From Xiphophorus maculatus (taxonomy: Eukaryota; Chordata; Actinopteri; Cyprinodontiformes; Poeciliidae), in contig NC_036453.1 of the NCBI RefSeq assembly GCF_002775205.1, positions 25,218,713 through 25,282,712 on the forward strand: a stretch of DNA of 64,000 nucleotides, given 5' to 3'. The notes under the pieces were generated by a model. The model had not been told where the DNA came from, ran no database searches, and saw only the letters and a program-made list of their open reading frames with translations. Position numbers and translations under genes: made by a program. Numbering within the stretch: position 1 is the first letter of the stretch; each line of letters opens with the position of its first letter. Shown here piece by piece: positions 1 to 64,000 of this stretch.

Positions 1-307
1 TTAAAAAGCTACAGGTACCGCTGCTTTCCCCTCCTCCTCTTCCACTTGTTACTGCACGCTGCTGGTCAGCTGTCATTTTTCCCATGCTCCCACAATACAC
101 CAACTTAATGGCGCGGTTAAATATCTGGTCCACTAATTGCACTACATAAAGTCACCACGACTTCTTCAGAAAACAATCTGGCTGTCAAAGTGTTTGAGAA
201 GCATTTGTGGTTTTGCTGTGTTTTTACTCCAGGTTACTAAACTTCCGAGCTCATACTGATCGTCTATGCAGCTAGGTGAAGCTATTGTATTCAAATCCAA
301 CTGTGAT

Positions 308-579
308 CAGGGTTTCCCCTGTTGTATTATAAGCCTGGTGCTCCCACCAGGCTAAACAATGTTTATATATTTTAGTTTTTTTAATGATTGCCTTTTTTTT
401 AAAGACTTTATAGTTGATGTTTAGGTATTAATCTTCCAATAACACATAATCATCAAGTGATATTTCCAAATTTCCTGTCAACTTTAAACATTTTTTAACT
501 CAAAAACCCAGCGAACCACTGGATGACTGCCCTAGCGCCCTGAGCACCAAGCTTAGCAAGTTTTCTGGAGGAAACCCTG
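308..579. repeat. MITE-like element with CAGGGTTTCC termini
   Basis: The segment starts CAGGGTTTCC and ends GGAAACCCTG, so it has short terminal inverted repeats. A reverse-complement relative lies in vkorc1l1 intron 1 (55293-55596), sharing the AGCCTGGTG and TTTAAAGACTTTATAG stretches. The CAGGG terminus suggests a non-autonomous hAT-type element, but no clean 8-bp target duplication is visible here. Confidence 0.55.
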
Positions 580-1789
580 GCGATAGCAGCATTAATCCCG
601 ACAGGGTATAAAGCATTTAAAAAGCCCTTGAATCAATGAGGCGACACGGGCGAGGCCTAAATATTCGCAGAAAAGATAAGCAAGGCGCAGAACCTTCAGG
701 CTTACGGTTAAGTAAGACTTAAAGGGGCAGGGTGGCAGAAACCTGTCTTGAAAGAGTCCTCTGTCCTCCAGCTGACACTCTGACAGAGTGATCCAACCTG
801 ATTTTATTAAGCAGAACCTGAATACTGACTACAAAGATCTTTTTTCAAGTTTATGATACCAAGAATTCAACTGTGATCTTTATACACAAAGGTGTTTGTC
901 AGAAATGAAACTAATTTCGCCTTATAGTTTACCAATAAAAATAAATCTGGGCATGGATTAAATATTAGCCATTACAATTATTTTAGTCAGGCATATTAGT
1001 TAGTACAAGTGTGTATCGTTAAAACACCTTTTTTGGTAACAAATCCTACCTGAAAATGTTAGTTGCAATTGATATATGTTAATTCAGTCAGAGAACATTA
1101 AGCTAGATTTTTTAAAAAGATAATTTGAGTTGTATTATGAATACATATTCATATAATAAAAGTTCAGAACTGTAAAAATTTTAATTCTAGCCCAGCAATA
1201 GTTTCATAGAGTTGCTGTTGCTAGTGACTTCAGCTGTAAATGGATTACATACCACCTTAGAAAGGATTTTTAAAGTATACAATACTATTTCAGTGATGTC
1301 TCTGCTTTAATCGCAGACCTCTGTTTTGTTTTCCTTTCTTTCTAAAATGAGACAACTTCATGATAGAAACAGCGAAGGTTCTTGCAAGTCATGATTCCCC
1401 TGCAAAGGACTCAGTCGTGATAAACTGGATCAACTTCAGACGTAAAACTTGTTGGAGTGCACTAATGGCAGTGTCTGCAGAACTGTATCCTTGAGATTTA
1501 TTTGGTATTTATCCATCTGAGCTTGTCGTTCTTAAATGTACATTTAGGGAGATGGTTATGGATTGAGAAATGTTAAATAAACGCCTTTGACTCTTGATTG
1601 TGCAGATATGCATATGATTAATAAAACAGAAGTTGCCAAATAGTTTGGTGCCTGTTGTGTCTAAAGTTTGCCATTACTTGACAAACTCGATCTATTTGAG
1701 TGATTAAATTGATCAACTTGAATAGTATGATCTTGAAACAAAAATAATTAGAATTTGACTCATTTTGTCCAGTGGGTACATTTGAGTAA

Positions 1790-1915
1790 CTTAGACTTAG
1801 ACTGACTTTATTGTCATTTTGCATGCACAGGGTGTATACAGAACGAAATTTCGTTGCATACGGCTCAGAACAATGTTTTGAGGTTCCAATGTTGTGAGGT
1901 TACTCCAGAATAAAA
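1790..1915. repeat. Fragment of a dispersed fish repeat
   Basis: The stretch contains ACTTAGACTTAGACTGACTT followed by TTATTGTCATTTTGCATG and GAACGAAATTTCGTTGCAT. This wording resembles a dispersed fish repeat that I recognise from memory only. No second copy in the window confirms it. Confidence 0.35.
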
Positions 1916-2445
1916 TAAAATAGTTGTTGCTAACTCTGATTTCTAGCAACTGGAGGGAAGACACAGAGATTAGAGGTGATTATATTTTAAGGATGGGATG
2001 GGCAGCTGTCAGTGATATGAATACAGAAGGATTATCATTGCTCCCTCCGTGTAGAAATGTGCGACACACGCCATCATCACTATGTAGACAGAACTCTACA
2101 GGACAGAAATCATCTCTTATCTCCCACGATTTAACTGTTAATATGTGAAATGGCATATGTAATTATAAACTAACGGCTTTATTTATTTTTTCATTAATTT
2201 GCTCAACTTAGCAGGGTATACTTCCAAACAAACCTACGGCGTCTGCTTCACCACCTGGATAACGACTTTGTAACACCGGGGCTAAAGGTCTGTAGCTTCA
2301 ACAGTAAAGCTAATGTTAGCTAGCCGTTAACGTTAGTTAGCAGGAATGTTGTTGCTCTGACAACACTCAATTTTTCTATCTTTCTTTTTTTTTTTCTCTC
2401 TCTCTCCTTCTTCTTAATAACATTCCTCTAAACGACACCGCTTAC

Positions 2446-2577
2446 CTCAATTTTGTCGACATTCCTGGCACAGCCGACAACCCGCATGCCCTGCTGGACC
2501 AGAGCCCGGGTTACAGCCGCTCCAATCCCCACCGAGGCTCCGGTCACCAGGGCCACTCTGCCTTTCCACCGCTCCAT
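2446..2577 (-). CDS. dhrs11: Dehydrogenase/reductase SDR family member 11, coding exon 1 (partial gene)
   Basis: This exon encodes the N-terminal 44 residues of a short-chain dehydrogenase/reductase. It begins MERWKGRVALVTGASVGIG and ends with a basic NADP-binding segment around VVGCARNVDKIE. The TGASVGIG glycine motif at residues 12-19 is the cofactor-binding TGxxxGxG signature. The sequence follows mammalian DHRS11, an NADP(H)-dependent keto/17-beta-hydroxysteroid reductase, almost residue for residue. The ATG is at 2577-2575. The exon ends in phase 0 at 2446, followed by a GTAAG donor at 2445-2441. The remaining exons are not in the window. Its neighbour ggnbp2, same strand, is also its neighbour at human 17q12, which supports orthology. 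Confidence 0.9.
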
Positions 2578-2890
2578 CTCCACCAAGCGTCTTCACCGGG
2601 ACCGTTTCTGTGACGCGAGCCTACGGCTCCCCCGTGCTGCGCTTCTGCCGAGCCCCAAACCAGGCTGCCGCGGTCGAGGATGTCGCGGGGGTTACGTACG
2701 GTATTCGAAATATGGGATGCAGCCGTTCCAGAGTCCCGTGTCAGTCTGCGCAGCGTCCAGGACGACGGCGGCAATAAGAGGTCGTAAAGATCGATCCATG
2801 CGCCTCTCGGACCGAAATACGAAGAGTCCGGCTGCGTTGAAATGTTTGACTCGCTTCACCTCCCACTTTCATTTCGAGCCGCCGCACTGG
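2578..2890 (-). promoter_or_regulatory. CpG-rich 5' flank of dhrs11
   Basis: The few hundred bases upstream of the dhrs11 ATG are distinctly GC- and CpG-rich compared with the AT-rich DNA on both sides, as expected of a CpG-type promoter and 5' UTR. No TATA box is evident. The plus- and minus-strand open frames here look like GC-rich shadows. The exact start site cannot be read from sequence. Confidence 0.5.
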
Positions 2891-3339
2891 ACTGGGGAGT
2901 GTTGAGAGTAGCTTATTAGCACCACCTAGTGGAGAGGATGGAATTGTAAAAGTCAAAGGTGAAACTGTGGCATAAATACCACCGGTGGGGCTGGATGTGT
3001 TTTCAGGGGAACTCCAGAGATGCCCCCAGAAAGTCTTTAAACTTATAAAGTGGGTTGTCCCAAGGTTGTATGGGGTCCTAAGAAGAATTTCATTTGGGGC
3101 CCTAAACTTGTATACAAATTTAGTGGATCCAGGAAGGTGGGCCAGATTTATTTAGCTGAGCTTGAAAGCAATCTGATAATTGGTTATTATCTTCTAAAAT
3201 GTGTTTTGTGAACAAACTGAGTTGAAATGCAAAAAGATTAAAGTCATGGCATCAGATTATAACTCTATTAACACAACATTGTTATTAAGTTATATTAAGT
3301 TGCTTTTTATATTAACAGCATTTCATATTTTTACAATTT

Positions 3340-3456
3340 ATAGACAACTACTACTCAGTGGTGGTTGTTATTGTGTCTTGTCTCTATGCTGTAACTGCGA
3401 AGTAATTTCCCTGCTGGGATGAATAAAGTACTTCTATTCTAATCTATTCTATTCTA
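3340..3456 (+). repeat. Probable LINE 3' end with pentanucleotide tail
   Basis: A segment reading TGCTGTAACTGCGAAGTAAT, then a 'ttccctgctgggatgaataaagta' type end, runs into repeated TTCTA units (3434-3456). A 3' terminal AATAAAGTA followed by a short tandem tail is typical of fish non-LTR retrotransposon ends. No reverse transcriptase frame is attached, so it is a 5'-truncated copy. Confidence 0.5.
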
Positions 3457-3817
3457 TAAATAAAAAAAGATTACTATTTGCATTCTTATAGCATACTTGC
3501 CAATTCCTTTAAATCTTAAAATAAAAAATCAATCTTTTATTTCATGTGTACTTAATCTATTGCAGAGAAGAAGAGGCGCAACTGGGTCATTCATCCTTAA
3601 CGTCATGGCTTAGAATACTTTTTTCAAAATAATCCTCCTTGTCAAAACCAAAGTAAGAATATTTAATTAATATAAAACTTTCTGATTACTAGTTTCTCCC
3701 ACCCAAAATCCTAAAATTTCTACTAAAATGAAATGTAATTAAAAAAATAAAAGAAAAAGCCCAGTCTGCTTAAATCCAGTGCACAGTGAGGAAGCGCCAG
3801 GTACTAACATCAGTACA

Positions 3818-3861
3818 GACTGTCCAGGAATGTGAGCTACTGTTCACATTCCTGGACAGTC
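3818..3861. repeat. Perfect 18-bp inverted repeat (hairpin)
   Basis: The arms at 3818-3835 and 3844-3861 are perfect reverse complements (GACTGTCCAGGAATGTGA and its complement) around an 8-nt loop. It lies alone in intergenic DNA. It is short for a miRNA precursor, and its function is unknown. Confidence 0.8.
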
Positions 3862-4511
3862 AGTTTTATTTCTTTAACCGAAAATTAAACGTTCAAAGGC
3901 GTGGGAGTAGAATAGGCTGACAAACTAACCATATGCTTTATTAGGTATTAATCTAACACTGGTCTCTGCTGACATGATGGTCTATGAAGCTCACACTTGA
4001 TTCAGAAATGCATTACAGCCAAAGAATATTTCATGCAATACAAACTTTCTGAAGTTTACTCACAAACAATGAGCTGGAGCATAGATTCATGAATTGGTCT
4101 ATGCAGCTTGCTGAGATATTAATAAGTTACTTTATTTACCAAGTTGTTCCCTGTAGGCGTGGAGCTCTCCAACAGAGGGACGTTTGGCACTGATATTTAT
4201 AAATGTATTAAATTTTTTCTGTCATTTTAATCTGAAACTGGATTTACGTCAGATCACTAATTCTGTTTATCCCTCTCTTAATGCATTTATAAAGTGGAGA
4301 TCCACAATGCTGCCAATATGTTTTTAACTTTAATCCATACAGCTGTTTTGACAGAATTAGTAAAAGGCTAAAATGTATGAATAAAGTCCTGAAGGGGATT
4401 CATGTGAGCATAGATTTTTTTCGGAGCATTCTGTTAGGCACAAGTTTCAAACTTCTGTCCTCAAGGTTTGGTGTTCTGCAACCTCTCAATGCATCCTTGT
4501 CTGAACACACC

Positions 4512-5004
4512 TAAAGGGGCAGTATTATGTAAAATCGACATTTTGAGATTTACATCATGTTATTCCATCATCAAAAAACATATCTGGAATGTTGCTTTGA
4601 TTCTTTCACAGTTTGAGAAATGCTTTAATCTCCCATGGCAACCATTCAACTGTGCAAAACACCTGGTTGGACCTAGCTCCGCCTTCGAGGCGCAGCTCCT
4701 CCCTCATTCAGTTCCTTCAGACTAGCGGCAGCAATTAGCAAACACCGGTTGGAATTGCACATCTACTGAGCTCATTATATGAGCTACTTCTCTAACGCTG
4801 GTAAAAATGTTGCTAAAAGGTTAATAGGCGAGTGATTTCATGATGACTTCCTGAGTTTCAGAAAAAGCAGGTGTTTTTAAAGAGACAGAGGACCAATTTG
4901 AAGAAGTTATTTATTTTAAGTCATATTAGATCTATACAGTCTTTTTATAACAACTGAAGTTGGCACTGTGTGCCTGGAAAATACACAATACCGCCCCTTT
5001 AAAA
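4512..5004. repeat. MITE with AGGGGCAGTATT termini (copy 1)
   Basis: The left end reads TAAAGGGGCAGTATTATG and the right end reads CACAATACCGCCCCTTTAA, giving near-perfect terminal inverted repeats with TTAA-like outer bases. A related copy lies in a myo19 intron (22141-22680). They share the interior words ACATATCTGGA, AGCAGTTAGCAAACACC-like and GATGACTTCCTGA. TTAA ends are seen in piggyBac- and Kolobok-type elements. There is no coding capacity. Confidence 0.75.
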
Positions 5005-5885
5005 GCAAGTTATTGAATTGCCTTTCCTGATTGAAATCAAGTTCTACAGAGTCCTGCTAATGACCAAAGTACTTCATTCAGGTTTGTTGAAGCAGACTCA
5101 CACCCAAAGGTTGGAAGACAAGAGCCTTCAAGTACTGGAGCTTCAGATTTCTGCAATATGGGACATCCCAACTAAGCCACTGTGTAAAATTTGAAGACTG
5201 ATCGATAAAATAAAATAGGAACTTTGACTTTTCTGTACTTGAAATGAACAACTCCAAAAGGAGTACTAACCAACAGGATATAGTGTACAGTTAAAACAAG
5301 TTTCACAAAGCTCACGTCTTAGATTAGACCAATAGGAAACAGTCAGCTGATGTGAAACCTGCTGTGTCTGAGGCAAAAAAGAGAAAAGCAGAGTAACTGG
5401 AAAGTAACCCAATCGTCCTGGGCTGGAACACCTGCTTACAGGTGCCAGAAAATGGTCGACTCCACGCCACACAGATTTGAAGCAGCCCTCAAACATCATT
5501 TATTTAAAAAAAGCTTTAATTCAGTCATTTACAGGAAAACGAAATTTTCCCCAAGTATTTTATGTTTCAGTTCATTTTAAAAATACTTTATTGATACCAA
5601 AGGGAAGCTAAATGTTGCTGTAGCTCATTATTCAAGGTTTTTCAGAGAGTCGTAGAAGCTGATTGTTGTCTTTCCAGTTGGAGTTTATACAATAAATGGG
5701 TTTGTAGAGAAATTTGGTAGAATTTTGGACACAACTGTACTTAAAAAAAAATAGAAAATCATGTTTTTGGTGATAAAAATTGGTTTGCAAAACTGCATAT
5801 AAGTTTTGTATATTGTGAAGAAAAATTCATATTTAGAGGGGAGGGGGAAAAAAACACATTTATAATCCATATTAATAAATACTCT

Positions 5886-5891
5886 TTATTT
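5886..5891 (-). terminator. Candidate polyadenylation signal of ggnbp2
   Basis: TTTATT on the plus strand is AATAAA on the minus strand. It lies about 535 bp beyond the ggnbp2 stop codon, giving a plausible 3' UTR that includes a short GA-rich tract near 6043. Confidence 0.45.
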
Positions 5892-6424
5892 AGTAAATTT
5901 TCCTTAACATTGCGCTCTTAACACACCCCAAATTTATTACAAATGGATGTTTATTCTCTGTAAAATTTTTATATTTATACTTCTGTACACATTTCATGGT
6001 GCAACCTGTAAGCGCTACACTGAAGTGTCACCATAAAGAAGAGAGAGAGAGAGAAAAAAATGGAAACAAAAATAAAAACAAGACGACTAAAATTCTTCCC
6101 TAATATCACAGCTTGCAAAACTTGATTTCTTATTCCACTGTGCTCTAACCCTGAAACCCTACACATGACCAACAATAAATAGCTAGGTTTGATCAAAGAG
6201 AACAACAAACATGTATGAATGTGGCAAATAGAGATGAACAACTGCATCAGTGTACAAGTGCAAAAGAATCAAAGATGTCAAGGAGAAAGAAAATTAATAA
6301 CTCACGTTGATTTTAAAGAAATGACCCAACAAGACACAGAAGGATACATCTGAAATGTATCTTTTTATAACAACCTTGCAGCAGTGGTCACGAGTGCTTT
6401 TAAATTTTCCAAGGGATTATGATG

Positions 6425-9400
6425 TTACTTGACGCTGGTTGTGGCGAACCACTTTCCACAGACTCGCTTGCTCCGCTCAGTGGCACGGCAGTAGTTGGTG
6501 AATTTCTCCTTGAGGAGCTGTCGGTACTGGTGGCGGTTGCTGTAGAAGGACTGGTTCTGTTCCAGAAATGCCTGGATTTCGTCCTCCGTCAGACCGCTCT
6601 CTTCATCGGAAGTTACCTCGGAATCGTCCTGATCGAGGAAAAAAAAAGAACGAAAAGATGGTAATGTATGATATAAATCTTATGGAGTATTAGAACCACG
6701 CCAAAAAAATAAAGTCCGAATATTACGACTTCTTTCATATAATATGTCTTTATTCTTGTAATTGTATTTTTTTTATTTATATGGCCCTAATAATCCTGTT
6801 GTGCAATCTGAATAGTAGATTCATAACTAGTTCTTCTGATGTTAAGTATAAAGTTAACTACTACTTTTCTACTGATGATGATCATAACAGGGCAAAATAA
6901 TAATAATCTTACCAGGAGTTCCACCAAACTTAAATTTGCCTTTGTAGGCCTCATGTGAAGGCTGAGGTTGCTTTGATGGACTGCCCATGGCGACCGTAGA
7001 GAAATGTTAGCGAGCTTGTCACCACATAAGGAGGAAAAAATGTCTTTGGTTCGACAAGTGTTTGCTGATGTCAGATTGTGGCCTGTGGCGTTCCCGTCCG
7101 ACGTACAACCTTCGGTTTTTGGCTCCTGAGGGAACATTAGAGTTTTACCTTGAACATGTGGCTGAATACTCTGCATTCAACAAAATGGCATGTCCTCAGT
7201 TTGTCGCCTCACCTGATCATTGCAGCTCTTGCCCTTTTTCTTCTTCTTTTTACTCTTGCACTGACTGTTTTCCTCAGAGTGCGGCCAGCAGTCCACACAG
7301 CTGTCTGTCCCGTCCTCCTCTTTGTCTTCGACACAGTGGTGGACGTTTGGGTAATCCCCTTCAGAGGATAAGTAAGAGCAGACTGTGAGATCAGAGGGAC
7401 AACATTTCGCATACAGGGTAAAATATCTGTGATGAATATCTGTGTGTGTTTAACCTGGACCTGCTTCGTGGTTGCACATGCCCTCAGAGCAGGCGACGTC
7501 GGAGCCTTCTCGTGATCCCATCTCGCTGCCCTCCATACTTGACGAGTAGCCGCAGTCGCTGCCATTACTGTTGTGGGACAAATCTGAGGACAATGTTGTG
7601 TCCCGAATGATTATACCTCGCTTGGTGTTATCTGAGCAGTTACAGGAGGCGTTTCTGCTGGTGGTCACTGTCTCTTCACACCCAGCCTCTTCCTCTTCCT
7701 CATCGTGGCTACCACAGGCCTTACAGCTGCCCTCAACTGAGTCAAAGGAACCCTGTGACACCAAAACAAAAACATTGAAATGCAGAACTGTCGGTTTATA
7801 TTAAAGCCCATCAGCGCTGTGTGAACTCAGAATTTTCACCTCATCCAGGATTTTCTCCTTGTTCTCTGCCTCCTGTTCAGACATATCAAAACCACACTTG
7901 TTTTTGCGTCGGTTTTTCCGTTTCTGTCTCTTCTTCTCCAGTTTCAGTTCTTTGGCTCTCTCCTCCTCTGACAGTTCCTCCACAAACTGCTCGAGCCGAC
8001 TGATGCCCTGCATCTTCTCCACTGCCATCTGGAGGTCAGAAAAACACTCGGTTAAACGCAGAGCGGCAAAACTCTGCGGCGTCCGCAGAAGTGAGCGAGG
8101 AATACCTCAAAGCTTTTCCGTAGTGCATCGATACCCAGATGGAACAATATCTGCCACGTCTGTTCCTCAGCTCGTAGTTTCTGCCAGAGTCTGTGCAGCC
8201 GCTCGTAGAGATGAATGCCCAGACAGGTCAGAACTTCCTCTTGTGCAATATCAATCGTTTTCGCGTGTCTCTCTCTGCGCCTTGGGGGGGGAAAACAGCA
8301 CAAGCCAAAACAATATATATCAGCTAATTTCCTGAAACTCCTGAATACTTTAGTCCTGACAGGATTAAAGTATATCACACCTTTTACTTACTCATAATTA
8401 GGGGTGTAAACAAATAATCCATCAATTTCCAATTAATGCTGCATTAGTCTAAAATTAGTTCCAATTGATTAACACTTAGACCTTCTTTTAGTGTTGTAGT
8501 TTGGCCGCCACCCAGGAGAGGGCGTCGCTGGTCATCCTTAAGTGGAGCCAGTTGATACAAAACCAAAGATAAGTTGGTTGCATAAAAAATCCAATAAAAA
8601 ACAAAAGAAGAAGAAGAAGAAAATCAAAGATGGCGGAGCCATATCGGAACGAGAAAGGAGAAGCGGTCCAAACAAAATCTCAACCAAAAGTTATTGATGT
8701 GCTATGAAGGCAAGGATTTGAAGACAGAAGCGGAGAGAAAAATGCAGAAAAATTGTAACATGATGGCAAAAAGAAAAGTTGATTTTTAAGGCTGCCGTGA
8801 GTTAACGCACTTCAAAGCATTCTTTGAAGAACAACTACAGATGGTGCTTCTGTGGGAACATCTCTGCGTTCATAGAAAATTAAGTGTTTCACACATTTTA
8901 TACTTTTCATCTTTTATTTTTCTATCTAGCAACCTAAGAGCTACCTGTTTTGTTATATTTTATATATTTAAGGTTGATAACGTGTGAGAACCACAATTTT
9001 CAGTTTTTTCAGCCAGTATTTAATACAGCTGGCACAAAATAATGATAAAATTGTATGATTTTTAAATGATTTTAATTTAGATTATTATGAGAAATGTTGC
9101 CGTCTACATAAAGGAAAGAAGGTTGGAGCTCTTGATACAAGAGAAACTCAAGGTTTTAAAAAAAAAAAAGGTCACCTAATGATTAATGATTAATTTGATC
9201 GACAAATTAATCATTTGTCAATCAATAAGATCATCCAACTTTAGATTGACTCATAAATCGATAACTTGCATCCGCCAATCATACTGCATTCACCAAACGA
9301 CAAACGCGAGCAGAACTCCAACTTACTCGTAGCCTCCTGAGAACTCAGGCTCTGCCCTGCCGAGTAAGTGAGCGATGAAGTCCGTTTCGCAGCACACGTG

Positions 9401-12400
9401 GATGTGCCGCTCATGGGGGCAACAACAGAGACCCTCATACAGAGCGGCGCAGTATCCCTTCTCCTCACTGGAGTCCACCTCTCCAACCAGGATGTTGTAT
9501 GCTCTGATCACTTTATTCTTACAGTCTGTGCAAAACCTGTTGGAAGTCGAAGGCCAGTTGGTTTCTCTTCAATCACAAAACCACCGTTTTATGGCGGACG
9601 ATTAAGTATTTGGTGAGTAAATGGTCTGGTAACGACGGAGTACCTGTGTTTCCGCAAGTACGTCTCCAGCGTCTCAAGTAGACAGGCACTGTCGATGAGG
9701 ACCACCTCGTCCCTGCATTCTTGAGACATCAGCTCCCACACGTCCATCCAACTTCCCCTGCAGCATTTATAGCAGTGTTATAACATGTAATGCACAGCTC
9801 TGACAGCTACAAAGTAAAGTACACCCTCAGTATCCAAACCAAATATCTTAGCTGTTTGTTTTCGACTGAATTACCTATTTAAAATAATAAGAAAAACAAC
9901 ATTTTTGTAAATTGCTAGACATAATTACCGCATTCTTCATAAAAACAGAAGTGAGTAAAACTTCTAAAACTAAAAACGTGACAATAAGAAGATTACTTAC
10001 CCCAGGGGTTTAGGTTTGTGAGTGTCTAAGGAGTGCAACTGGCAGCGCTTATTCTTTTTACTCTTTGGAATGGCGTCAATCATGTCATTTAACTTTGGCC
10101 TGCAAAAGAAAAAAAAAGAGAAAATACAACCGTTATAGTAATAATTGAACTTTTTCTACATTCTTTCAATATATTTATGACTTCATTGACTTTCTATGCA
10201 AAGCAGAAACAAACTGGTACATAATTGTGAACCTGAAGTGAAAAAACATGGTTCTCTTTATTTAAATATGTGGTAAGCATTTGTACTCAGTACTTCCTAG
10301 AATCACCTCATGTTGCAATGACAAACGCATCTCCGTTGGAATGCGTTTTTACCAGCTTTCCGACATCTTGTCGTCTTACACTTTCCTTGAAAACTAGCTC
10401 AATGCATTCACCAATCAAAGCTTAATGAAAGAGTGGCAATCCACCGTCTCAAGGAGACTCCATGGTCAAGTCAAAGAAAGTTAATTGGTTTGATGAGACC
10501 AAGATGGAGCTTTTTGGCCATCAAGAAAGACGCCATGTTTGGGATATACCAAACTCTGCACATCACAACAAAAACACCATCCGCACTGAGAAACATGTTC
10601 AGCATCCAGCTCAAGCTACACAGAAATTGTTTGACGACAACAAAGTTCTGGAGTGGCCTAGTCAAAGCCCAGACCTCTGTCTGATAGAGAATTTGTGGTA
10701 GGACCTGAAAAGAGCTGTTCCCAGCTGATCCCCAGGTAACCTGACAAACTTTGAACAGTTTTGCAACAAAGAATGGACAACTGCAGCGTCCAGATGTGAA
10801 GCCTGATAAAGACTTACCCACATAGACTCCATGCAGCCACAGGTGCATTTGCTAAATACGGACTTGAATGGGGCGAATATTTATGCAATGACTTATGTTA
10901 TGCTAAACATTTTTATTTGTTATTTTGTAGAAATTAGCTTTCACTATGGCATTCAAGGATTTTTACAAAAAAAAAATTTTTTTGCCAAAAAAGCCAAATA
11001 TTGCTGCTCAGGATTGACTTATAGAGGTAATAAAAGGGTAAAACATCCAAGGGGGTGAAATAAGTTTTATAGACACTGTTCCTAAACACTTGTATCTGCA
11101 GCAAAAGGCAATTCTATAGTTCTTAAAAAAACAAAAAACAAACACTTAAGCAAGGCCCTGTAATATCAGACCTATGCTTTTTAAGTCTAAATATACATGT
11201 TTTCTAACAGTTATTAAAAAATAATCAATGTCATCACAATAAAAATAAAGGGGAGAACAGTGAACATTGTGTTTTCTGCTGTACTACAATCAATGTAAAA
11301 ATAAAGAGAAAAGATTTTTCCTCTCACCCATGGATGTAGAACAGGGTATAAAGCTTCTTCATGTCTGCCAAACAAGCCTTGGTGACAGTGAGCATGCCTT
11401 TGGGTTTCACTGTGAGGGGCTCCAGCGCTGGGTTCCCCGTCTCCACTGAGTGAGAAAAGAGGCGCTCCACACTTCGTCTACAGCCCACGCACGGCACCAG
11501 CTGGGATAGCGCGCTGTACACCTCGCTGGACGACACCATAAAGGCGATATTCAGGTCCTGCTGCTTCAGCTTGGAATAATACTATGGAAAAAATAAAATG
11601 ATACCATGATCTATTTGTCCCCCACACTAAATCCTAGGGACGCAAAGATCCATTTTTCCTCACTTCCGATACCGATATCTAAGGTCTACTATCGGCCAAT
11701 TCAATACAAAAAACCCGTCGCTGAATTAACTTATAACTTTTCTTTTTTCTAAACATAGACATAAATGTACTGAATTGCAAATTGATAATTGTATGCAAGT
11801 GTTGTATGTAGTCTTACATACAACAATAGTTTCACAAACTTGGTCAAACACGGAAAAAACAACACAACTTTAATTTGTTCAGTCAGCGCAATTAGCAGGA
11901 AAACAGCCAATGTACAATAAATAATAAAGAAACTGACAAAAATAAAAAGCTGACTACCTTGATCAAACGTAAAAAATAAACTGAAACAAACTTTCTTTCA
12001 AGTGGCTCAGAAGGTGCAATTAGAAATTATAATTATAATGTAAAAATAAAACATCACTCAAAGCACAGAATTAGACTTAATAGAGCTGCCCATTGTCACC
12101 GATACCCGATCTAGAATTTTTAATAATCGGGACAGATACATACATTAGCATCAGTTGAGTGCATCTTTACTTAATACACACAAATAACATCCTTTAGGCT
12201 TAGATTTTTGTGTGTGCATGTCTGCCAGATTAGAAGAAATTCTGTGACACAGTGTGTGAAATTACCTCAGAAAATTGCTTCCAATGAGCAATGACTATGT
12301 CAGTGCCTTCGGCGTCCATGAAACTGTCAGGAAACTCCATCACCATCTGACAACCATTAAAACACAACAGATAATGACGCATCAGAAACTCCACGGTCAC

Positions 12401-12873
12401 GATTCACTCATACTGACAGAGGCACAAGTAAATATTTGGTATTCAGATCAGCAGTTTAGTTTCAGACTGTTCGTACTCAGGGTACGGCTGTGTCTTTGTG
12501 AAGAAAACAATCCGATCTTGGCTTTCCGACGTCAACATCCTTTCAAGCACTGCCTGACCATGTGTAAAAAAATTTTTAAAAAAAAAAGAATAAAAAAGAA
12601 ACCGCAAAACTGAAACCAAACCCATTTATTTCAGAAAGTCAGGAAAAAATATTCATAGCTGTGTTGGGCAGAAACAATGCTGATTCAGCTCCATTTCTGC
12701 ATGTACTTTACAGGGTGACTCATAAGGATCCATCTTCCTAATTGCTATTTTATGTGTTTTCTGTGATTATGAGGACCTACCGTGAGTGTGTCATTAATAT
12801 ACAGGGGAATCTGTCTCGCCAAAAACGGGTAATCCTCCTCGCCTTCCCTGCAAACTGCTACCAGCCGTGCCAT
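6425..12873 (-). CDS. ggnbp2: Gametogenetin-binding protein 2 (12 coding exons)
   Basis: Joined minus-strand exons: 12781-12873, 12266-12346, 11328-11581, 10001-10099, 9644-9757, 9327-9536, 8106-8280, 7840-8028, 7455-7752, 7213-7358, 6913-7170 and 6425-6628. All have GT-AG borders and compatible phases, giving 706 aa (human 697). It starts MARLVAVCREGEEDYPF. Family landmarks are CVGCRRSVERLF (about residue 89), a Cys/His-rich CCCPHERHIHVCC region, a basic nuclear-localisation stretch KKRQKRKNRRKNK (about 374-386) and the acidic SDCGYSSSMEGSE block. The last exon carries QNQSFYSNRHQYRQ. GGNBP2 is a nuclear protein linked to gametogenesis, trophoblast development and growth suppression; its biochemical role is poorly defined. 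The intron between exons 10 and 11 (7171-7212) would be only 42 bp and contains an in-frame stop. Introns hold a Tc1 relic and other repeats. Confidence 0.95.
8401..9240. repeat. AT-rich repeat cluster in ggnbp2 intron
   Basis: The intron between ggnbp2 exons 7 and 6 starts with GGGGTGTAAACAAATAATCC and ends in alternating ATTAATGATTAAT words near 9180-9230. It contains a GAA-type microsatellite (about 8604-8621) and CAAAGATGGCGGAGCCATAT. The palindromic ATTAAT-rich ends suggest a MITE, but I could not fix its borders. Confidence 0.4.
10200..11165 (+). pseudogene. Tc1-like transposase relic
   Basis: Located in the ggnbp2 intron between exons 4 and 3. An open stretch at 10462-10701 reads WFDETKMELFGHQ, then VLEWPSQSPDLCLIENLW, matching the middle and C-terminal parts of a Tc1/mariner DDE transposase. 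The segment normally carrying the second catalytic aspartate (DNDPKH region) is deleted. A stop codon directly follows ENLW, although homology continues beyond it. The right flank near 11040-11070 (CCAAGGGGGTGAAATAAGTT) resembles Tc1-type terminal sequence. The copy is clearly dead. It runs antisense to ggnbp2. Confidence 0.8.
11638..12165. repeat. Probable MITE in ggnbp2 intron
   Basis: The segment opens with GGGACGCAAAGATCC and a CCGATACCGATATC word, and closes with TCACCGATACCCGATC and a GTTGAGTGCATC end. It is AT-rich and has no coding frame. The GATGCA-like ends and internal CCGATACC repeats suggest a hAT-type MITE. No clear target duplication was found. Confidence 0.4.
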
Positions 12874-14000
12874 GTCTTCTCTGCGCGGTAGATCAGCTCA
12901 CCTGCAGGTCATACACACGTATAAAAGACAGAATGATGCGCAGGGAATGAGACAGAATGACTACATCAAACCCTGAGCACAAGCTCCACCAGGCTAATGC
13001 TACCCTACCTGCTGCAGATCATTGGGGGCTGACATAATCTTGGAACTAAGAATTTGTCTTTGGGGTTCTTAGTCACAGGAGTATGCATTAAAATATAAAC
13101 AAAAATCACCAAACGTTACAAACTACTGTTATAGCCACTCCTAAAGTAGCTAGCATGGTTATCTTGACCCAGATTTGCCCTGCTAAGCTAGCGAACAACC
13201 TGGCAAAAGAAAGCTCTGGGGAATTTCTAAGTTTTTAGCTTTACAAAATGTATTTCTAGCATTGTACAGCTTACAAAGCCGCGTTTGGAACGTTCACCTG
13301 CATCTGTTGCCTTTTAAACAATTACCTACTGATTTCCAAGTTAGCCTGCTAGCTAACTGCACTTCACAATACAACTTCCGAAATCAAATTTGCCGTTCGG
13401 TTGAATTTGGGCGCGTTGTTGTTTATCAAATGGTGTCCCTTCCGCGATCAAAGCTAGGTTGGAGTATTATTCCAGCATGACTTCGCCCTGTCGGTGGTAG
13501 CAAACCTGGCTAACCTGCTTGTTAACATCGCTGCTCCACACGGCTAGCGTTAGCGGGCTAATCTAAGCTAATAGAAAGTTGGAACTATGAGTAGCTACTT
13601 AGCGACAACCGTGAGTTTCTTTAAAAATATGCCGACAATACTGACAACAGAATAGTGTCTTCGTAAAGAACAAATACGCATAGTTGAACTTTTTTAACAA
13701 TTTCTACTTACCGTCGTCTGGAACTTATCTTGAAAATAAACAAGTGCGACAGTTAGTGAGCCTGGTGCGGTGGCGGAATCTTCATTACTGATTTCACCTT
13801 TGCCCCCCCCACTCTTCCCATACACTTGTACGTAACACGAATGAAGTGGTACGCGCTGCCTCCAGGGGGCGCAGGTGAGCAGAAAAACACCGGCCCGTTG
13901 ATCAAAGAACAACTTCGATTTAATTTGTTGCCGAATTTTATTGCAAGATGTATTTTGACATTGTTGTGATTCATAGCCCTCTACTGTTTTTGCCAGTAAA
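12266..14000. other. ggnbp2 5' region: exon 2 leader, intron 1 and flank
   Basis: Upstream of the ATG (12873) a short leader reaches an acceptor at 12902-12903. The interval up to the donor at 13710-13711 reads as intron 1, about 0.8 kb. It is notable for GCTAGC/GTTAGC words (about 13130-13190 and 13540-13600). No other exon was recognised. Confidence 0.55.
13712..13880 (-). promoter_or_regulatory. Probable ggnbp2 non-coding first exon and promoter
   Basis: On the minus strand CCAGACGACG is followed by a strong GTAAGT donor at 13711-13706, suggesting a non-coding exon 1 ending at 13712. Just upstream, 13858-13872 reads GCCTCCAGGGGGCGC, a close match to the CTCF core motif. The transcription start is not resolvable. 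Confidence 0.5.
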
Positions 14001-14579
14001 AATATCATATACTAAGCGCAGTATTTAATTGTATATATCAAAAATGGCCAATAAAATGCTAATTATAAATCTATGAAAAAGCACAATTTTAACCTAAGAT
14101 ATTTTGTAGTTTCTCACCGGACATTTTCTACATTTTATCACATTACTACCAAAATCTTCAGTTTAAGTTTTCAGGGCATTTTTCTTCCGGCTTGTGGTGC
14201 AGAGTAGTGGAAAATGTCAAAAATGGAAGGAAAATGATAGTTTCCAAAAATTTTTAGAAAGAAAACATGATAAGTGTTAACCACTCTATATTTTGATACC
14301 CCTAAATAGAGTGTTACCATTGCCTTCCGAAGCCAGCTAATAAGCAAATAGACTCCACCTGAACAAAATTTATGTTCAGTATAAATACAGACATTTGTTA
14401 AAATATTAGTAAATAAACAGCTTTGCGGAGACCAAGGAACACACCAGACATGCAAATCTGTTTTGGAGATGTTTAAAGCTGGGTTAAGTATAAAAATATC
14501 CCAAACTTCAGTTATTGTTACATTTCAGGTTTATTTCGGTTCGTCCACAAAAGAACAGCAGCTATTTTTCTCACGAGGC

Positions 14580-14585
14580 TTTATT
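14580..14585 (-). terminator. Candidate polyadenylation signal of pigw
   Basis: TTTATT on the plus strand (AATAAA on the minus strand) lies about 205 bp past the pigw stop codon, a plausible 3' end. Confidence 0.45.
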
Positions 14586-14788
14586 TTTGCAAGTCCCCCA
14601 AATAAACAAACACAAAACATTTAAGACAATATCACCATAAACAAGCACAAATACAAAACTAACTCCATACAGACAACACTTTCTTCCATCGTCAATGTTT
14701 GCCATTGTTCTGAATTTCAGTGCGAGTAACTCGAGCTTCAAATAAACTATGAAAAACAAACCCAAGCAAAATGGTGCGCATACAAACA

Positions 14789-16282
14789 TTACCAGAATTT
14801 CATTGTAATTTCACAGATGTGCAAAACATATATAACAAGACAGTTCACAAGCATGTATGACAGTAAAACACACACTGAAAATGAGCTGCTACAGTTGAAC
14901 GTGTCCACGACAGAGTTGGTCGCTCCGGTCATGACGTTGGAGAGCAGAAAAAACAGAAGCTGATTCCTGCTGACGGCCTGGATGAGGCAGAGTCTCTCCA
15001 CTTCAACTCTGCTTCTGGAAACCGGAGAATCCGTCTTCTTCTCCAGAAAGTTCACGGACGACGGTAGGAAACGACAGGCGGACGCTCCTTTGGAGAACAG
15101 TATGACCATGTCGGCCAGACCTAGGCAAGACATGAAAAACAACGACTGAGCGACGCTCCAGATGACGAAGGGCAAATTCGCCGAGCGGCGAGAGACCGGC
15201 TCCACGAGTGTCTGACATGCGAACAAAGCGCCGTACGACAGCAAACTTCCTAGGGAGAGGGTGAAAAGCATCTTGAGGCAATCTTTGACTTGATGTCTTT
15301 GTTGCATCACGTAGAGTCCTATCTGAACTCCTGCTAGATAGATGGCAACATAGCCGGGTATGGAGAATATGCCCTCCTTGTTAGCGTGCACAAAATCCTT
15401 TCCTCTGTCTTTATTGTGCATCAGGAAGGTCTTTAGTTCGGATGTTTCCAGGGCGAACTGATAACACCCACTGATCAGAATGGCAAAGAGCCACGACAGT
15501 CCAGCTGGTAAAACAACCAAGAGAACAGAAGCTAGAACTCTGACGATGGCCAGCGTGAAGAAGAAGTTCCAGTGGATGCCATATTCCGTCACGTGCTCGT
15601 GATAGCCCGTCATTTTGATGCTCACCAGCCGCCCCACACCGAGAGCAAGCAGAGGCCAGACAGACAGGATCTGCTTTGCAACATGGCTCATCTTGGATCC
15701 CGTGACTTCCCTCCTCCGTGCCTCAGGACTGACAAGTGCATTTGCAAAAACAAACGCCCCGACTCCAAAGTCCATAACTCCTGTCCCGTAGGTCTCTGTC
15801 TTCGCATATCGCCTCGGAAAGACGCTGAAGTCAACGGCGAGGATGCTGATGGCTGTTTTCACGTTTACAAATACTCTGAAGAGAGTCACAAAGGGGACCT
15901 GGTGGAACTGAACGCTGCACTGAAGAAAGTTGCTGACAATCTTTTGTGGCTGCAGAGCAGAGGATTGTAAGCTGGAACGATAGATGTAGCAGAGCACGCA
16001 AGCTAAAATAAAAGTTAGGCACACGATGACCTGCAGAAGAACATCGCTGAGAATTGTGCATGATAATACGAGGGGAAGGACGAGCAGAGAAAAATCAAGG
16101 AGTAGATGGGAAATCAGTGGAAGTGGTAGCGGTAGAGTCCCTTTGGCCTGGTAGTAGAGGACTAAGATGAACGCTCGGTGGATCAGACAAACTGGAGCGA
16201 GAAACGATCCAAGAATCACCTCTCCCAAACTGGTCCCGTTGAGATTACTCACAAACGCCTCCTTTACTTCCTTTTGATCCAT
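14789..16282 (-). CDS. pigw: Phosphatidylinositol-glycan biosynthesis class W protein (GPI inositol acyltransferase)
   Basis: A single-exon coding sequence of 497 aa (human PIGW 504). The family (Gwt1/PIGW) acylates the inositol ring of GlcN-PI in the ER during GPI-anchor synthesis. The N-terminus MDQKEVKEAFVSNLNGTSLG matches human PIGW. The family core FPRRYAKTETYGTGVMDFGV is at about residues 155-174, followed by many hydrophobic membrane spans, and the protein ends EITMKFW. The open frame extends seven codons upstream of my start, but those codons cross a splice acceptor (AG at 16287-16286 in TTTGCAG|GTTATGG). I therefore start at the ATG at 16282. A non-coding 5' exon probably ends at a donor at 16747-16746. 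It lies head-to-head with myo19, as in human. Confidence 0.96.
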   Translation of the reverse strand: MDQKEVKEAFVSNLNGTSLGEVILGSFLAPVCLIHRAFILVLYYQAKGTLPLPLPLISHLLLDFSLLVLPLVLSCTILSDVLLQVIVCLTFILACVLCYIYRSSLQSSALQPQKIVSNFLQCSVQFHQVPFVTLFRVFVNVKTAISILAVDFSVFPRRYAKTETYGTGVMDFGVGAFVFANALVSPEARRREVTGSKMSHVAKQILSVWPLLALGVGRLVSIKMTGYHEHVTEYGIHWNFFFTLAIVRVLASVLLVVLPAGLSWLFAILISGCYQFALETSELKTFLMHNKDRGKDFVHANKEGIFSIPGYVAIYLAGVQIGLYVMQQRHQVKDCLKMLFTLSLGSLLSYGALFACQTLVEPVSRRSANLPFVIWSVAQSLFFMSCLGLADMVILFSKGASACRFLPSSVNFLEKKTDSPVSRSRVEVERLCLIQAVSRNQLLFFLLSNVMTGATNSVVDTFNCSSSFSVCVLLSYMLVNCLVIYVLHICEITMKFW

Positions 16283-16747
16283 AACCTGCAAACATTTAAA
16301 CACAAGCAGTTTATATTACAGGACGCAAGGGGCAGTGTATCCAGAAAACATCCAGACTTTATTGAAACCGTCAAGGAACTATCCTTTCATGATCTTTCAC
16401 TACACATCCCTCAGAGAACCTTAGATATAGTCAGAAAGGGATCCTGAAATATTATAGAAATTGATGCAGTACATGAAACCACACAGTGTCGCCTGCTAAG
16501 ATGATCAGTTCATATCTTAATTTGCTGATTTAGACTTCTCTGTACACAAACCTTAGCTTTTTCGCTAAGAAACATACGCAAAGAGCAGTCAGTGCGTAAG
16601 TTTTCACGTTTAAAATAGGCGCAAATAGTGCTCTGCTCCCTAAAGCAGCGTCCTACATGCAAGCGACAACAGTCAACAAAATTATTAGTTTCATGGTTTT
16701 TTTTGGAAACGTCAGAAACAGCAAGGTGTCTATTAACCAGCACTTAC

Positions 16748-17503
16748 CACGACTTCGTCTGTTAAAGACGGAAGATGAGTAAATACCTGTTTAACAGCAT
16801 TATTATTTTTGCTGGCTGTGCAGAACCTGTTCAGTGATGGCACGTTCACTCACTTCCGTGTTCGCGACCCGTGATGCATTCAAGAACACCGAGTTTTCTG
16901 GCACTTCTTGAAGTGTTAAATTTTTACTGCCGTAAAAGAAAGTTAAACGCATTTCCCTTCCTTACAATTTCATAAAATATACAAAAATTTATATTAAAAC
17001 TAAAATAATACTCTAAGCAACCTACTTGTACACAGTAAGTCCCGTGGAAGACTTTATATATGGAAAATAAAATAAAAAAAGTCACGCTGTGGAAGTTTAA
17101 AAGGCCTTCTTTGTATGCTAAAATTAAAATACAGCTCCAAACTGAACCCGTATTCAATTAGAGGGATAATATATGTATGAAGTTGTACAGCATTCAGGTT
17201 TGATTTTGCTTCAAACGAGCAGTCCCTGAATGGCTGGGAAGAGGGCGGGAATGACGTGTGGTTCGGGAGTCTGGACTGGAAGGCAGCGGGACAACCAGTA
17301 GAAGTCGTCCTTGAGTTGTTGCTGACAGCAGAGGACGTTTTATCTATCATAGAGTAGTAACTCATTTGAATCAGAAATAAGGCCCAGAGGTTTTATTTTC
17401 TCGGTAGAGTTTTAGGCCAGATACAGGGAAAGGTGTCAAATAAATGCGTTCTTCCACCGACCGGCGGAACTTTGCTGTGGGACCCAGGAATGGAGGGGCA
17501 GCG
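16748..17503. promoter_or_regulatory. Divergent pigw/myo19 promoter region
   Basis: The space between the probable pigw non-coding exon (minus; donor at 16747) and the probable first myo19 exon (plus; donor GTAAGT at 17504) is about 750 bp. It contains ETS-type sites on the pigw side: CACTTCCG at 16851 and ACGGAAGAT near 16769. The sequence between includes AT-rich DNA, so there may be two separate promoters rather than one shared core. Human PIGW and MYO19 also share a divergent promoter region. Confidence 0.5.
17490..17503 (+). other. myo19: Candidate first coding exon of myo19 (ATG plus 11 nt)
   Basis: ATG at 17490 encodes MEGQ and the first two bases of a codon (CG), then a consensus donor GTAAGT. 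This is the only ATG I see directly next to a good donor upstream of myo19. Joined straight to the exon at 18911 the frame would stop at once (CGG TGA). Either a 4-nt microexon at 18771-18774 or a downstream acceptor at 18930 restores the frame. Confidence 0.4.
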
Positions 17504-18910
17504 GTAAGTTAGGACCCGAACACGAAGTTTTTCACCGGGAGTTTATTTAGATCTTTTTCTGAGTATATAAACTTATAATATGTTATGTTTAACCTAAACA
17601 ACAGAAATCCGTACCTTCTCTTGCTTATGAACGCCAGACTTACAGTCATAAAGTTTATCTTTTTTTATTTAATTGAAGGACGTGTATACCTGTGACCAAT
17701 CTGCGCCTGATTAATAATGAAAATAAATGTACAATGCTTTACGTTGCAGCTCTAGCTGTCAAACAGTGTGTCACAGGAAATGTAAAGTTACTTTCTTTGT
17801 GTTGTTCACACTCACTACTAATTTATAATAGACATTTCAAACCTTATTATACATCCCATGTTATGTGTGCTGATAATTACAACCTGTTCTGTTTCCTAAA
17901 TAAATTACATCATGGCTCTAAAATGGCGGTATTATGGGATGTAGGCTACCTACTAGTGGATTAAGTGTCTCTGAACACCTTGAACAGGTGGCAGTCTTCA
18001 AGAAGGGCAGCAGGTTCAGGTCATATGGCAGGCGTCCATTAGTCAGGGCAAATTGTTTGTGACTGAGTAAATGCATTTTTTACTGGCCTTTTTATTCTAA
18101 AAAAAAAAAAAAGAGAATAAGAGGTTACAGGGTGTGCAAATGTAGTAACCACATTGCATTAGAGATTCATGAATCAATCAATCACAGCTTGGATTAAGCA
18201 GTGATCAAATGCAGAAAAATACAAGTCTTATTTTCCTGTTAATTAAATTAAATTCATCCACACTCAGCGCTTCCACCATGTTTAGATTCTAAACATATCA
18301 GCGTCCACATGTACAGTATTTTATTATTATTATTATTATTTATTTATTTTTTTTACTTAAAAATCAAATAAAAGGTAGGATGTTAAATTGCCTGAAATGC
18401 CTTTCTGACCTCTAGAGTATTTTACGTCTAGTTTTAAAATTAGATCCCACTATTTTTGATATTTAAAATGGTTTCTTTCTAGTTATTTTAGATATGATTA
18501 ACTTTAGATTCATCCTGATGTAAAAAAAAAGTTCTCTTTTAGAATAAAGCAAACAACAGCCCTGTTTCCTATACAGATTTCTGCAAGAAAAAGATAATTA
18601 AAATCCAATTAATTGAGTGTTTTAAAATAACTGATAAAAAGTCATAAATTAACTGATAAAAAGTCCCCTAATATACTCTGAAATGCCTGGATTTTAAAAT
18701 GGAAAATTTAAAGGAACCCTGAATAACCCTTAATATCATGAAGATGTCACGAGTCGTTTTGTTTCTGCAGAGAGGTGTTTGTTTTTTAAATATGTCCCTC
18801 ATGTTGTGGGAATAACAAGCATAATATGTACAAAACCACATCATCATCATCCATTTGGCTTCAACTGCATCGATCCTTTTAACATTTTCTCACCTAATCT
18901 TTCCACTCAG
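17504..18910 (+). other. myo19 intron 1 region
   Basis: About 1.4 kb of AT-rich sequence with an ATT microsatellite near 18320-18350 and no recognised mobile element. A very good acceptor (GTCGTTTTGTTTCTGCAG) at 18770 is followed four bases later by GT, the basis of the microexon proposal. Confidence 0.5.
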
Positions 18911-30718
<11,808 letters not shown>

Positions 30719-30747
30719 TAACTTCAGTTGAAACAGTTTAGTTAATC

Positions 30748-30821
<74 letters not shown>

Positions 30822-32389
30822 ATGCTTCTCTGCATCTATTGTTGAACACTAAATCAAACAATTTTTTTTGCCAAAATACCATTATTTGTAAAAGTTTGCG
30901 TGTACAGTTAAGTGGTCCAGATGGATAATGCAACATCAAATCACAAAAATCTTCTATACATTTGAAATTGTTTTTGAATCACATATTTATATGTGATTCA
31001 TATCTAAAATATATAAATTATGATTATTTTAATTGTAGCACTTCTTAACAAAACCACAAAAACCAATCTGGTTGCAGTTCCTAAGATGTACTGAAGATGG
31101 CACAATTTTAGCACCATAAACAGTCAAAGCACCGCTGCCTGCATGAGATTATGTCTGAGCCCATTAGGCCTTACTGAGTGCCTTTTGGAAAAGCTACATT
31201 TGATTCATTTAAGAAATTACATTCCAAAAGAATAAGCAGTCATGTCGGGAATAAAACGTTTGGAATTTTTTTAAATTTGTGTTTCAAATTAAAGCACATT
31301 AACAGATGATTTACAAGGAGACACTTGCATGAAGTGTCTTGGACCAAAGTCTTTTTTTGTACATTGTACATTTGTGGGCATGTGAGAGCTTGATTCGTCT
31401 GACAGTGTAGCTGTTAGGCATTATGAAATTCAGTTTTAAGTGCAATATATTTATATGCTTAACCTCCAGTGTATTTTCCATTACATAACATTGACTGACA
31501 GCTTTGGCTCAGAAAACAGGGACTTGCATATTTACTATGTAGTTTAGTGGAGTTTGTCACATTAACGCCACAAACGTCTATGAGTTTTAAAGTAATAAAC
31601 CAACACAGTGATATTCTGAAAGCTACACATTTGTTTTCACCCTGGAACAGTACTGTGTAAACTACTTTTTTCACATCTTTACCTGACCCTTTACATGGAT
31701 CATTATCAACCAAATTCCATATTATGCAGCATATAGTGCTAGTCTTTCTTAGAGAATCTCTATGAAATACATAGAACTTTGTGGCTAAATGCAGAAAAGT
31801 TGCATTTTTCCGGTTCACTGCATGCATGAAATAGATCAACTTACCATTTGTGGTATTGTTGCTGCTCTTAGAAACAAAGTCTTTCCTATACTAGATCAAC
31901 GAAAGGCCTGTAAATGTAAAACACAATATACCAGAAGTTTTTTTTTTTTTAATGGATTTCTGTCTGGAAAAGGTAGCTGCTCTGTTCTAAACTTTCCAGT
32001 TTTTAGCCTGCATAAAGCACTTATGAACAGCTTTGACTCGGTATATGTAAAAAAAAAAAATTTGCTTTTCATTTCATTTAGATGCAGATTCATGAAAATG
32101 TCATTTATAATTTAGTTCAATCAGCTGTTTTTGTCAGGTACAAAGGGATCCATGTATGCAAACTTGAATCACAAAGAGTCACAGTTTAATGTTGATTTGT
32201 AAAAAATATTTTATATAACTGTTAAATGTCAATAAATTACTGTGCGTATATGTTTAATCAATAATCTATGAAAACGTGAGCCTTTATTTGAACATTATTT
32301 ACATTCAGCGTCATTAGTGGTAAATATTGCTATACAGCGTGTTTGGAATTGTATGAAGAAATATCAAAAACTACTGTAATTTTTACAAA
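30719..32389. other. Convergent 3' region between myo19 and znhit3
   Basis: The 1.67 kb between the two stop codons is AT-rich and holds an (AT)n tract (30750-30816). AATAAATTACTG near 32231 could serve myo19 on the plus strand, and TTTATT at 32283-32288 (AATAAA on the minus strand) could serve znhit3. The two 3' UTRs may therefore overlap. No further coding exon was recognised. Confidence 0.5.
30750..30816. repeat. (AT)n microsatellite
   Basis: About 33 uninterrupted AT units start some 30 bp after the myo19 stop codon, so they fall in its 3' UTR if the transcript extends that far. Confidence 0.95.
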
Positions 32390-34369
32390 TCAGTCATTAG
32401 AAAATAATGTGTTGCCTTCACCTTCAACAACTTTTAAACACTGATCTGCAAACTCAACAAAAAGAGGTTCCTGCATGGCGGCCTTCATGGCGGACGCTTT
32501 GCTCTCTGCGTCGTCAACGGAGCGCAGTAACTGCCTGAGGTGGGGGTTGCAGAGCAGATCCCTGAGCTCTGTTGACTGACCTGTAGCAAAGCAACACGAT
32601 TGAAATAAAAACGCTGACATGTTATCATCGCTCTCCCCGCCCCTCAAACCGTGTTAAAATTTACAGAGAAACGTAAAACTGGTTTGATACCCAATAACTG
32701 GAGCCTCTGCGGTGGCACTTTGTCGATGACGTCGTCCTCATGCAGGAGATCGCCCAAACTCAAAGGCTCTGCTGGGAAGTTAAACGAACAAAACATAAAA
32801 CATATATATATTTGACATTATTAACTGGTGCAAAAAAAAATAAAATAAAAAAATCGTTATTCTGGAAGGATGTTCAGTGGTTTCACTTTTTAGGCATTGA
32901 GAACCAGGCCTCAAAAGATACATCGTTCTGTTTGATGACATAGCTTTTTCCTGATGAAAGTATATCAGAAAATTTTGGAATCGCAATGTAATTTGCAGTT
33001 CTGGTTGAAAAAAAAAAAAATCAATAAAAGCAGCTATTTAAATTACCTTTATACTCAAAAACACAATATCTAATCTTTAGCAGTTCTGGCAAAATTTGAT
33101 GGAGTCGAAAGGTTTGAGATATCTGAGGTAGACCAAAGACGGCAAAACACCAGGGCGGAAAACTCAAAGCAATATGGCTTAAAAATAGAAAATGAACACC
33201 AAAAGGTTAAGAGACATGGAAGAAAAGTGCACTAAATCTGTTCTTTAGTAAAGACAAATAAGTTTAATGAAAGGGTCAGCAGTATGGATCCAATGAAAAC
33301 GTTAATGTAGCACATTTGTTATGATTAAGTGTAAATCAATTTTCCAAAATAGTTGTTTTTTTGTTTGTTTGTTTTTACAGCAAAGCAAATGCTAAATAGG
33401 CATTTTAGAGAATAACAACAATATTAGCGATTTGGAATCATTACCAGATCCAGCAGCATCTTTAGATTCAGGATTTGACGAAGCAGGCTTCTCAACAGGA
33501 AGGCAGGAATCTGAAAACAAGATAACTGTCAATATCAGTTGTAAATACACGGTCCGAATAAAAACTTACAGGATTTAAACTTCCGAACCTTTGTGTTTCT
33601 TGTAACAGCCAAGCGAACAACTGCAAAGATTGCAACACAAAAGGGAAACAATTCAATTAAATTCAAGCGAAACTTTTAACAAAGACGCTGTATCCTGGTC
33701 CATAGTAGCGATAATAAAAACAGAAAAAAAGGGAAGGAGAGGGAGGAAAAGATGAACAGTTAATTATGAGATAATTGTGGTAAATTATGAGATATTTGAA
33801 ACATGTTATTCCGAATTATTCCCGAATTTATAATTGTGAACGAATATTAAAAGTATTTTAAAAAAACCTGGCCCATTCACTTATTTTTCCAGTTCAATAG
33901 TAGCCAGTAGGTAGACTAATCGCAACTCAGTTTGACCCAAACCGGCTCCTGTACCATGTGTTGAAGTTTTTATGTTCGTTTTAAATTTATTATAGCGATA
34001 AAACGTTAGTTATCGAGGGAAACAACGGTGACATAATATGTTAACACCGACAGGTTCGATTATCTACATGCTTTAAGTCACTAACTGCTTAGGTTTAGCC
34101 TTGTTTTTATCCACAGTATTCTTACATATGTGCCTCTATTTTTATTTAACACAAAAATATAACGTTGTATTAAAAGAAATATATGGACATTTATAACACG
34201 GATTATAGTAATAAACTATGCTTCAGTGTTTCTACTTATGCTAACAAAATCAGCTAACACGTGATAAGCTGTCCCGCAGGCATGTAGACGCGTTTACTTA
34301 CTATCGTATGTTGCAGGTTGGACATCTGTATTTTGGAGTCTGTTCGCTGCACACACTGCATATTTGCAT
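32390..34369 (-). CDS. znhit3: Zinc finger HIT domain-containing protein 3 (5 exons)
   Basis: Joined minus-strand exons 34302-34369, 33589-33620, 33445-33510, 32691-32771 and 32390-32580 give 145 aa (human 155) with matching phases and GT-AG borders. The N-terminus starts [19 protein letters not shown] and continues [13 protein letters not shown], the paired CxxC / CxxxC / H / C ligands of a zf-HIT domain. The C-terminal domain has [10 protein letters not shown] and [18 protein letters not shown], matching human ZNHIT3. The protein acts with NUFIP1 in box C/D snoRNP assembly and was described as a nuclear-receptor coactivator (TRIP3). Exon 2 is only 32 nt and splits the zinc-finger domain. 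At the 32771 exon start I used the first of two nearby AG sites because only it keeps frame. It sits next to myo19 as in human 17q12. Confidence 0.95.
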
Positions 34370-34529
34370 TTTCCCGGCAGGTACAGAGCTAAACATATAA
34401 CAAAAAACACTAGTTTTATTGCTTTTAGTTGACCAGGGTAGCAGAGTATGTAGTAGTTCCGGTTGAGAGGATTGTCTTTCACAATAAAAGCATTAGCTTC
34501 CGTTGGGGAAAAAAATAATGATGGTGACT

Positions 34530-34919
34530 TCAAGTGTTACTGATTCTCTGACTTATTTTTATAAGTCAGAGAATTTGAGCTTCTTACTACTCATATTTAG
34601 ACCTTTTGTCTCATTTTAATCACTGAGTATTAACACCAGAGCCAGCAGGGCTGTAAAAAGAAATTATTTTTCAGTTTCCGTTAGTCATACTAATAACCAA
34701 ACTTTGTTCACTAATGACTGTATTCAGTGGTGGTGGATTTTTTTTGATCCATGCAATCAATGCTGCTTAAACATTCCATTATTTTTGTTGTACATTTAAT
34801 TATTTACTTAATTAATTATGTTTTACTTTTAATTAAGACTTACAACACTTAAAAATTCACAGAAGCTCTTGCTAAGCCTTTTTACGGGACCTTTTAAAAA
34901 TAAAATAAACAAACCAAAA
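34530..34919. other. Short intergenic DNA upstream of znhit3
   Basis: AT-rich sequence with a small hairpin at about 34539-34573 (TTCTCTGACTTAT with its complement). No gene or known repeat was recognised. Confidence 0.45.
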
Positions 34920-35225
34920 AACAAAGTTTAAAATTGAGACATTTTATTTAATTTAAATACAGTGTAGTACCATCTTCACCCACAGACATGGCCATATTTA
35001 TACAGCAAAGTTAATCAAGCACACAACTGACCTATATAGCTCAACACTAAATATTGTTGCACAGATGTAACATGAGAGGGGTGGCTCCTGTTACAGGGCA
35101 GGTTAGGAGTGGAGCGCTGTCTCCTGACTGATGAATGGCTATGCCCTCAATGTCACAACCTCCATTTGCTGGATCAGGAAAGGCAGAGACTCCTGGCCAT
35201 GGTCAACACGAGAAATCCAACTGAT
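34920..35225 (-). other. Spliced 3' UTR exon of the nupr1-like gene
   Basis: On the minus strand an acceptor TTTTCCTGCAG ends at 35226, and a matching donor (TATAG|GTGAGA) lies at 35612-35611, just after the nupr1-like stop codon. This suggests a 387-bp intron in the 3' UTR. TTTATT at 34943-34948 is AATAAA on the minus strand and would place the transcript end near 34925. No coding sequence is apparent. Confidence 0.55.
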
Positions 35226-35648
35226 CTGCAGGAAAACAGTGATAAACAGATGTCTGAATTAGACGTCCAATTCAGGGATAGGTAGAGTTTGTGCATTATA
35301 AACACCAATGTTTTTGTATTTTTCAAGCTGTTAAGTTGCTTGAATTTATACATCTGCAGATGTTTCACATTTAACATATAAGAACTACATTTAACCAACA
35401 AGCCTCGTCATAAAGTAGCCGCGTGAACATAATAACAAATGTTCAAATCCAACGTGGAAAAATGTGATCAAACGAGCTGTGTTCTGCTAGAGATCAGCTC
35501 AGACATGCGGCCTGTGCAGCTTGACTAGTCAGCAAAATCTCTGCATGGAAAAAAACAACAACAAAAAAACACATCGCTTCCCTATTTAGATAATTTCTAC
35601 TATGATTCTCACCTATAAATATCCAGGAAAAACAAACAACTAATGGCA

Positions 35649-35879
35649 TCACGAGGACGCGCTCTTGGTTCTTCTGCGCTTCATTTGGCTGTTGTGATAT
35701 TTTTCAGCGATCTTCCTCTCGTGTCCAGCGGGGCAATGGCGGTTCGTGTTCAGCTCGATCTCCCTCTTGGTTCTGCCCTTGCCGCCGGCGTGGCAGGAGT
35801 ATTCGTGCAGGTTGTAGTAGTCGTACTGATCGTAGTAGGCCTCCTCGAAAGAAGCCAGTCTTTCCATGTCTGTCGCCAT
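35649..35879 (-). CDS. nupr1: Nuclear protein 1-like transcriptional regulator (NUPR family)
   Basis: An intact 76-aa frame. The N-terminal part is acidic and aromatic (FEEAYYDQYDYYNLHEY). The basic part KGRTKREIELNTNR, then PAGHERKIAEKYHNS, is the signature of NUPR1/p8 and NUPR2, including the bipartite nuclear-localisation region. NUPR proteins are small, intrinsically disordered, chromatin-associated stress regulators. The Tyr-rich segment and the linkage to vkorc1l1 lean toward NUPR2 (human chromosome 7, like VKORC1L1), while the C-terminus fits either paralogue, so the symbol is provisional. The start is the first ATG. A second in-frame Met at codon 5 is also possible. A CLEAR-type E-box lies 91 bp upstream of the start. 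Confidence 0.88.
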   Translation of the reverse strand: MATDMERLASFEEAYYDQYDYYNLHEYSCHAGGKGRTKREIELNTNRHCPAGHERKIAEKYHNSQMKRRRTKSASS

Positions 35880-36000
35880 TTGGAGACGCGGAATAGCGGC
35901 TGTTTATCCTCGCAGTCGGGTCTGGGAGCAAGTAAACAGATGATGTCACTCTTTGTTTATATTCGCAAAGTCACGTGATGGCGCCACCTTCTCTTTGGTA
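35880..36000 (-). promoter_or_regulatory. Putative promoter of the nupr1-like gene
   Basis: Upstream of the ATG, GTCACGTGAT at 35970-35979 matches 9 of 10 positions of the CLEAR/M-box (GTCACGTGAC) bound by TFEB/MITF-type factors. TGATGTCA at 35941-35948 resembles a CRE/ATF half-palindrome. The start site is not defined. Confidence 0.4.
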
Positions 36001-36419
36001 GTTATTATTATGCTGTTGTTATTACTGGTGTGTGCTAATGTGATATCTATGGAAGCCCGTTTCCGCCACTCTGTTGAAAAAATAAAATAAATTATCTCAT
36101 TATAATGAGATAGTGTCTCATTATTTTTGACTTTCCTAATTTTCTTTGGAATACCTTTTCTACATAGTGTTATTATCTTGTTTTCCTTTACTGCATCTTT
36201 CTTTGAATTGAAACTCTCAGTTTATTCCTACCTGTATTTTTCTTACATTTCACAGCAGCCGCCATTGTTTGGATGATGCAGCACGCAGAAAGGCGGCATA
36301 AGTCGCTCTGAGAAGCAGACGCAGGAATGTAAAGAGGAAATTCACAACGCAAGGTGATTGTAAGGTAGCGGAAACGACAGGAAGAAAATAACGCTCATAA
36401 ATAAAACAAAGTATAATTA
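36001..36419. other. AT-rich flank left of the repeat array
   Basis: No gene was recognised. It contains a perfect 18-bp palindrome ATCTCATTATAATGAGAT near 36094-36111. TAATTA (36414-36419) directly precedes the array, and the same hexamer follows it (52432-52437). Confidence 0.5.
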
Positions 36420-39014
36420 AAGCTGCAAGCAGCCTCGGGCGGCCCTCGCAGCAAGCGCCGCTCCGGCCTATTGGCCACCGCGGGGGTTCCAGCCACCGCA
36501 GAAGCTCTCGCGCGCTTTCCAGAGCCGCAGCCTGCTCCCCACCGCGGAAGCTCTGCCGCAGATTCCAGCATCGCCGCCCGCCAGCCGCCGCAGAAGCTGT
36601 CGCGCATTTTCCCCGCCCGTCCACCGGGCGACAGGCGTGAATGCGTTCAGCGGCGCTCCCCGACGACTGTCAAAAAATCTGGTGCAGATCGGTTGATGCG
36701 TCGAGGAGATACGGCCGATGTATCAACTTAGGGGGCGCAGTGGAGTCAAATTACATCTCAAACCCGTCGGGCTCTTTAGAGGTGAACAAAGGTCATACAT
36801 GTCCAGTTTGGCGCCAATCGGATGATCCATGTGTGAATTAGAACCAAACGTATGTATATGGCGAGGGACTGATATTCGCCATTTGGCCACGCCCACACGG
36901 TTCAGCCAGCTGCGAGCATTGACAGAGTTTATCATCCAAATCATCTTGATTAGGTCAAGAGAGCCATAAACAGAGCTTTCCAAGGAAAAAAACGGCACTT
37001 CCGGTTCCGAGGGGGCGGGGCTTAGATGACGTCATAATGTGATGACGTAGGATTGACGGGCAAGCCTCCAGGATCACTCAGGCCAAGTTTGATGCAGCTC
37101 GGTCAAAATATGTGGAAGGTAGAGGCAAACGTATACGAACGGCGTTGCCGCCATTGAAAACTGTTGGCACTTTAAAGCAAGCGAGACCAACTTCCTATCT
37201 GTCATCCAACACAGAATCACCTTGATTAGGTCAAGAGAGCCATAGATGAATGTTTCCAAGGAAAAAAATAGCACTTCCTGTTCTGAGGGGGCGGGGCTTA
37301 GATGACGTCATAATCTGATGACATAGAATTTTCAGGTATCACACCAGCATCACTCAAGCCAAGTTTAGTGCAGCTCGGTCGAAACATGTGGAATCTAGAA
37401 GCAAACGTATGGCATCGGCGTTACAGGTCACTTCGCCATGCCGCCGCACACAGCTGCTTCATCGCAGCCGGTCAGGGCTTGAATCCACAACACACCAACA
37501 TGTCTTCTGTCTCTGGACACAGTTTCATGTTGATTAGATCAAAGGGCTAAGATAGCGACCGTTCACAGTAAAACATGACACTTCCTGTTCTCAGGGGGCG
37601 TGGCCTAAGTGATGTCATCATTTCACCACAGGGTATTTTAGGACACCCGATGACGGCCAATCACTGAAAGTTTGGTGTCTCTGTGAGTTTCTGTGCAGGA
37701 TATATAAGAGTTTGGTGTTTCATGGCGAGTAGGTGAACTTTGACCCCTGGTAACCCCCCTTCAGCAAGCTCATACAGTCACCAATTTGATAACTTTAAAT
37801 CAAACATGCCTTATGATCAGACTGACCGAGTTTGAAGTCGATCAATCGAAATCCCTAGGAGGAGTTCGATCAAATACGAAGGCTGTAAACGTCAAACTCG
37901 AGGTCCAAAATGGACCTTCAATAGAAAATGGCCGACTTCCTGTTGGGTTTCGACCATGGCTCTAATAGACTTTTTTGTACGTCCTGACAAGATACACATA
38001 TGTACCAAGTTTCGTAATTCTAGGTTAAAGCATGGCTTGGGGCTGTTCATTTAAAATACTCTAGGGGGCGCTATAGATAAATTAGGCCACGCCCACCAAA
38101 TTTTGTTATGAATTCCTGTCGGTGGGTGGATAAGGATCCATCCTAGTGAGTTTGGAGCAGCTGGGCCCGAAATTGTGGAATTCAGAGCCAAACGTATGGC
38201 AACGGCGTTACAGGTCACTTCGCCACGCCGCCACGCCCACCTGCTATGTCAAAACCGGTCAGGGTTGGAATCCTCAACACACCAACATGTCTTCTGTCTC
38301 TGGACACAGTTTCATGTTGATTAGGTCAAAGGGCTAAGATAGCGACCGTTCACAGTAAAACATGACACTTCCTGTTCTCAGGGGGCGTGGCCTAAGTGAT
38401 GTCATCATTTGACCATAGGGTAGTGTAGGGCACCCGATGTCGATCAATCACTGAAAGTTTGGTCCCTCTATGTGTTTTTGTATAGGAAATATAAGAGTTT
38501 CGTGTTTCATGGCGAGTAGGTGAACTTTGACCCCTGCTAACCCCCCTTCAACATGCTCCAAAACTCACCAATTTGATAACTTTAAATCAAACATGCCTTA
38601 TGATCAGACTGACCAAGTTTGAAGTCGATCAATCGAAATCCCTAGGAGGAGTTCGATCAAATACGAAGGCTGTAAACGTCAAAATCGAGGTAAAAAATGG
38701 ACGTTCAATACAAAATGGCCGACTTTCTGTGATAGTTGGCTTATAACATTAAATGTAAGTTCTGAGTCTTTTGGTGAGCTCTACATGTGTACCAAATTTC
38801 ATGTCTCTACGATGAAGTACGTTCATACCATTGTGTCAACATAAAATTGCTAGTTGCCGCCGTTCAGCAATTTTTTTTGCGATTTTTGCGACAACCTTAA
38901 AATTCAAAATTTTTAAATTTTCTAGTTGCGACCGCCAAGTTTGGTGAGTTTTTGAATATGATAAAGCCCCCAAAAAGGCTCCTCTTTAGGGGGGCAGAAT
39001 CGTAATAATAATTA
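36420..39014 (+). repeat. Array unit 1 (2.6 kb)
   Basis: Has the full GC-rich head, two ETS/GC/CRE modules 276 bp apart (36996 and 37272) and two 780-bp sub-repeats. It ends in AATAATA without the hairpin tail. Confidence 0.85.
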
Positions 39015-40812
39015 AAGCTGCAAGCAGCCTCGGGCGGCCCTCGCAGCAAGCGCCGCTCCGGCCTATTGGCCACCGCGGGGGTTCCAGCCACCGCAGAAGG
39101 TCTCGCACAATTTCCAGAGCCGCAGCCCGCTCCCCACCGCGGAAGCTCAGCCGCAGTTTCCAGCACCGCCGCCCGCCAGCCGCCGCAGTAGCTGTCGCGC
39201 ATTTCCCCCGCCCGTCCACCGGGCGACACGCGTGAATGCGTTCGGCGGCGCTCCCCGACGACTGTCGAAAAATCTGGTGCAGATCGGTCGATGCGTCGAG
39301 GAGATACAGCCGATGTATTACCTTAGGGGGCGCAGTGGAGTCAAATTACATCTCAAACCCGTCGGGCTCTTTAGAGGTGAACAAAGGTCATACAGATCCA
39401 GTTTGGCGCCAATCGGATGATCCATGTGTGATTTAGAGCCAAACGTATGCATATGGCGAGGGACTGATATTCGCCATTTGGCCACGCCCACACGGTTCAG
39501 CCAGCAGCGAGCATTGACAGAGTTTATCATCCGAATCATCTTGATTAGGTCAAGAGAGCCATAAACGGAGCTTTCCAAGGAAAAAAACGGCACTTCCTGT
39601 TCCGAGGGGGCGGGGCTTAGATGACGTCATAATGTGATGACGTAGGATTGACGGGCAAGCCTCCAGGATCACTCAGGCCAAGTTTGATGCAGCTCGGTCA
39701 AAATATGTGGAATGTAGAGGCAAACGTATACGAACGGCGTTGCCGCCATTGGCACTTTAAAGCAAGCGAGATCAACTTCCTATCTGTCATCCAACACAGA
39801 ATCACCTTGATTAGGTCAAGAGAGCCATAGATGAAAGTTTCCAAGGAAAAAAATAGCACTTCCTGTTCTGAGGGGGCGGGGCTTAGATGACGTCATAATC
39901 TGATGACATAGAATTTTCAGGTATCACACCAGCATCACTCAAGCCAAGTTTGGTGCAGCTCGGTCGAAACATGTGGAATCTAGAAGCAAACGTATGGCAT
40001 CGGCGTTACAGGTCACTTCGCCACGCCGCCACGCCCAGCTGCTATCTCAAAGCCGGTCAGGGTTGGAATCCTCAACACACCAACATGTCTTCTGTGTCTG
40101 GACACAGTTTCATGTTGATTAGGTCAAAGGGCTAAGAGAGCGACCGCTCACAGTAAAACATGACACTTCCTGTTCTCAGGGGGCGTGGCTTAAGTGATGT
40201 CATCATTTCACCACAGGGTATTTTAGGACATCCGATGCCGATCAATCACTGAAAGTTTGGTCCCTCTATGTGTTTTTTTATAGGAAATATAAGAGTTTCG
40301 TGTTTCATGGCGAGTAGGTGAACTTTGACCCCTGCTAACCCCCCTTCAACATACTCCAAAACTCACCAATTTGATAACTTTAAATCAAACATGCCTTATG
40401 ATCAGACTGACCGAGTTTGAAGTCGATCAATCGAAATCCCTAGGAGGAGTTCGATCAAATACGAAGGCTGTAAACGTCAAAATCGAGGAAAAAAATGGAC
40501 GTTCAATACAAAATGGCCGACTTCCTGTGATAGTTGGCTTATAACATTAAATGTAAGTTCTGAGTCTTTTGGTGAGCTCTACAAGTGTACCAAATTTCAT
40601 GTCTCTACGATGAAATACGTTCATACCATTGTGTCAACAGAAAATTGCTAGTTGCCGCCGTTGAGCAATTTTTTTTGCGATTTTTGCGACAACCTTAAAA
40701 TTCAAAATTTTTAAATTTTCTAGTCGCGACCGCCAAGTTTGGTGAGTTTTTGAATATGATAAAGCCCCCAAAAAGGCGCCTCTTTGGGGGGGCAGAATCG
40801 TAATAATAATTA
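39015..40812 (+). repeat. Array unit 2 (1.8 kb)
   Basis: Full head and two ETS/GC/CRE modules (39591 and 39857, 266 bp apart) but only one 780-bp sub-repeat, which explains its shorter length. It ends in AATAATAAT with no hairpin tail. Confidence 0.85.
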
Positions 40813-43423
40813 AAGCTGCAAGCAGCCTCGGGCGGCCCTCGCAGCAAGCGCCGCTCCGGCCTATTGGCCACCGCGGGGGTTCCGGCCACCGCAGAAGCTC
40901 TCGCGCGTTTTCCAGAGCCGCAGCCCGCTCCCCACCGCGGAAGCTCCGCCGCAGTTTCCAGCACCGCCGCCCGCCAGCCGCCGCAGAAGCTGTCGCGCAT
41001 TTTCCCCGCCCGTCCACCGGGCGATACGCGTGAATGCGTTCGGCGGCGCTGCCCGACGACTGTCGAAAAATCTGGCGCAGATCGGTCGATGCGTCGAGGA
41101 GATACAACCCATGTATTAACTTAGGGGGCGCAGTGGAGCCAAATTACATTTCAAACCCGTTGGGCTCTTTAGAGGTGAACAAAGGTCATACATATCCAGT
41201 TTGGCGCCAATCGGATGATCCATGTGTGATTTAGAGCCAAACGTATGTATATGGCGAGGGACTGATATTCGCCATTTGGCCACGCCCACACGGTTCAGCC
41301 AGCAGCGAGCATTGACAGAGTTTATCATCCGAATCATCTTGATTAGGTCAAGAGAGCCATAAACAGAGCTTTCCAAGTAAAAAAATAGCACTTCCTGTTC
41401 CGAGGGGGCGGGGCCTAAGTGATGTCATCATTTGACCATTGGATATTATTGGACACTCGATTATGATCAATCACTGAACGTTTGGTGTCTCTGTGAGTTT
41501 TTGTGTTAGAATTACAAATTATTTAATTTTTTCCTCCATTACAACATTGAACTGTCATTCCCTAGGGCAATGCTGCCCTCTGGTGTCGAATTACTGAAAT
41601 AATGAAACTATTTCAGTGGGCAGCAGAGGGCAGCATTGCCCTACAAACAACGAACATGGACTGTTTATTATGTAATTACACAGAAGATCTCTCTAATTCA
41701 TTCTGAGGGGGCGGGGCTTAGATGACGTCATAATATGATGACATAGCATTGTCAGGCATCACACCAGGATGAGTCAGGCCAAGTTTGGTGCAGCTCGGTC
41801 GAAATATGTGGACTCTAGAAACAAACGTATGGCATCGGCGTTACAGGTCACTTCGCCATGCCGCCACAGCCAGCTGCTTCATCGCAGCCAGTCAGGGCTT
41901 GAATCCACAACACACCAACATGTCTTCTGTCTCTGGACACAGTTTAATATTGATTATGTCAAAGGGCTAAGATAGCGACCGTTCACAGTAAAACATGACA
42001 CTTCCTGTTCTCAGGGGGCGTGGCCTAAGTGATGTCATCATTTGACCACAGGGTATTTTTGGACACCTAATGATGATCAATAATTTAAAGTTTGGTATCT
42101 CTGTGAGTTTCTGTGCAGGATATATAAGAGTTTCGTGTTTCATGGCGAGTAGGTGAACTTTGACCCCTGGTAAGCCCCCTTCAGCAAGCTCAGACAGTCA
42201 CCAATTTGATAACTTTAAATCAGACATGCCTTATGATCAGACTGACCGAGTTTGAAGCCGATCAATCGAAATCCCTAGGAGGAGTTCGATCAAATGCAAA
42301 GGCTGTAAACGTCAAAATCGAGGTCAAATGAACTTCAATCTAAAATGGCCGACTTCCTGTTGGGTTTTGACCATGGCTCTAAGAGACTTTTTTGTACGTC
42401 CCGACAAGATACACATGTGTACCAAGTTTCGTAATTCTAGGTTTAAGCATGGCTTGGGGCTGTTCATTTAAAATACTCTAGGGGTCGCTATAGAAAAATT
42501 AGGCCACGCCCACCAAATATCGCTATGGATTCCTGTTCGGGGATGGATAAGGATCCATCCTAGTGAGTTTGGAGCAGCTCACCCCGAAACTGTGGAATTC
42601 AGAGCCAAACGAAATTCGATGGCGTTCGCAACGCCGCCACGCCCACCTGCTTCATCGCAGCCGGTCGGGGTTGGAATCCACAACACACCAACATGTCTTC
42701 TGTCCCTGGACACAGTTTCATGTTGATTAGGTCAAAGGGCTAAGATAGCGACCGTTCACAGTAAAACATTACACTTCCTGCTCTCAGGGGGCGTGGCCTA
42801 CATAAAAAAAAAATTTCACTGCAGGGTATTTTAGGACACCTGATGTCGATCAATCACTGAAAGTTTGGTCCCTCTATGTGTTTTTGTATAGGAAATATAA
42901 GAGGTTTTTGTTTCATGGCGTGTAGGTGAACTTTGACCCCTGCTAACCCCCCTTCAACATGCTCCAAAACTCACCAATTTGATAACTTTAAATCAGACAT
43001 GCCTTATGATCAGACTGACCGAGTTTGAAGCCGATCAATCGAAATCCCTAGGAGGAGTTCGATCAAATACGAAGGCTGTAAACGTCAAAATCGAGGTCCA
43101 AAATGGACCTTCAATACAAAATGGCCGACTTCCTGTGATACTTGCACTATGACATTACTTGTAAATTCTGAGCGTCTTAGTGAGCTCTACAACTGTACCG
43201 AATTTCAAGTCTCTACGATGAAGTAAGTGAATAGCAATGGGTCTTTTGAAAATTGCTAGTTGCCGCCGTTGAGCAATTTTTTTTGCGATTTTTGCGGCGA
43301 CCTTAAAATTCAAAATTTTTAAACCGCCTAGTCGCTTCCGCCAAGTTTGGTGAGTTTTTGAATATGATAAAGCCCCCAAAAAGGCGCACGAAGAGGGGGG
43401 CAGAATCGTAAGAAGAAATATTA
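40813..43423 (+). repeat. Array unit 3 (2.6 kb)
   Basis: Full head. The module at 41389 keeps its ETS and GC-box parts but the CRE is replaced by TGATGTCATCA. A hairpin insert (41563-41643) precedes a GC/CRE module at 41723. Two 780-bp sub-repeats follow. Confidence 0.85.
41563..41643. repeat. Hairpin insert 1 with divergent CTCF-like arms
   Basis: The arms TAGGGCAATGCTGCCCTCTG (41563-41582) and its exact reverse complement (41624-41643) bracket a loop containing ATTACTGAAAT. The right arm contains GCAGCAGAGGGCAGC and the left arm, on the minus strand, ACACCAGAGGGCAGC. Each matches the CTCF core at 14 of 15 positions. Confidence 0.8.
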
Positions 43424-45900
43424 AAGCTGCAAGCAGCCTCGGGCGGCCCTCGCAGCAAGCGCCGCTCCGGCCTATTGGCCACCGCGGGGGTTCCGGCCAC
43501 CGCAGGAGCTCTCGCATGGTTTAGGGCGAGCTTTCCAAGGAAAAAAACGGCACTTCCTGTTCCGAGGGGGCGGGGCTTAGATGACGTCATAATATGATGA
43601 CGTAGGATCGACGGGCCTCCCACCAGGATCACTCAGGCCAAGTTTGATGCGGCTCGGTCAAAATATGTGGAATGTAGAGGCAAACGTATACGAACGGCGT
43701 TGCCGCCATTGAAAACTCTTGGCACTTTAAAGCAAGCGAGACCAACGTCCTATCTGTCATCCAACACAGAATCACCTTGATTAGGTCAAGAGAGCCATAA
43801 ACAGAGCTTTCCAAGGAAAAAAACGGCACTTCCGGTTCCGAGGGGGCGGGGCTTAGATGACGTCATAATGTGATGACGTAGGATTGACGGGCAAGCCTCC
43901 AGGATCACTCAGGCCAAGTTTGATGCAGCTCGGTCAAAATATGTGGAAGGTAGAGGCAAACGTATACGAACGGCGTTGCCGCCATTGAAAACTGTTGGGA
44001 CTTTAAAGCAAGCGAGACCAACTTCCTATCTGTCATCCAACACAGAATCACCTTGATTAGGTCAAGAGAGCCATAGATGAATGTTTCCAAGGAAAAAAAT
44101 AGCACTTCCTGTTCTGAGGGGGCGGGGCTTAGATGACGTCATAATCTGATGACATAGAATTTTCAGGTATCACACCAGCATCACTCAAGCCAAGTTTAGT
44201 GCAGCTCGGTCGAAACATGTGGAATCTAGAAGCAAACGTATGGCATCGGCGTTACAGGTCACTTCGCCATGCCGCCGCACACAGCTGCTTCATCGCAGCC
44301 GGTCAGGGCTTGAATCCACAACACACCAACATGTCTTCTGTCTCTGCACACAGTTTCATGTTGATTAGGTCAAAGGGCTAAGATAGCGACCGTTCACAGT
44401 AAAACATGACACTTCCTGTTCTCAGGGGGCGTCGCCTAAGCGATGTCATAATTTCACCACAGGGTATTTTAGGACACCTATTGATGATCAATAACTGAAA
44501 GTTTGGTGTCTCTGTGAGTTTCTGTGCAGGATATATAAGAGTTTGGTGTTTCATGGCGAGTAGGTGAACTTTGACCCCTGGTAACCCCCCTTCAGCAAGC
44601 TCATACAGTCACCAATTTGATAACTTTAAATCAGACATGCCTTATGATCAGACTGACCGAGTTTGAAGCCGATCAACCGAAATCCCTAGGAGGAGTTCGA
44701 TCAAATGCAAAGGCTGTAAACGTCAAACTCGAGGTCCACAATGGACCTTCAATACAAAATGGCCGACTTCCTGTTGGGTTTAGAGCATGGCTCTAAGAGA
44801 CTTTTTTGTACGTCCCGACAAGATACACATATGTACCAAGTTTCGTAATTCTAGGATAAAGCATGGCTTGGGGCTGTTCATTTAAAATACTCTAGGGGTC
44901 GCTATAGAGAAATTAGGCCACGCCCACCAAATTTTGTTATGAATTCCTGTCGGTGGGTGGATAAGGATCCATCCTAGTGAGTTTGGAGCAGCTGGGCCCG
45001 AAATTGTGGAATTCAGAGCCAAACGTATGGCAACGGCGTTACAGGTCACTTCGCCACGCCGCCACGCCCACCTGCTATGTCAAAGCCGGTCGGGGTTGGA
45101 ATCCTCAACACACCAACATGTCTTCTGTCTCTGGACACAGTTTCATGTTGATGAGGTCAAAGGGCTAAGATAGCGACCGTTCACAGTAAAACATGACACT
45201 TCCTGTTCTCAGGGGGCGTGGCCTAAGTGATGTCATCATTTCACCACAGGGTATTTTAGGACACCCGATGACGATCAATCAGTGAAAGTTTGGTCCCTCT
45301 ATGTGTTTTTATATAGGAAATATAAGAGTTTCGTGTTTCATGGCGAGTAGGTGAACTTTGACCCCTGCTAACCCCCCTTCAGCATGCTCCAAAACTCACC
45401 AATTTGATAACTTTAAATCAAACATGCCTTATGATCAGACTGACCGAGTTTGAAGTCGATCAATCGAAATCCCTAGGAGGAGTTCGATCAAATACGAAGG
45501 CTGTAAACGTCAAACTCGAGGTAAAAAATGGACGTTCAATACAAAATGGCCGACTTTCTGTGATAGTTGGCTTATAACATTCAATGTAAGTTCTGAGTCT
45601 TTTGGTGAGCTCTACAAGTGTACCAAATTTCATGTCTCTACGATGAAGTACGTTCATACCATTGTGTCAACAGAAAATTGCTAGTTGCCGCCGTTCAGCA
45701 ATTTTTTTTGCGATTTTTGCGACAACCTTAAAATTCAAAATTTTTAAATTTTCTAGTCGCCACCGCCAAGTTTGGTGAGTTTTTGAATATGATAAAGCCC
45801 CCAAAAAGGCACACGAAGAGGTGGGAAGAATCGTAATAATAATAATAAACAGTACAGATACAATAGGCCTTCGCAGCGCTTTGCTGCTCGGGCCTAATTA
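43424..45900 (+). repeat. Array unit 4 (2.5 kb, head deleted)
   Basis: Only about 95 bp of the GC-rich head remain before a jump to the GAGCTTTCCAAGG segment near 43529. Three ETS/GC/CRE modules follow at an exact 276-bp spacing (43551, 43827, 44103), then two 780-bp sub-repeats and one hairpin tail. Confidence 0.85.
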
Positions 45901-48271
45901 AAGCTGCAAGCAGCCTCGAGCGGCCCTCGCAGCAAGCGCCGCTCCGGCCTATTGGCCACCGCGGGGGTTCCGGCCACCGCAGAAGCTCTCGCTCGGTTTC
46001 CAGAGCCGCAGCCCGCTCCCCACCGCGGAAGCTCCGCCGCAGTTTCCAGCACCGCCGCCCGCCAGCCGCCGCAGAAGCTGTCGCGCATTTTCCCCGCCCG
46101 TCCACCGGGCGACACGCGTGAATGCGTTCGGCGGCGGTGCCCGACGACTGTCGAAAAATCTGGCGCAGATCGGTCGATGCGTCGAGGAGATACGGCCCAT
46201 GTATTAACTTAGGGGGCGCAGTGGAGCCAAATTACATCTCAAACCCGTCGGGCTCTTTAGAGGTGAACAAAGGTCATACATATCCAGTTTGGCGCCAATC
46301 GGATGATCTATGCATGAATAAGAGCCAAACGTATGCATATGGCGAGGGACTGATATTCGCCATTTGGCCACGCCCACACGGTTCAGCCAGCAGCGAGCAT
46401 TGACAGAGTTTATCATCCGAATCATCTTGATTAGGTCAAGAGAGCCATAAACGGAGCTTTCCAAGTAAAAAAACGGCACTTCCTGTTCTGAGGGGGCGGG
46501 GCTTAGATGACGTCATAATATGATGACATAGGGTCGTCAAGGATCCCACCAGGGTCACTCGTGCAAAGTTTGGTGCAGAAGTTATCGACCGTTCACAGTA
46601 AAATACGAGACTTCCTGTTGTCAGAGGGCGTGGCCTACGTGATGTCATCATTTGACCATTGGATATTATTCTACACCCGAGGATGATCAATATCTCAAAC
46701 TTTGGTGTCTCTGTGATTTTTTGTGTTAGAATTACAAATTATTTAATTTTTTCCTCTTTAATTCAACATTGAACTGTCATTCCGTAGGGCAATGCTGCCC
46801 TCTGGTGTCGATTTACTGAAATTACTGAAATAGTTTAATTATTTCAGTAATTCGACACCAGAGGGCAGCATTGCCCCACACATGACAAAATAATCCCCTT
46901 TGTAATTGACTGTGTAACATATTACACAGTCAATCACAGGGGATCTTTGAGCCTTGCTAACCCCACTTCAACATGCTCCAAAACTCACCAATTTGATAAC
47001 TTTAAATTAAACATGCCTTATGATCAGACTGACCGAGTTTGAAGTCGATCAATCGAAATCCCTAGGAGGAGTTCGATCAAATGCGAAGGCTGTAAACGTC
47101 AAAATTGAGGTCAAATGAACTTCAATCTAAAATGGCCGACTTCCTGTTGGGTTTAGAGCATGGCTCTAAGAGACTTTTTTGTACGTCCCGACAAGATACA
47201 CATGTGTACCAAGTTTCGTAATTCTAGGTTTAAGCATGGCTTGGGGCTGTTCATTTAAAATACTCTAGGGGTCGCTATAGAAAAATTAGGCCACGCCCAC
47301 CAAATATCTCTATGGATTCCTGTTCGGGGATGGATAAGGATCCATCCTAGTGAGTTTGGAGCAGCTCACCCCAAAACTGTGGAATTCAGAGCCAAACGAA
47401 ATTCGACGGCGTTCGCAACGCCGCCACGCCCACCTGCTTCATCGCAGCCGGTCGGGGTTGGAATCCACAACACACCAACATGTCTTCTGTCTCTGGACAC
47501 AGTTTCATGTTGATTAGGTCAAAGGGCTAAGATAGCGACCGTTCACAGTAAAACATTACACTTCCTGCTCTCAGGGGGCGTGGCCTACATAAAAAAAACA
47601 TTTCACTGCAGGGTATTTTAGGACACCCGATGTCGATCAATCACTGAAAGTTTGGTCCCTCTATGTGTTTTTGTATAGGAAATATAAGAGGTTTTTGTTT
47701 CATGGCGTGTAGGTGAACTTTGACCCCTGCTAACCCCCCTTCAACATGCTCCAAAACTCACCAATTTGATAACTTTAAATCAGACATGCCTTATGATCAG
47801 ACTGACCGAGTTTGAAGCCGATCAATCGAAATCCCTAGGAGGAGTTCGATCAAATACGAAGGCTGTAAACGTCAAACTCGAGGTCCAAAATGGACCTTCA
47901 ATACAAAATGGCCGACTTCCTGTGATACTTGCACTATGACATTACTTGTAAATTCTGAGCGTCTTAGTGAGCTCTACAACTGTACCGAATTTCAAGTCTC
48001 TACGATGAAGTAAGTGAATAGCAATGGGTCTTTTGAAAATTGCTAGGTGGCGCCGTTGAGCCAATTTGTTTGCGATTTTTGCGGCGACCTTAAAATACGA
48101 AATTTTTAAACTCCCCGTATGCATCCGCCAAGTTTGGTGAGTTTTTGAATATGCTAAAGCCTCCAAAAAGGCGCCTCTTTGGGGGGGCAGAAAAATAAGA
48201 ATAATAATAATAATAATAAACAGTACAGATACAATAGGCCTTCGCAGCGCTTTGCTGCTCGGGCCTAATTA
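45901..48271 (+). repeat. Array unit 5 (2.4 kb)
   Basis: Full head, one ETS/GC/CRE module (46477), a long-armed hairpin insert (46785-46877), two 780-bp sub-repeats and a hairpin tail. Confidence 0.85.
46785..46877. repeat. Hairpin insert 2 (long-armed form)
   Basis: Near-perfect palindrome. GACACCAGAGGGCAGCATTG appears on both strands, around ATTACTGAAATAGTTTAATT. It is the long-arm version of insert 1. Confidence 0.8.
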
Positions 48272-49155
48272 AAGCTGCAAGCAGCCTCGGGCGGCCCTCG
48301 CAGCAAGCGCCGCTCCGGCCTATTGGCCACCGCGGGGGTTCCAGCCACCGCAGAAGGTCTCGCACGATTTCCAGAGCCGCAGCCAACTCCCGACCGCAGA
48401 AGCTCCGCCGCAGTTTCCAGCACCGCCGCCCGCTAGCCACCGCAGAAGCTGTCGCGCATTTTCCCCGCCCGTCCACCAGGCGACACGCGTGAATGCGTTC
48501 GGCAGCGCTCCCCGACGACTGTCAAAAAATCTGGCGCAGATCGGTCGATGCGTCGAGGAGATACAACCCATGTATTAACTTAGGGGGCGCAGTGGAGTCA
48601 AATTACATCTCAAACCCGTTGGGCTCTTTAGAGGTGAACAAAGGTCATACAGATCCAGTTTGGCGCCAATCGGATGATCTATGCCTGAATAAGAGCCAAA
48701 CGTATGCATATGGCGAGGGACTGATATTCGCCATTTGGCCACACCCACACTGTTCAGCCAGCAGCGAGCATTGACAGAGTTTATCATCTGAATCATCTTG
48801 ATTAGGTCAAGAGAGCCATAAACGGAGCTTTCCAAGTAAAAAAACGGCACTTCCTGTTCTGAGGGGGCGGGGCTTAGATGACGTCATAATATGATGACAC
48901 AGGGTCGTCAGGGATCCCACCAGGGTCACTCGTGCAAAGTTTGGTGCAGAAGCTATCGACCGTTCACAGTAAAATACAAGACTTCCTGTTGTCAGGGGGC
49001 GTGGCCTACGTGATGTCATCATTTAACCATTGGATATTATTGGACACAAGATAATGATCAATAACTGAAGGTTTGGTGTCTCTGTCAGTTTTTGTGTTAG
49101 AATTACAAATTATTTAATTTTTTCCTTTTTAATTCAACATTGAACTGTCATTCCA

Positions 49156-49236
49156 TAGGGCAATGCTGCCCTCTGGTGTCGAATTACTGAAATAATGAAA
49201 CTATTTCAGTGGGCAGCAGAGGGCAGCATTGCCCTA
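49156..49236. repeat. Hairpin insert 3
   Basis: Same sequence type as insert 1, including the GTGGGCAGCAGAGGGC right arm. It lies in the first copy of the 437-bp triplication. Confidence 0.8.
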
Positions 49237-49592
49237 CAAACAACGAACATGGACTGTTTATTATGTAATTACACAGAAGATCTCTCTAATTCATTGTGAG
49301 GGGGCGGGGCTTAGATGACGTCATAATATGATGACATAGGGTCGTCAAGGATCCCACCAGGGTCACTCGTGCAAAGTTTGGTGCAGAAGCTATCGACCGT
49401 TCACAGTAAAATACAAGACTTCCTGTTGTCAGAGGGCGTGGCCTACGTGATGTCATCATTTAACCATTGGATATTATTGGACACAAGATAATGATCAATA
49501 ACTGAAGGGTTGGTGTCTCTGTCAGTTTTTGTGTTAGAATTACAAATTATTTAATTTTTTCCTCTTTAATTCAACATTGAACTGTCATTCCG

Positions 49593-49673
49593 TAGGGCAA
49601 TGCTGCCCTCTGGTGTCGAATTACTGAAATAATGAAACTATTTCAGTGGGCAGCAGAGGGCAGCATTGCCCTA
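49593..49673. repeat. Hairpin insert 4
   Basis: Nearly identical to inserts 1 and 3, in the second copy of the 437-bp triplication. Confidence 0.8.
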
Positions 49674-50029
49674 CAAACAACGAACATGGACTGTTTATTA
49701 TGTAATTACACAGAAGATCTCTCTAATTCATTGTGAGGGGGCGGGGCTTAGATGACGTCATAATATGATGACATAGGGTCGTCAAGGATCCCACCAGGGT
49801 CACTCGTGCAAAGTTTGGTGCAGAAGCTATCGACCGTTCACAGTAAAATACAAGACTTCCTGTTGTCAGAGGGCGTGGCCTACGTGATGTCATCATTTGA
49901 CCATTGGATATTATTGGACACAAGATAATGATCAATAACTCAAACTTTGGTGTCTCTGTGAGTTTTTGTGTTAGAATTACAAATTATTTAATTTTTTCCT
50001 ATTTAATTCAACATTGAACTGTCATTCCG

Positions 50030-50123
50030 TAGGGCAATGCTGCCCTCTGGTGTCGAATTACTGAAATTACTGAAATAGTTTCATTATTTCAGTAATTCGA
50101 CACCAGAGGGCAGCATTGCCCTA
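50030..50123. repeat. Hairpin insert 5 (38-bp perfect stem)
   Basis: Arms 50030-50067 and 50086-50123 are exact reverse complements around an 18-nt loop. This is probably the least altered form. Inserts 1, 3 and 4 look like a rearranged derivative of it. Confidence 0.85.
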
Positions 50124-52203
50124 CACATGACAAAGCCCTTTGTATTACACAGTCGATCACAGGGGAACTTTGAGCCTTGCTAACCCCCCTTCCACCTGTT
50201 CAAATGTCACCATATTGATAACTTTGAATTGGACATGCCTTATGATCAGACTGACCGAGTTTGAAGCCGATCAATCGAAAACCCTAGGAGGAGTTCGATC
50301 AAATGCAAAGGCTGTAAACGTCAAACTCGAGGTCCAAAATGGACCTTCAATCCAAAATGGCCGACTTCCTGTTGGGTTTAGAGCATGGCTCCAAGAGACT
50401 TTTTTGTACGTCCTGACAAGATACACATGTGTACCAAGTTTCGTAATTCTAGGATAAAGCATGGCTTGGGGCTGATTTTTTAAAATATTCTAGGGGGAGA
50501 TGTAGAGAAATTAGGCCACGCCCACCAAATTTCGCTATGGATTCCTGTTGGCGGGTGTATAAGGATCCATCCTAGTGAGTTTGGAGCAGCTCTCCCCGAA
50601 ACTGTGGAATTCAGAGCCAAACGAAATTCGATGGCGTTCGCAACGCCGCCACGCCCACCTGCTTCATCGCAGCCGGTCGGGGTTGGAATCCACAACACAC
50701 CAACATGTCTTCTGTCTCTGGACACAGTTTCATGTTGATTAGGTCAAAGGGCTAAGATAGCGACCGTTCACAGTAAAACATGACACTTCCTGTTCTCAGG
50801 GGGCGTGGCCTACTTAAAAAAATAATTTCACCACAGGGTATTTTAGGACACCCGATGACGATCAATGACTGAACGTTTGGTCCCTCTATGTGTTTTTATA
50901 TAGGAAATATAAGAGTTTCGTGTTTCATGGCGAGTAGCTGAACTTTGACCCCTGGTAACCCCCCTTCAGCAAGCTCATACAGTCACCAATTTGATAACTT
51001 TAAATCAGACATGCCTTATGATCAGACTGACCGAGTTTGAAGCCGATCAATCGAAATCCCTAGGAGGAGTTCGATCAAATGCAAAGGCTGTAAACGTCAA
51101 ACTCGAGGTCCAAAATGGACCTTCAATACAAAATGGCCGACTTCCTGTTGGGTTTCGACCATGGCTCCAAGAGACTTTTTTGTACGTCCTGACAAGATAC
51201 ACATGTGTACCAAGTTTCGTAATTCTAAGTTAAAGCATGGCTTTGGGCTGTTCATTTAAAATACTCTAGGGGTCGCTATAGAGAAATTAGGCCACGCCCA
51301 CCAAATATCGCTATGGATTCCTGTTCGGGGATGGATAAGGATCCATCCTAGTGAGTTTGGAGCAGCTCACCCCGAAACTGTGGAATTTAGAGCCAAACGA
51401 AATTCGATGGCGTTCGCAACGCCGCCACGCCCACCTGCTTCATCGCAGCCGGTCGGGGTTGGAATCCACAACACACCAACATGTCTTCTGTCTCTGGACA
51501 CAGTTTCATGTTGATTAGGTCAAAGGGCTAAGATAGCGACTGTTCACAGTAAAACATTACACTTCCTGCTCTCAGGGGGCGTGGCCTACGTAAAAAAAAA
51601 ATTTCACTGCAGGGTATTATAGGACACCCGATGCCGATCAATCACTGAAAGTTTGGTCCCTCTATGTGTTTTTGTATAGGAAATATAAGAGGTTTTTGTT
51701 TCATGGCGTGTAGGTGAACTTTGACCCCTGGTAACCCCCCTTCAACATGCTCCAAAACTCACCAATTTGATAACTTTAAATCAGACATGCCTTATGATCA
51801 GACTGACCGAGTTTGAAGCCGATCAATCGAAATCCCTAGGAGGAGTTCGATCAAATACGAAGGCTGTAAACGTCAAAATCGAGGTAAAAAATGGACGTTC
51901 AATACAAAATGGCCGACTTTCTGTGATAGTTGCACTATGACATTACTTGTAAATTCTGAGCGTCTTAGTGAGCTCTACAACTGTACCGAATTTCAAGTCT
52001 CTACGATGAAGTAAGTGAATAGCAATGGGTCTGTTGAAAATTGCTAGTTGCTGCCGTTGAGCAATTTTTTTTGCGATTTTTGCGGCGACCTTAAAATTCA
52101 AAATTTTTCAACCGCCTAGACGCTTCCGCCAAGTTTGGTGAGTTTTTGAATATGATAAAGCCCCCAAAAAGGCGCTCAAAGAGGGGGGCAGAATAATAAA
52201 AAT

Positions 52204-52434
52204 AAGAAGAAACAGTATGAAAACAATAGGCCTTCGCAGCGCTTTGCTGCTCGGGCCTAATAAGAAACAGTACAGATACAATAGGCCTTCGCAGCGCTTT
52301 GCTGCTCGGGCCTAATAATAATAATAAGAAACAGTACAGAAACAATAGGCCTTCGCAGCGCTTTGCTGCTCGGGCCTAATAAGAAACAGTACAGATACAA
52401 TAGGCCTTCGCAGCGCTTTGCTGCTCGGGCCTAA
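52204..52434 (+). repeat. Four tandem copies of the array 3' tail
   Basis: AGAAACAGTACAGATACAAT followed by AGGCCTTCGCAGCGCTTTGC and TGCTCGGGCCTAAT occurs four times in a row. Each copy has the small stem-loop GCAGC-GCTTT-GCTGC, six bases, then CTAA followed by T. Single copies end units 4 (45866-45898) and 5 (48237-48269). The structure resembles a Helitron 3' end, but this is inference. Confidence 0.8.
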
Positions 52435-52442
52435 TTATTTGA

Positions 52443-52516
52443 TTAAAGTACTTTGTAAATAAATAAATGACTGAATTGTGAAATTCATTCATTTATTTAT
52501 TTACAAAGTATTTTAA
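52443..52516. repeat. 28-bp inverted repeat at the right edge of the array
   Basis: Arms 52443-52470 and 52489-52516 (TTAAAGTACTTTGTAAATAA and so on, against its complement) differ at one position and enclose an 18-nt loop. It begins six bases after the TAATTA that closes the array. Confidence 0.8.
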
Positions 52517-53280
52517 TTTATCATGAAGAGAGACAAACACAATTTCGATTTCATTGTATGTCCTGCGCATGCTTTGAATTGACAAAAAGTATCTCGAGTT
52601 GCAAGACATAATAGGGAAATAAAGGTTATTTTAAATTTTAGTAGTCTACACGCAAAAAAAAAAATGAATTAAAGAACATTTGTAATACGGAGCAATAAAG
52701 CTAGTAAAGCTGAATTTTGTTTTATAATCTCAGTACAAATACGAGCTTTTTCGGAAGACCTTCATATGTCAATATGTCCTTAAATGAAAGGGTGAGCATA
52801 GTGAGTGTGACTGGTTGGGGTGAGAGTCTAACAAAGTCCAAATTCTGTTGCACCAAGCTGGGTTGATATTGTGACACTCCAAAAAAAAAAAAAAAACCCA
52901 TAGGATTTACAGCACTTATTACAACGTGTTCTAAAGCCACAGCTCTATATTCTATATAAGCTATGATGCTACCAGTGGACTCAGTGGAAAGTTTAACATT
53001 AAAGAGATAAACATGAAAAATGAACTGTGATAAAATTCCAAGTTTAAAAAGAAGACTGTCCACTATTTGATGTGCTTACTGATCAGGCTAACTATAAAGG
53101 TTACACTATTAGGGGAAGTATTATTAGCAATACTATGTATTTCTTTGCCTTTTTTTTTTTTAAATATTGTGGTAACTATATAGTTAAATTAGAGACAAAT
53201 TGTCTGAAGTGTAGAAATATACATACATATTGTATTTATAGTAGTGTATTTTTTGTGTTGGTAGTCCAAATGGTTTAAAG
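52517..53280. other. AT-rich intergenic DNA
   Basis: No gene, known element or strong regulatory feature was recognised between the array-edge inverted repeat and the hAT MITE. It includes an A-tract near 52880 and a T-tract near 53150. Confidence 0.5.
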
Positions 53281-53505
53281 CACAGGTGCCAAACTCCAGT
53301 CCTCAAGGGCCACAGTCCTGCAACTTTTAGATGTGCCTCTGCTGCACCACACCTGAATAGAATAATTAGGTCATTAGCAAGGCTGGGAGAACTGATCTAC
53401 ACAAGGAGGAGGTAATTAAGCCATTTCATTCCAGTGTTTTGTACCTGTGGCATATCTAAAAACTGCAGGACAGTGGACCTTGAGGACTGGAGTTTCACAC
53501 CCCTG
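53281..53505. repeat. hAT-type MITE (copy 1)
   Basis: The terminal inverted repeats include AAACTCCAGTCCTCAAGGGCC on the left and CCTTGAGGACTGGAGTTTC on the right. It is flanked by near-identical 8-mers GTTTAAAG (53273-53280) and GTTTAAGG (53506-53513). The family is shared with 55794-56019. 8-bp duplications and CAGGGGTG-type ends mark the hAT superfamily. Confidence 0.85.
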
Positions 53506-53989
53506 GTTTAAGGGGCTGTTTTCATGTGTAGTTCCATCTCAACCTTACACAAACAGACATAAACATGCAGTGAATAAATTGATTTTCAATCAGTTTTTTG
53601 GACCAAAGAGTTAATAATAATAAACACATTTTCACTGAGGCTCTTTATATGTGTATATATTTGACATTTGAAATTGACATGTGACTGTACACAAAGTAGA
53701 CCAGCAAATATTGCAGTAAGCTTACTGTAACGCAAAAGAAAAAAAATTTCCCCATATTCCTTAGAGGGCTCCGTAGATTAGGTTCACATGCATGGCAGCC
53801 ATATTGGATTTTGAGGTCTTAATTATTAAGTTCTGAACTCTAAGAACCTTTCTCTTTTGTTTTCCCAACATTGAAATAAGACTTGTACTTTGGTTTTATT
53901 TTATGACATAATTAAACAAAGAAGAAAAAGTCCCATTGGATACTATTTCGAAACGGCTCCCAAAGTGGTGGCAGCCGTACTGAAAGCGG
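53506..53989. other. Intergenic DNA upstream of vkorc1l1
   Basis: AT-rich sequence. CAGCCATATTGG near 53798 resembles a YY1-type site. No exon was recognised. Confidence 0.4.
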
Positions 53990-54180
53990 CGTTTACAAAA
54001 AAAAAAAAATCAAAACTACTCTGAGCCGTGTTGCTTGCCATAATAAACCGCCAGATAGCTGTTCGGTAGCGGCCCGCCCCTCACGGCGTGGCGCGTCCTG
54101 ACGCTTTTCCACGTCGCAGCTCTGCCTCATAGGCGAACCAGCTGCGTGTGTATGCGTGTCTCCAGCTAGGCCAGAGAGTG
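53990..54180 (+). promoter_or_regulatory. GC-rich promoter region of vkorc1l1
   Basis: The base composition shifts to GC/CpG-rich, with GCGGCCCGCCCC near 54071 (GC-box-like). No TATA box is evident close to the expected start. The leader runs into the ATG at 54181. Confidence 0.5.
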
Positions 54181-56580
54181 ATGGCGGCGCCCGTCTTGAG
54201 AGTGTCCACCCCTCGGTGGGAAAGAATAGCCCGGCTCCTCGTCTGCCTGCTGGGCATACTCCTGTCTCTGTATGCGTTTCACGTCGAGAGGGAAAAGGCC
54301 CGGAACCCGACTTACGAGGCCATGTGCGACGTCAGCACCTCCATCAGCTGCTCGAAAGTGTTCAGCTCCAGGTAATTTGAATTCAGCAAAGAGCGCCTTC
54401 TGTGGCGCTCAATGAAAGCTGGGCTGCTATTGTGGCAATCTGGGAAGGGTTGCGCGCTTTAAACTGTCAAATGCACTCCGCTAATGTTTGACCGCTGCCT
54501 TGGACCGCAGAGACTTGACTGTAAAACTGCCTTTTATTACTGCAGGGATGCTGAAAGATATTTGCTAGGCAGAAAACCTCCAGAAAGAAGCTCCCTGCCT
54601 GTAGTTGATAAGCACAACATTAGCTTTTTAGCTTGGCAAAGCTAACGTTGCTAACCGCTAGCAAGCAGGCTACCGTAAGTTACTTTTAGCCGGCTTTCTT
54701 TTAAGTGAATAACGACGGATAAATAATTTATTAATTGTAGTTTTCCAACATATTTAACCCAAACTTTATCTGCTTGGTGAGAGTAAAGAAGAGGTGGTTG
54801 GAGCTTATTGAAATGTTGGTATTGTTGGAAGACCCTTGACTAAAACTAGAATTTCTTGTGGTTCGGGCTTTTTAATATCGCCTGTATTTCGTTAAATAGA
54901 CGGCGCTCATTTGTTCGTTTATCATTAGTCCCCAGCTTTCAGTCTGACCCACGGGTGGAAGCGTTCACCCTGGACAACTGCAGAAACGGAGAGCGGTTTC
55001 TGAGCATTATCAGGCTCAGGTGCCAGTTGCACAGACAGCCGCAACTCAGCTGATGGTCTGCTGCTACTACTGGACTTTGTGTTGTTTCTGACTGGTTTAA
55101 GACTTTTTGACTTTAAACGTTTGGTCCATTGCCCAATTTAGGATTTCAGTCTTCAGGTCTAACATGAAGGGGTTTTTGTCCAAATTCTAAAAGAAATGCA
55201 ACTTGGAAGGGGGAAATAAAAAGCAGTTTTAGATAGAATGGTTAAGACAGTAAAATACTCACTAGTAAAATGATTTCGGCATATCATTGATGCAATGTTT
55301 CCCCCAGGAAACTTGCTAAGCCCGGTGTTTGGGTGCCAGTGCAGTCATTCACCCAGCAGTCTGTTGTGTTTTTGAGTTAAAAAATGTTTAATGTTGGCAG
55401 GAAATTTTAAAATATCACTTGATAATTATGTGTTATTGAAAGATTGAAGATTAATACCTGAACACCAACTATAAAGTCTTTAAAAAAATGCAAACATTTT
55501 AAAACTACTTAAATAAGTAAGTAATGCTTTAGCCTGGTGGGGACACAAGTAAAGCCTGGTGGCCCGCCAGGCTTATAATACACTGAGGGAAACCCGTTAT
55601 TTTAGCGATATGGCTTGGTTTCAGACTTAGCATGTCACTGTAATTTTCGTCACTAATTAATGATTTCAGTTTCTGAAGTGACCTATATGCACTGATTGAT
55701 TTACGAGTTTAAGTTTATGTGCCAAATGTGTATGTTTGTTTGTTTTTTTTGTTTTTTTGGTCAACCAAGACAACATTTTCACATACCGTACACCAGAGGT
55801 GTCAAACTCCAGTCCTGGAGGGCCGCTGTCCTGCAACCTTTAGATGTGCCTCTGCTGCACCACACCTGAATAGAATAATTAGGTCATTAGCAAGACTCTG
55901 GAGAACTGATCTACACAATAACGAGGCAATTAAGCCATTTGATTCCGGTGTTTTGTACCTATGGCACATCTAAAAACTGCAGGACAGTGGACCTTGAGGA
56001 CTGGAGTTTGACACCCCTGCCGTACACCAAGTATCACTGTTTAATTCAGGATAATGCAATGCAGATTTGCAGGGAAACAATCCCCCACTTAAAAGCCAGA
56101 TGTAGTCTCTGCCTTCTCAGTTGTTTTGCAGAGCAAATGACAAAACCCAACTTGGCAGAATAAAAGGCCACAATGTCTCTGGAATGCAGACTGTTGAAGA
56201 CTTGTTGCATATTTGTTTGATGAGTCGAGTTAGTCCTGCCCTCTTCAAACCTGAATAAATTACCAGCTGTAGGTATTTCCTCGTCAGCCAAACATTTATT
56301 AAAAACTTTCTCAGTGTAAATACGTAGTTCCCATGGCATGGCTACCTCAAATTAATGGATATAAAAAATATTGATACCTAGACCTGCCTATAATATATAC
56401 AAGCATTTGCTGTACTTTCCAGGTGCTTATGGGACGGAATATTATTACTTTTTTGTCATTTTACACTTTATAGAATAGCAGTGGAAGTCTGATGAGCTGA
56501 CATTGGCCTGTGAAATCGTTGCCTTGTCTACTATCCTGCAGGCAGCTGGTTGACAGACATGACATTCATTGCTTGTAGTT

Positions 56581-56640
<60 letters not shown>

Positions 56641-59600
56641 CCTTCAATAAAGTGATGGGTTGCTCCTCTTTAGGGACATTCCCTTGACTGTCCCTAACAA
56701 ATAGCATAATGTAATGTTTTTTTTTTATAAGCAAAGAATAAGTGTTATAGGCTTATTTCAGACAGCCAACACTATGCAGTCGAACTCCCCTAAAATCCTG
56801 CAAAAACGTCTGGTTTCTCCAGGACTTTCATAGGAATGTTATGATTGAAAATTTGAATATTTTTAAAATGGCTGTATTTGTTGGTTCTGGAAGCCTGCCC
56901 ATGAATCACAGTATTTTACATATGGGAATTTCTTGATGTTATCAGGGTCTGTATTATTAAAGTGACTACCCATCAGGTGATGATGTAAAACATGTATTCA
57001 CAATAACAGGTTATTTTTCTTTTAATGGTAGAAATCTTTCTTCCATCTTTCAGTTCAGTTTATTTATATAGCGCCAATTTACAACAAATGTCAAAGTAAC
57101 TTTACAAAAAATAATTTCAGTCCAATTACTATTAATTATCAAACTGTACAGTAAGCTCAATTAATTATTCAAAGTAGCTTAAAAAGCTTTTATCTAAGGA
57201 AGCTCAGCAGATTGCATCGAGGCACCGACTTACAGAATTCACTCCTTCTGGACTTGTGTTGTCGTTGACTTTACAGCAATCCCTTGTAATGGTCATGTAT
57301 GTAGCAACAGTGGAAAGGAGAAACTGCTGTTAACAGGAAGAAATCTCCAGCAGAACCAGAACCTGACTCAGGACAAGCAACCATTTGCCACGACCAACTA
57401 GTGGTCTGCCATAACCGATAGCCGGAGCTAAACAGGATTAAGACTGGCAAACTTGTGTCGCTGTAGTTTATTTTATACATTTTAAATTGTAGGTTTTAAA
57501 TAAACTTTTATTTTGTAAGTATTTCCTCATCATCTAAGCGTTTATTTAAAAACTTGGCTGACAAGGAAATACTTGTCAGCCATTCATTGTAACATCTGTC
57601 ACAATGAATGTAATAGATGAAAACGAAATAGCCGACGTAAACTGATGAGCTAAAATACAGGAATTAGCTTGAGTTGTTCAGCAGTAAAAACGTGCTTTGA
57701 TGAGGATTTGGCTTTTTAAACTGTTACATGTCACATTAGTGGTACTCAGACTCAGTTTGGTGCTGAAAGGTAAATATTAAACAAAATAAGATTGAAATTT
57801 TGACCTCTGAGTACCAATGAAATGCAAAGTTAAGAGTCGGCAACTTTTACTGACACACCCTTTGAAGTCGAATTTTTGACTTGTAAGGTTGAAGCTAACT
57901 GCACTAGTGTTTTTTTTTTTTATTTCAATAAAATGCACAAAAAAATTTCAATAAATCAGTATCTACGGCCGCTGATTGAATTCGATTACTGACTAATCGT
58001 AGGTGGTGTCATGGGTAATCCCAACAATTAGCAAAACTTTCTGGTTTTCTGACTAGCAGCTGATATGAAGCGGAGTTTGGCTGAATGCCGTTCTGTGATC
58101 CAAAGCTGGCTCTCACAGTTGAACTGATTCTAGCTACTTCAGATCTTGGATTCAGATGGAAACCTCTTAAGAGAAATATAATGGAGAATATTTCGAGAAC
58201 CCCCGTGGGAACTGTGAATTTGAAAACAAGTGTTTGTGACTTCAGCAAACGCCTCTGTAGAACCTGCGAGCAACGGAAGGGAGATGGGGAATTTGATTTA
58301 AGTCATTTCTAATTTATAAGCAGTAGATTTGGGTAGAGGATAAGTCTACTAGGTGCCAGCATCGTTGGATGTTTCAACCAGTTACGCTGCTACTTAAGGA
58401 GCCTTTTATCACCAAAGGTGTTGCTTTTGAACATAATTTCTGGTGCAGAACAGTCATTAAGATTCCATCCGCCTCTTTAAGCTTGGATGTTGGAGAAAAT
58501 TAGCGCACGCACAAGGTTTTGTAGCATTGAGTAACTTTCTGTGCTGTGTGAAGGACACAATGTCACCAGGTGTTTACTATTGAACATCTTCACTGAGTCG
58601 AACTCTGATCTCTGTGCCAGACGTTTTAAATTGGCTGTTAATGGAATCCTTATGAGAGTACGCACACTCTTTCTGGATGCCTGCTGTTTTTTTTCTTTTT
58701 TTCTACAAACCTTTTCTGACTGCAGCTTTGTAAATTGGAACAAAAAGTTTAGTGAAGCAAAGACTGACTGAGGTGTTTCTATCTCAAATGCAAAATGTAT
58801 ATATTTTTGTACAGTTTTGGCTTAATTACTTACTGCTCTGAAGTTTCTCTTTTCACAAAATACCCCTTTTTTTGAGTCTGTGTATCCTTGTTAATGATTA
58901 ATCGATTACTAAATTAGTGGGCAATTATTTAAGCAATTGATTAATTGCGACTTATCCAATAAATTGTTTCAGACCTAATTCAAATCCGTCACAAATGGAC
59001 CTGGTGAACTCTAATGTGTAAGTTTTAATTCATGTTGTAATAAACATCACGGTGATCATATGAGGTGGTTAAATAGTCTTAGCTGATGTTTTAAAGATTA
59101 TAAAGCTTTCCAGGCTCAAGTTGGAAGCATGTTTTAGCACAGCTCCACTTTGAAAATCACATTGTTGCTCAAAGGTAGTATTCCCAGTTTTCCAGGAAAT
59201 GATGTCTACCTGAAATTCCTTGAAAAGGAGGTGGAAACCCCCCCTTAAAGAAGAAAACAAGTTTTTTGTTTCTAACTGTAACATCAATGATGGGCAAACC
59301 ACCGGTTAACAAACCACTAATTCTGTCAATTTTGCTCTCTAAGAATTCCAGGAAGTTGCATCATTCCCTGACTGCAAGGACATGTTTTATCATTGTTACC
59401 TGCAGTACTCGACTTTGTTTTGTTGGATTTCCTGAAATAAAATTGTCCTCTTTGGTGTTTTTTTGTTTGTTTTGTTTCCTGGTCTAGGTGGGGTCGAGGA
59501 TTTGGACTCCTGGGCTCAATTTTTGGGAACGATAGTGCGCTGAACCAACCCAACAGTGTCTACGGGATACTCTTTTATGCCTTTCAGCTCTTATTAGGTA

Positions 59601-62600
59601 AGATGCAATTTTAGTTGACACAACCTGTTGCGAGCGCCGCAGATTCAGGAGACTTTTCCTCTCGCTTCAGGCACTGCCTCTGCTGAATCTCCCCTCTTAT
59701 GTTGCAGCTAAATTTGACCAAACTTGACCCAGATGCCCCCTGGAATAATATCAGACCACCATATGGAAATGATATTTGTCCTTTTAAATCTAGGGTATCT
59801 AATGAAATGAAGGCAGCATCAAGTAGGTTGACCCCTAGAGATAAACATTGCTGTTGCTGAGCAATAACTATGAACATTCCTCCTCAAGTGCAGCTTGTTT
59901 GAACTTGAATGCTTCTTTGTCACAGACACGTCGTCCTCCCATTAACACACTGTGTGTTGATGGGAGTTATGCTGGTAGACTCGCTCGGCAACCTGGGCTC
60001 AACGCCGAACGAGAGTTTCTTTTTAAAGCCACATCAGTTACCGCATATGTGACTGAAACAGCAGCTCAGTTCAACTAAGAAACATGGGAAACACTAGAGG
60101 CTGCTTTGAAAACTTTGATTTCTCCCATTTCCTTTGACCTGTCCAAAAGTTAGCACCCCTCTAACTTTTAAACTGTTTGTCATGTAACGACTGTAAACTT
60201 CACTTTTCCACTGCAGTAGTGGATAAGGGTGGGCAATTATAATAATAAAAATGATTATTAAGAAATGTATTCTTGTTTTAGATCTTGAAAAACATTCCTA
60301 TTTAAAAGAAGCCTCTACAGGATGCCACTTACTTAAATAAGTGTGATTTAAATCGTTAAATGACACATATTTTTGAATTTTCTGCTATTTATTGGTGTTC
60401 TTGTTGCAAAAACAGTGCAGGAAATCATAAAAATTTCTGTTTTTCTTTAAACATTAACTGAAGTTTATAGTGACACGATTCTCATCATGAAAATAAAATT
60501 TTCACCATAAATGCATGCTTGTGATTAGAGAAAATGACGCACAACTTTCATAAGAAAATTTTAATCTGAAAGTCTTGTGGGATATGTTTTTTTTTTTTTA
60601 TTTTTACCAGCTCTGCAGTAAAAACATATTTTTGTGTCTATTGAAAAGGAGAGCATTTGCAAACATTGCCACAGAATTCTAATTAGATGGACGTCTGGGA
60701 TTTGACTACACCATTATTACAAAGGAATGTGCTAATAAACCCTTCCATTGTAGCCCTGTTGACATGCTTTCCTCTGGTGTTGCCCTGTTTTAGCTTCAGC
60801 CATTTTCCCACAAACACTGACCTGCTTCCCTGTCCCTGCTGAACGAAAAGCATCACTCCTTCGTGTACACCATTTTCTACCTCAGATAGAGGGAATCTGC
60901 ATGTTGCCAAGAACCTTTAATTCTGGCCTTATCCTATTGGCTCTGACTACGCATCCTTACAGACCTCTGCACAGAAGTTGCAGTCGATACTCCACAAAAG
61001 TCTGTCACTATTCGTTTTGCTTTCTTTTTATTAGCTTCCTTTGTGTCGTTATGACCTTGTGATAACACTTTAAAAACGATCCATAAAGGCTCCATCCATT
61101 ATCACTTCTGTAAACAGTGTGATGCTGTGTGACGTCGGCGTTCTTCTTCTGCACATGCATATCGTACTCGGGATGTAACCTGTTCAAACAGAAGTTTGAA
61201 TGACCATGCAAAAAAAAAAAAAAAAAATGATTTCATCAAAAACAATCGTAATTGAGCATCAAGATCTGCTGTTTGAGTGTAGCCTAGCCAAGCTTTGAGG
61301 CCTCCGTAGAACGGCTGGATTTATACTGAAGTTAAATCACATCTTTTTAGTTGTGATTGCTTGTTCTGGATTTTATTTAGGGGAATCCAATTAAAGAGGG
61401 TTGCATAGAAATGCACACCACACTTTTAAAATTCACAATTAAGTCCATCATATAAGCTTACAATAATCCTCATTTTTCAAGGGCTGCGAATATGTTTACA
61501 TGTTAAAAGTTGTGAATCCAGAATATGCAGAGCGCGGCTTTAAATGCGGATCATGTCAGTGAATGAGACATTGTGCTGCTCCAAACAGTTATGAACCTCA
61601 GTGTTGGTCAGAACACATAACAAATGGTGGTTATTTCAGGGATAAGTAGCAAAATACCCTAAATGTCAGCTCATTTTTATTCTATAATTGTTAAGGCTTA
61701 CTTTGTTCATACCTGCTAATGTGTTGGCCCCCTACTCAACCTGTTCATGTGGATTAGAGCTGCAACTAACGTTTATTTTAGTAATCGAATAATCATCTAA
61801 AAATATGACAACAGATTTTTCATTTAATCCTTTATACATTAGAAATGCATTAAAAGATTCAAATAAACAAATTCTTTAAAAAAAAAAAGAATTGAATTAA
61901 GAAAGTAAAGCTAAGTGAAGCTAAATCTATGCCAGTTGGAGTTTTTGCTAAAACCTACTTGCAGACAAATGTTGTTGTTTTTTGTTTTTTTTACCTTGCA
62001 AAAGGTATATATTTTTTGTACAGTTTTGGCTAAGTACTATTCAGAATGGTTGTTTTTTTTCCTTTTCAGCAAATAGCCTTTTTAAAGTTCCAATTAACAA
62101 TTGATTACTAAATTAGTTGACAATCATTTCAATAATCGATGAATTATGAATAATCTGATGAATTGCTTCAGCCCTAACATGGACCCTTCAGGTTTAGGTG
62201 GATTCTCGTAAATGTGAATTGAACAAAAGCAATAATTCCCAACTGTTGCAATGCACTGAAGAGACCCGGGCTTCAAAGTCTGTGACCGCACTTCATGTGA
62301 CAACACAAAATGACCAGTCAGCTGAGCTTTTAAAGGTGGATGTCATCACGAGGAGGCGCTCAGTACAAAAGGAGAACTGTCTGAGTCCCAACGCCTCGGC
62401 GGAAAGCGCAGACTCATCAGCTTTGGTTTCTTTTTTTTTTTTTTTTTTGTCCCTCTCTGCTCAGCTAAGCTTCCGTTTGTGTTTCTTGCCGCAGGAATGA
62501 CCGTCAGCGCAATGGCCGCCCTTTTCCTCATGACGACGTCCATCTTGTCGGTGGTGGGTTCGCTTTACCTGGGCTACATCCTCTACTTTGTCCTAAAGGA

Positions 62601-62721
62601 CTTCTGCGTCATCTGCATCACCACATACGCGCTGAACTTCATTCTGTTTATCCTCAACTACAAGCGACTGGTTTACTTGAATGAAGCCTGGAAGCAGCAG
62701 CTTCAGGTCAAACAGGACTGA
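54181..62721 (+). CDS. vkorc1l1: Vitamin K epoxide reductase complex subunit 1-like 1 (3 exons)
   Basis: Exons 54181-54371, 59488-59597 and 62495-62721 join in phase to give 175 aa (human VKORC1L1 176). The protein is an ER membrane enzyme that reduces vitamin K epoxide and vitamin K, supporting gamma-carboxylation and antioxidant defence. The start [18 protein letters not shown] and the end [15 protein letters not shown] match VKORC1L1 rather than VKORC1. The luminal cysteine pair is at C49 and C57, and the redox-active CVIC motif is C138-C141 in the third exon. Conserved LNQPNSV lies in exon 2. All splice sites are GT-AG. Intron 1 (5.1 kb) and intron 2 (2.9 kb) carry several MITEs. The first of two nearby frames at 54148 and 54181 is an upstream extension; the ATG at 54181 matches the family start. 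Confidence 0.97.
55293..55596. repeat. MITE-like element, inverted relative of 308-579
   Basis: Shares AGGAAACTTGCTAAGC, the stretch ATAATTATGTGTTATTG and GCCTGGTGG with the element at 308-579, in the opposite orientation. The right end AGGGAAACCCG is slightly diverged. Confidence 0.6.
55794..56019. repeat. hAT-type MITE (copy 2) with perfect 8-bp target duplication
   Basis: The 226-bp element begins CAGAGGTGTCAAACTCCAGT and ends ACTGGAGTTTGACACCCCTG. It is flanked by identical CCGTACAC at 55786-55793 and 56020-56027. Inverted ends and an 8-bp duplication identify a non-autonomous hAT element. Confidence 0.93.
56584..56631. repeat. (AT)n microsatellite
   Basis: About 24 AT units followed by a T-tract, in vkorc1l1 intron 1. 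Confidence 0.95.
57045..57420. repeat. Dispersed fish repeat (TTTATATAGCGCC type)
   Basis: Begins near CAGTTTATTTATATAGCGCC and ends with wording such as CAGCAGAACCAGAACCTGAC. I recognise this pattern as a frequent dispersed fish repeat, from memory only. There is one copy here and no coding frame. Confidence 0.5.
58783..58978. repeat. TTAGGGCTGMAA-type MITE, truncated copy
   Basis: Shares ATTTTTGTACAGTTTTGGCT and the ATCGATTACTAAATTAGT stretch with the right half of the element at 61754-62177, ending TTTCAGACCTAAT. The left part is missing. Confidence 0.55.
59598..62494 (+). other. vkorc1l1 intron 2
   Basis: A 2.9-kb intron, AT-rich, with poly-A and poly-T tracts (about 61210 and 62431) and one full TTAGGGCTGMAA-type MITE. 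No additional exon was recognised. Confidence 0.65.
61754..62177. repeat. TTAGGGCTGMAA-type MITE, copy D
   Basis: The left end TTAGAGCTGCAACTAACG and right end GAATTGCTTCAGCCCTAA are inverted repeats. AGTAATCGAATAATCATC lies inside the left end. Same family as the myo19 intron copies. Confidence 0.65.
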
Positions 62722-64000
62722 GCTTCCGAGAGGGGGCACGACTTCAAAGTCAAAAAGAAAAGAGAAAAGCAACCTGATAACAAAATATTAAATAAAAAAA
62801 GAAAAAGTAACGCAACCTCTGAACATTTGACTTGCCACCAGGAGACCTTGCTTCCAAACAATGTTTATTCTGCTGTGTGTTAGAAAAAAAATGAAGAAAT
62901 TTAACTTAAATGTTGGGCCTGACATCTCAATATTGATTGCAAAATCTGAAGGATTTGTAAGTGAAAGATGGCTTTTGTTCCATTTGATCGCCCTTTCTCC
63001 CCTCCATTTAACCTCTCACTTATGGGCCCAGCTGCCTGTGGGTGTGGGCGGAAAACACAACGCTGCTGAGGTGGAAGTACCCGCACAGGACGCACCTATA
63101 GGACAGCTCTGGTCTGAACAAAAAAACGGCTCGCAGACTGGAAGAAGAGGAGGAGACGGGACATTAAACAGTGAAATTGACAGATCATCTGTACTCAGAG
63201 CTGAGCAAAAGTCCCCAAGTCAAAACAAAACGCCCATTTGGTTACCGTGTAAGTCTGCAGATAAGGTTTTTATAGCAGGTTAAGAAGAGGACGATGCAAC
63301 AATTACCATTTATAAAGGATGATTTGTTTTTTTTTCTTCCATGTTTACACTTTGTAGTACTTTTTTTGTTTTGATTTTTTTGATGAGGACCACTAAATAA
63401 AACATGGGACAATGTGAGATACTGTGTGTAGATCAGTCAGATGTTTTTTTTCTTCTCAATTCTGTAAATAGCTGCTGAGCAATACACCGGGCTAGATCGT
63501 GGCATAAATGACACAAAACCCCGACCAACAAAGCTTAAACGGTAAGAAGATGACGGGAGATCTGTAAGGTTGCGTCCGGGTGGATGAGTCCGAGGATTTC
63601 CTCGGGACGTCTTCCTGCTCCGTAACAGCCTGGTCGGGCTTGCCGTTCAGAAGGCTCTTTGTTTTAGAAGTGGAAGTAATTGCATCAGAAACAGATCTGC
63701 AGGTTCGTCACTCTTTGCTCAAAAGCACCCTCACTCTTATTTTCGTCGTGTGTAAAGCATTCCTGACCACCACACAAGTGGGATTCTTTGAGACTTATGT
63801 GCCTAAAGGAGTGTTAATGTGAATTACCTTTTTTGTTTTTTTTTTTAAATATTTTAGTTTTGGGGATAATCCGGAGGGAGTTGATGTCGACACCAATTTT
63901 TCCTCATTGTTTTATCGTCACGGGACATTTTGTTGTTGTAAATGAAGAGCATTGGCATGGGCTCGTGTGGGACTCTCCCGGTAAAACTACAGTATCACAA
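62722..64000 (+). other. vkorc1l1 3' UTR and downstream DNA
   Basis: Candidate AATAAA signals lie at 62791-62796 and 63396-63401, so a short (about 90 bp) and a longer (about 690 bp) 3' UTR are both possible. No downstream gene was recognised before the window ends. Confidence 0.5.
63396..63401 (+). terminator. Candidate polyadenylation signal of vkorc1l1
   Basis: AATAAA in CACTAAATAAAACATG, about 675 bp after the stop codon. An earlier AATAAA lies at 62791. Confidence 0.45.

Follow-up and report, generated by a model that had tools for sequence, protein, structure and literature searches.

The 64,000-nucleotide stretch of the Xiphophorus maculatus genome analysed here (the window) contains a repeat array of about 16 kb, in which one combination of motifs, which we take to be ETS, Sp/KLF (GC box) and CREB/ATF (CRE) sites, recurs many times. 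The question raised by this locus is what built the array and whether the recurring module is a working regulatory site or a passenger of the repeat that carries it.

Layout and motif content of the array

The array consisted of six head-to-tail units, with the following features:

36417..52434, + strand, whole array: six head-to-tail units, very probably non-autonomous rolling-circle (Helentron/HINE-like)
36417..39011, + strand, unit 1, 2595 bp
39012..40809, + strand, unit 2, 1798 bp
40810..43420, + strand, unit 3, 2611 bp
43421..45897, + strand, unit 4, 2477 bp, with 2.6 tandem copies of the 276-bp type A monomer (43528-44241)
45898..48268, + strand, unit 5, 2371 bp
48269..52434, + strand, unit 6, with a 437-bp tandem sub-array (48860-50083) and tandem 3' tails
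36417..36473, + strand, unit 5' end: TTAAAGCTGCAAGCAGC and subterminal inverted repeat
52403..52434, + strand, 3' end: stem-loop GGCCTTCGCAGCGCTTTGCTGCTCGGGCC, then TAA; the next base is T

The subterminal inverted repeat, tested on an array unit and not on the autonomous element, matched the reverse complement of the 3' end in 27 of 34 columns, and none of 1000 shuffles was as good. The 3' stem-loop formed a two-part stem of -16.8 kcal/mol. Much of a unit is formed by monomers of about 280 bp, in which the ETS/GC-box/CRE module has a fixed place, and no recognised coding domain was found by Pfam in six of the longer stop-to-stop frames of the units.

An earlier note on this DNA had described nine full modules, 12 perfect CREs and three GC-box and CRE pairs without an ETS site. 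All nine modules were recovered in their places with the 39-bp layout CACTTCC[T/G]G ... GGGGGCGGGG ... TGACGTCA intact, and the three pairs ended at 41730, 49323 and 49760 as described. That list was correct for the intact copies but incomplete, as a pattern scan gave 27 homologous modules in the array. The 13 modules of type A carried the GGGGGCGGGG GC box, 12 of them with TGACGTCA and one (41404) with TGATGTCA; the 14 modules of type B carried GGGGGCGTGG and its variants, nine with TGATGTCA, one with CGATGTCA and four with an A run in place of the CRE region. The ETS site was CACTTCCGG at 36996 and 43827, and CACTTCCTG in the other seven 39-bp modules. The nine modules (by motif layout) and further selected copies were as follows:

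36996..37034, + strand, 39-bp module, CACTTCCGG
37272..37310, + strand, 39-bp module
39591..39629, + strand, 39-bp module
39857..39895, + strand, 39-bp module
43551..43589, + strand, 39-bp module
43827..43865, + strand, 39-bp module, CACTTCCGG
44103..44141, + strand, 39-bp module
46477..46515, + strand, 39-bp module
48848..48886, + strand, 39-bp module
41707..41730, + strand, GC box and CRE without ETS; homology to other copies begins at the GC box
49300..49323, + strand, GC box and CRE without ETS, in the 437-bp sub-array (pattern scan)
49737..49760, + strand, GC box and CRE without ETS, in the 437-bp sub-array (pattern scan)
41389..41427, + strand, type A/B recombinant module: ETS, GGGGGCGGGG and TGATGTCA (pattern scan)
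37579..37617, + strand, type B module (CACTTCCTG, GGGGGCGTGG, TGATGTCA), one of the 14 in the array (pattern scan)

All 12 TGACGTCA sites lay inside the array, and none was found in the remaining 47,981 bp of the window. The chance level in the window was a mean of 0.63 and a largest value of 4 (100 dinucleotide shuffles), a test that assumes independent sites, while the real sites are copies of one ancestral monomer. The nine modules and 12 CREs, being such copies, go back to about one independent origin.

The start codon of nupr1-like lies 538 bp from the array. No tRNA genes were found in the window, and a strict CTCF pattern scan found none. Rfam gave 24 matches, all below the gathering score: 21 fell in palindromic inserts and the other 3 immediately to the right of the array. 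In addition, contig L001 of an IMG/VR scan was without similarity to the array, a plasmid collection gave no match, and a literature search with the unit 5' end string gave no related paper.

Dispersal of the units and their Rep/helicase partner

The 25-bp GC-box and CRE core had 1,680 exact copies in the 704-Mb genome, and the reversed control had 0. These exact-core copies account for 9.6% of the genome total of 17,412 TGACGTCA sites. Unit copies across the genome had fixed ends and unrelated flanks, and a solitary copy was present in L015. The 5' flanks were A|TTAAAGC in 9/9 junctions read, and the base before such 5' ends genome-wide was A in 1,066 cases and another base in 3, unit-to-unit junctions included. 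The 3' flanks were CTAA|T in 7/7 junctions read; moreover, 72 3' ends genome-wide precede A (57) or C (15), a count that covers A- or C-followed ends only. Visual inspection of the five cases with both flanks read (window, L015, L023, L011 and L012) showed no target duplication. The platform of 16 kb that had been proposed between nupr1-like and vkorc1l1 is one array among many in this genome.

Helitron_like_N matches numbered 24 in this genome and were found in 0 of 14 control genomes. In eight of nine copies of one group of Rep/helicase transposons of the same genome, module repeats lay downstream of the gene on the same strand (C14, C6 and six of seven further copies); C6 was first noticed through a nearby module, and leaving it out gives 7/8. 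At C21, the ninth copy, a stretch of 2.2 kb contained no module. The open frame of C14, the one copy tested, contained OTU, Helitron_like_N (Rep; 5.8e-30), PIF1 helicase (3.5e-22) and Exo_endo_phos domains, the last at residues 2384-2564 with 26 bits against a cut-off of 24.5. Furthermore, a 3' hairpin-CTAA end was common to the units and C14, the single autonomous copy in which it was seen. The internal monomers in common with the transposon copies, together with this end, indicate that the units are non-autonomous and Helentron/HINE-like. Thus, the array very probably represents six non-autonomous, Helentron-associated rolling-circle transposon units of the HINE type. The units start with TTAAAGC, while the sequence that C6 has in common with other transposon copies starts at A|TCTGATTGG, so that a 5' end common to the units and the autonomous element is unproven. 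TTAAAGCTGCAAGCAGC was absent from the upstream stretches of four transposon copies.

Because the module is fixed in the monomers, every transposition or tandem amplification carries module copies. The earlier suggestion of a mobile promoter or enhancer module is accordingly supported in its mobile part, by the dispersed copies, the fixed unit ends and the transposon partner; the putative promoter or enhancer function is unproven. Head-to-tail growth may have proceeded via rolling-circle read-through or head-to-tail circles, and later unequal exchange may also have been the source of the 276-bp and 437-bp sub-arrays. The module may be retained at the level of the element, for its transcription, chromatin opening or replication, or may merely be young and homogenised, and some copies may affect host genes by accident.

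Conservation of the module and competing explanations

It may be that CREB/ATF, ETS (GABPA-like) and Sp/KLF factors bind the module in vivo and that promoter or enhancer activity of the arrays acts on both the element and nearby genes such as nupr1-like. When the type A copies of the window (n=9) were compared with the intact type B copies (n=6), the 39-bp window of highest identity among 128 columns coincided exactly with the module (82.5% versus 51% for the rest). However, in the comparison with the remaining 8 type B copies, the module reached 73.9% and the best window lay 10 columns upstream (75.3%). In type A rows (n=70), 5/39 module sites were variable versus 48/85 other sites, and rare variants numbered 9 of 2,099 in the 30-bp core versus 55 of 6,533 elsewhere, which was borderline (P 0.057). 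The contrast was not significant in type B (19/39 versus 54/85, P 0.17), and the CRE was replaced by an A run in 23/80 type B rows; moreover, these 70 type A and 80 type B rows were taken from stretches selected for the exact core. Among copies selected solely by their flanks, the CRE and the GC box were each intact in 99/100, counted by eye in the 100 listed of 548 matches. The CpG observed/expected ratio of the array was 0.88 versus 0.64 and 0.53 on its two sides, which also fits a regulatory site. On the other hand, motif-free 30-mers of the element, such as those in the block ACATGCCTTATGATCAGACTGACCGAGTTT, were as invariant as the module, and this weakens the invariant 30-mer alone as proof of selection. 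The upstream sequence read at C14 (about 10 kb) and at C18, C11 and C6 (2.7 kb each) contained no module, which leaves the module as a promoter of the transposase gene unsupported. Taken together, in vivo function of the module is considered rather unlikely.

A second possibility, which deserves more credence although it still falls short of being probable, is that the invariance is a by-product of concerted evolution, in which recent monomers would have been spread through arrays by unequal exchange and conversion, with the GC-box region itself as a frequent exchange junction. Homology begins at the GC box in the copies at 41707, 49300 and 49737, the 41404 copy changes from A to B at the GC box, and both the sub-arrays and the further long invariant blocks are in keeping with such exchange. 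However, the invariant core spans only 30 bp (30/30 in all six pairs) between flanks that differ between subtypes, with 63 to 75 of the other 82 positions alike, and conversion tracts are usually longer than this core. Type A and intact type B monomers also have the module in common while being only 51% alike elsewhere. A satellite or segmental duplication of purely local origin, unconnected with any transposon, would account for the head-to-tail layout and the sub-arrays. Both the copies dispersed over the genome, which have fixed ends and unrelated flanks and include the solitary one in L015, and the recurrence of these repeats downstream of Rep/helicase genes contradict this explanation, which is extremely improbable. 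With regard to the transposon units themselves, a further-reaching proposal is that of a vertebrate Helentron with a built-in, selectively kept ETS/Sp/CRE module, which would have delivered about one tenth of the host's perfect CREs, largely in dense arrays, and would wire neighbour genes to cAMP/stress signalling. On the present sequence evidence, this is unlikely.

Relation to known rolling-circle elements

In the portion of the literature account considered here, Helentrons and HINEs/DINE-1 have a Rep/helicase and endonuclease partner, with an OTU-like domain in some, and HINEs/DINE-1 have subterminal inverted repeats, a 3' stem-loop, a microsatellite and sometimes tandem repeats, without target site modification (PMC4067079). 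Similarly, C14 combines Rep, PIF1-type helicase, endonuclease and OTU domains, and the array units have a subterminal inverted repeat, a 3' stem-loop, tandem repeats and sequence in common with the autonomous partner. Unlike Helentrons, which that portion describes as inserting at TT, the units lie at A|T and also at A|A and A|C; their inverted repeat extends over 34 columns, 7 of them mismatched, whereas that of HINEs has 12-15 bp (PMC4067079), and their monomers carry ETS/GC-box/CRE. Cg_HINE of the Pacific oyster was summarised as a group of non-autonomous Helentrons carrying and spreading satellite-like tandem repeats (PMC7492417). The units are likened to it by description and not by sequence; the host is different, and the Cg_HINE abstract mentions no transcription factor site (PMC7492417).

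Helraiser, in the extract of the report used, has a 3' hairpin 11 nt from its end and an AT target with main alternatives including AC and AA, and its head-to-tail circles with 3' bypass provide a route to arrays (PMC4778049). The units likewise have a hairpin near the 3' end, with 10 nt to the inner stem. In contrast to Helitrons and Helraiser, which start with TC and end with CTAG according to the same extract (PMC4778049), the units start with TT and end with CTAA, and the fish partner adds OTU and endonuclease domains. A CTRR 3' end and an A|T target without duplication (CTAA|T in the seven ends read, with the 72 A/C exceptions) are shared with canonical Helitrons, whereas the 5' TC end is replaced by TTAAAGC.

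As summarised in part of their report, Caenorhabditis Helitrons supply 61.4% of HSEs in dense clusters, with HSF-1 binding and heat induction measured (PMC6927752). The fish family resembles them in its dense clusters of one pathway's sites, with 9.6% of perfect CREs as judged from sequence only, and differs in its three-part module and vertebrate host. In the part of the literature listings covered, no paper linking fish Helitrons or Helentrons to CREB or ETS sites was found, which is no proof of absence.

These findings connect a so far anonymous repeat of this fish with a rolling-circle transposon. They make one family the source of at least 1,680 of the 17,412 perfect CREs in the genome, each beside a GC box and usually also an ETS site. 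A direct vertebrate test of signalling rewiring by rolling-circle elements becomes possible; if the module were selectively kept, neighbour genes might be wired to cAMP/stress signalling, by analogy with Helitrons in nematode heat shock. In addition, multi-mapping-aware analysis is needed wherever CREB, GABPA or ATAC peaks are studied in a genome of this kind.

Structure of the array

The array at window 36417-52434 is a pile-up of elements resembling HINEs, the non-autonomous Helentron-associated (rolling-circle) elements, and the ETS/GC-box/CRE module is either cargo or a working part of these elements. Six head-to-tail units make up the array, each of which starts with TTAAAGCTGCAAGCAGC. 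The 3' end is formed by a stem-loop, GGCCTTCGCAGCGCTTTGCTGCTCGGGCC, followed by TAA, and an inverted repeat of 34 columns links the 5' and 3' ends. Much of a unit is formed by diverged monomers of approximately 280 bp, with one 276-bp and one 437-bp local amplification, and six of the longer open frames of the array matched no Pfam family. The array is flanked on the left by a nupr1-like gene, with its start codon 538 bp away (Phospho_p8, 2.7e-24), and on the right by a vkorc1l1-like gene, with its first exon from 54181, about 1.75 kb away (VKOR, 3.1e-9).

The nine modules and 12 perfect CREs (TGACGTCA) listed in the earlier note were confirmed in position, with one constant 39-bp layout. All 12 CREs fall within the array, and the remaining 47,981 bp have none. 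Shuffled sequence gave 0.63 sites per window; as the sites are homologous to one another, the contrast is less surprising than this figure suggests. Scanning by pattern brought the array's total to 27 homologous modules, 13 of type A and 14 of type B (the two monomer classes). Of the 27, 12 have a perfect CRE, and the homology of the three ETS-less modules begins at the GC box.

Palindromic inserts composed of GGGCAATGCTGCCCTCTGGTGTCGA and its inverse were observed in monomers at the following approximate window positions:
~41560-41650, palindromic insert
46760-46906, palindromic insert
49150-49240, palindromic insert
49590-49680, palindromic insert
50020-50130, palindromic insert
The inserts resemble an inverted pair of CTCF-like cores, and a strict CTCF pattern scan gave 0 matches. 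In addition, the 3' tail (~55 bp including the hairpin) stands in tandem four times at window 52203-52434 and eight times at 1851-2262 of another locus, L018; from these tandem tails, 3' ends seem to have been added to units repeatedly.

Genome-wide copies and target site

The window corresponds to G000:C11:25218713-25282712 of the 704-Mb assembly, in which the exact 25-mer GGGGGCGGGGCTTAGATGACGTCAT has 788 + 892 = 1,680 copies (reversed control, 0). ATTAAAGCTGCAAGCAGC occurs 1,066 times, and 3 times with a different first base; within the first 100 matches of the listing, adjacent ones separated by a few kb lie in the same orientation. The family occupies ~0.4% of the genome, by our estimate from ~1,069 unit starts and a unit length near 2.7 kb. 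The perfect CRE totals 17,412 (a palindrome, counted on one strand) and its reversed control 24,189, so the motif has no overall genome enrichment; exact cores hold 9.6% of these sites, and perfect CREs are thus ~24 times denser inside the family. One solitary unit (L015) is broken at about 5345-5875 by ~0.5 kb of foreign sequence, possibly another insertion.

The 5' junctions, taken from different places, read A|TTAAAGC in 9/9 cases and the 3' junctions CTAA|T in 7/7, those of the window included. Both flanks were read for five insertions, and none of these showed a target duplication. At 72 further 3' ends, in a count covering non-T bases only, the following base was A in 57, C in 15 and G in 0; part of these ends may be tail-to-tail junctions. 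Helraiser, a Helitron studied by experiment, has AT as its preferred target, and its chief alternatives are TT, AC and AA (PMC4778049).

A Rep/helicase partner transposon

Helitron_like_N had 24 matches in this genome and occurred in 0/14 control genomes: 14 matches scored 128-138 bits, nine 110-113 bits and one, a fragment, 33 bits. All nine copies of the 110-113-bit group were taken into the partner analysis. With model R1, the search model for module repeats, such repeats were found 3' of the gene on the same strand at C14, C6, C17, C18, C11, C67, C51 and C25, and none in the 2.2 kb at C21; C6 had first been noticed through a nearby module, and without it the count is 7/8. Chance neighbours should be rare because the family is so small a part of the genome. 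Two unique markers between gene and repeats were present in 4/9 and 5/9 stretches. At C14, the repeats close with the units' hairpin-CTAA and the next unit adjoins directly. The C14 frame encodes OTU, DUF6570, Helitron_like_N, PIF1 and Exo_endo_phos domains, a set close to that described for Helentrons in PMC4067079.

Upstream, neither the module nor the TTAAAGC end was found in the stretches read at C14, C18, C11 and C6, three of which share a left flank. Sequence 5' of the C14 transposon (L042, about 2400-3860) appears by eye to be a non-LTR retrotransposon 3' end with a GAAGAAG tail, and C18 and C11 have part of it. In the higher-scoring 14-copy group (C2, C4, C9, C19 and others; L031-L038), many frames reach ~2,300 aa, and a scan of eight loci, each covering 3.6 kb, with model R1 turned up no module. 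The match at G000:C15:4758936-4759535 lies in a 17,154-aa frame, far above its relatives, which perhaps reflects an N stretch.

Conservation of the module

Several observations favour special conservation of the module. Between nine type A and six intact type B copies, the best 39-bp window of 128 columns starts exactly at the ETS site (82.5% vs 51%), and across the window's type A copies (12/12) a 30-mer that includes GC box and CRE shows no change. P by longest-run permutation was 0.00135 with the 9 full copies, 0/20,000 with 12, and 0.00015-0.00255 when three or four representatives were used. Model R1 recovered 200 modules in 20 genome stretches, of which the best 150 entered the alignment and the other 50 were left out; the row counts and site contrasts from this alignment are biased, because the stretches were chosen for the exact core and the type A rule uses letters around the CRE, and in its 70 type A rows TGACGTCA and an intact GC box were each kept in 69, CACTTCCTG in 36 and CACTTCCGG in 33, with variable sites at 5/39 in the module vs 48/85 elsewhere. 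A cleaner sample, defined by flanks alone (548 matches), had a perfect CRE in 99 and a perfect GC box in 99 of the 100 listed by our count, although exact flanks favour young copies.

Other observations argue against it. Between type A and eight other type B copies, the module reached 73.9% and the best window, 10 columns upstream, 75.3%, and motif-free 30-mers of the element were equally invariant in diverged pairs. In the 80 type B rows of the same biased alignment of the best 150 of 200 modules, the CRE position reads TGATGTCA in 49 and an A run in 23, CACTTCCTG is kept in 76, and the site contrast was not significant (19/39 in the module vs 54/85 elsewhere, P 0.17). In type A, the 30-bp core had fewer rare variants, but only at a borderline level (P 0.057).

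Most likely, the module is kept at the level of the element, or its uniformity reflects plain youth and concerted evolution; with lower probability, the module may also regulate host genes. The nearest precedent is that of the Caenorhabditis Helitrons: 61.4% of heat-shock elements lie within them, and HSF-1 binds many of these sites (PMC6927752).
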